Shown here in pieces: positions 1 through 64,000 of a stretch of DNA of 64,000 nt. The position numbers and the translations under genes were made by a program. This stretch comes from Desulfurivibrionaceae bacterium (lineage in GTDB: Bacteria; Desulfobacterota; Desulfobulbia; Desulfobulbales; VMSU01): contig JAQYVV010000009.1 in the NCBI GenBank assembly GCA_030145275.1, forward strand, positions 1 through 64,000, given 5' to 3'. Numbering within the stretch: position 1 is the first letter of the stretch; each line of letters opens with the position of its first letter. Below the pieces are notes generated by a model that was not told where the DNA came from, ran no database searches, and was given only the letters and a program-made list of their open reading frames with translations.

Positions 1-41
1 AGACTCCGAGGGGGTACTGAACTGAGTGACTGTAATTCAGC
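1..41. repeat. Partial family A palindromic element (one end)
   Basis: The first bases (AGACTCCGAG, then GTACTGAAC and GTAATTCAG-like text) resemble the right end of the family A elements at 2311-2495 and 56550-56766. The window edge cuts the element, so only a weak partial match is visible. Confidence 0.35.
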
Positions 42-50
42 GCTAAGGCA

Positions 51-590
51 CTAAAACTCGATCCCTTTCTGAGCCTTTATCCCCTCTTTGTACGGATGTT
101 TGATTTGTTTCATTTCCGTAACCAGGTCTGCAGCATCAATAAGACCTGAACTTGCACCACGCCCGGTAATTACAAGATGAACCGCCGCTGGTTTTTTTCG
201 AATCAGCTCAAGGAGTGAATCTTCTGGTATGATCTGGTAGCTGATGAGATATGTCAGTTCATCAAGAACAACCAGATCATAAGAGCCACTCATAACTTTC
301 TGCTCGGCTAGCTTCCATGCCTCTCGCCCTTTTGCAATTATCTCTATTTTATCCTCACTGAGCCAAGTAAAACCAGTACCCATTGTGTGAAATTCTATTA
401 AATCCAGCCCCCTCAGCAACTTGGCCTCGCCAGTCAGCCACTTGCCTTTTATAAATTGGATAAAACAAACCTTAAAACCATTTCCAGCCGCCCGTATTGC
501 TTGGCCAATAGCACTCGTGGTCTTACCCTTACCATCTCCGGTATTTACGATGACAAGACCTACAAAGGTATTTTTTTTTTCAATGTCCAT
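51..590 (-). CDS. cobO: Cob(I)yrinic acid a,c-diamide adenosyltransferase (CobO/BtuR family)
   Basis: A 179-residue protein of the CobO/CobA (BtuR) family, which transfers the adenosyl group of ATP to the cobalt of reduced corrinoids in the cytoplasm, a late step of coenzyme B12 synthesis or salvage. A P-loop (NTGDGKGKTT, about residues 16-25) lies near the N-terminus, followed by FIQFIKG and the Walker-B-like LVVLDELTY (about 106-114). A late ITGRGA motif is also typical of this family. Length matches the usual 170-200 residues. The gene lies 30 bp downstream of the TPR protein on the same strand and may be co-transcribed. No other cobalamin gene or B12 riboswitch is visible nearby. The family is clear; whether the role is de novo synthesis or salvage is not decided by sequence. 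Confidence 0.9.
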   Translation of the reverse strand: MDIEKKNTFVGLVIVNTGDGKGKTTSAIGQAIRAAGNGFKVCFIQFIKGKWLTGEAKLLRGLDLIEFHTMGTGFTWLSEDKIEIIAKGREAWKLAEQKVMSGSYDLVVLDELTYLISYQIIPEDSLLELIRKKPAAVHLVITGRGASSGLIDAADLVTEMKQIKHPYKEGIKAQKGIEF

Positions 591-620
591 TATGATACGT
601 AAAAAGAATTTTCAAAAAAA

Positions 621-1241
621 CTACTGGCCTCCAGCCGCTGTCTGGGCCCGGGCATCCTCAATAACCTGGCTGATGGGAATGCCATTCCCGGTCTGAGCCA
701 TTGGATTTATCTTTAACAAATCTTCCCACGCAACTATGGCACCATTAACATCCCCAAGGTCATACATCAAGACAATGCCTTTGTTAAATCTGGACTGCTC
801 ATGGCGAGGAGCAAGGGCGCATGCCTTATCAAAAGAGGAGATAGCCTCCTGAAAGAGACCAACCTTTCTATACATAACACCAAGATCGGTCAGAACATTA
901 GGGTCGTTTGGACGTAGTTCCAAAGATTTAGTATAAGCCCGTATTGCCTTATTGGGTCTATTTGTATCAAAATAGACATGGCCAAGTTGGGTCCAAGCGT
1001 CTCCGTCTTGGGGATTGGCCGCAACTTTCTGTTCCAAATCCATAATTTGACTTGCCTGTTGGGCTGACAACCCGCCTCCCTGTCCCTGTGGTGTAGCGGA
1101 TGCCTGTTGACTTGGTGCCGTACTGTTCCCTGACTGAAAAGAGCTTATGACAATTCCTATCAAAACTCCAACCACCAGAGTTATCCCTATACCAATGTAC
1201 ATTGTCTCTTTCTTCACACCGTCGCTGTCTAACTTAGCCAT
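621..1241 (-). CDS. Membrane-anchored TPR protein
   Basis: The preferred start is the ATG at 1239-1241 (MAKLDSDG...), because GGAGG lies 8 bases before it; a GTG five codons earlier lacks such a site. The protein has about 206 residues. A single membrane segment follows a short charged N-terminus (IGIGITLVVGVLIGIVISSF). Next comes a Gln/Ala-rich linker and then at least three tetratricopeptide repeats, with typical phrases such as AWTQLGHVYFDTNRPNKAIR and VLTDLGVMYRKVGLFQEAI. The layout resembles CcmH/NrfG-type or Tol-Pal-type TPR proteins, which hold partner proteins at the membrane. No haem-maturation gene is nearby, so the partner is unknown. Confidence 0.8.
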   Translation of the reverse strand: MAKLDSDGVKKETMYIGIGITLVVGVLIGIVISSFQSGNSTAPSQQASATPQGQGGGLSAQQASQIMDLEQKVAANPQDGDAWTQLGHVYFDTNRPNKAIRAYTKSLELRPNDPNVLTDLGVMYRKVGLFQEAISSFDKACALAPRHEQSRFNKGIVLMYDLGDVNGAIVAWEDLLKINPMAQTGNGIPISQVIEDARAQTAAGGQ

Positions 1242-1385
1242 TACTGCTGCCTCCACTTTTACTTTTATTTATAACTAACCTTTATAATAGCATTTTTCTT
1301 GCGAAGTTCTAATTTCACTGTAGATTACAAATCTCAATATTATGTTCCTAGTACCGCATAAATCATAACCTGACGCATCTTACTT

Positions 1386-1511
1386 GTTAACTATTCAGCG
1401 TAGGCTGGAAATTACCCTTAACTCCAGACTGTAACTGTTCAGATGTGCTTCATATCGGAGTCTATGCTTACCTGGGCTTCGAAGCATACTTGTGCTATTC
1501 GAGAAGACCAG
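1386..1511 (+). repeat. Family A palindromic element, truncated copy
   Basis: The sequence begins GTTAACTATTCAGCGTAGG and is nearly identical to the left two thirds of the copy at 19727-19935, through ATATCGGAGTCT and GCTTCGAAGCATACTTG to GAGAAGACCAG. The right end is missing. The truncated element forms the leader of the lysE-like gene, whose start lies 24 bases further on. Confidence 0.8.
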
Positions 1512-1535
1512 AAAGGATAATTGTAAATACCAAAA

Positions 1536-2180
1536 ATGCTCAATCTTGCCACCATATTCTTTTCTTCTTTTATGGTCGCGTTTTCAGGGGCGATAATGCC
1601 TGGCCCACTGCTCACGGTTACCATAAGTGAAAGTGTCCGGCGGGGTTCCCATGCCGGCCCGATGTTGATACTGGGCCACGGCCTGCTGGAAATTGTGCTG
1701 ATCATGGCCTTGATAGCTGGTCTGGCCCCTTTTTTGAGCCGAACCGATGTGTTTATAGGCGTTTCTCTTGCTGGTGGAATCCTATTGTTGGGAATGGCCT
1801 GTTCAATGCTCAAGAACCTGCCCAAAATGCATCTGAACTTCGCTGTAAAATCTGAAAAAAAAAATAACCTCATTGCTGCCGGCATACTTTTTAGTCTAGC
1901 AAACCCATACTGGCTCATCTGGTGGGCATCCATAGGGCTTGGCTACATAACCCACTCCTTGCAACTCGGCCTTCCTGGTGTCCTCTCCTTTTTTTGCGGC
2001 CACATTTTAGCAGACCTTGCGTGGTACGCCGTGGTTTCAACGGTTGTCAGCAAGGGGCGCCGCTTCTGCAGCGATAGGGCATACCGATGGGTGATCGGTG
2101 TTTGTGCCGTGTTTCTGCTAATCTTTGCGGGTTATTTTCTGTACAGCGGAGTTATCCCGTTCATCAGACCCACGGCATAA
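1536..2180 (+). CDS. LysE/RhtB-family exporter
   Basis: A 214-residue integral membrane protein of the LysE (amino-acid exporter) superfamily. The N-terminal signature GAIMPGPLLTVTI after the first helix is diagnostic of the family. About six hydrophobic segments are visible, including a late SLANPYWLIWWASIG segment, which matches the NPKxxLFW-like region of these proteins. It should sit in the inner membrane and export an amino acid or related small molecule; the substrate cannot be read from sequence. It is one of few rightward genes here, and its leader is the truncated family A element, so its transcription may start in or near repeat DNA. No convincing Shine-Dalgarno sequence stands at the usual distance. 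Confidence 0.85.
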   Translation: MLNLATIFFSSFMVAFSGAIMPGPLLTVTISESVRRGSHAGPMLILGHGLLEIVLIMALIAGLAPFLSRTDVFIGVSLAGGILLLGMACSMLKNLPKMHLNFAVKSEKKNNLIAAGILFSLANPYWLIWWASIGLGYITHSLQLGLPGVLSFFCGHILADLAWYAVVSTVVSKGRRFCSDRAYRWVIGVCAVFLLIFAGYFLYSGVIPFIRPTA

Positions 2181-2310
2181 CTGCGTTTCTATACAGAGAT
2201 GACCAAGTGCCCAGGAATAAGAGAGTTTCCCTGAAGCCAGGGCGCTTAATTGACGGCTGAAAAAATAAAATAATAAAATTGGGATGGTGTTAGCTGGAAG
2301 TTAGAATTTC

Positions 2311-2495
2311 GTAACTATTCAGAGAGGGCAAGAAATTGCCCTTAACTCTGAAGCGTAAGTGTTCAGAAGTGCCTTATATTCGGAGTCTACGCTACCTGTT
2401 CATTTTAGACCTCGAAGCATACTTTTGTGTATGTGAGAGGGTTAAAATGGGCAGGTAGCGTAGACTCCGAATATGAGGTGCTACTGAATAGTTAC
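2311..2495. repeat. Family A palindromic element with 12-bp perfect terminal inverted repeats
   Basis: It starts GTAACTATTCAG (2311-2322) and ends with the exact reverse complement CTGAATAGTTAC (2484-2495). Inside is a longer palindrome whose arms carry ATTCGGAGTCTACGCTACCTG and its complement around an asymmetric centre. This 185-bp element occupies most of the gap between the lysE-like gene and bax-like gene (2181-2507). No transposase is encoded. Confidence 0.85.
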
Positions 2496-2507
2496 AGAAA
2501 TTCTTCA

Positions 2508-3554
2508 TTATAAAGAGGCCAAGATATAACTGTCAAAATGATGCAGACGATTATAGCTTATGATTTTCTGGAGATCAGCAACATATGCTTCTCTCTTTTC
2601 AGAGTAGTTCAGAAGTCCCTGGGAGAGGATAATAGGATCCGCTGTCTGCAGTCGTAAATCCCTTAAGTGCTCATATGCAGAAAGACGATTAATTGTCAGA
2701 ATATAGGCCCTTACCGATTCAATAATTGAGTCATAGGCGGCAACTTTGTGTTTTTTTCCTTCTTCCCTTCCCAGGGGAACAATACCTTTCCTACCCCAGG
2801 TCCACATGCCAAAAAGATTGTTACCAAGACTGGCAAAACGCGACGTTCCCCAGGAGGATTCAATGGCGCCTTGGGCCAGGATTAAACTCACAGGAACAAC
2901 ATCAACTCTTTTAAGAAGCTGGGCCGCATTAGTATTCCTGTATTTACTAGTCAGTTCGCCAACATGCTGCACCTCTTCAGGCAATAATCTTTTCTGCCAC
3001 GAAGTATCCCCGTCAGCAAAAGAAATCGTCTTCGGATCTTCAGCAAATTTTTCCAGAATGGCTTGGAGTTTTTCACGCTCTGTTCGAACCTCCTGGATCG
3101 CAACCATAACAACAGGGAGAAGGGAGTGAAAAAAAACTCTTTTTTTCGAATCAACGTCTAGCTCAACCAAATCGGAGGGAAAAGAATCAATGATAAGATG
3201 TGGTACTTCAATATTTAGCTTGCTGCTCCAAAGTCCAACCTGCTCCAACGCAGAGATAAGCTCACCACTGGAAAGAGGCGCAAGGCCAAGAACTGGACTT
3301 GGTAAAACTGTAGCGTTTTCAGAGACCAAGCTTTCAAGAGACATAGCATTATTGTTAGGCAAAGCATATGAGGAAGTAAGAACCTTATGATCCTCAACCA
3401 CACCATTTTTTGGGCTAACCCCGTTATCCATCTCATCCAAAGATATTGAACAGCCCACAACAAGGAGGCCCAAAAAAGAAAGGAGAGCAAATAAGCAGAT
3501 GGATCGACGGCTTAGGCTTAGTAAACTTACAATTATTTTTTCTTCAGATTTCAT
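2508..3554 (-). CDS. Bax-type glucosaminidase-domain lipoprotein
   Basis: A 348-residue protein with a lipoprotein signal: a basic N-terminus, then a hydrophobic stretch ending in the lipobox LLVVGCS (Cys at about residue 35). The C-terminal half matches the Bax / mannosyl-glycoprotein endo-beta-N-acetylglucosaminidase-like domain. It contains PVSLILAQGAIESSWGTSRF (a glutamate after LILAQGAI is the likely general acid), GNNLFGMWTW and a YxxVxAY-like SIIESVRAYILTINR. By family knowledge this domain cleaves glycan strands of peptidoglycan, probably from the outer or inner membrane face of the periplasm. The middle of the protein has no recognised domain. It is monocistronic, bounded by a family A element and a tRNA gene. 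Confidence 0.8.
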   Translation of the reverse strand: MKSEEKIIVSLLSLSRRSICLFALLSFLGLLVVGCSISLDEMDNGVSPKNGVVEDHKVLTSSYALPNNNAMSLESLVSENATVLPSPVLGLAPLSSGELISALEQVGLWSSKLNIEVPHLIIDSFPSDLVELDVDSKKRVFFHSLLPVVMVAIQEVRTEREKLQAILEKFAEDPKTISFADGDTSWQKRLLPEEVQHVGELTSKYRNTNAAQLLKRVDVVPVSLILAQGAIESSWGTSRFASLGNNLFGMWTWGRKGIVPLGREEGKKHKVAAYDSIIESVRAYILTINRLSAYEHLRDLRLQTADPIILSQGLLNYSEKREAYVADLQKIISYNRLHHFDSYILASL

Positions 3555-3765
3555 TTGTTACGTAGGTTCCAAATTTACACTATAATCTCATCCCACATAT
3601 GGCATAACAGAGAGAGGATATGATTGTTTTATTGTTTGCGACTATGTACCACAGAAACAAACAATTGTTCAAGAAAAACTCTCGCTCCCTGGAGGGCATA
3701 GCATATGATAAAATAAAGTATCTGCTTGATTTCCAGGTTTGGATTGCAATAAATCATGCAACGAC

Positions 3766-3804
3766 AAAAAAAAGCACCCATTTTATCTAAAAACAGGTGC
3801 TTTG
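3766..3804 (-). terminator. Intrinsic terminator downstream of tRNA-Arg
   Basis: Read on the minus strand, AAAGCACC and GGTGCTTT form a stem around an A/T-rich loop, followed by a run of eight T. It lies just after the 3' end of the leftward tRNA gene. Confidence 0.8.
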
Positions 3805-3808
3805 TATG

Positions 3809-3885
3809 TGGTACGCCAGGAGGGAGTCGAACCCCCGACATTCTGCTTAGAAGGCAGATGCTCTATCCAGCTGAGCTACTGGCGC
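3809..3885 (-). tRNA. tRNA-Arg (anticodon TCT)
   Basis: The minus strand reads GCGCCAG acceptor arm, D-arm GCTCAGCTGGATAGAGC, anticodon stem TCTGC/GCAGA with loop CTTCTAA (anticodon TCT), variable loop and TTCGACT T-loop within GGGGG/CCCTC. It ends CTGGCGT with an encoded ACCA tail. The fold is complete. The anticodon reads AGA (and AGG by wobble) arginine codons. Confidence 0.95.
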
Positions 3886-3931
3886 ATATTTTATATTTGT
3901 AGCAATAAATATTTAACAAGGAGAGAGTTAA

Positions 3932-4204
3932 TTACTTAACCGAATCAGCTAAAGTACTTCCCACCTTAAATTTGACAACGTTTTTAGCTGGGATATTGAT
4001 AGATGCACCTGTCTGGGGGTTTCTGCCAGCCCTGGCAGCACGGCTGTTAACGGAAAAAGTACCAAATCCAGTCAGGACAACAGATTCTCCACCTTTAAGA
4101 CAATCTTTAACTGCATCAACAAAACCTGCAACTGCCCGTTCAGAGGCTACCTGGGTCAAACTTGCTGATATAGCAATAGACTTAATTAATTCTGCCTTAT
4201 TCAT
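3932..4204 (-). CDS. hup: HU-family DNA-binding protein
   Basis: A 90-residue nucleoid protein of the HU/IHF family. It begins MNKAELI, as HU proteins do, and carries the GFGTFSV segment followed by the conserved arm RAARAGRNPQTGASINIPA, which inserts into the DNA minor groove. The family proline is present in the arm (NIPAKN). It acts as a homodimer or heterodimer that bends DNA. A strong ribosome site (AAAGGAG) lies 6 bases before the ATG. The gene stands alone between the fused cysK-cysS gene and tRNA-Arg. HU against IHF is decided in favour of HU by the arm sequence and lack of IHF-specific tails. Confidence 0.95.
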   Translation of the reverse strand: MNKAELIKSIAISASLTQVASERAVAGFVDAVKDCLKGGESVVLTGFGTFSVNSRAARAGRNPQTGASINIPAKNVVKFKVGSTLADSVK

Positions 4205-4443
4205 TTAAAGCTCCTTTAACCTTAACGAGGAATATTTATTAATATTATCCGGTCGGCAAGAAAATACATTTAGGGTATTTATTATAATTTTATGCAACTA
4301 CGTACCAGCATCTGGAGGCAATGTCAATATTATGAAGTCCTTTGCCTAATTTATTAAATCTTTAATTGAGGCCGTATTCTTGAATGTCGCTGATCAACGA
4401 GTTAATTAAACAAAGATAAAAATGAAACACAATTAGGGCGAAC

Positions 4444-6780
4444 TTAATCACTTTTTTTCTTTTTAACCTCTTTCCAAACTGGTCCCTTAGCTGAATCCAT
4501 CACCTCAATCCCCTGGCGGACTAACTCATCCCTCACACCATCGGCCTTTTCCCAGTCTCCTACCCCACGAGCTTTCTCTCTTTCGGCTACCAATCGATCG
4601 ATTTCAGGGGCTAATGGGCATTCTTGCAGACGCAAAACTTGGATAATATCATTAATCCTCCCTAAACTTTCAATAATATAATCCTTCTGTTCTCTATCTA
4701 GTTGACCTTTTTCTAATATAGGGTTGGTTTTTTTAACAAAATTAAATAGTGCCGCCATCGCTTTAGAGATGTTGAGATCATCATCCATTGCTGCAAAAAA
4801 GTTATCCTCCATTTCGGAGAGATATAGTGCTACTTTTGGATGCGGGAGTCCAAGGGGTAGACACATGATCTTTCGCGTAAAACCATTCAGCCTTTGAATA
4901 CTTTTTTGAGCGGCCTTAAGTTTTTTGATGGAAAAATGAATAGGCTTTCTATAATGACTGGTCATCAGAAGATATCGAATAGCCTTAGGAGAGTATCCAT
5001 CCTTAACTAGGTCCTTAAAATTTATAATATTATTAAGACCTTTATTCATTTTCTTGCCGTCCACTAACACAAGTTCGTTGTGGATCCAAAATTTGGCAAG
5101 GCGTTTACCGGTCAGGCATTCGGCAATGGCATTTTCATTTTCATGATGTGGGAAAATAAGATTTGTGCCGCTTGTATGAATATCCATGGTTTCGCCTAAA
5201 TAATGCAAGGTCATGGCAGCACATTCTATATGCCAACCAGGCCTGACATTGCCAAATTCAGAAGGGAAGAAAACCCCTTTTTTTAATTCTGCAAGTGTAG
5301 ACCTTTTAAGCAGGGTAAAATCAACAGGACTCTCTTTTTCATAGTCATCAAGATCAACAGTTTTCCCGACCATTATCTTGCTCAGGTCTACCTTCGAAAG
5401 GCTTCCATACCCTGGGTATTTTGAAATATCAAAATAGACAGAGCCATGTTTTTCGTAGGCATATCCCTTTTTAATGAGCTGCCCTGTGATATCAATCATA
5501 GCCTCAACATGTTCAGAGGCTTTTGGATATGCAGTAGCATCAAGAACACCAAGTGATGCCATATCCTTTTTGAATTCATCTATATAATAACCGGTAAACT
5601 CTTCTAAGGGTTGGCTAGCAGCCTCAGCTCCTTGAATTGTATTATCATCAAGGTCGGTAAAATTCATATAATAATGAACATTATAGCCCTTGCAGGTTAG
5701 AAGGCGATTGACAAGATCAGCAAAAACAAAACGGCGACAGTGATCGAGGTTGGCGTACTCATGTGCAGTTGGACCACAGGCATAAAAGGTAACTTTATCT
5801 TTGTTTATAGGAGTAAACACCTCTTTTTTTCGGGAAGCGGTGTTGTAGAAGCGAAGTTTTGGTTTTTTAGGTACTTGCAATTTTTGTTTACTGAAAAGAG
5901 GAGTACTGAGGTATTTTTCACCACCATCTGGGAAAATTACGACCACATAACCTTCTTTAATCTGTTTTGCCCGGGTAAGTGCGGCACAGAGGGCAGCACC
6001 TGAACTCATCCCGGCAAATATTCCCTCACGTGCGGCCAGCTGACGAGTCATTTCAAAGGCATCTTCATCTGGAATATTTATAATCTGATATGGCAATGTT
6101 TTATCAAAAATCCCAGGGCAGTAGGATTCCTTCATATTTTTAAGCCCTTGAATCTTATGACTATAAAAGGGTTCCATTGCGGTCACGCGGACTTCCGGGT
6201 GGTTATCAGCAAAATATCGGCACAACCCCATTACCGTTCCGGTTGTACCCATTGTAGCGACAACATCAGTAACCAGACCTTCTGTTTGTTCCCAAATTTC
6301 CGGCCCCGTGTTGTAATAATGGGCCTGCCAGTTTGCATCATTATTAAATTGGTCGGTTAAATAATAGAGATCGGGGTGTTGCCTGGCCATGGCATAGGCC
6401 TGTTCAATGGCACCATCTGTACTTCTTTTTGCGGGAGTCAGAAGAATTTCAGCACCATAGGCAAGCATAATTTGCCTTCGTTCTATACTTGCAGATTCAG
6501 GCATAACCAGTTGGCAACGATACCCTTTGACAGCACAGACCATCGCAAGACCGATACCAGTATTGCCGCTAGTAGCTTCAAGGACAATCTTATCAGGAGT
6601 GAGTTCACCACTTTTTTCCCCTGCTTCAACCATGGACAGGGCAATTCGTTCTTTTACTGAGCCAGCCGGATTAAACGTCTCCAATTTTGCAAAAATGGAG
6701 ACGTTCTTATATGGATTTAGTCGCTGTACCGGAACAATTGGAGTGTGACCAATTTTATCGAGGATATTATTTCGTTTCAT
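4444..6780 (-). CDS. Fused cysteine synthase / cysteinyl-tRNA synthetase-like protein
   Basis: A single 778-residue reading frame joins two enzymes. Residues 1-300 are a type II PLP cysteine synthase (CysK/CysM): PLP lysine K43 in NPAGSVKER, TSGNTGIGLA (70-79), phosphate loop GTTGTVMG (178-185) and GMSSGAAL (257-264). Residues from about 308 align with cysteinyl-tRNA synthetase: KLRFYNT, CGPT, NFTDLDDNTI, RPGWHIEC and FPHHENENA. The four zinc ligands appear intact (C335, C520, H545/546, E547). The two class I signatures are altered: HIGH is replaced by NLDH (344-347), keeping only the last His, and KMSKS by KMNKG (577-581), keeping both lysines. It may make cysteine from O-acetylserine and sulfide and hand it to the ligase domain. 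Whether the second domain charges tRNA is open. A terminator separates it from dsrP. Confidence 0.85.
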   Translation of the reverse strand: MKRNNILDKIGHTPIVPVQRLNPYKNVSIFAKLETFNPAGSVKERIALSMVEAGEKSGELTPDKIVLEATSGNTGIGLAMVCAVKGYRCQLVMPESASIERRQIMLAYGAEILLTPAKRSTDGAIEQAYAMARQHPDLYYLTDQFNNDANWQAHYYNTGPEIWEQTEGLVTDVVATMGTTGTVMGLCRYFADNHPEVRVTAMEPFYSHKIQGLKNMKESYCPGIFDKTLPYQIINIPDEDAFEMTRQLAAREGIFAGMSSGAALCAALTRAKQIKEGYVVVIFPDGGEKYLSTPLFSKQKLQVPKKPKLRFYNTASRKKEVFTPINKDKVTFYACGPTAHEYANLDHCRRFVFADLVNRLLTCKGYNVHYYMNFTDLDDNTIQGAEAASQPLEEFTGYYIDEFKKDMASLGVLDATAYPKASEHVEAMIDITGQLIKKGYAYEKHGSVYFDISKYPGYGSLSKVDLSKIMVGKTVDLDDYEKESPVDFTLLKRSTLAELKKGVFFPSEFGNVRPGWHIECAAMTLHYLGETMDIHTSGTNLIFPHHENENAIAECLTGKRLAKFWIHNELVLVDGKKMNKGLNNIINFKDLVKDGYSPKAIRYLLMTSHYRKPIHFSIKKLKAAQKSIQRLNGFTRKIMCLPLGLPHPKVALYLSEMEDNFFAAMDDDLNISKAMAALFNFVKKTNPILEKGQLDREQKDYIIESLGRINDIIQVLRLQECPLAPEIDRLVAEREKARGVGDWEKADGVRDELVRQGIEVMDSAKGPVWKEVKKKKSD

Positions 6781-6801
6781 TATCTTTTAGTACTGCCAGG
6801 C

Positions 6802-6845
6802 AAAAAAAAAAGCAAGCCTTCAATAGAATTGAAGGCTTGCTTTTT
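6802..6845. terminator. Strong bidirectional-type intrinsic terminator after dsrP
   Basis: AAGCAAGCCTTCAAT and its perfect complement pair around a 3-nt loop (AGA). A T tract follows on both strands. It lies 21 bases beyond the dsrP stop and so ends dsrMKJOP transcription before the cysteine synthase fusion gene. Confidence 0.9.
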
Positions 6846-6866
6846 AATTAAAATATATAGATGAAA

Positions 6867-8021
6867 TCAGGCTTTGTTTGCTTCCACCGAAAGAACTATC
6901 TTGTAGAGAATTGTCAGAATCAAGGCACCAGCAGCCCAAATTGCCGCAACGATTCCTAATTCTGGGATTGTTGGGTAATATTCGACAATTGCCCCAAGAG
7001 GGTTAGGTACAAAACCACCAAGAACAAAACCTAAGCCCTTGTCAATCAGCAGTGAGAGAAAAATCATGATGCACATGATCGGCAGAAGGGTGGTGTTTTG
7101 TTTGCATTTTGGAATTAGAAACATGATGGTTGCAACAATTCCGATGAAAGCTGAGAAACGCATGGGACCAACTAGATTGTCATACCCATGTGAACCAAAG
7201 AAAAGATAATCAAAAGTGTGCGTGTGTCCTGGCAGTTCACTATAATATGCTACAAAGAACTCTAGGCCTACGAAAAAGAAGTTTAGGATTGCGGCATAGG
7301 CTATAATTGTTGTCAATTTTTGAATTGCCTTTTCACCAGCATCAAAGTTTGCGACTTTTTTCATAATCAAGGCAACGAGCAGGAGAAGAGCAGGTCCCGC
7401 AGCAAAAGCTGAAGCTAAAAATCTAGGTGCAAGAATCGCAGTCAACCAAAAATGGCGCCCAGGAAGTCCGCAGTATAGCATAGCTGTTACTGTATGAATA
7501 GAAATAGCCCATGGAATGGATATCCAGATAAAGATTTTTATCCATTTTGGCGCCGGAGCATCTTTATAGTGAGAATGGAGGACAACCCAACCAACCAAGA
7601 CGTTTAGGAATAGATAGCCATTTAAAACAATCATGTCCCAAAAAAGCATGGAACTAGGAGTTGGATGTAGTAGTACGTTTAATGCCCTTAATGGTTGACC
7701 AAGATCAGCGATAATGAACATCAGGCACATGCAGATAGCTGCAATGGCCATAAATTCACCTAAAATGGTTATCTTACCAAATTCCTTAAAGTCATGGACA
7801 TAGTATGGCAGTACCAGCATAACACCACCTGCCGCGACACCGACCAGGAAGGTGAACTGAGAAATATATAAGCCCCAGGAGACATCACGGCTCATACCTG
7901 TTACACCTAGACCATTAAAATATTGGAACACATAAAATATCCCGCCGATGCTAATGACCCCCAGTAAAAATAGGATCCAGCCCCAATATGCATGTTTACC
8001 TTGTAGTGCTTTTTCTAGCAT
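6867..8021 (-). CDS. dsrP: DsrP, NrfD/PsrC-type membrane quinone-interacting subunit
   Basis: A 384-residue polytopic membrane protein of the NrfD/PsrC family with about ten helices. Typical phrases are SWGLYISQFTFLVGVAAGG in the second helical pair and an aromatic-rich FVAYYSELPGHTH loop. In sulfate reducers DsrP forms, with DsrO and DsrJ, the periplasm-facing module of DsrMKJOP and exchanges electrons with menaquinol. It is the last gene of the operon, 11 bp after dsrO, and is followed by a strong terminator. Length and gene order agree with other deltaproteobacterial dsrP genes. NrfD-like proteins occur in many complexes; the dsr context decides the name. Confidence 0.93.
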   Translation of the reverse strand: MLEKALQGKHAYWGWILFLLGVISIGGIFYVFQYFNGLGVTGMSRDVSWGLYISQFTFLVGVAAGGVMLVLPYYVHDFKEFGKITILGEFMAIAAICMCLMFIIADLGQPLRALNVLLHPTPSSMLFWDMIVLNGYLFLNVLVGWVVLHSHYKDAPAPKWIKIFIWISIPWAISIHTVTAMLYCGLPGRHFWLTAILAPRFLASAFAAGPALLLLVALIMKKVANFDAGEKAIQKLTTIIAYAAILNFFFVGLEFFVAYYSELPGHTHTFDYLFFGSHGYDNLVGPMRFSAFIGIVATIMFLIPKCKQNTTLLPIMCIMIFLSLLIDKGLGFVLGGFVPNPLGAIVEYYPTIPELGIVAAIWAAGALILTILYKIVLSVEANKA

Positions 8022-8032
8022 AGTTGTTCACC

Positions 8033-8881
8033 TTAAATAATATAGAATACGGAGGGTCGTGTTCCGGTTGTTGGATTACGCTGAATTGTAAAGGTATTTT
8101 TCAAAACTTGGGATATTTCAGAATTAGGATCGTTAATATCTCCAAAAATAATGCCTTTGGTATCGCCACATGCTTCTACACAAGATGGTAATTTACCGTC
8201 AGCAATACGTTTTGCGCAAAGATTACATTTTTCAACAACACCGCGCATCCGGGTTGGGAACTCTTTATTGATGCCATTTGGATAAAATTTCATTTCTCCA
8301 TTAGCATATGTTTCTCGAGGATTTTTCCAATTGAAACTTCGAGCACCGTATGGGCATGCTGCCATGCAGAAACGGCAACCAATGCAACGATGGTAATCCA
8401 TCATAACGATGCCATCTTTATTTTTAAATGTTGCCTTTGTGGGGCAAGCTTTTACACAGGGTGGATTTGCACAATGATTGCAAGTCACCAATATTGGCAG
8501 ATTCTTTAAGGCATCATTCTTTTTATGATCGCTTTTCCCTTGAAAAGCGTGATTATAGCTTTCTGTCCAAATCCACTTAATTTCATCCTTTGGATTACCA
8601 TAATCAGGGACGTTGTGTTCAGCATGGCAGGCTGCAGTACATTTTTCAGCTAGTCCGGCAATCTGACCAAACTTTTTGGTATTGATAACCAGTCCGTACT
8701 GCTTCCCAACAACTTTCTCTTCTGCATGAGCATCGCTTTTTTCTGTAGCTTCACCATGCCCGCCACCAGAAGAGGCGTTTACCTCACCTTTTAAAAGGGT
8801 TGAGAAAGCTGTCGGCGCGCCAATTCCGGCGATAGCGCTGATACCAGCAATTTTCAGGAATTTTCTTCTTTTGACATCCAT
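8033..8881 (-). CDS. dsrO: DsrO, periplasmic ferredoxin-like iron-sulfur subunit
   Basis: A 282-residue protein starting with a twin-arginine signal (KRRKFLKIAGISA), so it should be exported folded through Tat. Four cysteine clusters follow, including CNHCANPPCVKACPT, CIGCRFCMAACPYGARSF and CNLCAKRIADGKLPSCVEAC, which bind several [4Fe-4S] clusters as in the NrfC/PsrB/DmsB family. A histidine- and glutamate-rich stretch lies just after the signal. It passes electrons between DsrJ haems and DsrP. Its gene touches dsrJ end to start (8882/8881). The requirement for Tat makes the frameshift in tatC at 21.4 kb relevant. Confidence 0.93.
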   Translation of the reverse strand: MDVKRRKFLKIAGISAIAGIGAPTAFSTLLKGEVNASSGGGHGEATEKSDAHAEEKVVGKQYGLVINTKKFGQIAGLAEKCTAACHAEHNVPDYGNPKDEIKWIWTESYNHAFQGKSDHKKNDALKNLPILVTCNHCANPPCVKACPTKATFKNKDGIVMMDYHRCIGCRFCMAACPYGARSFNWKNPRETYANGEMKFYPNGINKEFPTRMRGVVEKCNLCAKRIADGKLPSCVEACGDTKGIIFGDINDPNSEISQVLKNTFTIQRNPTTGTRPSVFYII

Positions 8882-9268
8882 TTAGTTTATCTCCTTAGGC
8901 TGGACGTGACAATCCCAACAGTAAGGTTTCACGGCTGCGTATGTGTGACATTCATCGCAAAATTTTGCCTTGCTTGTATGACAATTCATACATCCATTTT
9001 GCAAACTCTTCTCATATTTAACGCCTTCAACTACTTGATACTGTCTCTCACCTGACCTAACGACTTCATCTCGCCAATTGTTTAAGAGAGCCATATGGGA
9101 GGTCCGCATGAACTGAGTATCCTGAACACATTCCTTTTTCCCAACAGGTTTTTCAACCTTGGGTAGTTGTTCAGCCCCCCCTACATTGTACCAGATGGGA
9201 AATGTTATCATGATAACAAAGATTACCAACCCGGTTATAATCTTTCCTGAATCATACATCATTATCAC
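8882..9268 (-). CDS. dsrJ: DsrJ, triheme cytochrome c
   Basis: A 128-residue protein with an N-terminal membrane anchor (GLVIFVIMITFPIWYN) and three CxxCH haem sites close together near the C-terminus: CMNCH, CDECH and CWDCH. This matches DsrJ, the periplasmic triheme cytochrome of DsrMKJOP, which is known for unusual axial ligation of its haems. The start overlaps the end of dsrK by four bases (ATGA type), showing translational coupling. The protein is of ordinary length for the family. Confidence 0.93.
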   Translation of the reverse strand: MIMMYDSGKIITGLVIFVIMITFPIWYNVGGAEQLPKVEKPVGKKECVQDTQFMRTSHMALLNNWRDEVVRSGERQYQVVEGVKYEKSLQNGCMNCHTSKAKFCDECHTYAAVKPYCWDCHVQPKEIN

Positions 9269-10917
9269 CCTTCCATGCCTTCTAGGGCTTCAAAACGAAG
9301 TCCTGTTTCTTTTTCTTTTTCTCCATCCATTACCAGAGCGTTTCCGACCAACTCAGAAAGTCCACATACTTGAACCTCAGGCACCCAGTAATCAATCAGA
9401 GCACTAAGAGTTGCCCGGTCAATAGCACATACACAGCCTAGAGTGTTAACGTCATTCTTTTCATGGACATATTGCACCGCATTTGCACGAGGCAGGCCTG
9501 CGCGCATCCTCAGATCCATAATCTCACCGGTATTTAGCCCGGTTCCTGAACCGCAGCAAAAGGTTGTTTCTCGAATGGTATTTTCTGGCATCTCTTGGAA
9601 GTTGTTTACCACTGCTTTAAGAATCTCCCTGGGCTCCTCTAACATTCCCATGGCCCTGGAGGTGTTACATGAATCATGAAAAGTCACTTTTCTATGATCA
9701 TTGCGGCTTGGATCGAGTTTTAACTTCCCATGTTTAATCAGATCAGCGGTAAACTCTGAGATATGCACCATTTTGGTGGTTGCTGCATTTTCAAATACTG
9801 TTCCTGTAATTGGTGATTTTGGAACTTCAAGGAAATCTGCAGGACCATTCATGGTGTCCATATACTGGTGCAACACCCTCCACATGTGTCCGCACTCACC
9901 GCCGATAATCCATTTAACTCCTAGACGTTTTGCTTCCGCATACATCTTGGCATTCAATTTTTTCATCAACTCGTTATTGGTGAACAAACCGAAGTTCCCA
10001 CCTTCAGAGGCATAGGTACTCCAAGTATAGTCAAGTCCAATATGCTCAAAAAGGAGAAGATAACCCATGGCTGTGTATATACCAGGTTCAGCAAATACGT
10101 CAGCGGAAGGGGTAATAAAGAGAACTTCGGCCCCCTTCCTATTCCAGGTAGGGGTAATTCTAATCCCAGTAATTTCTTCTATATCGTCACAAAGATATTC
10201 CACATTCTCCTTCAAGGTATGAGGCTGAAGGCCCATGTGATTTCCGGTGCGATTTGAATTAGAAGCCGGCTCCAGAATCCAGTTGGTATTTACCCCCACC
10301 AGATGCAATAATTCCCTACCCATCATGGTGATTTCGGCAGTATCTATACCATATGGACAAAAAACCGAACAACGACGGCATTCTGTACATTGATAAAAAT
10401 ACATAAACCACTCTTTCAGAACTGCGAAGGTCATTTCCCGCGCCCCGGCAAGTCTTCCCAATATTTTGCCAGCCTTGGTAAACTCGTTCCGATATATGGA
10501 TCGCATTAACTCAGCCCGTAGAACTGGCATGTTCTTTGGATCACCGGTGCCGAGGAAAAAGTGACACTTATCGGCGCAGGCACCGCATCGCACACAACAG
10601 TCCATGAAGATCTTAAATGAGCGGAACTTATCCAAACGTTCCTTGATCCCATTTATGATTATCTCTTTCCAATTTTCTGGAAGTTTCCAATCCTCCGATT
10701 CAATATCCCAGTCACGCGGTTCCCCGAAAAGGCCTGGGTTATTTTTTAAAGCGTCTGAAATATATTCAACTTTTTCGCTTTTACCTTGATAGCAGTAATT
10801 ACCCGGTTCAAAAACTGCCGGAGTATCCATCCAGTCCTTTGCAGGCACTGCCCCCGTTGTGAGGGAAGGATCACTGGCTACCTTTACTCCTAACTCATCT
10901 GCTTTAAGATTTGCCAT
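9265..10917 (-). CDS. dsrK: DsrK, HdrD-like iron-sulfur catalytic subunit
   Basis: A 550-residue cytoplasmic subunit related to heterodisulfide reductase HdrD. Two [4Fe-4S] motifs are visible, CVRCGACADKCHF and CTECRRCSVFCPYGID, then two cysteine-rich CCG-type regions: HDSCNTSRAMG and the later TFCCGSGTGLNTGE. The CCG region holds the special cluster thought to reduce the DsrC trisulfide/disulfide at the end of dissimilatory sulfite reduction. It pairs with cytochrome b subunit DsrM, encoded 5 bp upstream. No dsrC or dsrAB is present in this window, which is normal since they are often elsewhere. Confidence 0.94.
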   Translation of the reverse strand: MANLKADELGVKVASDPSLTTGAVPAKDWMDTPAVFEPGNYCYQGKSEKVEYISDALKNNPGLFGEPRDWDIESEDWKLPENWKEIIINGIKERLDKFRSFKIFMDCCVRCGACADKCHFFLGTGDPKNMPVLRAELMRSIYRNEFTKAGKILGRLAGAREMTFAVLKEWFMYFYQCTECRRCSVFCPYGIDTAEITMMGRELLHLVGVNTNWILEPASNSNRTGNHMGLQPHTLKENVEYLCDDIEEITGIRITPTWNRKGAEVLFITPSADVFAEPGIYTAMGYLLLFEHIGLDYTWSTYASEGGNFGLFTNNELMKKLNAKMYAEAKRLGVKWIIGGECGHMWRVLHQYMDTMNGPADFLEVPKSPITGTVFENAATTKMVHISEFTADLIKHGKLKLDPSRNDHRKVTFHDSCNTSRAMGMLEEPREILKAVVNNFQEMPENTIRETTFCCGSGTGLNTGEIMDLRMRAGLPRANAVQYVHEKNDVNTLGCVCAIDRATLSALIDYWVPEVQVCGLSELVGNALVMDGEKEKETGLRFEALEGMEG

Positions 10918-10922
10918 TTTGA

Positions 10923-11969
10923 CTATTCCTTCTCCGCCGTAGGTTCATCTGCAACCGGTGCTTCTTCCTTCGCCGGCAATTCTTTTTCAAGCGGTAAACC
11001 CGCCTCAGCCATAAATTCTCTAAACTCATCCTCATAAGCCATGTATGAGTGTGGCTTAATTGAGGGATCATTCCAAGGGTTGATGTGCCGTACCATACGA
11101 TTATTGTTTGCCATATTTCTGGTTGGACTCATGAAGACGCCGCCCATATGCATCAACTTTGAAAATGGGAAATAGACTAGTAGAGTACAGACCAAAAAGA
11201 GGTGGATATAAAAGATTGAGCCAATCTCACCTGTAATTGTTGGGCTTAAGGTTGCAAGACCTACAGTGAGTTGCTTGATAGCTATGATATCTACCCTCAA
11301 ATAATACCTCATAAGTATACCGGTCAGGGCAATACCCAGAATCAGGAAAAGAGGGAAGTAATCAGCAGGAAGAGAGATATAACGAATTGCCGGCAACAGA
11401 ACTCTGCGAACAAAAAGGAAGAGCACGGCGCCAACTAGAATCAGGTCAGCCACATACAGTGTAGGAGCGCCAATCTGTAAAATTCCATCAAAAAACTCAA
11501 GAACAGGCACGAAGAACGGCATTGGATCCGTAAACAGACGCATATGCCTGACAACTATCACCAGAAATGAGTAGTGGAACAGCAGGGCAAAGAGCCAAAG
11601 GTATTTACTTGAACCATAACGCAACTTCGGTCCATCATATACCGAGGCTTGAGTGTTTCTAAAGAGTGACCTAAAGAGGACAACCTCAAAAAACATCCTG
11701 GCAACAACTCCTGCAGTAGTGGATGGGCAATCGATCTGATTTTGCTTAATCCACGGCAGGGAATTAGCCTGTCCACAGGTGGTTGGAATCCGGAACGGCA
11801 CGGGGGATTTTCCCCAACCCACCACCTTGTTGATGAACCCTCCTATAAAAACCAGGAGAGCTAGATACGGGAAGACGATCCCGAAAACTGGTGCCAGGCC
11901 TACTTGAACCCCCAAAAAGGCGATTAAAATAAGACCTAAGACTGCTACGAAGGGATACAGGATTTTCAT
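10923..11969 (-). CDS. dsrM: DsrM, NarI-like cytochrome b subunit
   Basis: A 348-residue membrane protein with an N-terminal helix pair and a NarI-type di-haem b domain. Helices carry histidines in LLFHYSFLVIVVRHMR and in the late IYIHLFLVCTLLVYFPFSKLMH segment, in the usual positions for haem b ligands. It should oxidise menaquinol and pass electrons to DsrK across the membrane. A Glu/Ala-rich cytoplasmic tail (KEEAPVADEPTAEKE) ends the protein. It is the first dsr gene of the operon; an RsbRD-N protein gene lies 33 bp upstream. Confidence 0.93.
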   Translation of the reverse strand: MKILYPFVAVLGLILIAFLGVQVGLAPVFGIVFPYLALLVFIGGFINKVVGWGKSPVPFRIPTTCGQANSLPWIKQNQIDCPSTTAGVVARMFFEVVLFRSLFRNTQASVYDGPKLRYGSSKYLWLFALLFHYSFLVIVVRHMRLFTDPMPFFVPVLEFFDGILQIGAPTLYVADLILVGAVLFLFVRRVLLPAIRYISLPADYFPLFLILGIALTGILMRYYLRVDIIAIKQLTVGLATLSPTITGEIGSIFYIHLFLVCTLLVYFPFSKLMHMGGVFMSPTRNMANNNRMVRHINPWNDPSIKPHSYMAYEDEFREFMAEAGLPLEKELPAKEEAPVADEPTAEKE

Positions 11970-12002
11970 TTACTGCTACCTCGCTTCAGATTGAACAACA
12001 GG

Positions 12003-12560
12003 TTAACAATCCTTTATAACCCGTAGTTCCTTTTTTTCTTCTTTATTTCCCCTCATCAAGCTGGAGGGGCAACGACCACCCTTCGCCAGCATGACATGAT
12101 TGCCTCTTTTCATCTCTTGAATCTTGACCTGATATATCAACTCCCGGTCTTTTGCATATACATCAAAACCGAGAAGGGCCACCTGGTCAACGATCCTATC
12201 AAAATCCGCCCACTCTTCCGACATGCTGCTCAAAATTTCTATGCCGCATATCTCTCTGACAACATCCTTTAACTCATAGAGAAAGGCAAGGGCCTTGGAA
12301 GGCTCCATGTCTTGAACGGCACGTAGTTTGATGAATTGAAATAACTCATTAGGCAGATCGACAATTTTCTCACCCGTACAGATACTTGCAAAAAGTCCTT
12401 CAATCCCTTTTTCAACACTGTACCCTAATGGGTTTGCAAAACGATCCTTCTGGCTCTTAAAAAACCTGGCTCCATCAGCTGAATAGGTTGACATCACCCT
12501 ATCAATCCAGGTGCTGACAATCTTAAGCTTATTTTCGATCAGGAGTTCTTGAAGAGACAT
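12003..12560 (-). CDS. RsbRD N-terminal-domain protein associated with dsrMKJOP
   Basis: The favoured start is the ATG at 12558-12560 (MSLQELLIENKL...), since RsbRD-N proteins usually begin right at the LLxxxKxxIxxxW segment; another ATG 15 codons upstream has no ribosome site. The protein has about 185 residues. The N-terminal two thirds match the RsbT co-antagonist RsbRD N-terminal domain, a globin-like helical sensor fold (KIVSTWIDRVMSTY, then FANPLGYSVEKGIEGLF). The C-terminal 25 residues are basic and of unknown role. Genes of this type precede dsrM in many sulfate reducers, so a regulatory or assembly role for DsrMKJOP is plausible but not proven. Confidence 0.8.
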   Translation of the reverse strand: MSLQELLIENKLKIVSTWIDRVMSTYSADGARFFKSQKDRFANPLGYSVEKGIEGLFASICTGEKIVDLPNELFQFIKLRAVQDMEPSKALAFLYELKDVVREICGIEILSSMSEEWADFDRIVDQVALLGFDVYAKDRELIYQVKIQEMKRGNHVMLAKGGRCPSSLMRGNKEEKKELRVIKDC

Positions 12561-12874
12561 ATCAGAAATTCTACCTATTTGTTCAATTATTTCAAAGACA
12601 ACCATAAAATGAGTGGTGCTTCATTCAGTAATAAACACGATTATCATGCTTTTTTCTTTTTTACAAGAAAAACTTTTATAAAATTTCAAGACAAGCTGTT
12701 TTTTTGGTAGAGCAGGAAGGGAAATATATTTTAATATTTTATATCAGTAAGTTATCAAAGATAACATATGATTAATTAGGGCTCATAGCACTGCCCGCCG
12801 TAGCCCCTCAGGCACCACATTGTTCCACTAATAGGTAAAAATAAAGAGGCCAACACTTACGCAGTATTACTATT
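12561..12874. other. A/T-rich spacer upstream of the dsr operon
   Basis: This 314-base gap holds the probable promoter region of the leftward dsr operon. It is A/T rich with poly-T/poly-A stretches (12650-12720). I see no clear -35/-10 pair, riboswitch or repeat, and no gene. Confidence 0.5.
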
Positions 12875-14185
12875 TTAAGCACCCTTTCCGTTTCTTTTTT
12901 CAACCTGTAGTGAAAATCGAATCCGTGACTTTCTAACAAAGAACACGACAAGACCTGTACACATTGCAGCAAAAGAGACCATGGATAAAATTCTATAGAA
13001 GATATCGACACCAAAATTATCGCTGACGAATCCTCCCGTTGCTGTTGCAATGGAGCCAACCCCAAAAATCAGAAAGAAGTTGACCCCAAAGCCCATGCCG
13101 TGGGAGGATTTCTTGGTGTATTTTGCAATAAGATAGTTCTGAGCAGGTTGCCAGGCATAGTAGATGAGGCTAAACAGGAGTGAAACCAGTATGAGCTTAT
13201 TGCCGGAAAAACGGCTTACCAGAAAGAGCAGTGGAGCAACTCCTGCAAAAATAATGGCAGGGAGAAATTCAGGCCGATCCAACTTATCATTGACCCAGCC
13301 TCCAAACCAGGCCCCAATAAGGCCTATACTTAAAACAGCCGTGGTCATGAAGCCGGCAATAACCACCGGCTCATCGTGGTTGGCCACGAATAGAATCTCT
13401 TCTTTAAAAAGAACAGGGAAGTAGGTGAGTGAGCCCCTGAAAATAAACCCCGAGAGTACAGAACCGAGATAAAGAACAAGAAGCGCAATGGGAACCATAT
13501 AAAAAATGTCCCCCCGACTTACTTTAGAAAGAACATCTCCTTCCAGTTCAACTGCCCCCTGTTTCTGGTATTTGGGTGTGAGGCTCTTTCTTTTGGCAAA
13601 GTTAAGCAAGGCTCCAAAGGAGAGGTCTTCTTCCTCGTGAATTCTTGAAAAGTAGAGAAGGAGGGCAAAGCCTAATCCTATCCCTCCGTAAATGATGTAA
13701 GCAGAACGCCACGAGTCAAAAAACATCACACAGAGTGCGGCAAAAAGGGGGGTCGCAAAAAGACCAACATTTCCCATGACGCCGTGAACCCCAAGCGCCT
13801 TCCCTTTATTCTCGGTCACCCTCCTGGCAATGAACGAAAGTCCTGCCGGATGATGAATGGAGGCAAAACATCCCAGAATGGCATAACTGAGGCCAAAGCT
13901 CCAAGCCTCCAGCGAGACACCAACTAGAATTGAGGTAAAAGACATCCCAAAAATGCCGATCGTGAGCATCCTTTTTGAACCATACTTGTCTGACAGGTAT
14001 CCCGCAGGAAACGCACCTAAGCCATACAAAAAGTAACCGATGTTGGCAATAATACCGATATCCATTAAAGACATGGAGTTCTCTGCGGCAATAATAACCA
14101 TAACAGCCGGGAAAAGGGTCATGAATCCATGGGTAATAAAGTGGGAGCAACTAGCCAACCAGGTAACCTTCTGCTGCTCAGTCAT
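12875..14185 (-). CDS. MFS transporter
   Basis: A 436-residue major facilitator protein with about twelve membrane helices. The signature between helices 2 and 3 reads GYLSDKYGSKRML, close to the canonical GxxxDRxGRR motif, and it recurs in weaker form between helices 8 and 9 (GGWVNDKLDR). A cytoplasmic central loop (HEEEDLSF... to EGDVLSKVSRGD) separates the halves. The early HFITHGFMTLFPAVM and IHHPAGLSFIA phrases resemble the fosmidomycin-resistance/Fsr-like branch. The substrate cannot be inferred. The gene stands alone between the dsr spacer and a family C element. Confidence 0.85.
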   Translation of the reverse strand: MTEQQKVTWLASCSHFITHGFMTLFPAVMVIIAAENSMSLMDIGIIANIGYFLYGLGAFPAGYLSDKYGSKRMLTIGIFGMSFTSILVGVSLEAWSFGLSYAILGCFASIHHPAGLSFIARRVTENKGKALGVHGVMGNVGLFATPLFAALCVMFFDSWRSAYIIYGGIGLGFALLLYFSRIHEEEDLSFGALLNFAKRKSLTPKYQKQGAVELEGDVLSKVSRGDIFYMVPIALLVLYLGSVLSGFIFRGSLTYFPVLFKEEILFVANHDEPVVIAGFMTTAVLSIGLIGAWFGGWVNDKLDRPEFLPAIIFAGVAPLLFLVSRFSGNKLILVSLLFSLIYYAWQPAQNYLIAKYTKKSSHGMGFGVNFFLIFGVGSIATATGGFVSDNFGVDIFYRILSMVSFAAMCTGLVVFFVRKSRIRFSLQVEKRNGKGA

Positions 14186-14236
14186 TCTTTTTTTCCCAAA
14201 TCAATTTTTTCCCTCAGAAGTAGTTCCATGTGGTGC

Positions 14237-14338
14237 CTAGGAGGCTGTCCGAGAATAGCTCCCCTACTGCAGATAAGCGCAGACATCAAAGCCGCAGAAA
14301 TTGCCCAATTTTCCGCTAATTCTCGAACAGCCTCCTAG
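14237..14338. repeat. Family C palindromic element
   Basis: It starts CTAGGAGGCTGTCCGAGAAT and ends with the near-perfect complement ATTCTCGAACAGCCTCCTAG. At 102 bp it matches the copies at 33567-33635 and 56338-56440. It fills the gap between the MFS and pyk genes, and could act as a terminator for pyk. Confidence 0.85.
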
Positions 14339-14379
14339 CAATATCGTCATAATCTTTTTTAGCGGAATTCAAAACAGAT

Positions 14380-15780
14380 TTAAATAGTCCTAACCTGAAC
14401 GGTCTCTATATAATTACCCTCCACCAAGATATCGGAGAGCACTATGATCTTATCGCCAGTTGTGACAATTTCTTTCCGTTTTAATTGTTCGATGCCACGC
14501 TGGATTGAGACCTCAGGATCTTTAGAAAATTTGATCCGATAGGCGTGGATGCCCCAATGAATACCGAGCCGCCGCCGTACATGGGTAGTATTGGTAAAGG
14601 CAAAGATGGGTGCAACTGGTCTACACCTGGAGAGCAGGACGGCAATCAAACCTCGCCTGGTTATGACTAAGGTTCCCACAGCCCTTAGATTGTTATTAAG
14701 AATGGCAGCACTGCGGGCAATCTCCTCTTTGGAGTTTTCAGAGACCGCCACCCGCACCCTGGTCTCTGCCTTCATCTTTTTCTCGATTCTTCTGGCCACC
14801 GTGTCCATGGTTTCAAGGGCTCTGAGCGGATGTTTTCCCGTGGCTGTCTCACCGGACAGCATTATGGCATCGGTCCCCTGCAGTACCGCATGGGTGATGT
14901 CAGTTACTTCGGCCCTGGTGGGAGTGGGATTGACGATCATCGACTCAAGCATGTGGGTTGCCACCACCACTGGTTTTCCGGCCTTCCGACATTTTCTGAT
15001 GATCTCATCCTGCAACAACGGCACCTCTTCATAGGGTAATTCGGCGCCCAAATCCCCACGGGCTATCATGATGCCATCTGTAACTTCTATGATCGCATCG
15101 AGATGCGGGATGGCCTCGGCGCTTTCGATCTTTGCCAGGATATCGATGGGGGCCTTTTTATCCTCCAGATACTCCTGTAGTTTGACAATGGACGAGGCAT
15201 CCCGCACAAAAGAAAGGGCGATGAAATCAATATTATTTTCGATCCCAAAGTTGATATCCTGCCAGTCCTTTTCGGTAATCGAAGGCAAATCAGCACTTTT
15301 CCCCCGAATGTTGACATGCCGCCTGGAGGTCAGAACCCCATCGTCAAGACTTGTGCAAAGCACATCTTTGCCTCTTATCTCCTGAACCTTGAGACTCAGC
15401 ATACCACCGTCGATCAAGACCGTATCACCCACTTCCACCTCATTGACAAAACCATCGTAGCGCACCTCCACGCAATAGGGTTCAAGCTCGGCCTGGCGGC
15501 GGATGGTCAAGGTCAGGAAATCACCTTTTTTAAGGATAATGTCCTGGCGCACATCACCGGTACGGACCTCAGGCCCCTTGGTGTCCAATAGAATGGCAAT
15601 GGGAAATCCTGTTTTTTTATTGATCCTCTTGATACTCTGAATAACCCGTCGGTGCCAATCCAGGGTACCGTGGGACATATTTAGGCGGGCCACATTCATG
15701 CCTTTTTCAGCAAGCTCTCGGAGAATTTCAAACCTGGCGGTCTGAGGACCAATGGTGCAAATTATTTTTGTTTCGCGCAT
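14380..15780 (-). CDS. pyk: Pyruvate kinase
   Basis: A 466-residue glycolytic enzyme converting phosphoenolpyruvate and ADP to pyruvate and ATP. It starts TKIICTIGPQT, with the conserved RLNMSHG at about residues 33-39 and an LDTKGPEVRTG nucleotide-site segment. The B domain follows, then the catalytic-barrel motifs IARGDLGAELP and the metal-binding IESAEAI; TATGKHPL lies further on. The C-terminal domain is shorter in effector-site features than the type I enzyme; allosteric control is not readable. All catalytic regions seem intact. It is monocistronic, with family B and C elements on either side. Confidence 0.95.
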   Translation of the reverse strand: MRETKIICTIGPQTARFEILRELAEKGMNVARLNMSHGTLDWHRRVIQSIKRINKKTGFPIAILLDTKGPEVRTGDVRQDIILKKGDFLTLTIRRQAELEPYCVEVRYDGFVNEVEVGDTVLIDGGMLSLKVQEIRGKDVLCTSLDDGVLTSRRHVNIRGKSADLPSITEKDWQDINFGIENNIDFIALSFVRDASSIVKLQEYLEDKKAPIDILAKIESAEAIPHLDAIIEVTDGIMIARGDLGAELPYEEVPLLQDEIIRKCRKAGKPVVVATHMLESMIVNPTPTRAEVTDITHAVLQGTDAIMLSGETATGKHPLRALETMDTVARRIEKKMKAETRVRVAVSENSKEEIARSAAILNNNLRAVGTLVITRRGLIAVLLSRCRPVAPIFAFTNTTHVRRRLGIHWGIHAYRIKFSKDPEVSIQRGIEQLKRKEIVTTGDKIIVLSDILVEGNYIETVQVRTI

Positions 15781-15863
15781 AATTGTCTTATTTTTTTAGT
15801 ACTTTAGTCGCTAATCTTGTAAATATTCGACTAACACTGGAAAACAACAATAACCAATAAAAT

Positions 15864-16015
15864 GTAAATGTTTGACAGGTAAGCGAAGACTCCGTCTGCT
15901 TCAGATGTGTTCGATCAGGTTGGCGAAGCGTAGTAGTTCTACGTGAGTCATCCTGATCGCACCCCAAGGGCACTTCCGTTGGGCGGGCGCAGCTGGAGTG
16001 TTGCCGAACATTTAC
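15864..16015. repeat. Family B palindromic element
   Basis: It begins GTAAATGTTTGACAGG and ends GTTGCCGAACATTTAC. The interior holds the palindromic stretch GCGAAGCGTAGTAGTTCTACG and a CCTGATCGC/GCGATCAGG-like pair. The ends match the copies at 37362-37468 and 59319-59426. It lies just upstream of pyk. Confidence 0.8.
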
Positions 16016-16309
16016 GCTAATTTCATATTTCTACCCCCCACGGCTTAGCGTTAGACTCCAGGCAGGATACTGATGAAATGAGTGGCAACAATTAAAAAAT
16101 GTTGCCGTCTAATCTTAAGGCACTTTTGCAGTTCATCTGGGCAGCTATACTCAGCTAAAAAACAGAAAAATCCTGGCCCAGTAAGCCATGCTGGATGCGA
16201 GGATCATAAGGTTAGTACTGGAGGGGTGAACTTGTCTTTTGTAAAATATTCGGCTTTGATGCCGAAACAGCTATAACCACGTAGTGGTAAGGATTGATCT
16301 CAGTTATGC
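16016..16309. other. Structured spacer between the hybrid kinase and family B element
   Basis: No gene is supported here. Small hairpins are visible: GGCAACA/TGTTGCC (16083-16106), TTCGGC/GCCGAA near 16248-16265 and TAACCAC/GTGGTAA near 16274-16290. I compared it by eye with c-di-GMP riboswitch and T-box consensus pieces and found no match. Confidence 0.4.
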
Positions 16310-18754
16310 TCAATCAATGATCTTTCCGATTAGCCCGGCCAGCTCTTTTAGTCGATATGGCTTGACTATTGCGGCGCAAAAACCATAATCATTATACTTT
16401 GCCATAATCGGGTCATTGGAGTAGCCGCTGGAAACAATGACCCTGGCCTTTGGATTGATACTGAGAACCTCTCGCACGGCTATCTCACCGCCCATGCCTC
16501 CAGGGATGGTCAGATCCATGATCAGCAGATCAATTAGTTTACCTGCATCCATTGATTCCTGATACAATTTCACAGCCTCCTCCCCATCTGCTGCAAGAAC
16601 AACCTCATGCCCCAAACTGAGCAACATCTCTCGGCATACGTCTCGCACCATTTCCTCGTCATCCATTACCATTATTTTTGCTTGCGAAGATGATTTTAGC
16701 TGTTTTTTAGTTTCTTGCCTACCGACTTTTTCAAGGTCTGAGGCAGGCAGATACAGAGTAAAAGTGGTGCCAACCCCAGGAGATGATTCCACCGAAATAT
16801 GACCACCATGTTTGATAATTATAGAGTGAGTTACCGCAAGACCTAAGCCGCTCCCTTCTTGTTTAGTGGAAAAATAAGGATCAAATATTTTTTCAACTAA
16901 GTTCCCTGGTATGCCGATCCCCTCATCCTTAATGCTTATTTTCACAAAACGACCTTTTTGCAAGGCAAGGGTCTTGAGATTATCACTGGAGGCAACATTC
17001 TCACAGGTAACCGTGATAATCCCCCCTTCGGGCATGGCATGGCTGGCATTGAGAACAATGTTCTGAATCACCTGGCTGATTTGCCCTTTGTCAATATCGA
17101 CAAGCCATAAATTGTCAGGGATCTCGAACCGACAAGCAACCTTGTCGCCATGCAGCACAAAATTTGCCGAATCCCTGATAACACTAGCAAGAGATGCTAC
17201 CTCTTTAACAGGTTCACCTCCCTTGGCAAAGGTAAGTAACTGCTGGGTAAGATCTTTGGCTCTAAGTGTTGCTTTTTCAGCCTCTGTAAGGAGTTTTTTT
17301 GTTCTTTCGGTCAGCTCCGCATCGAAAAGGGCCAAATTTATATTACCCAAAATAGCAGCCAGAATATTATTAAAATCATGGGCGATACCACCAGCCAGAA
17401 CCCCGATGGATTCAAGTTTCTTGCCCTTAAGAAGCTCTTTTTCCGTCTTGATTTGCTCTGAAACATCCCGAAAAACCAGGACCACTCCGATGACCTTATT
17501 GTCCTTGTCTCTAATCGGCGCACCGCTATCGGCAATACTTCTTTCGCTGCCATCTTTGCTCAGCAAGGCCGTGTGGTTTGCAAGGCCGATAATTTCCCCG
17601 CGGGAAAGCACCTTATCCACAGGATTCTCACACTTCTCCCGGCTCTGTTCATTGATGATATGAAAAATTTCCTCCAGGGGCCTACCAACAGCTTCCGCCT
17701 GAGTCCATCCAGTCAGCTGCTCGGCCACCATGTTAAGCATCACTGTTTTGCCTGTCACATCAGTAGTAATCACGCCATCACCAATACTGCGCAGGGTCAC
17801 TGCCAATCGTTCTTTTTCTGCAGCCAGGGCCTTTTCCGCCTGTTTTCGCGCATTGACATCCCGGACCACGGCAATAACATAACGCTGGCCGCTAAACTCG
17901 GTGTATTTAAGGGCCACCTCCACCCAGAAAAGAGTATCGTCTTTTTTCCTGCCCAGCCATTCAAAGGTCTGGGGGCCGTGCAATATGGCAGCCTGAACTT
18001 TCTGACCGGCTTCCTCCGTGGTATAGGGGTGCTCTCCAGAACTGACCCTACCAATATCAATCAGGAGTGCCTCCTCATAGGTATAGCCATACATGTCCAA
18101 CATCCCTTTATTTACATCAAGGATTTTACCGGTATCGGCATCATGCATAAAAATAGCGTCGCTGGGTGAATTGTATATCTCCCGGTATCGTTTTTCTCCT
18201 GCCCGAAGCTGCTGCGTGGCTGCCTGTAGCTCTTTTGTCCTTTCTAAAACCCGAAGTTCAAGGGTGTCCCTGGCATGAAGGGTACGGAAGAAATACTGCA
18301 CGGCCAAGGCAATGAGCCCCAATGTCAAGAGAAAATAAAGATGTATGTAAATAGTGTCATGGCGCTGAACCACCTCCACGCTTCCGACAATCTTGCTGTT
18401 GTGGTATATTTCAGTCTTCAGGTTTAATTTGGGGATCAAACCCACTTTAGTCAGAAGCTGCTCAAGTGGGCCACATTCCTCCCCCTCCACTTGGACAAAC
18501 TGTTTATTGTTGACGGCAAAGACCGTAATCTTTCCATAATTATTGAGCCGGGCTGCCAATTCCAGATAGGCAAGAGGGCCCTCGGGGTCGAGGTTCCAAA
18601 GATCGACTGAGATTACCTGGGCCTGCTTATGGAGCTCAAGGAGATCATTTTTATAGACGTGTTTTTCCCATAGAACAACAAAGACACAGAACAGAGCCAG
18701 CAGGGCGAACTGGACAAGAGACAATATTTTTTTATAATTGGGTCGACTCGTCAT
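16310..18754 (-). CDS. Hybrid sensor histidine kinase (PAS-PAS-HisKA-HATPase-REC)
   Basis: An 814-residue membrane kinase. Two N-terminal helices (around residues 12-28 and 134-152) bracket a short periplasmic domain. Then come a coiled segment, two PAS domains (IYNSPSDAIFMHDADTG and SIGDGVITTDVTG), the phospho-acceptor H-box with LAGGIAHDFNNILAAIL (His in AHDFN), and the ATPase boxes N (NIVLNASHAMPEGG), G1 (DEGIGIP) and G2 (GSGLGLAVTHSII). A receiver domain ends the protein (MVMDDEE... LIMDLTIPG, phospho-Asp in MDLT). The start overlaps the end of the binding-protein gene by four bases (ATGA), so both proteins are made together and the binding protein probably supplies ligand input. No DNA-binding partner is adjacent. 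Confidence 0.9.
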   Translation of the reverse strand: MTSRPNYKKILSLVQFALLALFCVFVVLWEKHVYKNDLLELHKQAQVISVDLWNLDPEGPLAYLELAARLNNYGKITVFAVNNKQFVQVEGEECGPLEQLLTKVGLIPKLNLKTEIYHNSKIVGSVEVVQRHDTIYIHLYFLLTLGLIALAVQYFFRTLHARDTLELRVLERTKELQAATQQLRAGEKRYREIYNSPSDAIFMHDADTGKILDVNKGMLDMYGYTYEEALLIDIGRVSSGEHPYTTEEAGQKVQAAILHGPQTFEWLGRKKDDTLFWVEVALKYTEFSGQRYVIAVVRDVNARKQAEKALAAEKERLAVTLRSIGDGVITTDVTGKTVMLNMVAEQLTGWTQAEAVGRPLEEIFHIINEQSREKCENPVDKVLSRGEIIGLANHTALLSKDGSERSIADSGAPIRDKDNKVIGVVLVFRDVSEQIKTEKELLKGKKLESIGVLAGGIAHDFNNILAAILGNINLALFDAELTERTKKLLTEAEKATLRAKDLTQQLLTFAKGGEPVKEVASLASVIRDSANFVLHGDKVACRFEIPDNLWLVDIDKGQISQVIQNIVLNASHAMPEGGIITVTCENVASSDNLKTLALQKGRFVKISIKDEGIGIPGNLVEKIFDPYFSTKQEGSGLGLAVTHSIIIKHGGHISVESSPGVGTTFTLYLPASDLEKVGRQETKKQLKSSSQAKIMVMDDEEMVRDVCREMLLSLGHEVVLAADGEEAVKLYQESMDAGKLIDLLIMDLTIPGGMGGEIAVREVLSINPKARVIVSSGYSNDPIMAKYNDYGFCAAIVKPYRLKELAGLIGKIID

Positions 18755-19713
18755 TTTTCACCTGGGACAATAATTGAGCCTTGCTCGTCAACCTGGACCA
18801 GCATGTGGTATTTATTAAATATCTTCTGGCGCTCCCCCTCCTTGGCCAAAGCGGCCAGCTCTTGATTGAACAGATCCATAAAGGCATGCATCTGCCCCTC
18901 CCGGCCCTCAAAATATTTCCTGGAGACGGCAAAACAGAAGGGCCTGGTAGGACCAACCCCGGTGGGGGCATAATCCACCTGGTCAAATTCCGGGGCATGC
19001 TGATAGCGCAGATACGAACAGACACTAAGCTCGCAGATAAACATATCGCTCTTTCCCTGCAGCAGTTTACGGAAGTGAATAACTTCAGGAGCCTTAGCGG
19101 CCACCATATCAAGTTGAAATTTTCCAGCTTCACCGGCTTCCAGAAAACCTGCGCCATAATGATAATATGAAGCACCGATAACTCTCCCAGCCAGGTCATC
19201 ATAGGTCTGCCAGGAAAAGTCATCACTCTTTTTCTTCCAGAGTACGGAATAAATGGAGGCTACTGGTTCAGAGAAGAAGATATACTCTTCTCTACCGCCA
19301 CCTACAACACAGGGGGCCATGGCGGGGAATTTAGCAGATTTCATCTCTTCCAGGGCCCGGGCAAACGGCAATTCAACCCACTCAACCCGGTATCCCATCC
19401 GACCCAGCACCGCTTCAACAATTTCAACATCAGCCCCCTGCCATCTGCCGGTTTTATCTTTCAGATTAAAGGGAGGCCAGGTATAAGCAGGCATGACTAA
19501 GGGCTCAGACCGGGGAGGAAATGTCAGCGGGGCCAAATCTAGCGGCTGGCTTGGTGCCAGAACGGCACCGACTGGAGGAGCAGGGGAGGCTTGTTCAACC
19601 GATCCTGCCGTTTCAGCGTAATCAGGAGTGAAATTTTGCAAGAAAAATGACCGACTATAAATAATGCCGACAATCAACAAGATAGCCGCAACAAAGCCGA
19701 GATTTTTTTTCAT
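18751..19713 (-). CDS. Membrane-anchored family 3 solute-binding protein, kinase-coupled
   Basis: A 320-residue periplasmic binding protein. One N-terminal hydrophobic segment (AAILLIVGIIYS) is probably an uncleaved anchor or signal, followed by a Pro/Ala-rich linker. The SBP_bac_3 fold starts near YTWPPFNLKDKTGRWQGADV and continues with VEWVELPFARALEEMKSAKF. A good ribosome site (AAAGGA) precedes the ATG by 5 bases. No ABC permease or ATPase is nearby. The gene overlaps the hybrid kinase by 4 bp, so it most likely acts as the sensory half of a two-component pair and not as a transporter part. Ligand unknown; amino acids are the usual family ligands. Confidence 0.82.
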   Translation of the reverse strand: MKKNLGFVAAILLIVGIIYSRSFFLQNFTPDYAETAGSVEQASPAPPVGAVLAPSQPLDLAPLTFPPRSEPLVMPAYTWPPFNLKDKTGRWQGADVEIVEAVLGRMGYRVEWVELPFARALEEMKSAKFPAMAPCVVGGGREEYIFFSEPVASIYSVLWKKKSDDFSWQTYDDLAGRVIGASYYHYGAGFLEAGEAGKFQLDMVAAKAPEVIHFRKLLQGKSDMFICELSVCSYLRYQHAPEFDQVDYAPTGVGPTRPFCFAVSRKYFEGREGQMHAFMDLFNQELAALAKEGERQKIFNKYHMLVQVDEQGSIIVPGEK

Positions 19714-19726
19714 ACATATCCTTTGT

Positions 19727-19935
19727 GTAATTATTCAGCGTAGGCTGGAAATTACCCTTAACTCCGGGCTGTAACTGTTCAGATGTGCTTCATATCGGAG
19801 TCTACGCTTACCTCATTCATTCGGAGTCTCGTTCCTCGCTTAGCTAGGGCTTCGAAGCATACTTGTGCTATTCGAGAAGACCAGGTAAGCGTAGACTCCG
19901 AAATGGGTGAAGATGGAGTGCAGCTGGATAGTTAC
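19727..19935 (+). repeat. Family A palindromic element, full-length copy
   Basis: It starts GTAATTATTCAGCGTAGGC and ends GGATAGTTAC. The core holds ATATCGGAGTCTACGCTTACC and its complement GGTAAGCGTAGACTCCG around GCTTCGAAGC. It is about 209 bp, with the 22610-22801 copy in inverse orientation 2.7 kb away. The rest of the gap (19936-20099) shows nothing else. Confidence 0.85.
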
Positions 19936-20099
19936 TCCTTTGTTCATGTATCGTTCCAACGATTTAAATGCTCCAGCATCATTTCGAAAAGAGCAAACAC
20001 CGATATCCCTATATATTTATAATGCATTTTTTCCCCACTCAAATGCAAGATTAAAATCATCTAGAGTTACCCATGCCCCTACAAGTACAGGAACGAGCT

Positions 20100-20777
20100 C
20101 TACCACTGGATAGGCCTCCCCCCGGTTTTCAATAAATACTCATTGCATCTTGCAAAGACACCGCTTCCTAAGAACCCCCTATAAGCTGACAGGGGTGAGG
20201 GATGACTAGTCTTGAGAATGAGATGTTTTGATTGATCGATAAGCTGTTCTTTTTTCTGGGCAAAGGCGCCCCACAACATAAAAACCAGGTTTTCACGTTT
20301 CAGCGACAGGGTTTCGATAATATTGTCTGTGAGCTTGTGCCAGCCGAGATTGGCATGGGAGTTAGAGTTTTTAGATATGACCGTAAGACTTGCATTCAGC
20401 AAAAGTACTCCTTGCTCAGCCCAGCGGCTCAAATCTGTTGAAAAGTCCTGGGCCACACCATTATAGACACTTCCTTCGATCTCTTTGAATATATTTTTCA
20501 GAGACGGCGGCGCCGGAATACCATCCTGAACGGAAAAGCAAAGTCCATGGGCTTCTGGAACACCGTTGTGTGTATTTATGTATGGGTCCTGGCCAATAAT
20601 AACCACCCTCACTTCATCAAAAGGCACCAGGCGCATCGCCTGAAAAACAAAATCAGGGGGAGGATAGACGGGCTTTCCTTTTGAGGCCACGCCATAGGCA
20701 AGGTCACGAATTCCCAGATGATACTTATCCTTCATCAAAGGAACAGTTTCTTCCCATAAAGACATAGAGACAGCCAT
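20100..20777 (-). CDS. ung: Uracil-DNA glycosylase, family 1
   Basis: The likely start is the ATG at 20775-20777 (MAVSMSLW...). Fourteen further in-frame codons upstream come entirely from a GTTGAAA tandem repeat and are not family-like. The 225-residue enzyme removes uracil from DNA. The water-activating motif is GQDPY, followed by INTHNGVPEAHGLCFSV. Compared with the usual GQDPYHGPxQAHGL there is a four-residue insertion, and the His after DPY is replaced by Ile. The second motif NSHANLGW and the leucine-loop motif HPSPLSAYRGFLGSG are intact. The gene stands downstream of tatC on the same strand with a 106-bp gap. Confidence 0.9.
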   Translation of the reverse strand: MAVSMSLWEETVPLMKDKYHLGIRDLAYGVASKGKPVYPPPDFVFQAMRLVPFDEVRVVIIGQDPYINTHNGVPEAHGLCFSVQDGIPAPPSLKNIFKEIEGSVYNGVAQDFSTDLSRWAEQGVLLLNASLTVISKNSNSHANLGWHKLTDNIIETLSLKRENLVFMLWGAFAQKKEQLIDQSKHLILKTSHPSPLSAYRGFLGSGVFARCNEYLLKTGGRPIQW

Positions 20778-20780
20778 ATA

Positions 20781-20816
20781 GTTGAAAGTTGAAAGTTGAA
20801 AGTTGAAAGTTGAAAG
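20781..20816. repeat. Heptamer tandem repeat (GTTGAAA)5
   Basis: Five exact copies of GTTGAAA lie directly in front of ung, covering the place where its ribosome site should be. The unit is the same as in the mixed AAGWTGM arrays at 21800-21831 and 40275-40305. Confidence 0.9.
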
Positions 20817-20883
20817 CAAAACAACAATAGAAAATTAGACAACCAAAATTATTCTTGTTTTATCTGGGTTTATCCGTGTTTAT

Positions 20884-21668
20884 CTATGACTTCATTTCAG
20901 TTTCGTCTGCTTCATGGTCACTCTCTATCACATCAGTCCCCACCGCAACTTTTTTGCCAAACAAGCGAATAGCCACAATGCTAATTTCATAGAGAACCAC
21001 CAGTGGCCCGGCCATCAGAAGCTGGTTAACCACATCAGGAGTCGGAGTCAAAATAGCAGCTATGACAAAGGAAAGGAGAAAGGCGTATTTTCGGTTTTTG
21101 ACCAGAAATGGAGCATCAACAATCCCAAGTTTTGCCAATAATACCATAAAAACAGGCAACTCAAATATGGCTCCAAAGGCAATCAACAGCCTCAAACTAA
21201 GTGAGAAATACTCTTTCACCGCAGGCAGAGGGGCAAGGTACTCATTCCCATAGCCGGACAAGAAACGAAAGGCGGGTGGAAAGACCACCCAAAAGCCAAA
21301 TGCAGCTCCTCCCAAAAAGCAGAGAGACGATAGCAGCGAAAATGGCAAAACAACACGTTTTTCGTGTTTATACAGGCCCGGAGCAATAAAACTCCAGAGT
21401 TGAGAAAAAAGAACAGGGGTAGCCAAGAGGATGCCCGAAACCAAGGCAAGTTTCAGATAAAAAAAAAGCCCTCTTGATAGGATGTAAAGATAAGAGATGA
21501 GCCCTGGGGTAAAACGGCAAAGAGTGGCTCAAGAAACCATTGGCCGATATCCTTCACAAAAAAATAAGAAACTGCAAAGCCTACAAAGACGGCCCCAAAG
21601 GAGACCAAAAGACATTTACGCAGTTCTCTTAAATGTTCGGCTAGTGCCTGTGTTCTTAGGTCATCCAT
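20884..21668 (-). pseudogene. tatC: tatC, twin-arginine translocase subunit, disrupted by a one-base shift in a T9 tract
   Basis: Two adjacent frames together make one TatC. The first (21668 down to 21453) begins MDDLRTQALAEHLRELRKCL and reaches TSYQEGFFFI before a TGA. The second (to 20884) continues at LKLALVSGILLATP, with LWSFIAPGLYKHEKR and six helices in total. At the junction the minus strand reads GGC followed by nine T, then ATCTGA. Ten T would give the family-like EGFFFYLK and restore about 261 residues. TatC is the receptor for twin-arginine signals such as that of DsrO. The gap may be a sequencing error, a real mutation, or a tract rescued by transcriptional slippage. No tatA/tatB is adjacent. 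Confidence 0.88.
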
Positions 21669-21799
21669 GTGAATGGGGGGGCAACTCGAAGTTAAAGAAT
21701 AGAGTAGATGTTAATCTAACCTTGTCTCAATTAATTGTAAAAGTTGAAAGGGTAACTACTATTATTAGCTTGCTGAAAGTCCTGCCAAGCACAAAAAAC

Positions 21800-21831
21800 C
21801 TTTCATCTTGCATCTTTCAACTTGCATCTTG
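21800..21831. repeat. Heptamer repeat array (AAGWTGM)
   Basis: The minus strand reads AAGATGC, AAGTTGA, AAGATGC, AAGATGA, AAG. It covers the last codons and TGA stop of the cyclo-ligase-like gene and gives it the C-terminal residues DAS. Its units match those at 20781-20816 and 40275-40305. Confidence 0.85.
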
Positions 21832-22536
21832 TACCTTTGTCTCTGCAGGTAAAGGATTCAACTTACAAAACAAATCCCAAAGAGGTTGTATTCTTCTTAT
21901 CCGTTTTTTAGGCAACTCAGACCAGATAATTCGGGAAGACTCCTTCGAGACTGATACATATTGTGCATCCGATTGAGTAATATATCCATCCAACCCAATA
22001 TCCCAGGGTTCCAACGGTAATGAGTCTGTAAGAACTCTACTGTCTGGGATGACAGTGACAACCTTACAACTATTTTTTAAGGAATCGTACTCCTTAAAAA
22101 GGGCCAGACAAATATCTGTAAAACCGAGACCATCTCCTAAACGCCCGCCCAAACCGTCTACTGCCTCAGAGGCTATCACAGCAAGGTCAATTTCCAGAGA
22201 ACCAAGCATGTCACTGGGAAGTTTCTCGCCAAACTCCCCCATTCCTTTAAAGCTCAAGGCATAGGACAATTTATTTGCCGGAATGGTATTTGGTTTGAAT
22301 CGAATAAACCCTTCCTTTAATCCAGCAGAAGGCAAGATCAACTCTTTTTGGTCCAGTATGGCATTAATCCGTACCTGAAGAAGCAAAGGCCCAGGGTCAA
22401 CAAAAATTTGCTTAGACTCATAGTAAAATTTCGAGCGCCTCACCTGTTCTGCAAGTTTGCCAAATTCTGCGGGGGTGAGATCTGGAAGTGGTAAAGAACT
22501 CCGTATCTCATCTTTTTCTGCTGGGAAATTATTCAT
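21817..22536 (-). CDS. 5-formyltetrahydrofolate cyclo-ligase-like protein
   Basis: A 239-residue protein resembling the 5-formyl-THF cyclo-ligase superfamily, with the glycine-rich GGRLGDGLGFTDICLALF in the position of the family's GxRLGxGxGYYDR loop and a late PLEPWDIGLDGYIT segment like the EPHDxxxDxxxT strand. The early RSKFYYESKQIFVDPGPLLL part looks like the N-terminal lobe of the longer COG0212-type paralogues, some of which are known not to have cyclo-ligase activity. A folate or thiamine-linked role is possible. The last residues (DAS) and stop codon come from a heptamer repeat. Confidence in the superfamily is fair; in the reaction it is low. Confidence 0.65.
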   Translation of the reverse strand: MNNFPAEKDEIRSSLPLPDLTPAEFGKLAEQVRRSKFYYESKQIFVDPGPLLLQVRINAILDQKELILPSAGLKEGFIRFKPNTIPANKLSYALSFKGMGEFGEKLPSDMLGSLEIDLAVIASEAVDGLGGRLGDGLGFTDICLALFKEYDSLKNSCKVVTVIPDSRVLTDSLPLEPWDIGLDGYITQSDAQYVSVSKESSRIIWSELPKKRIRRIQPLWDLFCKLNPLPAETKVQDAS

Positions 22537-22609
22537 TATTTATTAGTATTGATTGTACTAACCGAGAGAATGAGCATCTGCCTACTCGAAGATTCTAAGG
22601 CTAAAAAAA

Positions 22610-22801
22610 GTAACTATTCAACTGCACTCCATCTTCGCCCATTTAGGTCTTCTCGAATAGCACAAGTATGCTTCGAAGCCCTAGGTAAGCGAGGAACGAG
22701 ACTCCGAATGAACGAGGTAAGCGTAGACTCCGATATGAAGCACATCTGAACAGTTACAGTTTGGAGTTAAGGGTAATTTCCAGCCTACGCTGAATAATTA
22801 C
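22610..22801 (-). repeat. Family A palindromic element, inverted copy
   Basis: It starts GTAACTATTCAACTGCACTCC and ends GCCTACGCTGAATAATTAC, the reverse complement of the 19727-19935 copy with few changes. About 192 bp. It takes up most of the gap between the cyclo-ligase-like and dac genes. Confidence 0.85.
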
Positions 22802-22813
22802 AAAAAAAGCTTA

Positions 22814-23893
22814 TTACCTGAGGTTGGAAAGAAGAAGCGGATTTGCAGATAATTCATCCTCTCCTAGCTTGACGATGGGCCAAATCTTTTCAGGGGTAAA
22901 TGAAGCGAAACGTTCAACTTCTGCTTGTTTGGCAAAACCATATTCAACAAGTTTTTGTGCGTCAGACCACATGGTTTCACTACCCATAAAGGCAACCAGC
23001 AGTTCAGTTTTACCTCGTTTAAATTTACCCACATAGGTCTGTCGTGCCGCATTTGTATAACCGGTTTTACCGCCAATGCTCCCTTTTATCTGCCAAAGAG
23101 CCTTATTGTGGCTGTAAACCATCCCGCCATTTTTGTTTTTGATTCGCCGCTTTGACATCTTTGCAGCGAAGTGTTCATTCTCCATGGCCTTATTAAAAAT
23201 CACCGCCAAATCACGGGGAGTACTCTTCTGCCCTTTTGCCGTCAAGCCGCTTGATGTTTTACATACCGTATTTCTAGCACCCAAGCTTTTCGCCTTTGCC
23301 GTCATTAATTTGGCAAAAACCTTTTCAGAACCAGCAATTTTTTCTGCCAAAGCCACACTAGCATCATTGGCAGAAGCGAGAAGTACTGCATTAATCAGGT
23401 CATTGGCAGGATACTCCTTACCCTTGCGCAAATAAATTTTAGACCTCGGCATGCGCGCTGCCGTTCGGCTTACGGACACCATATCACGGTCACCGAGGGA
23501 GTCCATTGAGATGAGCCCCGTTAAAATTTTAATGGTACTCGCAGGCTGCCCTGGACGATCAGGGGAATGGGCATAAACAACATCTCCACTCTTGGCATCC
23601 ATTACTATAGCGCTTTTTGCTGTTATTTTTTTGCGGATGTTCTTAGAAACTGATGCGGTCGTCCCATAATTTGAAGGCCGCCTTTTTATGAGACCAGGTC
23701 CACGAGAGATAAGGACAAAACCTTTTGTCTCTACAGAGGAGGTTGTTACCTTTTTTTCTGCTTCCGCAGAAAACTTAAACTTATGCTTAGATGAAAGTAT
23801 AGGGTAGGGAGTTGATCCATCGCCAAAAAGCAGGGAGGGAGCAGCCAAACCGCTGAAGAAAAGACATAGGAGAGAAATTATTGATATACGCAC
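22814..23893 (-). CDS. D-alanyl-D-alanine carboxypeptidase (S11 family)
   Basis: A 359-residue low-molecular-weight penicillin-binding protein that trims the terminal D-Ala of peptidoglycan peptides in the periplasm. A signal peptide (LLCLFFSGLAAPSLLFG) starts it. The three active-site motifs are clear: STIK with Ser119/Lys122 (GQPASTIKIL), SAN in LLASANDASVAL (near 171) and KTG in IGGKTGYTNAA (near 276). About 60 residues between the signal and the catalytic domain are unassigned and basic. The usual C-terminal membrane amphipathic helix of DacA/DacC is not evident, so it resembles the DacD/PBP7-like or single-domain form. Monocistronic. Confidence 0.9.
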   Translation of the reverse strand: MRISIISLLCLFFSGLAAPSLLFGDGSTPYPILSSKHKFKFSAEAEKKVTTSSVETKGFVLISRGPGLIKRRPSNYGTTASVSKNIRKKITAKSAIVMDAKSGDVVYAHSPDRPGQPASTIKILTGLISMDSLGDRDMVSVSRTAARMPRSKIYLRKGKEYPANDLINAVLLASANDASVALAEKIAGSEKVFAKLMTAKAKSLGARNTVCKTSSGLTAKGQKSTPRDLAVIFNKAMENEHFAAKMSKRRIKNKNGGMVYSHNKALWQIKGSIGGKTGYTNAARQTYVGKFKRGKTELLVAFMGSETMWSDAQKLVEYGFAKQAEVERFASFTPEKIWPIVKLGEDELSANPLLLSNLR

Positions 23894-24098
23894 AAAAGAC
23901 CTGTAAATTTTGGAATGATTGCCAAATGTCCCATTGCTTAAACTTTAGTCTATAGCAGAAAAAAATTATTGCAAGTTGTTTTTACAAATATAAACAACGA
24001 GTTACGACAAACCGAAGAAAAAATTAGCCAGAGACAAAAACAGACACACTATATACTGCAACTCGAGACATCAGCCAATACCATATATAGTAGAAAAG

Positions 24099-24162
24099 GT
24101 AACTGTTTAATGGGAATGCACATTTCAAACGTCTACCCTATCTGGGGCCCAGCTGAAGTTAC
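24099..24162. repeat. Short family A-like element
   Basis: It begins GTAACTGTTTAATGGGAATG and ends AGCTGAAGTTAC, with ATGCACATTTCAAACGTCTAC inside. The 26564-26628 copy has the same layout. The rest of the 372-base gap (23894-24265) shows no gene I can support. Confidence 0.65.
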
Positions 24163-24265
24163 AAAAAATGAAAGATACCTGTGCGTTGCAAGCACTAGAC
24201 TTTGTCGGCAGGTAAATAAGGGTAATGTTTAAAAACCATATAAATCCTGGTCCAAGATCGTGGCA

Positions 24266-25827
<1,562 letters not shown>

Positions 25828-25849
25828 TTACATTACCTCCTCCATTTAC

Positions 25850-26050
25850 GCCCCATCCTGGGACTCTGTTCAATAACCCTTGAGAGGGATAAGACCTTAA
25901 CATTCAGCAACATTTTTACGTCAAACACCTTTTTCATTTCTCTCTATTTGACCCCATTAGGGGGCTCAATTCAGGATCCCCTAATGGGGATAAGTGCCTT
26001 AACATTTGGTGATAACATTTTTACGTCAAACAACCTTTTTTATTTATTGT
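25850..26050. repeat. Two imperfect tandem copies of a 100-bp hairpin repeat
   Basis: Both halves contain a CCCxxxxGGG hairpin, then GGGATAAG, CCTTAACATT and ACATTTTTACGTCAAACA. In the second copy the hairpin is perfect: CCCCATTAGGGG pairs with CCCCTAATGGGG. It fills the gap between cheX and cheY and could attenuate transcription within the che operon. Confidence 0.7.
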
Positions 26051-26082
26051 TAAATGATAACAAGCAGGCACGAGCTAAGGCA

Positions 26083-26532
26083 CTAAAAATCCATCTCATC
26101 AGCGGACTGGTCAGTTCCACCTTCTGCGCTGATCTCATCCATCCTCGAAGCATACGCCTTATTCAAAACATCCATCATTATTTCTTTTATTGTTTCCGGC
26201 AGGAAAGGCTTTTTAACATATGCGGCAACACCTAGTTCTTTTGCCTCAGCCATTCTCGTATTGCTGGATTCTGTCGATATAAAAATAACAGGAATATTTC
26301 TCAACACATCATCTTCCTGCATTGTTTTGAGCAACTCAAGGCCTCCCATTTCCGGCATATTGATATCAGAGAGCACAACATCAATCCAGGCGTCAGCAAG
26401 AACCTCAAGAGCCTCCTTGCCGTTTCCCGCCTCCAGTAACTCCCCAACCCCAATACCTGTCATCCCGACAGTCCTTTTAATAACAGCTCGCATGGTTTCA
26501 GAATCATCGACTATTAAAATATTAAACGCCAT
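26083..26532 (-). CDS. cheY: CheY-type single-domain response regulator
   Basis: A 149-residue receiver protein. The acidic pair is in LIVDDSETMR, the phospho-acceptor Asp in VVLSDINMPEMGG, the Thr/Ser in FISTES and the Lys in YVKKPF. No output domain follows; a short acidic tail of about 25 residues ends the protein. It lies in the che operon, so it is the likely motor- or output-binding CheY, although no flagellar gene is in the window. The tail is longer than in E. coli CheY. Confidence 0.85.
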   Translation of the reverse strand: MAFNILIVDDSETMRAVIKRTVGMTGIGVGELLEAGNGKEALEVLADAWIDVVLSDINMPEMGGLELLKTMQEDDVLRNIPVIFISTESSNTRMAEAKELGVAAYVKKPFLPETIKEIMMDVLNKAYASRMDEISAEGGTDQSADEMDF

Positions 26533-26563
26533 AATGTAGACCCATCCCTTATTTTACCGAACT

Positions 26564-26628
26564 GTAACTGTTCGGCGGTAATGCACGTTTCGAAGTAGAC
26601 GCTATCTGTGCCCCACCTAAGTAGTTAC
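26564..26628. repeat. Short family A-like element overlapping a stop codon
   Basis: It begins GTAACTGTTCGGCGG and ends CTAAGTAGTTAC, 65 bp, with ATGCACGTTTCGAAGTAGAC inside. The terminal GTAAC on the minus strand provides the TAA stop of the HDOD gene (26625-26627). Confidence 0.75.
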
Positions 26629-27473
26629 ACCAAATTTATCATTTCTTCAGCCTTCTCAAGTTCAAACCACAACTCAGACATGGCTTTTTCAAGTTCTGCA
26701 TTGGTAATGCCGAAACGCTGCAGGGCATCGCCCTCCATGGGGGATGCTAATCCATCTGCACCGACACCTATACCCATGGAAATAACCAAGGTATTGCTCA
26801 AGGCAACAAGAGCCACCAACCCCCCTTCTCTTAACGCAAAATGCTCATGATGCTTTTTGACTGCTGCCACCATCTCTGGATCAAATTCCCATTTTTCCAG
26901 GATCAACCCACCTAATTCGGCATGAGAAATACCCAAGACCTTTTGTTCCGCCTCAAAAAACGAGGTGCTCTCCCCATGGGCCTCGTCCATTATTTTTTTA
27001 AACTCATTGCCGACAAAACTGCTGAGAAAACGCTTGCCAATATCATGAAGAAGACCAGCGGTAAACGCAGCCCCTTTTTCGACACCCTCAAAATGAGGGC
27101 TCAGTAATTTTGCCATTATTGCAACAGCCACAGCATGCTTCCAGAGATCTCCCTCGTCGAGCAGATAGCCCTCGCCAGCCTTGCCTTTGTAAAATTTAAC
27201 GGAACTAGAGGTGATCATAATGTCTTTGAGCATCTCTTGCCCAAGTACAACCAAGGCATCTTCAAGGGATGTTACTTTCCTGCTTAAACCATAATAGGCG
27301 GCATTGCAGGTTTTCAATATATTGGCAGTAATGGAGGCATCATATTGGATAACTTTAGCCAGATCACCGGCCTTTGAGTTTTCATCTTCCAGCATTTTCA
27401 TGACCTGCTGTGCTACTTTTGGAAAAGGCGGGACATGATCTGCTAAAGCTAATATTTCATCAACACGGCTCAT
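26625..27473 (-). CDS. HDOD-domain signalling protein
   Basis: A 282-residue protein consisting of one HDOD domain. It starts PPFPKVAQQVMKMLED and goes on through VIQYDASITANILKTCNAAYYG to GLLHDIGKRFL, where the HD pair of the ancestral phosphodiesterase is kept, and SHAELGGLILEKWEF. HDOD proteins act in signal transduction without proven nucleotide hydrolysis. The start overlaps cheD by four bases, so it belongs to the che operon and probably modulates chemotaxis or a linked regulator. The stop codon lies inside a short repeat element. Confidence 0.85.
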   Translation of the reverse strand: MSRVDEILALADHVPPFPKVAQQVMKMLEDENSKAGDLAKVIQYDASITANILKTCNAAYYGLSRKVTSLEDALVVLGQEMLKDIMITSSSVKFYKGKAGEGYLLDEGDLWKHAVAVAIMAKLLSPHFEGVEKGAAFTAGLLHDIGKRFLSSFVGNEFKKIMDEAHGESTSFFEAEQKVLGISHAELGGLILEKWEFDPEMVAAVKKHHEHFALREGGLVALVALSNTLVISMGIGVGADGLASPMEGDALQRFGITNAELEKAMSELWFELEKAEEMINLV

Positions 27474-27949
27474 AAATCCATCTCTCCTTTTCCGGACACC
27501 TTCAACCGGACTTGCCCCGTGCCCACGTAGAGACTGATAGTTCTGTTAACTGAGCCGCCTACATCTTCTTTGGTCACCATAACTTTATTTTTCCAAAACA
27601 TCTTTCGGAGAACCATGTAATTACGTTTACCTATATTAAATATCCCGGATCTATCCATAACCTGTGAGCCACCAACCACGTACACCTTCATTCTATTTTT
27701 AAGGGCACCATGTTTGTACATCTCCTTAAACATCATTGGAATCCCCATATCTGCAAACATATACGGTTTACCGGCAGCTTTTATCTTGTCGATATTTGAA
27801 TCAGGCAGCATGTAGTGAAGGAGGCCCCCCACCTTTACTGCCGGGTCCCATAAGACAACACCAATGCAAGACCCCAGTGAATAGGTGATCAGCTGATCCT
27901 CAGCATCAGTGCTAATCTGCATGTCTGATATACCTACAATCTTTTTCAT
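27470..27949 (-). CDS. cheD: CheD, chemoreceptor glutamine deamidase
   Basis: A 159-residue CheD. The catalytic Cys is in LGSCIGVVLWDP and the His in GLLHYMLPD; the Thr or Ser of the triad lies in the strand around YSLGSC. It deamidates glutamines of chemoreceptors and is itself a CheC/CheX partner in other bacteria. It overlaps cheR (4 bases) and the HDOD gene (4 bases), so these three are translationally coupled. Confidence 0.93.
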   Translation of the reverse strand: MKKIVGISDMQISTDAEDQLITYSLGSCIGVVLWDPAVKVGGLLHYMLPDSNIDKIKAAGKPYMFADMGIPMMFKEMYKHGALKNRMKVYVVGGSQVMDRSGIFNIGKRNYMVLRKMFWKNKVMVTKEDVGGSVNRTISLYVGTGQVRLKVSGKGEMDL

Positions 27950-28785
27950 AACTTCCTGTACGTTGTGGCCTCAACCTGTTTGAAATTATGCTTTATACTT
28001 GCAATACTTTCGGAGTGCCCGATAAACAGATAGCCCCCAGGACGAAGGCAATGAAAAAATTTCTGCACCAGCCGCTGCTGGGTTTCCCGGTCAAAATAGA
28101 TCATTACATTCCGGCAGAATATAACATCCATCTCTTCTCTCCAGGGGAAGTCGTGCATCAAGTTAAAACGCTGAAATTCGACCATCTGACTGACGGCCTT
28201 CTTAATTTTCACTTTACCGACGCTCTGCCCTACTCCTTTCTGGAAATAACGCTTCAAAAAATCTCCCGGAATGTTTTTGGTCTGCTCCATCGAATAGACA
28301 CCATTAACTGCCTTTTGCAGCACTTTTGTTGATATGTCCGTTGCGATAATCCTGACTTTCTTAGAGCCGTTCTTGCGTAAGAAATCGTCTAGAACCATTG
28401 CCAGCGTATAAGGTTCTTCCCCTGAGGAAGAGGCGGCAGACCAAAAAGTCAACTCCTTCCTCCCGGCGGAATACGACTCAGAAATAAGCTTTGGCATCAC
28501 TGACGAACTAAGATAGTTAAAATGAGCTATTTCACGGAAAAAACTAGTGAAATTTGTGGACACGGCATCGAGGAAGTGAACAAATTCTTTATCTTTCTGC
28601 TCCGGCGCAGAAATGTATTTTAAATACTGCTGGAAGGATGTTATCTGGCAGGCTCTCAGCCGCTTTGAGAGTCGTGCGTTCAGTAGTTCTTTTTTTTCCT
28701 GTTTCAGAAAAATGCCGGTGTGTTCATAAATGAGGTCACTAAATTTTTTAAATTCAGAATCAGACAGGCCCACATTCGCCAACAT
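27946..28785 (-). CDS. cheR: CheR, chemoreceptor methyltransferase
   Basis: A 279-residue S-adenosylmethionine-dependent methyltransferase that methylates glutamates of chemoreceptors. An N-terminal helical domain (FSDLIYEHTGIFLKQEKKEL) precedes the catalytic domain with WSAASSSGEEPYTLAM (SAM-binding) and IFCRNVMIYFDRETQQRL. The ending GGYLFIGHSES is typical. The start directly abuts the cheW stop. No extension or receptor-tail pentapeptide-binding insert beyond the usual is seen. Confidence 0.95.
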   Translation of the reverse strand: MLANVGLSDSEFKKFSDLIYEHTGIFLKQEKKELLNARLSKRLRACQITSFQQYLKYISAPEQKDKEFVHFLDAVSTNFTSFFREIAHFNYLSSSVMPKLISESYSAGRKELTFWSAASSSGEEPYTLAMVLDDFLRKNGSKKVRIIATDISTKVLQKAVNGVYSMEQTKNIPGDFLKRYFQKGVGQSVGKVKIKKAVSQMVEFQRFNLMHDFPWREEMDVIFCRNVMIYFDRETQQRLVQKFFHCLRPGGYLFIGHSESIASIKHNFKQVEATTYRKL

Positions 28786-29301
28786 TTACTGCATGGCCTC
28801 TATGTCTGCCATAAATCCTTTTCCTACTACTCGGTCGGCATCAAGAAGAATTTTGATCTCTCCCTTCACCTTCCCCATTCCCAAAATATTATTCGCATCG
28901 GTGGTCAAGCCGAAATCAGGAGGCGGTTCAATATCTTCTGCCAATATATTCATAACCTCTGAAACAGCATCCACCAGCATACCAACTTGCATAGAGCCAT
29001 TCTGGCCCTGTACTTCAACAACAACAACACAGGTCCGGTCCGTATATTCCCTCTCTTCCATGGCAAACTTAAGACGAAGATCCATAATCGGAATAACTCT
29101 ACCCCTGAGATTGATAACTCCCTTGATATACTCAGGGGTGTGGGGCACGGCGGTTATCTCCATAACCCCAATAATTTCCCGGACCTTCATGATCCCAACC
29201 CCGTATTCCTCATCTCCCAAAATAAAGGTCAGGTATTTTCCTTCCGCCCCAGAAATTTTCGCCCCGCCTTGTGTGACCGTAGCCGTGTTTTCACCTGCCA
29301 T
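28786..29301 (-). CDS. cheW: CheW, receptor-kinase coupling protein
   Basis: A 171-residue SH3-like adaptor linking chemoreceptors to CheA. The sequence has the family features LTFILGDEEYGVGIMKVREI, PHTPEYIKGVINLRGRVIPIMDL and a late VGMLVDAVSEVM. It lies between cheA and cheR on the same strand, with an 80-bp gap to cheA and none to cheR. About 20 N-terminal residues before the fold are unassigned. Confidence 0.94.
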   Translation of the reverse strand: MAGENTATVTQGGAKISGAEGKYLTFILGDEEYGVGIMKVREIIGVMEITAVPHTPEYIKGVINLRGRVIPIMDLRLKFAMEEREYTDRTCVVVVEVQGQNGSMQVGMLVDAVSEVMNILAEDIEPPPDFGLTTDANNILGMGKVKGEIKILLDADRVVGKGFMADIEAMQ

Positions 29302-29380
29302 ATTATCTCCTTTTCAAAACATAAACAATCTACCCTAACCCGGCGAAAAACCGAAAATTAAAAATGTAGATGTATTGAAC

Positions 29381-31627
29381 TTACCCTGCTGTAGCCTCTT
29401 CGCTTATTTCTATAGCAGCTGAGGAAGAAACCAGTCCGGCCAGATCAAGAATAAGGCCTACTCGTCCATCACCGAGGATAGTCCCTCCAGCAACACCTTT
29501 AATTTCCTGCAAACCGCCCAGGTTTTTAATAACAACCTCCTGCTTACCAAGGAGTTCGTCCACAAGGATTGCCCGTTGCTTACCTTCAGCCTCTATGACG
29601 ACGACAATCCCCTCAAAAATATTGCTGTTTGAGTCTGCAACACCGAAAAGATCAGCCAACCTGATTATTGGAATCAGGGTGTTGCGAATCAGCAAGGCCT
29701 CACCTTTACCTTGGACTGTCTTGTACTGTTCTTCTGTGGGCCTTAGTGACTCTTGTATCGCCGTTGTTGGAATTATGTAACGATCAGATCCAACCCGAAC
29801 GATAATCCCGTCAATAATTGCCAAAGTCAGGGGCAAGCGGATTATAAACTGCGATCCCTCTCCAGGTTCGCTGAACACCTCAACCTTGCCCCGCATTTTT
29901 TCCACCCCTTTTTTAACCACATCCATACCAACCCCTCGGCCCGATACATCCGTAATTTGGTCAGCGGTGGAAAATCCAGGTAGAAAAATGAGATTGTTTA
30001 AGTCATAATTTGAATATTTGTCGTTATCGTTGATAAGATTCCGTTCAATTGCTTTTTGCCTGATCTTGGTTGTATTGAGTCCCTGGCCATCATCCTCAAT
30101 TTCAATGACCATGTTGCCGCCTTTTTGATAGGCACGAAGATTAACAGTTCCGGTGGTGGATTTGCCCATTTTTTCCCGTTCATCGGGCATCTGCACCCCA
30201 TGATCTACAGAGTTCCTCATCATGTGAACCAAGGGGTCATAGATGGAATCGACCATATTACGGTCAATCTCTGTCTCCTCACCTTCCATAACAAGATCAA
30301 CTTGTTTACCCGTCTTTTTGGAGAGATCCCGCACCAAACGAATCATTTTCTGAAAGGTTTGCCTAATCGGTACCATCCGCATGGACATGGCCGTTTTTTG
30401 GATTTCACTGGTAATCCTGCCCAACTGGGCAAAATCTTTCGTCAATTTTGGATCAGAAAGTTTGTCTACTAGTGGATTCCCCCGCACCATGGCCTGCATA
30501 ATCACAAGCTCGCCAACAGCATTGACCAACCCGTCAAGCTTTTCCACATCAACTTTAATTGAGGTTCCAGGCTTAGACTTTGTTGCTGCTTGCGCCTTCT
30601 TCTGCAGAGAACTTTCAGGCAGTGGTGCTGGCTTGCCTGGAGAAGCGCTTATCTCCCCTTTGGTTTGCTGCACACTCTCTGCCAGCGCAGACGTTGGAAC
30701 CTTAAGCTCCGGAACAGTTTTTGCGGAGTCAATTGTTGCACTCTGGACCGGGGTTGAAGCTGGGATAGTATCCCCTCCCTGTACACTTTTCACCCAAGCC
30801 ACATATTCACTGATATCATAATTTTTGTAATGGTCAGGCCCTTCATCAAGAACAAGTTTAATGTTCTCAACCATCGTTTTCAGAAAATCACCAACCTTTA
30901 AAACAACATCAATGACGCTAGAGTCCATGCCCCTAATGCCATTACGAACATCATCAAGAAGATTTTCGGTACAATGGGCAATCTCCTGAATTTTTTTCAA
31001 GTTCAAAAACCCAGAAACACCCTTGATCGTATGGAAGGGGCGAAAGATATTGTTGATTATTTCATCATCGCCAGGATTATCTTCAAGATCAAGAACATTG
31101 ACCTCAATTGACTCGAGATGCTCAGACGTTTCTTCTATAAATCCAGTCAGCAAATCAACATCCTGTAGAAAATCAGGCATCGGTTCGGAGTCTGGATCAA
31201 TCACCTTTATTTCGGGGGGCCCAGTTGGAACAGCGGCAACATCTTCCGATGTGTTGTTGTCTTGGGGAACTTCTTCTGGCACATCGTAGCCTATGCTGCG
31301 AAGGTCATTTTTAAAATTCTGAACGGCAGGACTGCTATCTCCTCCTGTTCGATGTACTTCCTGCATATGGCCGATACATTTGCCTACTTGGTCATAATTT
31401 TCGGGGCTATCATCTAGATCCGTCATTATGATCATGCCAAATACTTTTTCAAGATCTCCTGCCATTTTCAAAATAACAGGAAAGTCCTCAATATCACTTG
31501 CCTGAGAGAACTCTTCCACCAAAGAGACCAGCTCACCAATCACAGCGAGATTTCCCGGTTCGACCATCATTATCTTCAGGGCCAAGTCGTCAAGTATGTC
31601 AAGAACCGACCTTATTTCTTCCGTCAT
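29381..31627 (-). CDS. cheA: CheA, chemotaxis histidine kinase
   Basis: The start is placed at 31625-31627 (MTEEIRSVLD), since GAGG lies six bases before; a TTG four codons upstream is weaker. The 748-residue kinase has an N-terminal helical region of about 100 residues, then the HPt domain with the phospho-His in FRPFHTIKGVSGFL (His near 199 from this start). A Pro/Ser linker, dimerisation domain, ATPase (MVDSIYDPLVHMMRNSVDHG, DDGQGL, GRGVGMDVV) and C-terminal CheW-like domain (LIPIIRLADLFG) follow. It heads the leftward che operon and phosphorylates CheY and CheB. The extra N-terminal region is longer than in E. coli CheA. Confidence 0.94.
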   Translation of the reverse strand: MTEEIRSVLDILDDLALKIMMVEPGNLAVIGELVSLVEEFSQASDIEDFPVILKMAGDLEKVFGMIIMTDLDDSPENYDQVGKCIGHMQEVHRTGGDSSPAVQNFKNDLRSIGYDVPEEVPQDNNTSEDVAAVPTGPPEIKVIDPDSEPMPDFLQDVDLLTGFIEETSEHLESIEVNVLDLEDNPGDDEIINNIFRPFHTIKGVSGFLNLKKIQEIAHCTENLLDDVRNGIRGMDSSVIDVVLKVGDFLKTMVENIKLVLDEGPDHYKNYDISEYVAWVKSVQGGDTIPASTPVQSATIDSAKTVPELKVPTSALAESVQQTKGEISASPGKPAPLPESSLQKKAQAATKSKPGTSIKVDVEKLDGLVNAVGELVIMQAMVRGNPLVDKLSDPKLTKDFAQLGRITSEIQKTAMSMRMVPIRQTFQKMIRLVRDLSKKTGKQVDLVMEGEETEIDRNMVDSIYDPLVHMMRNSVDHGVQMPDEREKMGKSTTGTVNLRAYQKGGNMVIEIEDDGQGLNTTKIRQKAIERNLINDNDKYSNYDLNNLIFLPGFSTADQITDVSGRGVGMDVVKKGVEKMRGKVEVFSEPGEGSQFIIRLPLTLAIIDGIIVRVGSDRYIIPTTAIQESLRPTEEQYKTVQGKGEALLIRNTLIPIIRLADLFGVADSNSNIFEGIVVVIEAEGKQRAILVDELLGKQEVVIKNLGGLQEIKGVAGGTILGDGRVGLILDLAGLVSSSAAIEISEEATAG

Positions 31628-31733
31628 ATCTATCCTCAAAGTACCTTATACTGGTTTGCTTGTATAACATACAAGCCCTGACAAACGCCCCATTGGCAAC
31701 TGTTTTTTTATGCTTACTACCCTATATTTACTA

Positions 31734-33545
31734 CTACTTTCCATAATTTAAAAGGCCTGAATTAAATATACGGATTTGATCTTCCAACACCTGTAGATTC
31801 TGCTCTACCTTGCCAACAATTTCTGCCCCAGGATATTTGTTTAATATATATAACAAAATATCCCTTGAGCGCATCATCATATTTGCCTTCTTAACCGGTT
31901 CTTTTAAATTACGGGCAGCAACAAAGAGAGCAGCCGCCTCTTTTCTTAATCGCACAGCTAGCTTATCAATTGCCTCCTCGCCCTTTATCTTGGCAATTGG
32001 ACCGTATTCACTGCCCGACAAAAAAGCAAACGCATCAATCGCTTTTTCGTACTCTTCCGCCTCTAAAAGGGCAATAGCATTTTCCCATTGCCCAGAGACC
32101 TCCTCTCTTTCGAGGGAACGTTTAACCCTTGCCTCCTCTTTTTCTAATCGGGACAAATTTTTCTTTGCTTCAGAAAGCTCTTGGTTCACATCGTCGGGAA
32201 GATTTGCCAGTGCTACAAGGATTTTTCGTGCATTGCCAAAATCTTTTTCATGGACAAGATAGTCTGCCTCCATAAGCTTGTCCCTTGCCCATTGCCGTGC
32301 CTGCTCTTCAGTTTTGCGCATAACCCTTCTGGCAAGGCTATCCAGTCCGATATCATCGAAATCAGCGAGTACCCTTTCATACTGGGCCTGTAAGGATGGT
32401 GGGATGCCACGTCCATCGTATTGCATATACTCTCTCAGCAACACGACAAACGCCGCATATTTATCTGGCGACAACCTGTAATCATTCAGGAAATGAAGCT
32501 GCCCAGCTACCCACTCAGCGTCCTTTTCCATTACCGCAAAAAAATCATCCAACTGTAGGTAGACTGATTGTGCTTTTTTATCTTCACCCAAGATTAGTAA
32601 AAGTTCGGCAGACTGCATTGCTGCCTGCCAAGCCCCTCTGGACTCTTCAAAAAACTGGGCCTTAAGCACTCCTTCCTGCTGTAGCTTTTCACTTATAAAA
32701 TGTAACGACTCTTCAAAACGGTTACCACGAACCAAGGCATGAGCATAGAAAGAGTGTGCCGCAAAATCGACGCCTTCTCCCTCAAGAACAGCAGCAGAGT
32801 TTTCGTAAGCTGTTATGGCCCCCTGATAATCTCCCTGGGCCATCAACTGCTTAATCAGAGATCCCAGAGAGTGAACATTTTGAGCTCTATAGTCATATAT
32901 CACCGCATCTAAAGAGGCCAAGCCCTTCTTAAGAACATTCCCACAGTTGCTCTCAAGATAGTGTACATCTCTTTGCACAATGTCCCATGGGTTGATCCCC
33001 TGGGCAGCAATGTGCCGACCATCACCGGGTTGCAGGAGAGACGCCACCCTTTTGTAACCGAACACCATATATTCCAACCCCTGGACACATTCATGCCATT
33101 GCTCAGGCCACTCGGCACCGGCATCAATGGCAATCATTCTCTCGGCCATCCCATTCCACTCTTCAAGGGCCTTGGTGTACTCTTTTAAGCGATATGAAAC
33201 ATATTGGGGGTCGGGAAGTTCAATAAAGAGAGCAGTTTCCCCAGGCCTTTGAGACAGACGTGTGGTTCTGCCTTGACCCATTAAATCTTCTTCCAGGACA
33301 GAGGGAGGCTGTGCCATTGTGGACTCGTGGCTTTGATATTTCTCATCCTGTTCCAGAGTTGATAACTTCAAGAGAATTTCTGGAACTTTTTGCTGACCTT
33401 CTTCAGGAGAGACATCCTCCCCTGAAGCCACAAAGTCATATTCCTTAGCCCCATCATACTCCGGCAAAGAAATCTTCTTTTGCGAACATCCAAATAAGGA
33501 CAAATATAAAGCGGCAAGAAAGAGAATGAAAAACGTTTTCTTCAT
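31734..33545 (-). CDS. Large helical (TPR-like) lipoprotein
   Basis: The start is the ATG at 33543-33545 (MKKTFFILFLAALYL), because the 35 codons before it are derived from a family C element. A lipoprotein signal ends in the lipobox LSLFGCS (Cys near residue 20). The remaining 580 residues are rich in Ala, Glu and Leu, with coiled-coil-like stretches and TPR-like helix pairs such as AITAYENSAAVLEGEG and NAIALLEAEEYEKAIDAFAFL. No enzyme motif is present. It follows the class A PBP gene closely and may help recruit cell-wall enzymes, as LpoA-type activators do for PBP1A; this is inference from position and form only. Confidence 0.75.
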   Translation of the reverse strand: MKKTFFILFLAALYLSLFGCSQKKISLPEYDGAKEYDFVASGEDVSPEEGQQKVPEILLKLSTLEQDEKYQSHESTMAQPPSVLEEDLMGQGRTTRLSQRPGETALFIELPDPQYVSYRLKEYTKALEEWNGMAERMIAIDAGAEWPEQWHECVQGLEYMVFGYKRVASLLQPGDGRHIAAQGINPWDIVQRDVHYLESNCGNVLKKGLASLDAVIYDYRAQNVHSLGSLIKQLMAQGDYQGAITAYENSAAVLEGEGVDFAAHSFYAHALVRGNRFEESLHFISEKLQQEGVLKAQFFEESRGAWQAAMQSAELLLILGEDKKAQSVYLQLDDFFAVMEKDAEWVAGQLHFLNDYRLSPDKYAAFVVLLREYMQYDGRGIPPSLQAQYERVLADFDDIGLDSLARRVMRKTEEQARQWARDKLMEADYLVHEKDFGNARKILVALANLPDDVNQELSEAKKNLSRLEKEEARVKRSLEREEVSGQWENAIALLEAEEYEKAIDAFAFLSGSEYGPIAKIKGEEAIDKLAVRLRKEAAALFVAARNLKEPVKKANMMMRSRDILLYILNKYPGAEIVGKVEQNLQVLEDQIRIFNSGLLNYGK

Positions 33546-33566
33546 ATGATTGTCGAGATTCAAATA

Positions 33567-33635
33567 CCAGAGGGGTTGTCCGAGAATAGAAATTTTCGGG
33601 CGGAGCCAGAAGGCTATTCTCGGACAGTCTCCTAG
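33567..33635. repeat. Family C palindromic element overlapping the PBP stop codon
   Basis: It starts CCAGAGGGGTTGTCCGAGAA and ends CTATTCTCGGACAGTCTCCTAG, 69 bp. On the minus strand its terminal CTAG supplies the TAG stop of the class A PBP (33632-33634). The element then lies between that gene and the lipoprotein. Confidence 0.8.
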
Positions 33636-36600
33636 TTCATTAACGTCCAATAAGGCTTAAAGTAACGGGTCGGCAGAATAACGCCATCTGGGTCAATCTC
33701 GCCGAAGGTTATCATTCCATTACTATACTTAACGCTTCCAACTTTATTGGAATAAGACATTTTCCAGCTATCATCAACATTTATCTTATTTTCGCCATCA
33801 GAAGCAATATGGATCTGGCCCAGGCCAAGATAGTTAACGGGAATCTCCCGGTCTCCGTCCAAAACCATGCCTTCTGTCTCGAGTAAAGATGAATAGTTCC
33901 CTCGGTCAACAATGGCTTGTGCCACCATACTCCAAACGGGCAAAGCACCCGATGACCCTGATATTCGAGTCGTTTTTCTCACCATAGGTTTATTATCATC
34001 ATAACCAACATAGGAAGCAATAACATATCCATCTTGCACCTGAACCCCCTTGTTTCCCGGAGCAGGGCTAGGGACAAACCCTGCAAAAGATGAGTTCCGG
34101 AAACTGTTTGCGGTTCCGGTCTTACCAAAGAGAGGTACGGGCACAGTTATTTCAGCTTGCACTTGATCTCCCTGCCGGACCTTTTGCACGATCTGGACAT
34201 TGTCACGGGCATACTTACCAGTCCCATATTTCACCACATTCCTAAGAGAATCAGTTACAGCCAACGAGGTCTTGTTGTCTATTATCCTCTTGGCAGATCG
34301 TTTAGGCCGGTAGACAATTTCCCCACTGCTGCTTTCAATTCGATCAATCAGTAAAAGACCATTACCCGCCCCAAATCTTCCTGAATACTCCCTTGTACCG
34401 GTCCCTATTGTCTCATAAGCCCTGGCAATATCAAGTAAAGTAATGACATTTGAACCAAGAGGAAAGGATAGCACCGCTTCCATCGGGCTCTCAATCCCCA
34501 TCTCCTTGCAAAGAGCAATCAAATAGCGCAAACCCACCAAGATCCTAAAATCCTTGATTTGATAAAGTACGTCCGGCCCATAGGCCCGGAGACGCGACAA
34601 TTGCTCATACTCTTTTGCAACCGTTTTTTTCAAGAACTCAAAGGTGGACAGCGAGACCATTCTATTCAGCAGGACATCCCCCCATTCCCACTTTTTACCA
34701 GCCACCGCCGTTTGCTTAATTATTTTTTCAAGAGAGAGAGGATCTACAATCAACCACACCCCCTCCTGCGGAGGTTCACCAAAGGAATATACCTCTGTAA
34801 AACTATTGTAATACAGCTTGTTTTCCCCTTGCCACGAAGATGTTTTCTGGAGCCAGGAAGCGGATAATTCCCCCCTCCTTTTTGCTGCATCCCTTCGAAA
34901 AAGATCGAAGTCCTCAGCCAGTTGCGCTAATTTCACATAAGTCATCTTGAGAATCTGGCGGCGAATATCAGCCTCAGAGCTGGTGTCATCCTTTTCAACA
35001 ACATCGTCTTCGAGTTCATAATGGAAACGCTGCAGCAACGCATATTCCGAACTTTTTCCCGAAAAGAGAAGATCCGGGCCAATCTCCTCCAAGGCCTTCA
35101 CAAAAGCCAGCCTCTGTAGCTGTTTTTTGTTGACCATGATGCCAAAACCATCCCGAACTCTCTCCATATAATGAACATATTGCTCGTTTTTTCCACGAGC
35201 CAGCCCCAACCCTTCAGTCAATTTTCGAAACTGCCCCTCAGAAAGTCTTTCACAGAGGTTATACAAAAGCCAGACCGAGGCAACATTTTCCGATTTGGTT
35301 CCGGCCCAGTTAATAGAGACTCCACTGAAAGGACTATGGTGGTCAGGTCTGGGAAAATAGGTCTGCCCGTGGTAGACAAAGGCATCTCTTTCGTTATTGA
35401 GCAAATCCAGAGAATTCCAGCCAAGTTGGATTGCCGCTGTATAAAGAAGAGGCTTGGCGGTTGACCCCATGAGGCGGCGTGCCAATACCCGGTTGTAGAA
35501 TCTATTTTCATTTCCACCAACCATGGCTCGAATGCTGCCATTTTTTAGAACAACAAGCCCTCCCTGCAGTTGTGGATATTTTTCCAGATGTAGGAGATAC
35601 CGGCTTGAAGCCTCATCATACCCACGCACGCTCACATAAACCTGATCGCCAGGAGAAAAATTGCTCAGAAATTTATCCATGTCTCCAGATTTTGCTTCTG
35701 ACCATCTTTGCTGATTATATTTTACCAGGGAAGAGAGAAAGAGGCTAAGCCCCTTACTGTCCACCACTCCAGTTATTTCCTCAATTGAGCCATTTCTTGT
35801 CTGCTGGAACGAAACCGTCAGAGCGGGATCTTCCCCTACGCTGACAGCAGCAATTCTGCCAAAAATAAACTCCCCAGATTCAACCTTATTCCCCGTTTTT
35901 TTGAGTTTTGCATAATTTTCCTGGAGGCTTTTTTTATCATATCCTTCCAGGCGGACTGATAACCTTGACAACTCCTTTTTCAAGGCATAGAAACTCTGAT
36001 CCTGTAGGTCTTTCTCAATGGTCGTATATATTTTGATCCCGGATGTCGCTACATTTTCAATCCCGTGACTCACAAGAGCTGTTTCGACGTCTGCTTCGGC
36101 CAAGGCCTCCTTCACCATGTCCATTATGGTATTAAGCGCATAGGACATCTGTCCCTGGCGAAAGGGAACATCCTTATCCAGGTTTTCCTGATACTGCTGA
36201 GAAGATATCATCCCCAATTCGTGCATGCGTCCTAAAACGTAGCCCGCCCGACTCTTTGCCCTATGTCTTGCTTCTTGAGCCGAGGCCTCGTCCTTTTTTA
36301 AAAATGGGTTGTAATAATTTGGCCTTTTGACGCTCCCCGCAATAAAGGCTGACTCCAGAAGCCCAAGCTCTTTGGCAGGTTTATCGAAATAGTAATTTGC
36401 GGCAACCCCAAGTCCCCTGCCATTGCCGCTCACATAAAACTGGTTGACATAAAATTCTAATATTTTCTCTTTAGAGTAGTGATATTCCAAGCGCCAGGCA
36501 TAAATAAGCTCTTTAAATTTCTCTTTCAGGGAGCGGTCTTTTCTCTTGTAGAGATTTTTAGCCGTTTGCTGGGTTATGGTACTCCCACCCTGCACCACCC

Positions 36601-36958
36601 TGCCAGCCTTCAGGTTGTGGATCATGGCTCTGGAAACACCTAAAAAATCAATGCCGTAATGCTGAAAAAACTTATGATCTTCAGCTGCGACAATACTGTT
36701 TACGAAATTTTTCGGAATCTGTTGGAAAGCGATATACTGACGGTGGTCATTTTCAAAAAAAACACCTATTTTATCCTTACCATCACTATAATAGACAGGG
36801 CTTTCGACCGCCAAGATATTTTCCAGGTACTTCGGGCTAATCGACTCACCCGGATTTACCGCAACCAGCCAGTAGAGAGCGAGTCCAACTCCCCCCCCCA
36901 CGACTAATGTTAAAATTGCGACAATAAGTAATGTTTTTCGTATCAGTCTTAATATCAT
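33632..36958 (-). CDS. Class A penicillin-binding protein (transglycosylase/transpeptidase)
   Basis: A 1108-residue bifunctional enzyme, longer than the usual 750-850. One membrane anchor (LIVAILTLVVGGGVGLALYWL) is followed by the GT51 glycosyltransferase domain with catalytic Glu in VAAEDHKFFQHYGID, GGSTITQQ, and RKDRSLKEKFKELIYAWRLE. The transpeptidase has the STAK active site (LMGSTAKPLLY, about residue 505) and FGKTGTANSF (about 965). Between these are an OB-like segment and a long insertion around 620-830 without a recognised domain, which explains the extra length. It polymerises and cross-links peptidoglycan at the inner membrane. The stop codon lies in a family C element. Confidence 0.9.
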   Translation of the reverse strand: MILRLIRKTLLIVAILTLVVGGGVGLALYWLVAVNPGESISPKYLENILAVESPVYYSDGKDKIGVFFENDHRQYIAFQQIPKNFVNSIVAAEDHKFFQHYGIDFLGVSRAMIHNLKAGRVVQGGSTITQQTAKNLYKRKDRSLKEKFKELIYAWRLEYHYSKEKILEFYVNQFYVSGNGRGLGVAANYYFDKPAKELGLLESAFIAGSVKRPNYYNPFLKKDEASAQEARHRAKSRAGYVLGRMHELGMISSQQYQENLDKDVPFRQGQMSYALNTIMDMVKEALAEADVETALVSHGIENVATSGIKIYTTIEKDLQDQSFYALKKELSRLSVRLEGYDKKSLQENYAKLKKTGNKVESGEFIFGRIAAVSVGEDPALTVSFQQTRNGSIEEITGVVDSKGLSLFLSSLVKYNQQRWSEAKSGDMDKFLSNFSPGDQVYVSVRGYDEASSRYLLHLEKYPQLQGGLVVLKNGSIRAMVGGNENRFYNRVLARRLMGSTAKPLLYTAAIQLGWNSLDLLNNERDAFVYHGQTYFPRPDHHSPFSGVSINWAGTKSENVASVWLLYNLCERLSEGQFRKLTEGLGLARGKNEQYVHYMERVRDGFGIMVNKKQLQRLAFVKALEEIGPDLLFSGKSSEYALLQRFHYELEDDVVEKDDTSSEADIRRQILKMTYVKLAQLAEDFDLFRRDAAKRRGELSASWLQKTSSWQGENKLYYNSFTEVYSFGEPPQEGVWLIVDPLSLEKIIKQTAVAGKKWEWGDVLLNRMVSLSTFEFLKKTVAKEYEQLSRLRAYGPDVLYQIKDFRILVGLRYLIALCKEMGIESPMEAVLSFPLGSNVITLLDIARAYETIGTGTREYSGRFGAGNGLLLIDRIESSSGEIVYRPKRSAKRIIDNKTSLAVTDSLRNVVKYGTGKYARDNVQIVQKVRQGDQVQAEITVPVPLFGKTGTANSFRNSSFAGFVPSPAPGNKGVQVQDGYVIASYVGYDDNKPMVRKTTRISGSSGALPVWSMVAQAIVDRGNYSSLLETEGMVLDGDREIPVNYLGLGQIHIASDGENKINVDDSWKMSYSNKVGSVKYSNGMITFGEIDPDGVILPTRYFKPYWTLMN

Positions 36959-37361
36959 TCTTGTTTTACTAAAAAAAGTTTGGGCCTTTAGGTAGGAAGT
37001 TGAAAAACCTCCTTTTTTTACGGGGATAGAGTTACAGCCTTTTTTAATTGCACTAACACTGCTTGTCAGGTAAATACCAAAAGGTATAAAAACTTTTTAG
37101 TGGCCTTTTAAATTTCTCATGCCAAATGGCCGCCGAGGATGATGACAGAGGTATCAACAAGTAAAAGCAGACAGACCACTAACATTTTGATCCCATAGCA
37201 CATTTTCCAGACAACTGGATTTCACTTGCTCCATAAGATAACTATCGGCCTAAAAATTGCTTTAGTCTACTCATAGAGTAAGATAAATTTTATCCGTACT
37301 GCTTGCCACAGACTAAGTATATACTCTACTTGTCTGAAAAGTTTAAACAACCAGCCAATCC
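36959..37361. other. Divergent intergenic region, promoters expected
   Basis: The PBP gene leaves to the left and mltD to the right, so both promoters should lie here or in the family B element that follows. It is A/T rich. No repeat, riboswitch or gene is visible, and no convincing -35/-10 pair. Confidence 0.4.
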
Positions 37362-37468
37362 GTAAATGTTTGGCATCGCTTTTCAGGGAGGCGAGCAGGC
37401 TGGCGTAGCGTAGTTGGCTACGTGAGACAGCCTGATCGCCTTCCTGGGAAGTGATGCCTAATATTTAC
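37362..37468. repeat. Family B palindromic element
   Basis: It begins GTAAATGTTTGGCATCGC and ends GATGCCTAATATTTAC. The core has AGGCGAGCAGGCTGGCGTAG, then GTTGGCTACG, then the complementary CAGCCTGATCGCC. 107 bp, immediately before the mltD-like gene. Confidence 0.85.
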
Positions 37469-37516
37469 CAGACTAAACATACTTTCCAAACCAATGCTTT
37501 AGTATATAAGACTATC

Positions 37517-39322
37517 ATGAAAAATAGTATTTTCAACTTTTTCAACACCCGCCCCCTTATTTTATCACTTGCCTTGCTGATTTTTGCCAGTAGTTGGTCC
37601 TGTGCGCCAATGGACAACAACACTAGTCAGCGACATATCCCCCCAGCACCGGTGGAAATGCAATCAGCAAAGGGAGAAGAACACCTTTCTTCCGGTAGTA
37701 TTGACCTTTTTCTGGAAGAAAATCTCTCTCTGGAAAGTACGCTTCGGGATGTCAATGGAGATTTTCCTGGGGAGATGACCATACCAGAACCGGAAGAGAC
37801 AGTCAGCCAGGAAGTTGAGGACCTGGAAAAACTGGGCAGTTGGGTCGAGAAAGTTACGCCTGCGCCGCTGGAAGAAGAAAAAGGAGTAGAATACGACTTC
37901 CCGATTACCATGAACCGCCAAGTCGAATACTATCTTGATTTTTTCCAAAACCGCCAGAGAAAATCCTTCAGCCGCTGGTTGAGCAGGTCCGGACGCTACC
38001 TGCCAATGATCCATAAACAGCTGCAAGAAGCCGGTCTCCCCTTGGATCTCGTCTACCTGCCGATGATCGAATCGGGTTACAGCCTAACTGCCTATTCTAA
38101 AGCCCGTGCAGTTGGACCTTGGCAGTTTATGCGGGCCACAGGTATAAACTTTGGCCTTAAGGTGACAAATTATGTTGATGAGCGCCGTGATCCTATTAAA
38201 TCAACGGCCGCAGCCATAGCCTATTTAAAATTTCTCTTTGCAGAATTCAACTCCTGGGAGCTTGCTGTCGCTGGATATAATGCAGGGGAAGGGCGAATAC
38301 GCCGGGGCATCAATAAATTTAACACCAATGATTTCTGGGAACTTGCCGAACACCGCTTTCTTCCGTCAGAAACTAAACTGTACGTCCCCAAACTTATTGC
38401 AGCAATACTCATTGCAAAAGATCCCGAAAAATATGGCTTTGGCGATGTGCAGCTTGAGGAGCCTCTCAATTTTGAATATGCCAAAGTTCCGCGCTGGACA
38501 TCCTTGCGGGCAGTTGCAATCGCACTTGATGCGGACTTTGATGAAATTCACAATCTGAACCGAGAACTCAAAAAGCTGATCACCCCCCCAGACCAAGAAC
38601 AATATGAGCTCAAAATACCCGCCGGCAGCAAAGAGCTGCTTGCCAGTAACCTGCCAAGAGTCCATACAACTGTTACAACCCTGTATAAAACACATAAAAT
38701 AAAAAAGGGTGATACCCTGGATAAAATCTGCAAAAAGTACAACCTGAACAAGACCACCATTCTCAAGGCCAATGACCTGCGCCACTCAAAAATGCCCGTG
38801 GGCAAACTCCTGCGCATCCCGTACAGGGAAACGCAGTATGTTCTCCTCTCTGAAGAAGAAATGAACAACTCAGGATTGGCTCAGCGGGGTATTAACTTCA
38901 TTCTCCACAAGATACAGCCAGGTGAGACCGTCGGTAAAGTTGCCAGTAAATACAAAGTATCAAGCCATCTTATCGCAGCCTGGAATGGCCTGGATAACAT
39001 CCACAAAATCAGGGCAGGCCAGCAACTTGCCCTCTATATTTCCGACGAATACCAGCCCCAGAACCTCGGCTCCATTGAGCATGAGACCGTCACAAAAAAA
39101 GAAACCAGAAAAAAGAGCCTCCCACTTTTAACCGGGACCAGCAAAAAAGTGGCGTCAGCAAAAAATTACTCAGTTCCGCCAACCTACTATAAGGTCAAAG
39201 GCGGTGACAGTTTATGGAAAATCGCCAGACGTTTCAACATAGAAACCAAAGATATCAAGAGATGGAACAACCTCAAGAACAACATGATCCATCCGGGCCT
39301 CAAGCTCGTTCTCAAAATCTAG
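37517..39322 (+). CDS. mltD: MltD-type lytic transglycosylase with three LysM domains
   Basis: The start is placed at the ATG at 37517 (MKNSIFNFF), which begins a proper lipoprotein-type signal ending ASSWSCAP; an in-frame ATG 22 codons earlier lies beside the family B element and gives a non-signal extension. The mature protein has an SLT domain with catalytic Glu in LVYLPMIESGYSLTAYSKA, then GPWQFM, and VAGYNAGEGRI. Three LysM modules follow: HKIKKGDTLDKICKKYN, HKIQPGETVGKVASKYK and YKVKGGDSLWKIARRFN. It cleaves glycan strands to give 1,6-anhydro-muropeptides and binds peptidoglycan through LysM. About 120 acidic residues between signal and SLT are unassigned. Confidence 0.92.
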   Translation: MKNSIFNFFNTRPLILSLALLIFASSWSCAPMDNNTSQRHIPPAPVEMQSAKGEEHLSSGSIDLFLEENLSLESTLRDVNGDFPGEMTIPEPEETVSQEVEDLEKLGSWVEKVTPAPLEEEKGVEYDFPITMNRQVEYYLDFFQNRQRKSFSRWLSRSGRYLPMIHKQLQEAGLPLDLVYLPMIESGYSLTAYSKARAVGPWQFMRATGINFGLKVTNYVDERRDPIKSTAAAIAYLKFLFAEFNSWELAVAGYNAGEGRIRRGINKFNTNDFWELAEHRFLPSETKLYVPKLIAAILIAKDPEKYGFGDVQLEEPLNFEYAKVPRWTSLRAVAIALDADFDEIHNLNRELKKLITPPDQEQYELKIPAGSKELLASNLPRVHTTVTTLYKTHKIKKGDTLDKICKKYNLNKTTILKANDLRHSKMPVGKLLRIPYRETQYVLLSEEEMNNSGLAQRGINFILHKIQPGETVGKVASKYKVSSHLIAAWNGLDNIHKIRAGQQLALYISDEYQPQNLGSIEHETVTKKETRKKSLPLLTGTSKKVASAKNYSVPPTYYKVKGGDSLWKIARRFNIETKDIKRWNNLKNNMIHPGLKLVLKI

Positions 39323-39370
39323 AATCAATACAACAAAACCAGCTTATTCAATTCGAAATTAGAAATATTA

Positions 39371-39405
39371 GATAAGCGTAGACTTCGGATAAGCGTAGAC
39401 TTCGT
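39371..39405. repeat. Two direct copies of the module GATAAGCGTAGACTTCG
   Basis: The 17-base unit stands twice in a row between mltD and the SDR gene. The same unit, in variants such as GGTAAGCGTAGACTCCG, forms the arms of family A elements and occurs singly near 15876, 52646, 52706 and 56703. Confidence 0.75.
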
Positions 39406-39438
39406 TAGCCAAATCCGGGACCATTATTTTCTCAACAC

Positions 39439-40302
39439 ATGGAAATATCAGGAAAAACAGCTCTTGTTCTTGGCGCAACAAGGGGAATAGGAAGAGCCAT
39501 AGCAACAGCTTTGGCCCAAAAAGGGGCGAGAATTATCGTACCCTATTTCGACTGGCCTGAATCCTGTCAAGAAACTATCGCCCAGCTCCAAAAAATCAGT
39601 CCCGGTCATCTTTTCATAAAAACAGATCTACGCGAGCAGGCGCAGGTAGAAGATCTATTCGCCTACATCCACAATCAATGCGACTCTCTCGACATTCTAA
39701 TCAATAACATTGAACGGGGAGGCATGCCAGTTGTGCACGGTTCGTACACCATCGAACAATGGGACCTGGAAATGAACACGACCTTGAAGGCGAAATGGCA
39801 GGTTTTCCAGAATGCCCTGCCCTTGTTGCGAAGACAACCAGAAGGAGTGGTCATTAATTTTTCTTCCATTGCCGGAATAGTAGGTAGATCTGGGCCTGCA
39901 GGTTTGATTTTTAACGACGGTTATGCCGCGGCAAACCGAGCCATTTCCTCTTTTACTGAAACATGGGCCAGGCAAGGCGCCCCCACTGTCCGAGTCAATG
40001 AACTGGTGCTCGGTTTTATCGAGAGCAGACATGGACCAGGAACCAGGGGTTGGGACCTCCTCTCAAATGAGCAAAAAGAAGCCATTGAGGGCCATACACT
40101 TTTGCAGCGCACAGGCAAATTGAAAGAAGTGCTTAATACTGTTCTTTTTCTTATTCAACAAGCAACTTTTATGACAGGTTCACGACTGACACTCGACGGC
40201 GGTTTTACTCTCGGTCACAACAGAATTCCTGAAATACCAACAAGGCAAGGTAACCTTGAGGTAGAAGAAGCAGTAAGTTGCAAGATGAAAGATGCAAGTT
40301 GA
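39439..40302 (+). CDS. Short-chain dehydrogenase/reductase-family protein with altered active site
   Basis: A 287-residue Rossmann protein of the SDR family. The cofactor loop is GATRGIGRAIA near the N-terminus, followed by an NN motif (ILINNIERGG, normally NNAG) and the catalytic Ser in VVINFSSIAGIVG. The next motif reads GYAAANRAISSF where YxxxK is expected, so the active-site Lys is replaced by Asn. The LDGGFTLG ending matches the usual LDGG. Without this Lys ordinary NAD(P)-dependent alcohol oxidation is doubtful. The last codons and stop come from an AAGWTGM heptamer array. It stands alone rightward after mltD. Confidence 0.85.
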   Translation: MEISGKTALVLGATRGIGRAIATALAQKGARIIVPYFDWPESCQETIAQLQKISPGHLFIKTDLREQAQVEDLFAYIHNQCDSLDILINNIERGGMPVVHGSYTIEQWDLEMNTTLKAKWQVFQNALPLLRRQPEGVVINFSSIAGIVGRSGPAGLIFNDGYAAANRAISSFTETWARQGAPTVRVNELVLGFIESRHGPGTRGWDLLSNEQKEAIEGHTLLQRTGKLKEVLNTVLFLIQQATFMTGSRLTLDGGFTLGHNRIPEIPTRQGNLEVEEAVSCKMKDAS

Positions 40303-40305
40303 AAG
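40275..40305. repeat. Heptamer repeat array (AAGWTGM)
   Basis: Reading plus strand: AAGTTGC, AAGATGA, AAGATGC, AAGTTGA, AAG. It includes the final codons and stop of the SDR gene, giving the end KMKDAS; the cyclo-ligase-like protein at 21817 ends KVQDAS from a similar array. Confidence 0.85.
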
Positions 40306-40350
40306 AGGAAACAGACAACTACATTTAGCCCCCCTTTAATCCGAGAGCTC

Positions 40351-40629
40351 TCAGCCCTCACGGACCCAGGTAGGAATTCTCCGCATAACATATTCGACGG
40401 CAGCAAGTTTCTCGTTTTCTAATTCCTGGTCATTAAGCTTCTTTTTGACAGTTCGCATCCCTATCTCCTGAATAACATCTTCAGCATCGAACCAACACAT
40501 CTCCTTTCCTGCCAGATCATACACGGTAAGAATGCGCCTATTCGTCTCACTAAGATGCTCTTCTTCAATGACATTGCCAATAATTTTTTTTGCTTCCTCA
40601 TAAGGAATAAATTCTATCTCGTCACTCAT
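40351..40629 (-). CDS. Small protein of unknown function
   Basis: The start is the ATG at 40627-40629 (MSDEIEFIPYEEAK), since GGAGAG lies six bases before it; another ATG four codons upstream overlaps that site. The product has about 92 residues, is charged and probably all soluble, with no signal, cysteine pair or recognised motif. A predicted helix-rich middle and a C-terminal RIPTWVREG are the only notes. It follows the dgt gene on the same strand after a family D palindrome. I do not recognise the family. Confidence 0.6.
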   Translation of the reverse strand: MSDEIEFIPYEEAKKIIGNVIEEEHLSETNRRILTVYDLAGKEMCWFDAEDVIQEIGMRTVKKKLNDQELENEKLAAVEYVMRRIPTWVREG

Positions 40630-40707
40630 TGTTCTCTCCATTTTTTAAAGAAAGAAGGGTAAACCATCTGCCAAAAAATTTTTTCCCCTTCATCTCATCT
40701 CGTAATT

Positions 40708-40800
40708 TTGATGGTCTCGTAAAAAGTCTCAATCAACTCCAAGATGGCTTAGCACAAAACCTATATCGCAGTAGATCGGACTTTTTGCGACGCCATCAAT
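40708..40800. repeat. Family D palindrome, possible terminator of dgt
   Basis: TTGATGGTCTCGTAAAAAGTC at the left is complementary, with few mismatches, to GACTTTTTGCGACGCCATCAA at the right. It begins right after the dgt stop. A partial copy (TTGATGGACTCGTAAAAA) is found near 25345 upstream of cheB. Confidence 0.75.
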
Positions 40801-40801
40801 T

Positions 40802-41845
40802 TTAATCTTCCTGAAAAACACTGGGTAGAAAAAGCTTTTGGTACATATTCTGTGCGTACCTGTCAGTCATACTGGCAATGTAATCACATACCCGGCGTTC
40901 CGGCGAAGCGCTCAAGGCGAATTGACCAAGTTCTTGAGCAAGAATGTCTTGATGCTCCATAAAATACCCGTAAAGCTCCCGTAAAATTTTGGATGCTTTC
41001 ACAAATTCTTTATGAACTCTCTCAGAACGATAAACATTGTTAAAGAGAAAGCTCCGCAGTTCCTGCATACTTTCACCAATTCTTACATCAATTCCAAAAA
41101 CCAGCTCCCCGTTATCATCATTCGTCCCTGAAATTACTCCCTGGACCATGGTCATATTACGTTGCGAGTGGGTCTTGCCAAGAACAGCATTACAATTTTT
41201 AGGGATGTCATCCTCGCCTATTATACCGCTGCGAATTGCATCATCCAAATCGTGACTGAGATATGCAATTATGTCTGCGTAGCGCACAACACATCCCTCG
41301 GCTGTTTCTGGCATGTCTCTACTGCCTGCCGGGATCACTTCACCATACCCCTTAGAATGCTTGGCAATACCGTCCCGCACCTCATGGGTCAGATTCAAGC
41401 CGCAACCTTCATTAGCCAAGACATCAACAACCCTGAGACTTTGCTTATAGTGGGAAAATCCGTTGGTCACAAGCTCATTAAGCACAGATTCACCAGCATG
41501 CCCAAAGGGGGTATGGCCAAGGTCATGACCAAGCGCAATGGCCTCCACCAGATCCTCATTCAACTCAAGAGAACGGGCCAAAACCCTGCCAATTTCAGAA
41601 ACCTCCAAGGTATGGGTCAAGCGGGTCCGATAATGATCTTCAGAGGGAGCCAAAAAAACCTGGGTCTTGTATTTTAAACGCCGAAATGCCTTTGAATATA
41701 TTATCCGGTCCCGATCACGCATGAAGGCCGTTCGCAGAGGACACTCTTCCTCCGTCCGGAATCTACCCTTTGTATCTCCGCTGCAACAAGCGTAGGGAGA
41801 CAAAAGTTCTCTTTCTTTCTCTTCTATTTTTTCCCGAATTAGCAT
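40802..41845 (-). CDS. dgt: Deoxyguanosinetriphosphate triphosphohydrolase-like HD protein
   Basis: A 347-residue HD-domain phosphohydrolase of the dGTPase family, which cleaves dNTPs to deoxynucleosides and triphosphate. The metal ligands are in RTRLTHTLEVSEIGR and AIALGHDLGHTPFGHAGE, with the last Asp in VRYADIIAYLSHDLDDA. The N-terminus FRTEEECPLRTAFMRDRDRI and the SKAFRRLKYKTQVF segment are typical. It probably controls dNTP levels or limits phage. Length and motif set are normal for the short dGTPase type. The gene is preceded by A/T-rich sequence and stands alone. Confidence 0.92.
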   Translation of the reverse strand: MLIREKIEEKERELLSPYACCSGDTKGRFRTEEECPLRTAFMRDRDRIIYSKAFRRLKYKTQVFLAPSEDHYRTRLTHTLEVSEIGRVLARSLELNEDLVEAIALGHDLGHTPFGHAGESVLNELVTNGFSHYKQSLRVVDVLANEGCGLNLTHEVRDGIAKHSKGYGEVIPAGSRDMPETAEGCVVRYADIIAYLSHDLDDAIRSGIIGEDDIPKNCNAVLGKTHSQRNMTMVQGVISGTNDDNGELVFGIDVRIGESMQELRSFLFNNVYRSERVHKEFVKASKILRELYGYFMEHQDILAQELGQFALSASPERRVCDYIASMTDRYAQNMYQKLFLPSVFQED

Positions 41846-42012
41846 ACGATGTAATCAAGGCCTTTAATTTTAAATTTCGAGATAAAATACGGTGTCTTAC
41901 TGGCAATAGCAAGAATATTATCCTCATTTCGCTCCGTTGCACAACAAAAGGTTGACAATGTCTCCTTTTTCCGAAAAGATACTAAAAATTCAATTTAACC
42001 TAGCGAACAGAC

Positions 42013-42456
42013 ATGTTTCAGCAAAAACGCCGCGCCAAAAGAGAAGCCGCAGCTCTACCTTGCCAGCTAGTTCTCTACAATTCAGAAAACGATGCAATTC
42101 TTGCCGGCCCTGCGCCCTCTTTCATTCATGACATTTCCTATTACGGCGCGGGTCTTCTCCTGAAAAAAGTCTTTTTCCCACCGCACCATCTTTTCTACGC
42201 CCCCCGCGACCATGAGGCTCAGATCCTCTGTCTCCAAAAAAAAAGAAAGGCCTCGGAAAGAGGCATTATAGTGCCGATAAAGCCTGCCTGGCTCCGTCTC
42301 GACGATAGTGATACCGCTGGTTTTTTCAGGATGGGCGTTCAATTCCTGACTGACCCTGAAGACATTGACGTGATAGACCTCGAAAAGATGGCTATGGCCT
42401 CTTTCAATTCCGAAGACGACTTTTTAAGTAAATTGAGCCGAATTTTTAATTTATAG
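42013..42456 (+). CDS. PilZ-domain protein
   Basis: A 147-residue protein with features of a c-di-GMP-binding PilZ domain: an N-terminal QKRRAKREAAALPCQL (the arginine loop RxxxR) and IHDISYYGAGLLL (DxSxxG). The middle AWLRLDDSDTAGFFRMGVQF completes the beta barrel. The family binds c-di-GMP and alters a partner's activity, often motility or surface structures. It stands alone between dgt and the cytochrome genes. The ribosome site is weak. The call rests on two motifs, with the rest of the fold fitting. Confidence 0.78.
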   Translation: MFQQKRRAKREAAALPCQLVLYNSENDAILAGPAPSFIHDISYYGAGLLLKKVFFPPHHLFYAPRDHEAQILCLQKKRKASERGIIVPIKPAWLRLDDSDTAGFFRMGVQFLTDPEDIDVIDLEKMAMASFNSEDDFLSKLSRIFNL

Positions 42457-42792
42457 CCTGTTATTTAAAAAAGTTAATAGCACTAATCTTCATCTTTTTG
42501 CACCTCACCTCTTTGAAGGCGGCGATGACTTTTAAGCAACTAGTATTCTCTAGATACTGGCCAACACTCCCAAATTAGTGATTGTAAATTTTAAGTTTAA
42601 TTATCCCCTTATTAAGATAGGTAAGATATAGCCCAAATTAATATAGAATTAATCATGCCGGACACTAAATACCCATAGAATTTGTTGTTTTAAAAGATTA
42701 AGTTGCGTTACAATGAAGTTGTAGATAAAAAGTCTTGCCGAAAAAATCTATTAAACCATTAAGTGCATAAATTCTTCAGACGGGGGCTTTTG
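42457..42792. other. A/T-rich region upstream of the first multiheme cytochrome
   Basis: No gene, repeat or clear riboswitch is seen in these 336 bases. It should hold the promoter of the first cytochrome gene. Sequence is strongly A/T rich from 42580 on. Confidence 0.4.
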
Positions 42793-44352
42793 ATGGCTAT
42801 TTTCAGGTTCTATTTTGATATGCTTTTTTTCAAAGTAAAAAATCTTACTTGTGCCGCATTGTTTACCTGCATGGCTTTATTATTAACCCCTCTGCACTCC
42901 CTGGCCATTAGCAACCTTTATACCACCTCGGCCCATGGCAGCTCGGAGCATGGGGTCTGCCTTGACGGTGTCTGCGCTGAAACCACCGGCGGCGGCCATG
43001 GCTACGGCAGGGGCAATTGTGCTAACTGTCATGAAATGCATACCAGCATGGATGGCAGTGAACCAGAGCCAGTGGACGGCATTGCCTCGCCCTTTGCCTT
43101 ACTTACCACCACCTTTAACCAAGCTGCCGTTGCCCGTGACTATTTGATCGGTGACAGCCTGTGTTTCTATTGTCACGGCAGCACCCATCAGCTGGTCAAT
43201 CCTATGGACAACCAGGACTATGCCGAGCTTTTCGGCGGATACGCTGGCGGTCCGCAGACCATTCTTGGGACTTTTAACCAGTTTGATTTTGCTGGCCGCA
43301 CAGGATCCAACCACAACCTGAGGGCGGTGCAAATTTACGCTGATACCAATTTCTCTTATTTTAACTCTAACTCGGATCCATGTTCGGCCTGTCACAATGT
43401 CCACATGGCCAAGGATTACAAAAACAATGCGGGTGCAGCTGGATATTCTGCGATCTCCCGCCCTAGCGATCACTTTAACCTGTGGGGCGATGAAACCGAT
43501 GAAAACATGGACGATGCCGCCGGCATCTATCGAGCCCCATATTACAACATGGCCTTGGGCGGCGGTGAGACTGTACGTGAACCGGGCGGGATCGATAACC
43601 CCTTAGGCACCACCACCCCGAATTATAATGACTATTGTCTTGATTGCCATGCCGGCACCACCACCGCCATCACCAGCGTCAACCGGACAGGCGATCCGTA
43701 CTACTCAACGGCTGTATTACACGATATTGATTGGACGACGGCCACCGGCGACCTCAACGGCTCTGGCGACAAACACGGTGTCAATACCACCGATGCCACA
43801 GATAATGTTGCAACCCGGGCCCCTTACAATGGAAACCACTCTCTTACCCTGTCCTGCATGGATTGCCATGAGGCCCACGGTTCCGTACATAAGGCCATGG
43901 TAAGACGGTCCATAAACGGCTTGCCGGTGACTACCGCCGGCTACCCGACTTCCAATATTATCGGCGATGAAGATGGAGACCGGGGCTGGCAGTGTCGCCA
44001 GTGCCATAAAGACGATTATGAGCTGAAATCGCCGCTCAACAAGATAGAAAACATTAACAAGTGGAGCTCCACCCATCACGGCGGCGGCCCTGATAATCCT
44101 TACAGTTCCGGGGGTACCGCCGCATGGAGCACTCCGGCCAATGACCCGGCTGGAGGGGGGGCATGCAATTGTCATTATATTGATGTCAACAAAAAACTGC
44201 CGATCAAATGTGAATACTGCCATTACCATGGCTCCTGGCTCTCGGGGGTTACCGGTGTCACCGTTGATGTGGGCCTGGCCACTGAACGGGTAATCCCGCC
44301 GCCGGCCAACCCGGCCCCTGGTTCTGGGCTCTACAGCCGCAAGACTTTCTGA
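42793..44352 (+). CDS. Secreted multiheme cytochrome c, first paralogue
   Basis: The ATG at 42793 is favoured (GGGGG seven bases before it); a GTG ten codons earlier lacks a ribosome site. About 519 residues with a signal peptide (CAALFTCMALLLTPLHSLA). Seven CxxCH haem sites are visible: CANCH, CFYCH, CSACH, CLDCH, CMDCH, CRQCH and CEYCH. A further CNCH, with only one residue between the cysteines, stands just before the last site. Many histidines occur for axial ligands. The C-terminus ends VIPPPAN... GLYSRKTF, shared with the second paralogue. It should be periplasmic or extracellular and move electrons. The haem pairs in GNCANCHEMH and SCMDCHEAHG resemble the paired-CxxCH family. Confidence 0.85.
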   Translation: MAIFRFYFDMLFFKVKNLTCAALFTCMALLLTPLHSLAISNLYTTSAHGSSEHGVCLDGVCAETTGGGHGYGRGNCANCHEMHTSMDGSEPEPVDGIASPFALLTTTFNQAAVARDYLIGDSLCFYCHGSTHQLVNPMDNQDYAELFGGYAGGPQTILGTFNQFDFAGRTGSNHNLRAVQIYADTNFSYFNSNSDPCSACHNVHMAKDYKNNAGAAGYSAISRPSDHFNLWGDETDENMDDAAGIYRAPYYNMALGGGETVREPGGIDNPLGTTTPNYNDYCLDCHAGTTTAITSVNRTGDPYYSTAVLHDIDWTTATGDLNGSGDKHGVNTTDATDNVATRAPYNGNHSLTLSCMDCHEAHGSVHKAMVRRSINGLPVTTAGYPTSNIIGDEDGDRGWQCRQCHKDDYELKSPLNKIENINKWSSTHHGGGPDNPYSSGGTAAWSTPANDPAGGGACNCHYIDVNKKLPIKCEYCHYHGSWLSGVTGVTVDVGLATERVIPPPANPAPGSGLYSRKTF

Positions 44353-44796
44353 CAAACAGTTCGACTCGTTGGTTTTAGCTATTTTCAGACCCTCTGCCCA
44401 AAACCTCCACGCATAAGCGTGTATGTCATGAATCGAGCCAACTGCCCATAAGTTTGTCGGAGCGGCAGAGGGGGCACCAAGGAACGCAGATCACGTAAAT
44501 TACGCCAAATTATTGTTTTTCAGGTCGGTCTTGTAGCTGTATTAGGAAAAGATATCCCGGGCCATGTCTGGTCTGCATAATCCCCCCCCACTTGAAAGAA
44601 GAGGACTTCCCAATGTATAACCCCCCGTTTCATGTGGGATTTAATGTTTTCCTTGAATATCCTCTCATTCTCTATTATACTGGGGGTTGTGGCAATAACC
44701 CAAAGCTTTCAATGGCCAATGTTCAGTCAAAGTTATATCTCATGTTGAAAAACTCCGGTTGTGATAATAATTGATATTTTCTTCAGGAATCGAGAC
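44353..44796. other. Spacer between the two cytochrome genes, with a large hairpin
   Basis: CCCTCTGCC (44390-44398) pairs with GGCAGAGGG (44464-44472) across a 65-nt loop that itself contains CACGCATAAGCGTG. It may terminate the first gene. No gene is supported, and the second cytochrome probably has its own promoter here. Confidence 0.45.
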
Positions 44797-46368
44797 ATGC
44801 TTAATGTAAAAAAAATCTCAGGAGAAAAGCTCTCACAATTGCTGCTTCTCTGCGGCAGTTCCTGCCTAATTTTTGCCATACTCTTCTTCCCTGTGCACAC
44901 AACCCGTGCCAACCTCTACACCTCCTCAGCCCATGGCAATGCAACCAGCGGCGTATGCCTGGAAGGGGTCTGTGAAGATAGTGCTGGTTCTAATCACGGC
45001 TACTCCCGTGGCAACTGTGCCAACTGCCATGAAATGCACGCCAGCATGGGCGGCTCTGAACCTGTGCCTATCGACTCCGTGAGCGAATTTACCCTCTTAA
45101 ATACCGTCTTTAATTCAGGAGCCACCTCTGGCGCCTATACCTCAGATGATGCGGTCTGTTTCTACTGCCACGGCGCCGGTTCTGATCATCAGGTCTTTGC
45201 CGCTGGTCAGGACATGTTAAATTATGATTATTCCGAGGTCTACGGGCTTTATTCCGGATCCGGCCTCGATGCCGGCCAGGACACCCTGCTCGAACTCTTC
45301 AACCAGTACGATGACACCCTCAAGACCGGCTCTAATCACAACCTCGCAGCCGTGCAAAGCTACGCTGCCACCAATTTCTCCAGCTATTTCCACTCCAACT
45401 CCGATCCATGTTCTGCCTGCCATAATGTCCACCTGGCCAAACCGTACATGCACCACGCTGACGAGCCAGGATACTCCGCCATCTCCCGGCCCACCGACCA
45501 CAACAACCTCTGGGGGGATTCGGCCGGTGAAAATATGGATGATTATGCCGGAATCTACCTGGCCCCATATGCTTGGCCTGCTGGCAGCGCAAATTACGAG
45601 CCGGGCGGCACCACGATTACCACCGGTTCCACCATACCCGATTACAACAGCTACTGCCTGGACTGTCACGGTCCTGATGCCCCTGCGACAATTACCAGCG
45701 TTAACCGGGGCGGTGTTTTGAAAACCATCTACTGGTTAGATAGGGTTGACACGGGAGATGCCCAGGACTCCGGTGATAAACATGGTGAAAACACCACCCC
45801 TTACGCAACAGATGTAGTGCAAACCAGAGCACCCTATAACGGCACCCAAGACCTGGTCCTCTCCTGCCTTGACTGCCATGAGGCCCATGGCTCCATCCAT
45901 AAGACATTATTACGACGTGCAATTAACGGCACACCTGTTTACAATAGCCTTGATAGTACGTCTGAGATTATTGGTGATGACGATGGTGACCGAGGCTGGC
46001 AGTGCCGCCAATGTCATAAGGATGATTATGAACTGCTCCAAGCAACTGAGACCAATAAGAACAAGTGGAAGACTACCCATCATGGTGGCGGCGCCGACAA
46101 CCCCTATAAGTCAATCTCAGGGCTATCTGGCTCTGTTGTTTACACAAACGGGGCTTTTGATCCTGGCGGGTCCTGCCGCTGTCATATTTCTGGTTCCACT
46201 AAAATAAACTGTGAGGGGTGTCACGGCCACGGCTCTTGGCTCTCCGGGGTTGCCAATCAAACTATAGATGTAGGAACAGACTATGAGCGACAAATACCTC
46301 CCCCTAACACCGAGAATGACGGGGATACAGGCAACACCAGCAATGTTTATTCACGTAAGAGCTTTTAA
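44797..46368 (+). CDS. Secreted multiheme cytochrome c, second paralogue
   Basis: The ATG at 44797 is favoured, with AGGA eight bases before; a GTG twelve codons earlier lacks one. About 523 residues with a signal peptide (CLIFAILFFPVHTTRA). It is collinear with the previous gene along its length: CANCH, CFYCH, CSACH, CLDCH, CLDCH, CRQCH and CEGCH are all conserved, and a CRCH stands where the first has CNCH. The end reads YSRKSF against YSRKTF. Tandem duplication is clear. The pair probably forms one extracellular or periplasmic electron-transfer unit. Roughly half of the non-haem positions differ, so the duplication is not recent. Confidence 0.85.
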   Translation: MLNVKKISGEKLSQLLLLCGSSCLIFAILFFPVHTTRANLYTSSAHGNATSGVCLEGVCEDSAGSNHGYSRGNCANCHEMHASMGGSEPVPIDSVSEFTLLNTVFNSGATSGAYTSDDAVCFYCHGAGSDHQVFAAGQDMLNYDYSEVYGLYSGSGLDAGQDTLLELFNQYDDTLKTGSNHNLAAVQSYAATNFSSYFHSNSDPCSACHNVHLAKPYMHHADEPGYSAISRPTDHNNLWGDSAGENMDDYAGIYLAPYAWPAGSANYEPGGTTITTGSTIPDYNSYCLDCHGPDAPATITSVNRGGVLKTIYWLDRVDTGDAQDSGDKHGENTTPYATDVVQTRAPYNGTQDLVLSCLDCHEAHGSIHKTLLRRAINGTPVYNSLDSTSEIIGDDDGDRGWQCRQCHKDDYELLQATETNKNKWKTTHHGGGADNPYKSISGLSGSVVYTNGAFDPGGSCRCHISGSTKINCEGCHGHGSWLSGVANQTIDVGTDYERQIPPPNTENDGDTGNTSNVYSRKSF

Positions 46369-46505
46369 ACTAACTCAAATCACTTCAGTATGACAATATA
46401 TTGATTTTACTACAATTTCCCTAGGCGTATCGTTTGCTGTTTTTTCTCAAGTTAGCTTCTCATGGCCTGCCGAGTTCGCTTAGCTTTTTACCATAAGTTT
46501 CCTAA

Positions 46506-49325
46506 TCAAAAAAAAGAGAGTAACAAGCGATAATCTGGATTGTTTCGTAAATCAATGTGCTCCTTGTACTTCTCAAAGATTACCCGCGCTTTTTCCGGCT
46601 GTTGCTGCATAATTTCCCCCAACATGGCTGCGGCTACCAGAAATCCAAACTGTCTTTTGCTCCCCGCTATATTGTGGGAGAGGAGCCAACTGGCCAACCC
46701 TTCCGTCTTAAATCCATCCCGCAGACTAATAGAGTGCATAAGGGCCAGCCAATCCTGTTGCTCCGGCAGCAGTTCATCGTAGCAATCGCCCTTTTCGAGA
46801 TCCTGCCATATTGCATCCAACTCGGAGATGGTAAGGTGAGCAAGGATGCTATTTGAAAAATTTAAGAGGGCCGCAATCCACCTATTCGCATTCGTCTTTT
46901 CACACTGTTTGAAATATCTGTTAAAGTCGGTCAGTATCCGTTTATGCGTGTCCGTAAGAGGGGCCTCGTCAAGGTCGCAGGAATAATAACAATCACGCAT
47001 GACCCTGGCGATCTTACCAGACATCAAATTTCCAATTTCCCGCGAGTTATGCTGCACCGCGTGAATGGGCAATGATTTGCTCCGCCCCTGATCAAAGTCA
47101 TCAAGGAGTCTGGCTACCGGCAGGCTGCTATAGTTCAATCTGCTTAGATAATCAGCTGTCTCACCCAGAAAGCGCGCTTTCGCCGCAGAGAGGTCTAAAA
47201 TCGGATAATAGTCTGAGTTGGCTCTGATTGTAAAGGATTGAAATAAAGGCTCAAATACCTCCTTTGCGCCTAAACGCCGGACTGTAATATCTCCGAGAGT
47301 GTGAACGCCGATCCATTGCAACTCCTTTCGCATCGGCGCATAGCTGAAAAGCCGGTCGCTATGCTTATCTAGCTTGCCGCCCTTCCTGGCCACTACCAGT
47401 AAATCACCTCCGGTGGCCATGTAGAGGGCGTAATCATCAAAATGGGGAGAGAGGGCCTTCATAATGGTGGCAACCAGATCCATATTGAATTCGTAAAGCT
47501 GCAACCATTGCACATAAATGCCCTGATCATTCAAAAAGTTTGGCAGAGTAGCGTAATACTCCTTGGTGAACAAATCAGCAACTCCGCTGACCCAAGGATT
47601 AGATGGCTCGGAGATGATAATGTCGTATTTTTTCTGCTGGGTGGAGAAGAAGCTTTTTGCGTCATCTATGTGAATACGGCTGCGGGGATCACTGTAGGCC
47701 CTGGCCACACGGGGCATAAAACCCCGAGCCGCCTTAACAATAGCCTGTTCAATCTCTATGGTATCAACTTCGTCAAGTGCAGAAGAGCATAAAAGAGTGT
47801 GGCTCGTAAGTCCAGAGCCCAGACCAACCACTGCTGCATTTTTTGCATCTGGATGAAGAACCAGGGGAATTGCCCCCGCAAGCACCATGGTTGGCTCATC
47901 CGAGCCAACCCTTTGTGAATTAATGGCCGCATCAATTTTGCCGTTAGTGCGAATATTGACAGAGGGGCCTATTCGTTGGAGGGTTACGGTACTGGTCTTG
48001 CCATCCTTATGGTACAGGAGTTCAGCCACTTGTTGGGAATAGAGTATACCGGAACGATACACAGAGGAGGACATCTTATAAAAATCCAGTTTCGCCAATA
48101 GTAGGCCAAACAGCAAAGCGCCTGCCCCGATTGCTCCTGCCGCAAAAACAGGTTTTCGGCCCTTGTACTCTTTTAGTAAAAAGAAAAGGAACAGGGCCAC
48201 CCCAATATCAAGGGCTGCCCCAACGCATAACAGCCCCTTCAGGCCGAGATAGGGCATTCCCAAATGAATAGCAAAGCCTATGCCCAATAATGCCCCCACG
48301 GTATTGCAGGCGTAGACCGAGCCTATTGATTTTTCGCCATGCCCCTGGCGCAAAAGGACACTGGTTATAAGCGGCAGGGTCATACCGGCACAAAAAGTGG
48401 TGGGCAGCATGACGGCCAGGGCAATACCATGACTGGCCGTGTTAAACCAAAAATAACCGGCATCCGTCCTGTCCAGAGTGTGATAGAGCCACTGCATGAC
48501 CTCAAAAGTTAAATTATAGAGAGGGATTGTGCTGAGGGCAAGAAGGCCCATAATAAGCTGAATTAGGCCCAGGTAAAAAATGGGTTGGCGAATACTCTCA
48601 ATTTTGGACCTGATCCAGAGGCCGCCCATGGCCAGCCCAAAGATAAAGGCGCTAAGCATAAGTTCAAAGGCGTGGGTTGAGCTGCTAAGAACCATGGAGA
48701 GCATTCGTATCCAGGAGAGTTCATAGATGAATGAGGCCGTACCGGTGCAAAAAGAGAGCATCAGGAGGGGAAAATAGAGGTTTATCTTTTTCTTGCTAAG
48801 CTCCGACTGCGCTTCTCTGCCAAATTGCGGCAAGAATGGATAGTGGGGATCATTTTTGCAGAGGAACCAGACGCTAAGGGCCAGCAGCAAATTTATACTG
48901 CCGGCAGTAGCAATACTACCCGGCAACCCCACAGTTCTGAGAAGCAGAAAGCCGCAGACCAATACTCCGATTGCGGCCCCAAAACTATTGCAAAAGTACA
49001 GTGTCGCCAAAGAGCGTCCGGAATTATGCGGAAAGTGACGGAGCACCCCGGCGCTCATCAGTGGGAAAGTCATACCAAGGAGAATAGATTGAGGCAAAAT
49101 TAGGAGGGTAGCCAGAAGGAATTTAAAAGTTGTGATTTGTAGTGGGCTTTGCAAGTTCGGAATGACAAGCGTATAGGCAAAGTGCAGTGAGGTGTCAAAG
49201 AGGGGGTGAAAGAGAAGGGCAATGCATCCGAGGACCGCTTCAACAATGGCATAAACAAGAAGCAGGTTTTTCCATTTATGACTTAAGCGGCTGCAAACAC
49301 AAGAACCGATGGCCATGCCACCCAT
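46506..49325 (-). CDS. Fused MFS-like/spermidine-synthase-like membrane protein, start codon unclear
   Basis: A protein of at least 939 residues. The N-terminal part has two sets of hydrophobic helices of the MFS-like kind seen in fused spermidine synthases (PQSILLGMTFPLMSAGVL and the second PTTFCAGMTLPLITSVLL). The later Rossmann part includes AAVVGLGSGLTSHTLL, VDTIEIEQAIV and IIISEPSNPWVSG. The proton-acceptor Asp of true spermidine synthases is Glu here, so polyamine synthesis is doubtful. The last 230 residues are helical and unassigned. The reading frame stays open and family-like upstream to 49475 (FALSGFSGLIYQSIWSQYLK) with no ATG, GTG or TTG, so the true N-terminus is longer or the start is lost. 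Confidence 0.75.
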   Translation of the reverse strand: MGGMAIGSCVCSRLSHKWKNLLLVYAIVEAVLGCIALLFHPLFDTSLHFAYTLVIPNLQSPLQITTFKFLLATLLILPQSILLGMTFPLMSAGVLRHFPHNSGRSLATLYFCNSFGAAIGVLVCGFLLLRTVGLPGSIATAGSINLLLALSVWFLCKNDPHYPFLPQFGREAQSELSKKKINLYFPLLMLSFCTGTASFIYELSWIRMLSMVLSSSTHAFELMLSAFIFGLAMGGLWIRSKIESIRQPIFYLGLIQLIMGLLALSTIPLYNLTFEVMQWLYHTLDRTDAGYFWFNTASHGIALAVMLPTTFCAGMTLPLITSVLLRQGHGEKSIGSVYACNTVGALLGIGFAIHLGMPYLGLKGLLCVGAALDIGVALFLFFLLKEYKGRKPVFAAGAIGAGALLFGLLLAKLDFYKMSSSVYRSGILYSQQVAELLYHKDGKTSTVTLQRIGPSVNIRTNGKIDAAINSQRVGSDEPTMVLAGAIPLVLHPDAKNAAVVGLGSGLTSHTLLCSSALDEVDTIEIEQAIVKAARGFMPRVARAYSDPRSRIHIDDAKSFFSTQQKKYDIIISEPSNPWVSGVADLFTKEYYATLPNFLNDQGIYVQWLQLYEFNMDLVATIMKALSPHFDDYALYMATGGDLLVVARKGGKLDKHSDRLFSYAPMRKELQWIGVHTLGDITVRRLGAKEVFEPLFQSFTIRANSDYYPILDLSAAKARFLGETADYLSRLNYSSLPVARLLDDFDQGRSKSLPIHAVQHNSREIGNLMSGKIARVMRDCYYSCDLDEAPLTDTHKRILTDFNRYFKQCEKTNANRWIAALLNFSNSILAHLTISELDAIWQDLEKGDCYDELLPEQQDWLALMHSISLRDGFKTEGLASWLLSHNIAGSKRQFGFLVAAAMLGEIMQQQPEKARVIFEKYKEHIDLRNNPDYRLLLSFF

Positions 49326-49736
49326 AAAAACCCCTAAAACAATAGTCTGAGCGTAGGCAGCGTGACCAAGAAACAGTTTTAGGTATTGTGACCAGATGGA
49401 CTGGTAGATGAGCCCGGAAAATCCAGAAAGGGCAAAAATAAATATAAAGAGACGGTAAGTGATAAATAATCGCTTTTAAGAGGATGAGTCAACTCAGAAA
49501 AAGGATGGGTGTACACCCCGCAGCCAAACAACCCATTCCTTCAAAATATTCTTTTTCCAACAAAAAGTATGGGCGCAGCTCCTAACCCAGGAAAACCTAC
49601 AAAAACCAGTTACTTTTTTTAGTAGAATTTGTCAAACGAAAAGGAAAAAGGAATTTCACGTATTTACTTATAAATACATGGTATTGAAGCTTTCGGAGAA
49701 CAACTAACTTAAACCTACAAAGTTAGGCAAGAACCA

Positions 49737-50996
49737 TTACAGTCCCTCAGCCTCGCCAGAGGCTGCCGCTTTTCGCCAGAAAGGGCTGAAAATGTAGACA
49801 AGAATAGGTCCTAGTGCGAGAGCACCGGATGGACTTAAAAAAGCGAGACCACCTGCAATAATGGCTGCGGCTATCAACTCTAGTGGCCTCATATTCGGTA
49901 ATGCTTTACTAAAATGGATCCACTTGATTTGAAACAGACACATCAGTAAAGAGGCACAGACCAGTGCAGCCAAACAGATATCAGGTTGCTCAAACAGAAC
50001 TGAAGCGACAACCAACCATGCCCCGGCAGGACTCGGCATACCTCGGAAAAAACCTGCGGGAACCGTCCCCTTCGACCTTCCATAATCATACAATCTGACA
50101 CAGGTTGCGCTTAGGTACAAGCCCCCAAGTCCGATGGACAAGGGAGAAAAACCATTTAATGCGGCTACCAGGAAGGCAGGTGCCGCCCCGAAACTTAGGA
50201 GATCGGCCACGGTATCAAAATTCTTGCCGAAATTACTTGTGACCCCAAATCTTCGGGCAGCCGCACCATCCATAAGATCAAGGGCCATTGCCGCAAAATT
50301 GAGCAACACCCCAAGCCCTATTCGGCCATTAAAGGCGCACCATATAGTCCCCATGCCAGCGCCAAGATTCCCCATGGTAATGGCTTGGGGAATAAGCACA
50401 AGAATCGTATTTTTTGCCTTTTCAGGTAAAACCCGAATCCCCACTGAAATGGTAGCCAATGAGACCGCCATCCAGATCAAGATGTTACCGACCAAGGCTC
50501 CCCAAGGAGAAGCCGTTAAAACGGCCAAGGCAAAAAAGAATTTTGAAATATTTTGACAGAGGGCCTTTTTCTTACCGAATTGATTGGCCCCATCAACCTG
50601 CACCCCCCTTAACAAGGTGGAAGCTATATCCAAAACAAAAAGAAGTCCTAAGCCAACCAGGTTTATGGAACCCCAAAATAAAACCAAGGAGCTGTAGGTG
50701 ATCAGTTTATCCACCAGGGGGTCAAGAACCTTGCCCTGATCGCTGACCTGGCCGGTTGCCCTGGCCAAGGCCCCATCCACAACATCAAAAATGATGACGA
50801 TGGTGACCACAACCATGGCAATATAGCCAAAAAGCTGCCACGGTAAGGCGGACCAGGCAGCCAATTCATTTTTATACACCCAGGTAAACCAGCCTGGGAC
50901 AAAAATAACCGCGCGTCCCCAGGTTATCTGGTTCGGTGTTATCCCCAAATCATAGCCGATCCAGCGTACGAACCTGTCAAATAATCTCTTAATCAA
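49737..50996 (-). CDS. Tandem CDP-alcohol phosphatidyltransferase (two-domain fusion)
   Basis: A 419-residue membrane protein holding two complete CDP-alcohol phosphatidyltransferase domains. The first active site reads DGALARATGQVSDQGKV, then LDPLVD, fitting DGxxARx8GxxxDxxxD exactly. The second reads DGAAARRFGVTSNFGK, then NFDTVAD, and also fits exactly. The second domain, with IPQAITMGNLGAGMG before its motif and LLSFGAAPAFLV after, resembles phosphatidylserine synthase (PssA, B. subtilis type). The first resembles a phosphatidylglycerophosphate synthase-like or inositol-phosphate-type enzyme, with TPNQITWGR at the start. Both domains use a CDP-diacylglycerol-type donor. About ten helices in all. 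It stands alone after a palindrome. Confidence 0.85.
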   Translation of the reverse strand: MIKRLFDRFVRWIGYDLGITPNQITWGRAVIFVPGWFTWVYKNELAAWSALPWQLFGYIAMVVVTIVIIFDVVDGALARATGQVSDQGKVLDPLVDKLITYSSLVLFWGSINLVGLGLLFVLDIASTLLRGVQVDGANQFGKKKALCQNISKFFFALAVLTASPWGALVGNILIWMAVSLATISVGIRVLPEKAKNTILVLIPQAITMGNLGAGMGTIWCAFNGRIGLGVLLNFAAMALDLMDGAAARRFGVTSNFGKNFDTVADLLSFGAAPAFLVAALNGFSPLSIGLGGLYLSATCVRLYDYGRSKGTVPAGFFRGMPSPAGAWLVVASVLFEQPDICLAALVCASLLMCLFQIKWIHFSKALPNMRPLELIAAAIIAGGLAFLSPSGALALGPILVYIFSPFWRKAAASGEAEGL

Positions 50997-51014
50997 AACA
51001 AAACTCCTATTTAT

Positions 51015-51072
51015 TGATGTTCTCGCCGATAGCCTAGACTTCGAAAAGTCAACGCTATCGGCGAGAACATCA
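51015..51072. terminator. Perfect 19-bp palindrome at a gene end
   Basis: TGATGTTCTCGCCGATAGC and its exact complement GCTATCGGCGAGAACATCA bracket a loop of 20 bases. The right end overlaps the TGA stop of the small cysteine-rich gene. It has no T run, but is probably a transcription terminator or mRNA-stabilising stem. Confidence 0.65.
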
Positions 51073-51306
51073 TTTGTTCACTTTCTTACCTGAATAGGTG
51101 AAGGACTTTGCAATCATCTTAAAGAAGGTTCCCTTGTCGATCCCCACTTCCTTGCCGCAAAGACAGTATATCTTATGCCCTTTCAAAGTACAGTTGTCAA
51201 ATTCTTTGCTAATTCTCTCCTTATGGCAGCGAAGCACCTCACCTGGACCAATCTTTTTATAGCGCCAGAGCTTTTTTTTACAGGAGGAACAACGAAGAGT
51301 AAGCAC
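51070..51306 (-). CDS. Small cysteine-rich (zinc-ribbon-like) protein
   Basis: A 78-residue basic protein with the cysteine pattern CSSC (residues 6-9), C27, C39 and CLC (48-50), suited to bind zinc. Lysines are frequent throughout. It has no signal or membrane segment. It follows the MBL-fold gene by 11 bp on the same strand, at the tail of the dut-MBL group, so it may be co-transcribed with the nusA-pnp cluster. I do not recognise a family; zinc binding is inferred from the pattern alone. Confidence 0.65.
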   Translation of the reverse strand: MLTLRCSSCKKKLWRYKKIGPGEVLRCHKERISKEFDNCTLKGHKIYCLCGKEVGIDKGTFFKMIAKSFTYSGKKVNK

Positions 51307-51317
51307 AATCGCCCCCC

Positions 51318-52109
51318 CTACCCCAGCAACACCATCTCGCCCGCCTTTTCCTGGGAAGATAGTGATATTTGGAATGTTTTTTGCTGAGTTGAAGAACCTT
51401 TCTGTTCGTGCAGAAATTCGGCAATAATCTGCCTGATAATCTCTGAACTGTTGTTGGAGTCGCTAATATGGGCCAAAACCACATTCTCAACACCGCTATG
51501 GTACAGCTCCCTTAAAAACTCAAGAGTCTGCGGGTTAGCAAGATGGCCTCTTTTGGAACGGACACGCTGCTGCACATGGAGCGGATAGTGACCATTTTTT
51601 AGCATCTCAAGATCATGATTACACTCAAGAACGAGACCATGACAGGAAGAGAGATGGTGCTGAATAAGTTTTGACACCATGCCTGTATCGGTACAATAAC
51701 CCATCCGAGCCTTTGCATCGCTTATGGTAAAACCGACCGGATCAACGGTATCATGTGATATTGCAAAGGGGTGAACTTCAAGGTCATCAACCTGAAAGGA
51801 AGTGCCGGTGGAGAAAGGGGTAAATTGATGAAGTTTTTGCAGATATTTTCCAGCAGCATCCCGGCTCTGCTGATTAGCATACACCCTTATCCCATGCCTG
51901 CGGGAGAGAACGGAGACCCCTTTAACATGGTCTCCATGTTCGTGGGTAACTAGAATTGCTGAAATTTTTGCAATATCGGCACCAATGCTGGAAAGTCTGC
52001 GCTCAATTTCAATACCGGAAAACCCGGCATCAATCAAAACTGCGGTTTTTTCCGATGCAATATAAGTACAATTACCTTTACTACCGCTGCCAAGAACGCA
52101 AAAGCGCAT
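51318..52109 (-). CDS. MBL-fold metallohydrolase (YycJ/WalJ-like)
   Basis: A 263-residue metallo-beta-lactamase-fold protein. It begins RFCVLGSGSKGNCTYI, as in YycJ/WalJ, with the metal site THEHGDHVKGV and later GYCTDTGM and HISDSNNS. YycJ-type proteins are phosphodiesterase/exonuclease-like enzymes linked to DNA repair or cell-wall regulation in Gram-positives. The gene is 3 bp from dut, on the same strand, indicating co-transcription. The exact substrate is unknown. Confidence 0.85.
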   Translation of the reverse strand: MRFCVLGSGSKGNCTYIASEKTAVLIDAGFSGIEIERRLSSIGADIAKISAILVTHEHGDHVKGVSVLSRRHGIRVYANQQSRDAAGKYLQKLHQFTPFSTGTSFQVDDLEVHPFAISHDTVDPVGFTISDAKARMGYCTDTGMVSKLIQHHLSSCHGLVLECNHDLEMLKNGHYPLHVQQRVRSKRGHLANPQTLEFLRELYHSGVENVVLAHISDSNNSSEIIRQIIAEFLHEQKGSSTQQKTFQISLSSQEKAGEMVLLG

Positions 52110-52112
52110 AAT

Positions 52113-52574
52113 TCAAATCCCTGTATGCCCAAACCCTCCGTCCTGGCGGCTGGTTTCCTGTAGTTCTTCCACCTCTTCAATAACGGCCCGACAGACGGGG
52201 GCAAGAACAAGCTGGGCAATCCTGTCACCTCTGTTAATAGAAAAGGCCTGCTTGCCGAGGTTTACTAAGCCAATTTTAACCTCCCCCCTATAATCAGCGT
52301 CAATGGTTCCAGGGGCGTTGATTATGGTGATCCCATGTTTTATAGCCAAACCGCTTCGCGGCCGCACCTGCAACTCATAGCCTTCAGGAAGCGCAACCGC
52401 AAAACCGCTGGGGATAAGCATAATTTCACCTGGAGCAAGGGAAACGGGCTCGACAACTGCCGCACGCACATCCATCCCCGCAGCCAGATCAGAGTGGTAG
52501 GCCGGTACCTTCAGGTCCTTATCCAGACCAGGATGCAACCACTTCAAATGGATTAGATGATTATTATTGGACAT
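52113..52574 (-). CDS. dut: dUTP pyrophosphatase
   Basis: The start is placed at the ATG at 52572-52574 ([13 protein letters not shown]); a GTG seven codons earlier is also possible. All five dUTPase motifs are present: [17 protein letters not shown], the substrate loop [28 protein letters not shown] and the C-terminal [10 protein letters not shown]. It hydrolyses dUTP to dUMP and pyrophosphate as a homotrimer. It lies between the M16 protease (with a repeat in the gap) and the MBL gene. The enzyme fits well beside ung in keeping uracil out of DNA. Confidence 0.94.
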
Positions 52575-52617
52575 TTTGTATTTATAGCACCCCACAAGGG
52601 GATATAAGTACCTTCAC

Positions 52618-52673
52618 GAAATTCTTTTTTTTTTAAAAAAACAGGTAAGTGAAAACTTCGAGAAAAGAATTTC
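52618..52673. repeat. A/T-rich inverted repeat upstream of dut
   Basis: GAAATTCTTTT pairs exactly with AAAAGAATTTC over a loop holding AGGTAAGTGAAAACTTCG. It is part of a 228-base gap (52575-52802) with repeated TAAGNGNAGACT-type pieces and no gene. On the minus strand it lies upstream of dut. Confidence 0.5.
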
Positions 52674-52802
52674 TAAGGTACTAGTAAGATGAACAACGAA
52701 CATTCAGGTAAGCGCAGACTCCTACGCCGAATTTTGAATGAGAAAAATAGAGAACTAGTTGCTATTCAGGTAGGGCCCCAAAAAAGGCAGAACCACCGAA
52801 TT

Positions 52803-52934
52803 GTAACTTTTTAGATGTGCCCCAGGTGTGTGTGAACAGGCCTTTCAGCAGATAAGCGAACAAAGTGAGACTTCGATACATCGGTATGCTGAAAGGCCTG
52901 TTCGCGCGCAGATGGGGTGCAGGTAAAAAGTTAC
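52803..52934. repeat. Family A element, near-perfect palindrome
   Basis: It starts GTAACTTTTTAGATGTGCCC and ends GGTGCAGGTAAAAAGTTAC. The core pairs GTGAACAGGCCTTTCAGCA with TGCTGAAAGGCCTGTTCGC. About 132 bp, between dut and the M16 peptidase; it begins 8 bases after the M16 stop on the leftward strand. Confidence 0.85.
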
Positions 52935-52941
52935 GAATAAT

Positions 52942-54210
52942 CTACCAATTTATAACATCGGTTTCATTGACCGGTCCCAAAATAACACCGCTCATTGGTT
53001 TGGCAAAGAGTTTCCCTGCCAAATTGTTTACTTCCTCAACATTTACATTTACTAAGGCTGCATCAATCTCAGACAGAGAAATTTGCTGCTGGAAAATTAG
53101 CTCATTTTTGGCCAAACGCATCATGCGGGCATCCATATTTTCTGAGGAAAGGTATAAGTTCGCACGGGCAAATCCTTTCGCCCTTTCCAGATCTTTTTCC
53201 TGAAGGATCCCCCTGGCAAAATCAGCCACGATATCTGTGATGACTTCAATAGACTCTTGCACCTTTTGCGGGTTAACACCGGTGTATATACCAACCTGGC
53301 CAGAGTCAACATTAGACTCAGAAAATGAACCAATGGAATAGGCAAGACCTCTCTTCTCCCGGACCTCTTGAAACAAGCGGGAACTCATATTTCCGCCTAA
53401 TAAAATGTTCAGTAAAAGAAGGGCGTATCGGTCAGGTGACCCTGCTGGCAGACCATAGGTTCCAAGAGTAATATGAGCTTGTTCGAAAGGTCTGGTGAAA
53501 ATCTTTCTCTGCTCCGGCAAAAATTCGGGCCCTGTTCTCTTTAAAGAATCCCCAAAATCTTTACTGGCAGCTCTTTTCGGCAGATCTGAAAACTCCGCAG
53601 CCACATAGTCGACAAGGTGATTATGTTCCAAACCACCGGCGGCTGCAATAATTATGTTTTCGGGTGCATAAAAATGATTAACAAATTCTTGTAAGCGCTC
53701 AGGGGTCATGGAAGCAACATTATCTCGAGTACCTAAGATAGTATTACTCAGAGGATTACCAGACCAAATTATTGCCGCAAAAAAATCATGAATTAATTCT
53801 TCGGGAGTATCCTCAACCATGTCAAGTTCCTGAAGAATCACCGAGCTTTCGCGCAGAACTTCATCTCGCTTGAATTCAGAATGTAAAAAAAGATCGGAAT
53901 AGATAGAAATAAGAGGGGGAAGCTGTGAGTCTAGGACCGTAGCATAAAGGCAGGTATTCTCTTTGGAGGTAAAGGCGTTACTTGCCCCCCCGAGACCGTC
54001 GAGCTCCCTGGCAATCTGCTTGGAGCTCCTGGAAGCGGTCCCTTTAAACAACATATGTTCAACAAAATGGGCACAGCCGTTGTTCTGGCTATCTTCGTCC
54101 CTGGAGCCAGCATCCACCCACATCCCCACCGATACTGTTCGTACCGGTAGGGATTCGGTGATTATACGTACGCCGTTGTCAAGGACTGTCTTGCTGCTTT
54201 TACTCTTCAT
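52942..54210 (-). CDS. M16-family processing peptidase
   Basis: A 422-residue zinc peptidase of the M16 (pitrilysin/processing protease) family. It starts LDNGVRIITESLP and carries the inverted HxxEH motif in AHFVEHMLFKGT, with the second Glu farther on in TKENTCLYA-EEL region. The C-terminal half has the conserved REKRGLAYSIGSF. It is a half-size, probably dimeric enzyme. The start overlaps pnp by 11 bases, as often seen in bacteria where this gene follows pnp. Its substrate is unknown. Confidence 0.9.
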   Translation of the reverse strand: MKSKSSKTVLDNGVRIITESLPVRTVSVGMWVDAGSRDEDSQNNGCAHFVEHMLFKGTASRSSKQIARELDGLGGASNAFTSKENTCLYATVLDSQLPPLISIYSDLFLHSEFKRDEVLRESSVILQELDMVEDTPEELIHDFFAAIIWSGNPLSNTILGTRDNVASMTPERLQEFVNHFYAPENIIIAAAGGLEHNHLVDYVAAEFSDLPKRAASKDFGDSLKRTGPEFLPEQRKIFTRPFEQAHITLGTYGLPAGSPDRYALLLLNILLGGNMSSRLFQEVREKRGLAYSIGSFSESNVDSGQVGIYTGVNPQKVQESIEVITDIVADFARGILQEKDLERAKGFARANLYLSSENMDARMMRLAKNELIFQQQISLSEIDAALVNVNVEEVNNLAGKLFAKPMSGVILGPVNETDVINW

Positions 54211-56275
54211 TCAGAAGAGCTTTACGGCTCAAGCGTATTTTACCTCGCCCGTCAATGTCTAGAACCTTGACCTTGACCATGTCCCCTTCATTTAGGACAT
54301 CAGTAACCTTGGCAACTCGTTTATTTTCAAGTTCTGAGATATGAACAAGGCCATCAGTTCCAGGCATAATCTCAACAAAGGCGCCAAAATCAACTATCTT
54401 TTGGACTTTGCCTTCGTAGATTTGGCCAATTTCAGGTACGGCGACAATGGCCAACACCTTTTTTTCAACTTCTGCGGCAATAACGCTGTCATTTGCAAAA
54501 ATCTTGACAGCACCAGAGTCTACTACATCAATTTTCACATCAAACTCAGCAGAAAGGGCCTTAATGACTTTCCCTCCAGGACCAATAAGATCACGGATTT
54601 TGTCAGGGTTAATCATCAGATTGACAATTTTAGGCGCATACTCTGACACTTCAGTACGTGGCTGAGTCAAGGCTTCATTCATCTTGGCCAAGATGTGCAG
54701 ACGCCCAGCTTTTGCCTGCTCAAGGGCATCCCCCATAATTTCAGGTGAGACACCGTCAATTTTTATATCCATCTGCAGGGCTGTAATTCCATCCTCTGTG
54801 CCTGTAACCTTGAAATCCATATCGCCAAGATGGTCTTCATCACCAAGGATATCTGAAAGAATTACAATTTCGTCTTCCTCTTTTATGAGTCCCATGGCAA
54901 TTCCGGAAACTGGTTTTTTAATGGGCACACCAGCATCCATTAAAGAGAGAATACCACCACATACCGTTGCCATGGAGGATGATCCATTGGATTCGGTAAT
55001 TTCAGAAACAACCCGAAGGGTATACGGAAAATCTTCAACACTAGGAAGAACAGCCTTAATGGCCCTGGTAGCCAAAGCTCCATGGCCAATATCACGGCGA
55101 CTGGGACCGCGTAAAAAGCGGGCTTCTCCAACACAATAGGGCGGAAAATTATAATGCAGCATGAATGGCTGAAAAGTCATACCATACAAGGTCTCAACTC
55201 TTTGTTCATCATCACCGCTGCCCAGGGTAGTTGTGGCAATGGCTTGGGTTTCACCCCTGGTAAAGAGGGAAGAACCATGGACACGGGGTAGAAGGCCAAC
55301 TTCACTGGAAATTGGTCTTATTTCATCAAAGCTACGGCCATCAAGTCTCTGTTTATCCTGAACAATGCGATCACGCATCATTGTTTTTTTCAGGTCATAA
55401 AGAAGTTCACCTGCCTCGCCACGCTCCTCATCTTCAAATTCCACCTTGACTCTCTTTTTAAGATCGTCAAAGAGATTCTGACGCTGCATTTTATCAGCCG
55501 TTGTTATTACCGTCTGCATTTCATCTTTAGCAAGCGTACTTATCTTATCTTTTATGGCCTGATTGATGACAGGGGCCTCAACAACCATTTTTGCATTGCC
55601 AAAGGCGCCCTGCAGTTCGTCTTGGGCATCGAGTATGGGCTGCAATCCTTCAAAACCGAAATAGATAGCATCAAGAATTTCCTTTTCGGAAAGTGAATCT
55701 GCCCCGCCTTCAACCATGACCACAGCCTTTCTGGAACCAGCCACAATCAAATCAAGTTTTGACTCCTTCAACTGGTCGCTGGTTGGATTAAGAACATAAG
55801 CACCATCCAGCATCCCGACTCGAACCCCAGCTATTGGGCCGAGAAAAGGGATATTTGAGACTTGCAGCGCTGCAGAGGCACCAACAATTGCCAAAACGTC
55901 GGATTCATTCTGCCTGTCCATTGACAAGACCGTTGCAATAACCTGGGTCTCATTCATGTAGCCGTCTGCAAAGAGAGGCCTCAGAGGTCTATCGATAAAA
56001 CGACAAGTCAATACTTCTTTCTCGGTTGGTCTGCCAATCTCCCGACGGAAAAAACTTCCCGGAATTTTGCCTACCGCATAAAAGCGTTCTTGGTACTCAA
56101 CGGTGAGGGGAAAGAAATCTTGTCCTTCTCGTGCCTCTTTTGCTGCGGTGGCGGTTACCAGTACAACTGTTTCACCATAAGTGACCAATGCAGCTCCATT
56201 GGCCTGCTTGGCAAGCTTGCCGCTCTCTATGGTCAGCGTCTTTCCACCTAATTCAATTTCAACTTTCTTATACAT
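54200..56275 (-). CDS. pnp: Polynucleotide phosphorylase
   Basis: A 691-residue 3'-5' exoribonuclease that uses phosphate to release NDPs. It has two RNase PH domains (the second with the catalytic region HYNFPPYCVGE, GPSRRDIGHGAL), a KH domain (DLIGPGGKVIKALS) and a C-terminal S1 domain (IYEGKVQKIVDFGAFVEI). The length is typical. It follows rpsO with a long gap holding two repeat elements (56276-56766), and overlaps the M16 gene. pnp after rpsO is the common bacterial order. Confidence 0.97.
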   Translation of the reverse strand: MYKKVEIELGGKTLTIESGKLAKQANGAALVTYGETVVLVTATAAKEAREGQDFFPLTVEYQERFYAVGKIPGSFFRREIGRPTEKEVLTCRFIDRPLRPLFADGYMNETQVIATVLSMDRQNESDVLAIVGASAALQVSNIPFLGPIAGVRVGMLDGAYVLNPTSDQLKESKLDLIVAGSRKAVVMVEGGADSLSEKEILDAIYFGFEGLQPILDAQDELQGAFGNAKMVVEAPVINQAIKDKISTLAKDEMQTVITTADKMQRQNLFDDLKKRVKVEFEDEERGEAGELLYDLKKTMMRDRIVQDKQRLDGRSFDEIRPISSEVGLLPRVHGSSLFTRGETQAIATTTLGSGDDEQRVETLYGMTFQPFMLHYNFPPYCVGEARFLRGPSRRDIGHGALATRAIKAVLPSVEDFPYTLRVVSEITESNGSSSMATVCGGILSLMDAGVPIKKPVSGIAMGLIKEEDEIVILSDILGDEDHLGDMDFKVTGTEDGITALQMDIKIDGVSPEIMGDALEQAKAGRLHILAKMNEALTQPRTEVSEYAPKIVNLMINPDKIRDLIGPGGKVIKALSAEFDVKIDVVDSGAVKIFANDSVIAAEVEKKVLAIVAVPEIGQIYEGKVQKIVDFGAFVEIMPGTDGLVHISELENKRVAKVTDVLNEGDMVKVKVLDIDGRGKIRLSRKALLNEE

Positions 56276-56337
56276 ATTTTCTCCTATGCCGAACTACAAA
56301 AAATACCCGACAAAATCAACTATTGCCTTAAACGCAT

Positions 56338-56440
56338 CTAGGAGGGTGTCCGAGAATAGCTAACCTACCGAAAGCAACCGAAAAACTGTTCTCAATTCTT
56401 CGCCTTTCGCTACGGCTTCTACTCTCGGACACCCTCCTAG
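56338..56440. repeat. Family C palindromic element
   Basis: It starts CTAGGAGGGTGTCCGAGAAT and ends ACTCTCGGACACCCTCCTAG. Inside, ATAGCTAACCTACCGAAAGC is not fully symmetrical. 103 bp. It lies upstream of pnp in the rpsO-pnp gap. Confidence 0.85.
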
Positions 56441-56549
56441 CATTTCCTGCACTAACATTGCTTTCTTTCCGAAGAAACACCCGTATTAGCGTTATCTTCG
56501 TTGGCAATAATGTGTACTACAAACAGAATAACAGTAAAAAACTATTTTA

Positions 56550-56766
56550 GTAGATATTCAAAAAGGGCAAGAAATTACCCTTAACTCAGAAGCGTAACTG
56601 TTCAGAAGCGCCTTAGATTCGGAGTCTTTGCTTACCTGTTCATTTTAGACTTCGAAGCATACTTTTGGTATGTGAGAAGGTTAAAATGGGCGCCCCGCAG
56701 GAGATAAGCAAAGACTTCGAGTGCCCTTGGGGTGCAAAGATGAGGTGCTACCTACTGGAGAGTTAC
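56550..56766. repeat. Family A element abutting the rpsO stop codon
   Basis: It starts GTAGATATTCAAAAAGGGC and ends CTACTGGAGAGTTAC, the last base being directly before the rpsO stop (56767). The core has TTAGATTCGGAGTCTTTGC and GCAAAGACTTCGAG. 217 bp, close to the 2311-2495 copy, with a GGGCGCCCCGCAGG insertion. Confidence 0.85.
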
Positions 56767-57036
56767 TTATTTTCTGATTCCAAGTTCTGCGATTAAGGCG
56801 CGATATCTATCGACACTTTTAGTGCTAAGATAGTTCAGCAAACGTCTCCGCTGACCAACAAGTTTCAGCAGTCCGCGACGAGAGTGATGATCCTTTTTAT
56901 GAGTTTTAAAATGATCTGTCAAATAGGTGATACGATGGCTCAACAGGGCAATCTGGACTTCTGAGGAACCAGTATCATTGGCGTGGCTGCCAAATTTTTC
57001 AACAATTTCTTGTTTTTTTGTTGCGTCTAATGTCAC
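56767..57036 (-). CDS. rpsO: 30S ribosomal protein S15
   Basis: An 89-residue ribosomal protein, all helical, binding 16S rRNA and S6/S18. It begins [18 protein letters not shown], with the family segment [20 protein letters not shown] and [22 protein letters not shown]. It lies 27 bp after truB. The stop codon is abutted by a family A element, which may end or stabilise the transcript before pnp. Confidence 0.98.
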
Positions 57037-57063
57037 AATAAACCTCCATATGGTTTTCTTTTT

Positions 57064-57810
57064 TCAAGTTTCTTTTGTTAAAATGCTATTATTATTGATA
57101 ATATTCAGTACCTCTTCAACAGTAAGGGCGTATTCCATGAGTTTTTCTTTAACCGTTGACTTCTCTCCGGTCAGCAAGTCCCCAGAAAGAGCATCGTCAA
57201 TTAAAAAAGGCCCATTGGCGGTACGCCTTAATCCTGTCAAATAAGCTCCGCAGCCAAGTTCCTTACCAATATCGGAGGCGAGGGTCCTAATGTAAGTACC
57301 CTTGCTGCAGCATATCTGAATTGTTGCTTCACCTTCGGAACATGAGCTACAGCTAATATCCCGAATTGTTATTTTCCTAGGCTCCTTCTCTATTTTGATC
57401 CCCTTGCGGGCATAATAATAGAGAGGCTTCCCCTTATGTTTTAATGCTGAGAACTGAGGAGGAATCTGCTCCTGTTCCCCGCAAAATTTTCCCAGGCATG
57501 CTTCAATGGCCTGTTTATCTATCCCAGCAGCACTGCCTGTTGCAACTATGTCGCCCTCAGGGTCAAAGGTGGAAGACTCAAAACCAAGCTTAAGAGTGGC
57601 CTCATATTTTTTGTCTCCGCCCATCAACTGCGGAATAATTTTCGTAGCGGCCCTGCCTGCGCAAATAATCAATAGCCCGGAGGCAAAAGGGTCAAGCGTG
57701 CCGCTATGACCAACTTTTTTAATATATAAAGCCCTGCGGACTCTCTGGACCATTTTAAACGAAGTTGGCCCAATCGGTTTATCAATTAAAAAAACACCAG
57801 CTTCAAACAT
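57064..57810 (-). CDS. truB: tRNA pseudouridine-55 synthase
   Basis: A 248-residue enzyme making pseudouridine 55 in the T-loop of tRNAs. The catalytic Asp lies in KVGHSGTLDPFASGLL. The start FLIDKPIGPTSFKMVQ and the late CSKGTYIRTLASDIG are typical. The usual C-terminal PUA domain is largely absent, as in the shorter TruB forms. The gene lies between nrnA and rpsO; a terminator stands in the gap to nrnA. Confidence 0.95.
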   Translation of the reverse strand: MFEAGVFLIDKPIGPTSFKMVQRVRRALYIKKVGHSGTLDPFASGLLIICAGRAATKIIPQLMGGDKKYEATLKLGFESSTFDPEGDIVATGSAAGIDKQAIEACLGKFCGEQEQIPPQFSALKHKGKPLYYYARKGIKIEKEPRKITIRDISCSSCSEGEATIQICCSKGTYIRTLASDIGKELGCGAYLTGLRRTANGPFLIDDALSGDLLTGEKSTVKEKLMEYALTVEEVLNIINNNSILTKET

Positions 57811-57840
57811 TACTACTCCGACGGAAGAGACCTGCTACAT

Positions 57841-57876
57841 AAAAAAAAAGGATCAGCCAATCAAGAGTTAGCTGAT
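57841..57876 (-). terminator. Intrinsic terminator at the end of nrnA
   Basis: On the minus strand ATCAGC and GCTGAT pair over a 13-base loop, with a run of nine T after. The stem includes the last codons and the stop of nrnA. Some read-through must pass it, or truB-rpsO has its own promoter. Confidence 0.75.
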
Positions 57877-58848
57877 GACCAAAGGCTTTAACACGGCAAA
57901 AAGATTTGTCCTGACCTCTTCGACATCCGGGTTGTCTTTAACTTTAAATCCTGCAGCATTGCGATGTCCACCGCCGCCGAACTGTCTAGCCACTGATGCC
58001 ACATCATAGCCACTACCTTTAGACCTTAAACTGACACTGAGCGTGTCTCCATTTTCCTTAAAAAATACCGCTATTTTAACTTTTGCCAAGGAGCGAGGGT
58101 AGTTAATAAATGTTTCTGTATCACAGGGCTGAGAATGGCTCTTTTCAAACATATCCCTGGAAGCTGTGATGGCTGCAATTTTCCCTTCGGCAAAAAGCTC
58201 TAAAGAGGCCAAGACAAGCTGTAGGAGATGCAATCTTCTCTCGGTGAAATTGTCAAAAAGCTTACCGGCAATCTCTTCCGGCTTTATACCTTTGGCCAGC
58301 AGTTCTCCGGCAACCCTGAATGTGTCTGCCGTAGTTGAGGCATACTTGAACGAACCTGTATCCGAGACTATGGCTGTATACAGGCAATAAGCAGCCGTAT
58401 AGGAAATATCAACAGCGAGAGCAACGGCAAGTTCATAGACCATACTTGCAGTAGCCGGCATGGCAGAATCTACCCAGCGCATATCACCAAAATCTTTATG
58501 CCCGGCATGGTGATCCAAGACGATAAAAGGGTGTATTTTGAGAAGCTTGTCCATTGCGGCACCAAGACGCAGCTTGTCACCACAATCAAGAGAAATAACA
58601 CAGTCAACCTGGCCAACATCAGGAACCGAAGTTGTTATCTTTTCACAGCATGGCAGAAAATCATACAGATAAGTAACTTCCTCCTCCGCATAATAGACAA
58701 CTTTTTTCCCCATGGATTCAAGTATGTCTCCCAGCCCTATCAATGAGCCAAGAGCATCCCCATCCGGAAAGACATGAGTGGCCAGTAAAATCGTATCAGA
58801 ACCTTTTATGGTTTCGACAATATTACTCAGATGTTTTTTTCCGCTCAT
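57868..58848 (-). CDS. nrnA: DHH-family NrnA-type oligoribonuclease/pAp phosphatase
   Basis: The start is the ATG at 58846-58848 (MSGKKHLSNIV), with GGGAGA seven bases before it; 21 upstream codons overlap rbfA in another frame. The 326-residue protein has the DHH/DHHA1 architecture: ATHVFPDGDALGS, DCGD, LDHHAGHKDFG (the DHH motif) and the C-terminal FGGGGHRNAAGF. NrnA degrades short RNAs and dephosphorylates pAp. The latter is relevant to sulfur assimilation. It overlaps the rbfA end by 26 bases and sits in its common place after rbfA. Confidence 0.93.
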   Translation of the reverse strand: MSGKKHLSNIVETIKGSDTILLATHVFPDGDALGSLIGLGDILESMGKKVVYYAEEEVTYLYDFLPCCEKITTSVPDVGQVDCVISLDCGDKLRLGAAMDKLLKIHPFIVLDHHAGHKDFGDMRWVDSAMPATASMVYELAVALAVDISYTAAYCLYTAIVSDTGSFKYASTTADTFRVAGELLAKGIKPEEIAGKLFDNFTERRLHLLQLVLASLELFAEGKIAAITASRDMFEKSHSQPCDTETFINYPRSLAKVKIAVFFKENGDTLSVSLRSKGSGYDVASVARQFGGGGHRNAAGFKVKDNPDVEEVRTNLFAVLKPLVIS

Positions 58849-59230
58849 TTTCGATCTCCCTAAAAATCTTTTCCAACTCCTCCTGCTTCTTAATGGCAAG
58901 ATCACGCACAAAAAGCAGCTTCGGCATATACCTCATGGACATAATTTTTGCGAGATAACTACGCACGAAACCTGAAGCACTTGCCAGCCCAGCCTGCACA
59001 TCCTTCACATCTTCGTCTGGGCAACTATACAAAACCCTGGCATTTTTTAAATCAGGACTTATATCAACCGCAGTAACACTGACCTGTGCGAGTCTCGGAT
59101 CTTTTAATTTCTGCAGAAGCAGCATGGCTATTTCTTTGCGGATGGCGTCAGCAACCCTAGCAGGGCGACGGTTTACAGTCCGCCCCAACTCCGGCATGGC
59201 AAATCGTGTTTTTGCTTTTTTCGCAGCCAT
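58823..59230 (-). CDS. rbfA: Ribosome-binding factor A
   Basis: A 135-residue KH-like protein needed for late 16S rRNA maturation at low temperature. The family phrases RVADAIRKEIAMLLLQKLKDPRL and TAVDISPDLKNARVLYSC are present. A basic N-terminal extension (MAAKKAKTRFAMPELGRT) precedes the fold. It lies between infB and nrnA, with a family B element separating it from infB. Confidence 0.95.
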   Translation of the reverse strand: MAAKKAKTRFAMPELGRTVNRRPARVADAIRKEIAMLLLQKLKDPRLAQVSVTAVDISPDLKNARVLYSCPDEDVKDVQAGLASASGFVRSYLAKIMSMRYMPKLLFVRDLAIKKQEELEKIFREIENERKKTSE

Positions 59231-59318
59231 GACTAGATAACACCTATCCCTTTATTCTAACTGTTATAACATGCAAATATTCGGCTTGGAGCACAAAAAC
59301 AACTAAACCCACAGAGCT

Positions 59319-59426
59319 GTAAATGTTTGGCAACGATTTATAGGGAGGTGAACAGGACGCTGAAGCTGTACGTCTGTATGTGAAGCGTCTTGGTCGCCTT
59401 TCTATGAAGCGTTGCCGAATATTTAC
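59319..59426. repeat. Family B palindromic element touching the infB stop codon
   Basis: It starts GTAAATGTTTGGCAACG and ends CGTTGCCGAATATTTAC; arms around the centre are GAACAGGACGCTGAAGC-like and complementary AGCGTCTTGGTC. 108 bp. The last base is part of the infB stop codon (59426-59428). Confidence 0.85.
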
Positions 59427-62302
59427 TATAACTTGGCAGCAATCTGGTCCATTACAAATACTTCAAGGACATCATTTTCTTTGAGGTCATTATAGTTTTC
59501 AAGGCCAACACCACATTCATAACCGCCGGCAACTTCTTTAACGTCATCTTTAAACCTTCGAAGCGAGGTTATCTTGCCGGTATAGATAACAATACCGTCT
59601 CTAACCAGCCTTACCTGTGCTTTTCTTTCTATCTTGCCGTCATTGACGTAACAGCCGGCAATAGTGCCAATCTTGGGAACAACAAAAGTGTCGCGCACTT
59701 CAAGAGAACCAATAACTCTCTCTTGAAATACCGGATCAAGCAGACCCACCATCGCATCTCGAATATCATCGAGGGCATTATAAATGACATCATAATATCG
59801 GATATCGACATTTTCTTTAGCGGCAAACTCCTGCACCTTAGCGCTTGGACGAACATTAAAACCAATTATGATGGCATCAGAAGCCGCAGCCAAGAGGATA
59901 TCCGAGTCAATAATAGCCCCGGTTCCTTCGTGAACCACCTTGACTTTAATTTCATCGGTACCAAGTTGATCCAGGGCCTTAGAAAAGGCCTGCAGGGTTC
60001 CCTGCACATCCGCTCTCAGCAGGACTGTAAGCTCTTTAATCTTACCTTCCTGTAGTTTATCAAATAAGTTATCAAGGGATATCTTGGTGGCGTGCCCCAG
60101 TTGACTCTCTCTGCTCTTTATTGAGCGCTGCGCCGAGACATTTTTAGCCATTTTCTCATCTTTGACCACTACAAATTCGTCTCCAGACATCGGTACGCCG
60201 CTCAGTCCCTGGATCTCAACAGGCCATGCAGGTTCACCCTCTTGGATCTTTATCCCCTTATCATTGTGCAGTGATTTTATTTTACCATAATGCTCACCAA
60301 CCACGAAAGCATCGCCAGTTCGAAGCGTCCCCTGCTGAATAAGAATAGTTGCGACAGGGCCTCGTCCTTTGTGAATCCGTGCCTCTACAACGCGCCCACG
60401 GGCCTTTCTCTTCTTGTCAGCTTTTAACTCGAGAATTTCTGCCTGTAGGAGAATTTGTTCAAGAAGCTCCTCGATGCCAATATTCTGTTTTGCTGAGGTT
60501 TCACAGAAAATGGTGTCACCACCCCACTCTTCTGGAGTCAGCTCAAATTCTGCCAGCTCACTTTTAACCCGCATGGGGTCTGCGCCCTCTTTGTCAATTT
60601 TATTAACCGCGACAACAATGGGAACACCCGCTGCCTTTGCATGGTTAATAGCCTCCTTGGTCTGCTCCATAACTCCATCATCAGCCGCGACAACCAGAAC
60701 AACAATATCAGTGACCTTGGCCCCGCGCGAACGCATTTCAGTAAAGGCCGCATGTCCAGGAGTATCAAGAAAGACAACATCTCCCTGGGCAGAGCGAACA
60801 TAATGAGCCCCTATATGTTGGGTAATCCCGCCAGCCTCTCCATCGGCAACATCGGTATTTCTAATCGCATCCAAAATTGAGGTCTTACCATGATCAACAT
60901 GTCCCATAACGGTGACCACCGGCGGACGTGACTCCATCTCTCCACCGCTCTCTTCCTCTTCTAAGTTAAAAATGCTTAACTCTTCTGTGAGAGCCTGCTC
61001 AACCTCATAACCAAATTCTGTGGCGACAAGAGTTGCGGTATCAACGTCAACGGCCTGATTCACAGTAGCCATGACGCCAAGCCCCATGAGTTTTGCGATA
61101 ACCTCATTGGCCCTAACCCCCATTCTGTGAGCAAAATCTCCGATTGAGATTGTCTCCTGAATCTTGATTCGCTTTTTAATCGCCTTGGCCTCTGAAGCAT
61201 CACCGGAGAAGGAATGTTTGTTCTTTTTGCCCCCCCTGGACCTATCCAGTTTCAGAGCGGAAGAGAAGCGACCACCAGCCATGGCAACATCTTCCATGTC
61301 AACGGTGGAAAACCCTTTTCGCTTGCCGCCTTTTTTCCCTTTGCCACCAGGTTCATGGTGAAACTTAACGAACCGTTTTCCTTTTTTGCCTTGAGCTCCC
61401 GGCTTATCTCCACTGCCTTTAGCAGGAGCGTCACCTCCGGGAAATTTTGGTGAAGATGGAGCTGCCTGATATCTTTTTGGTCTCTCAGCAGCACCCCCTG
61501 CAGGTCTTGAGGGTCTTGGCTTAATATGTCTTTTAGGGGCAGGTTTAACCCGTTTTTCTTCAACCGGGATATGAATAGCAGATTTTTTAATCATCCTGGC
61601 TAAGCCAGCTCTATTCTTATCAGGCTTGGGAGGCTTGTTGGTTTCATCTATAGCTTTGACCGTAACTTCTTCAGCTTCCGGTTTCTCGGCTTCGACTTCA
61701 ACTTCAGGTGTTTCTAATACCTCTCCCCCAACCTCACTCTCAGCCTGTTCGGAATCAACTTCCTGGGTCTGCGAGACTTTATCCTCTTCAAGTTCAGTTG
61801 CTTCCAGTTCAGCTTCGGCGATAACTTCAGGCTGATCTTCGATTTTATCTTCAGGCACTAATGGTTCTGGAGTCGGTTTTTCTTCATTGCCAGTCTCTGC
61901 GAGAACTTCTGGGGTTTCAACTATCTCTTCAACAGGTATTTCTTCTTGAACCGTTTTCCTGCGTCTGCGGATTATGGTAGTCTTTCCCTTTGCCTGTATC
62001 CTTTTGTCCTCCACCTCTGTCGTGGTGATACAGGTATCAGAGGAAGTGTCATCAACCTCTGTTCTCGTGGTTACCGTTTCAGATACTGCTTCGGCAACTT
62101 CCTCTTTTTCCGCAGGTGGAGCAGCCTTTACCTTGGCACTACCGCCCCCAGACAGACGCGTTTTTATTTCAGAAGCTTCACCCTCCTCCAATGAGGAGTT
62201 GTATGCCTTGACGTCATATCCCAAGTCGATAAGTTTGGCGGTTAAAACCTTGCTCTCCATGCCAATCTCTTTGGCCAACTCGTAAACCCTAACTTTCTTC
62301 AT
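59426..62302 (-). CDS. infB: Translation initiation factor IF-2
   Basis: A 958-residue GTPase that brings initiator tRNA to the 30S subunit. The N-terminus is an IF2-N domain ([16 protein letters not shown]). Residues 60-370 are a long low-complexity acidic then basic region (Glu/Val-rich, then Gly/Lys-rich). A second IF2-N domain lies at about 380-440. The GTPase domain starts with GHVDHGKT (467-474), followed by DTPGHAAF and [10 protein letters not shown], then the beta-barrel and C-terminal domains. The start overlaps ylxR by four bases. A family B element touches the stop codon. Confidence 0.97.
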
Positions 62303-62565
62303 TTAAAACTCCCGCTTTCCAGCAATAAATCTATTTTAAACCCACCTGCTATTTCTTGTCGAAATGCTCTGGACAATTTCTTCCTGCTTTTAGCAAAAGA
62401 GCGCAGACAAACATCATTTTTACAGCAATAAACTCCACGTCCTTCCATGCTCATTTCCCCGTCATAAACAGGAACTTTATCATGGTTTAACGCAAATCTG
62501 CACAATGCAGACTGATTGAATCTTTTACCGCAGACTATGCAAGTTCGAACCGAGACCTCTTGCAA
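62299..62565 (-). CDS. ylxR: YlxR-family nucleic-acid-binding protein
   Basis: An 88-residue protein of the YlxR (DUF448) family. It begins [11 protein letters not shown], the CxxC element of the family, and later has [21 protein letters not shown]. Members are RNA-binding or nucleoid-associated proteins, usually encoded between nusA and infB as here. The end overlaps infB by four bases and the start is 6 bases from nusA. Four cysteines may hold a zinc. Confidence 0.92.
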
Positions 62566-62571
62566 TTGGTT

Positions 62572-63942
62572 TTATTCTTCCTCTACCGCAACCGCTTCTT
62601 CAGACTCGTCAATTGCGGCCTCTTCCGACACGGCATTGGAACTATTATCAGTCTCCTGAACCTCTTCACTGGCAGCAGAAACCTTACTCTCTTCTTCAGC
62701 CTTTTCGATAAATTCTTGGGCTGCTGCGATCATCCCGGCAACTATGTCCAGATCTACCCCGGCCAACTCAAGGGCAACAATGTCAGCAGGTTCAGCGGCA
62801 GCCAGATCTTTTGCTGCAGTTATACCCTTATCGTAAAGGGCGTCAGCCATTTTTTCACCAATGCCCTCAACTGCTAAGAGTGACTGATATCCCTCTTCCA
62901 TACCCTTGGCGTACTTTTGTTCACTTTTGACATCAATCCGCCACTTCAGTAAAGCTGAGGCCAAGCGCACATTCTGACCGCCACGACCAATCGCCAGCGA
63001 AAGCTGATCATCCACAACCACAACCAACAGATTTTTTTTATCTTCATCAACGATAACCATTGAAACTTCTGCCGGGGCAAGCGCATTGGACACGTATTTT
63101 GCTGGATCCGGACTCCATGGTACAATATCAATCCGCTCTCCCTGCAATTCCTGGACAACATTTTGAACCCTTGAGCCCTTCATACCCACACAGGCGCCAA
63201 CTGGATCAACATCAGAATCTTTCGATGTGACAGCAATTTTGGCACGCATCCCGGGCTCCCTGGCAACATCTAATATCGTCACAATACCTTCGGAAATCTC
63301 AGGAACTTCTATGGCAAAAAGTTTTGAGACAAACTGATTATCGGTACGGCTCAAGACCAACTGGGAATCACGGGCAACCTGCTTAACGTCTACCAGAAGG
63401 GCACGTATCCTATCCCCCTGCCTGTAACTCCGTCTTGGCATCTGCCCACTTCTAGGCAAAATTGCATCTGTACGGCCAAGATTAACAACAATATTCCCTC
63501 TTTCAAAACGCTGCACGATACCATTGACGACATCACCCTTGCGGTCTTTAAACATCTCATAAACCGCCTCTCGTTCTGCATCCTTCATTTTTTGGATAAT
63601 GACCTGCTTGGCCGACTGGGCTGCAATACGGCCAAGAGCGGAGACATTCTGCATTTTACTACCGAGTTCATCTCCAATTTCAACATCAGGGTCAAGCACT
63701 TTCGCTTCCCCTATTGCGATCTCAGTCTGCTCATCTTCAGACTCTTCCACCACTATGCGAAATTGAAAAAGCTCTACTTCTCCAAGTTCTTCGTTAAACT
63801 GGGCCTCCATCTCACGACGCATACCATACTTCTTTTTGGCGGCAGACATAACTGCCTCCTCCAGTGCCTCGATAAGAAGACTCCTATCAATTCCCTTGTC
63901 TTTGCTTATCTGGTCGATAATTCTTTGTAAATCTGAAATCAT
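62572..63942 (-). CDS. nusA: Transcription termination/antitermination factor NusA
   Basis: A 456-residue RNA-polymerase-binding factor. The N-terminal domain (IDQISKDKGIDRSLLIEALEE), the S1 domain (RKGDVVNGIVQRFERGNIVVNLG) and two KH domains (GACVGMKGSRVQNVVQELQG, then AIGRGGQNVRLAS) are all visible. A C-terminal helix-hairpin-helix region (LLAVEGIGEKMADALYDKGI) and an acidic tail follow. It heads the visible part of the nusA-infB operon; the usual rimP gene would lie beyond the window's right end. Confidence 0.97.
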   Translation of the reverse strand: MISDLQRIIDQISKDKGIDRSLLIEALEEAVMSAAKKKYGMRREMEAQFNEELGEVELFQFRIVVEESEDEQTEIAIGEAKVLDPDVEIGDELGSKMQNVSALGRIAAQSAKQVIIQKMKDAEREAVYEMFKDRKGDVVNGIVQRFERGNIVVNLGRTDAILPRSGQMPRRSYRQGDRIRALLVDVKQVARDSQLVLSRTDNQFVSKLFAIEVPEISEGIVTILDVAREPGMRAKIAVTSKDSDVDPVGACVGMKGSRVQNVVQELQGERIDIVPWSPDPAKYVSNALAPAEVSMVIVDEDKKNLLVVVVDDQLSLAIGRGGQNVRLASALLKWRIDVKSEQKYAKGMEEGYQSLLAVEGIGEKMADALYDKGITAAKDLAAAEPADIVALELAGVDLDIVAGMIAAAQEFIEKAEEESKVSAASEEVQETDNSSNAVSEEAAIDESEEAVAVEEE

Positions 63943-64000
63943 CTTCTATCTCCAACCTTATTATTGCCTGTTTCTCGAACCAAGCCTATATCCGCTTATC

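Follow-up and report, generated by a model that had tools for sequence, protein, structure and literature searches.

A CysM-type cysteine synthase fused to a candidate tRNA-Cys-binding pseudo-synthetase in Desulfobacterota

The window analysed here, a stretch of 64,000 nucleotides from a Desulfurivibrionaceae bacterium (GenBank assembly GCA_030145275.1, contig JAQYVV010000009.1), contains a gene in which a cysteine synthase is continued by a domain resembling cysteinyl-tRNA synthetase (CysRS), and this raises the question of what the second domain does. A preliminary description, made from the sequence alone, offered two answers: that the protein makes cysteine and charges it directly onto tRNA-Cys, or that the second domain activates cysteine for another purpose, as MshC does for mycothiol. 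The comparison with relatives of the fused protein favours neither.

The coordinates given in that description (4444-6780) are correct, and the gene lies on the minus strand, which had been left unstated. The frame starts with ATG, encodes 778 amino acids and has no internal stop codon. In Pfam, residues 7-285 match PALP (E 6e-70), residues 322-625 match tRNA-synt_1e (E 6e-94), residues 661-712 match DALR_2 and residues 723-766 match CysS_C. The protein scores above the NCBIfam cut-offs for both cysS (415 bits, cut-off 340) and cysKM (358 bits, cut-off 344), and the reading of a single unbroken frame joining a cysteine synthase to a CysRS domain is thus borne out. The CysRS-like part is full length, with catalytic, DALR and anticodon-binding parts at residues 309-770. 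The model obtained with AlphaFold2 on the family alignment (mean pLDDT 86) is confident for both domains, and their relative placement is not (pTM 0.59, with low confidence at residues 288-307). The closest PDB folds found by Foldseek are CysRS 8qhp and then the tRNA-bound CysRS 1u0b; MshC appears at ranks 13-14 and CysM 2bhs at rank 16. The positions of all features are collected in Table 1.

Table 1. Features of the fused gene and of the region upstream of it, in window coordinates; residues are numbered along the fused protein.
Feature	Position	Strand	Basis
Fused gene, CysM-type cysteine synthase with CysRS-like putative pseudo-synthetase	4444..6780	-	frame, Pfam, NCBIfam, relatives
Cysteine synthase domain (CysM/fold-type II PLP), residues 1-297	5890..6780	-	PALP; closest PDB sequences CysM
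Variable linker, residues 298-308	5857..5889	-	14% mean identity among homologues; pLDDT <50
CysRS-like class I catalytic domain, residues 309-625	4906..5856	-	tRNA-synt_1e; Foldseek CysRS
DALR/helical region, residues 626-720	4621..4905	-	Pfam DALR_2
Anticodon-binding domain, residues 721-770	4471..4620	-	Pfam CysS_C; residue conservation
Predicted G34-reading residues R734, R738, W743, D747 (E. coli R423, R427, W432, D436)	4540..4581	-	contacts in PMC12684709 and alignment
NLDH, eroded HIGH motif, residues 344-347	5740..5751	-	alignment
KMNKG, eroded KMSKS motif, residues 577-581	5038..5052	-	alignment
K43, PLP lysine of the synthase	6652..6654	-	K in 72/72 readable homologues
C335, Zn ligand (E. 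coli C28)	5776..5778	-	alignment
C520, Zn ligand (E. coli C209)	5221..5223	-	alignment
H545, Zn ligand (E. coli H234), invariant even where other ligands are lost	5146..5148	-	alignment
E549, Zn ligand (E. coli E238)	5134..5136	-	alignment
Terminator-like hairpin between dsrP and the fusion	6807..6845	-	18 pairs and a T tract

A join of the two genes by an assembly error, a concern raised in the preliminary description, is excluded, as is a chance join, by the occurrence of the same uninterrupted frame in relatives. A scan of genome contigs found it at about 40 independent loci, in Desulfobulbales, Desulfobacterales, Thermodesulfobacterium and Planctomycetes, and among 296 Desulfobacterota genomes it is present in 123, which belong to 84 of the 199 genera. 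This sample was restricted to genomes at least 90% complete, and some of the carriers are single-contig chromosomes. At the level of the order, a tabulated count gives the fusion or a fragment of it in about 130 of 146 genomes, and in the fusion-less genomes of the order the only cysteine synthase kept is the ordinary CysK type. Among 149 sampled Planctomycetes genomes the full fusion was found only in the centre genome of the sample. The CysRS parts of the fused proteins form one clade in a FastTree phylogeny (63 of 63, support 0.999), which indicates one origin of the fusion and an architecture kept over deep divergence. One genus of the order, g116, stands apart in that all five of its sampled members (G150, G163, G172, G251 and G259), three of them 99-100% complete, are devoid of the fusion, through either clean loss or primary absence.

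The N-terminal domain is best explained as a working cysteine synthase of the CysM type. Its best matches among PDB sequences are the CysM proteins of Salmonella and E. coli (2jc3, 2bhs). The K43, TSGNTG and GTTGTVMG elements on which the preliminary description had based a complete active site are present and their catalytic residues are conserved: S71-T74, G178, T179, G181, S259 and D285 are found in all homologues, and the active site is intact wherever it can be read among 73 fused proteins. CysM as known is a stand-alone enzyme and here it is fused, with all catalytic residues common to both. The substrate loop is GLKNM in the window protein, as compared with GIRRW in E. coli CysM, and in view of this difference sulfide as the sulfur donor and O-acetylserine or O-phosphoserine as the acyl substrate are tentative assignments.

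The CysRS-like domain presents a different picture at its ATP site. HIGH had been read as NLDH and KMSKS as KMNKG, and both readings are right; an alignment of 73 fused proteins (63 in a first set) with 48 true CysRSs identifies them as the window genome's instance of decaying motifs. The second KMSKS lysine (K269) is kept in 48 of 48 CysRSs and in 2 of 73 fused proteins (1 of 63 in the first set). The window copy, which retains H347, K577 and K580, is one of the two, and its close relatives are without this lysine. In the first set, the first HIGH histidine is kept in 25 proteins, the second in 15 and both in none. Among sites that are near-invariant in the 48 CysRSs, those of HIGH and KMSKS are the most relaxed in the fused family (P 2e-5), with a mean entropy of 2.15 bits against 0.54 overall. 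A comparison of homologues, which the preliminary description had called for, finds the fusion conserved and the NLDH/KMNKG pair not: relatives at 68-72% identity have NLAH/KMSRD or NLGH/KMDRQ, with K580 lost, and more remote replacements such as EADA/VRRDG and DLVQ/PSSDT occur in other members. Since both motifs drift even at 68-72% identity, the possibility that NLDH/KMNKG forms an alternative, conserved active site was rejected. The best explanation of this pattern is that ATP-dependent activation of cysteine has been lost from the domain, with weak adenylation by the window copy formally possible in view of H347, K577 and K580.

The fused clade nests with CysRSs of the HIGN type (support 1.0, FastTree), and the change of the second histidine was therefore probably inherited from a functional CysRS and is by itself uninformative on activity. 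As HIGN-type CysRSs with KMSKS form the sister group, the loss of this histidine was rejected as proof of inactivity, and the argument rests on KMSKS and on the drift of the motifs. Genome G121 (98% complete) has a HIGN-type enzyme, L114, as the only CysRS found, so that the HIGN variant is presumably active. The earliest branches of the fused clade have HLGL or HLGV together with KMSRS, and the decay of the motifs thus looks stepwise. Stand-alone HIGN-type CysRSs with KMSKS-like motifs were seen at loci L114, L115, L092 and L144-L146, in Desulfobacterota and Planctomycetes. Another paralogue of the HIGN type, with HLGN or HIGN and KMAKS, is found at L138, L139 and L140 (genomes G020, G058 and G094); it carries a C-terminal extension of about 230-260 amino acids that by eye resembles a family 2 glycosyltransferase, and the three genomes contain canonical and CysM-fused CysRSs as well.

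The search for a second, canonical cysS suggested in the preliminary description succeeded. The window genome, which is 84% complete, has a separate cysS with HIGH and KMSKS (C62:320013-321458, 569 bits), so charging can do without the fusion, and the idea that it is the only CysRS of this genome was rejected. The same genome has a cysK adjoining cysE (C30). Nearly all sampled genomes of the phylum have a CysRS of the canonical or HIGN type in addition to the fusion, with exceptions possible in fragmented or incomplete ones.

In the window, dsrP lies upstream of the fused gene, with a strong terminator-like hairpin in between that ends 27 nt before the ATG of the fusion; no clear promoter was seen between hairpin and ATG. 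The order of dsrP, terminator and fusion described previously is therefore present, and the link to dsr is lineage-specific and absent in the Desulfocapsa and Desulfobacterales relatives. The neighbours are dsrMKJOP in the core Desulfobulbales, dciA in relatives of Desulfocapsa, and an HD/OB-fold gene with tmk in Desulfobacterales, where the genes lie near one another or overlap (-1 and 14 nt between them at two loci). Since conservation of the neighbourhood stops at the level of clades, the association with dsr is one of position and has no bearing on function; a functional tie to dsr was rejected on this ground and because the fusion is more than 100 nt from dsrP in most dsr-linked loci. No T-box or other Rfam leader was found near the fused gene, and none of 23 loci has a tRNA-Cys gene beside the fusion. 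A tRNA-Arg(TCT) gene (window 3809-3885, minus strand) lies downstream of the fusion, past an HU gene, and in several relatives it is about 80-110 nt past the stop codon of the fusion; its downstream position at L006-L008, L010, L012, L013, L016-L018, L026 and L045 amounts to long-kept synteny. In eight Desulfobacterales loci (L027:2553-3566 and a cluster in L028, L031, L032, L035-L037 and L039) a protein of about 330 amino acids with no Pfam match directly follows the fusion.

The cysteine-binding zinc site of CysRS is largely preserved. All four ligands are kept in the window protein, as had been described, and in the first set of 63 the individual ligands are retained in 61 (C28), 59 (C209), 63 (H234) and 53 (E238) proteins; the pocket residues T68, D69, W205 and H224 are each present in at least 59. 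The complete set CCHE occurs in 51 of 73 fused proteins. In a clade of ten members (L111, L112 and L147-L154) the Zn ligands and the greater part of the pocket are gone, with sites of the TTHE, IIHL, IVHL, MMHL, TSHV and TVHV types. These proteins have no recognisable ATP motifs, retain on average 48% of the sites that are invariant in canonical CysRSs, and keep the fusion and an intact synthase. At L112 and L147-L149 the catalytic part of the pseudo-CysRS is at about 32-35% identity and the synthase at about 60%, and the two are still fused.

The conserved part of the CysRS-like half is the anticodon-binding domain, which the preliminary description had not considered. In the complex of E. 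coli CysRS with tRNA-Cys, R427, D436 and W432 read G34 and R423 takes part in a water network (PMC12684709). Of the 73 fused proteins, 71 retain R423, R427 and D436 together and the remaining two have R427K; at position 432 there is invariably an aromatic residue (W, F or Y; W or F in true CysRSs). In the Zn-less clade the three literature residues are kept in ten of ten members (P 0.025), as are the five obtained by adding R439 and D451 (P 0.002); these P values are of moderate size, the choice of sites was made with knowledge of the literature and the sequences are related rather than independent. A426, L442 and G455 are likewise conserved, and the conserved residues could be kept partly for folding. 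The analysis of retained tRNA contacts covered those with the anticodon. The alignment nevertheless argues strongly that the CysRS-like domain binds tRNA-Cys through its GCA anticodon.

On this basis we propose, at what we consider about an even chance, that the fusion is a CysM-type synthase attached to a tRNA-Cys-binding pseudo-synthetase, which would tune the synthase to the charging of tRNA-Cys. The features of a HisZ-like regulator that are seen in the sequence are the paralogy to CysRS, the loss of motifs and the physical link to a synthase; allosteric control of the synthase, and its sign, are hypothetical. The pseudo-synthetase would recognise tRNA-Cys by the GCA anticodon, without ATP activation of cysteine, and binding of tRNA-Cys would make the synthase joined to it more or less active. 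As EF-Tu sequesters charged tRNA, uncharged tRNA-Cys would be the simplest ligand, so that a shortage of Cys-tRNA in translation would be answered by cysteine production. The Zn/cysteine pocket of most members, including that of the window, might in addition sense cysteine, either free or at the aminoacyl end of Cys-tRNA. The broader idea that the charging state of tRNA-Cys switches a cysteine synthase within one polypeptide, as a protein counterpart of the T-box riboswitch and in much of Desulfobacterota, is more tentative and falls somewhat short of even.

The strongest rival, in our view rather unlikely, is a pure cysteine sensor, in which free cysteine bound in the Zn pocket exerts feedback inhibition on the synthase and tRNA has no role. 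Free cysteine rather than tRNA could indeed be the main ligand, given the complete CCHE set of most members, the invariant H234 and the well-kept pocket residues, and HisZ, which mediates inhibition by histidine, provides a precedent (PMC9437257). A sensor of this kind would have no need of a domain reading G34, and the clade of ten kept the fusion together with every anticodon residue despite losing the Zn site and pocket; CysRS*, by comparison, reportedly lost its anticodon domain where anticodon reading was unneeded (PMC9437257). The loss of the ATP site, with anticodon reading kept and the cysteine pocket mostly kept, would also suit a precharged tRNA, and the protein might be a transferase using ready-made Cys-tRNA-Cys, as the class I-derived cyclodipeptide synthases (CDPSs) use aminoacyl-tRNA without ATP (PMC2922099), or the domain might localise the synthase beside tRNA-Cys, in either case with no regulation. 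We regard this as quite unlikely: the neighbourhood differs among clades, no conserved acceptor substrate or biosynthetic neighbour was found in it, and the Zn-less clade could not hold a cysteinyl group in the same way.

The two options of the preliminary description are disfavoured more clearly. That one enzyme makes cysteine and charges tRNA-Cys directly would agree with the complete CysRS fold, with the score above the NCBIfam cysS cut-off, with the residues H347, K577 and K580 of the window copy, and with the descent of its second-histidine change from an apparently active HIGN-type lineage; the canonical cysS found in the window genome and in nearly all others sampled, the loss of K269 in all except two fused proteins and of one or both histidines in every member of the first set, and the fate of K580 and of the motifs in relatives make it very unlikely. 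Adenylation of cysteine for ligation to an acceptor other than tRNA, after the manner of the mycothiol ligase MshC, fails because it needs the same adenylation machinery, and we consider it more improbable still. MshC is a CysRS paralogue working outside translation, has a similar catalytic fold, as reflected in the Foldseek matches, and activates cysteine with ATP, for which the motifs are gone here. With the MshC model TIGR03447 the fused protein scores 221.7 bits (cut-off 485.1), no mycothiol genes were seen in the neighbourhoods of the fusion, and in contrast to MshC, which is not known to have an anticodon domain, the fusion has kept its CysS_C domain. The least probable reading, hardly more than conceivable, is a persulfide synthase activity of the CysRS domain, which would suit the sulfidic habitat of a host that lives with sulfide. 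CysRS has been reported to act as a PLP-dependent persulfide synthase (CPERS), reportedly with a need for the lysines of KIIK and KMSK (PMC10655014); in the first set of fused proteins K73 is kept in 23 of 63, position 76 is variable and K269 is all but gone.

The proposed tuning of the synthase by a tRNA-Cys-binding pseudo-synthetase has its nearest parallel in HisZ, a HisRS paralogue that lacks adenylation activity and regulates the synthesis of histidine, where likewise a dead synthetase paralogue is coupled to an enzyme making the same amino acid (PMC9437257). HisZ is of class II and forms a separate subunit of the ATP phosphoribosyltransferase HisG, which catalyses the first step, with histidine as the effector, whereas the fusion is of class I, forms one chain with the enzyme of the last step and appears to have retained anticodon recognition. 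GCN2, in which uncharged tRNA acts on a HisRS-related domain to activate the protein, is similar in having a pseudo-synthetase domain joined to an enzyme and proposed to read tRNA (PMC4335047), but it is a eukaryotic kinase with a domain of class II and without specificity for a single tRNA, and the fusion keeps the GCA-anticodon residues.

With canonical and HIGN-type bacterial CysRSs the fusion has in common the sequence, the fold, the anticodon domain and, in most members, the Zn site; it differs in the loss of HIGH and of the KMSKS lysine, in being joined to a synthase and in occurring beside a canonical cysS. A second CysRS of the same phylum, CysRS* of Desulfobacterales, is active, is without an anticodon domain and charges SelC* (PMC9437257), and the fusion differs from it by having that domain. 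A second CysRS at L142 (G026:C163), with HLGH and KMSKS and without an anticodon domain, resembles the CysRS* of the SelC* system. A review of synthetase duplications gives CysRS* and MshC as the only CysRS paralogues (PMC9437257), and a search of the open literature, with subscription journals mostly outside it, returned no description of a CysK/CysM-CysRS fusion. As the window protein lies above the NCBI cysS cut-off, automatic annotation can name it cysteine--tRNA ligase despite the decayed motifs.

The family offers a natural series in the making of a pseudo-synthetase, in which the ATP site was lost first and the Zn pocket later, in one clade, with anticodon reading apparently kept. For the principle there are precedents in HisZ and GCN2; here it would concern cysteine and a single chain. 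If the proposal is true, the fusion would add a cysteine member to the few synthetase-derived proteins that regulate amino-acid synthesis, and would couple tRNA-Cys directly, at the protein level, to cysteine production in sulfate-breathing, sulfide-flooded organisms.
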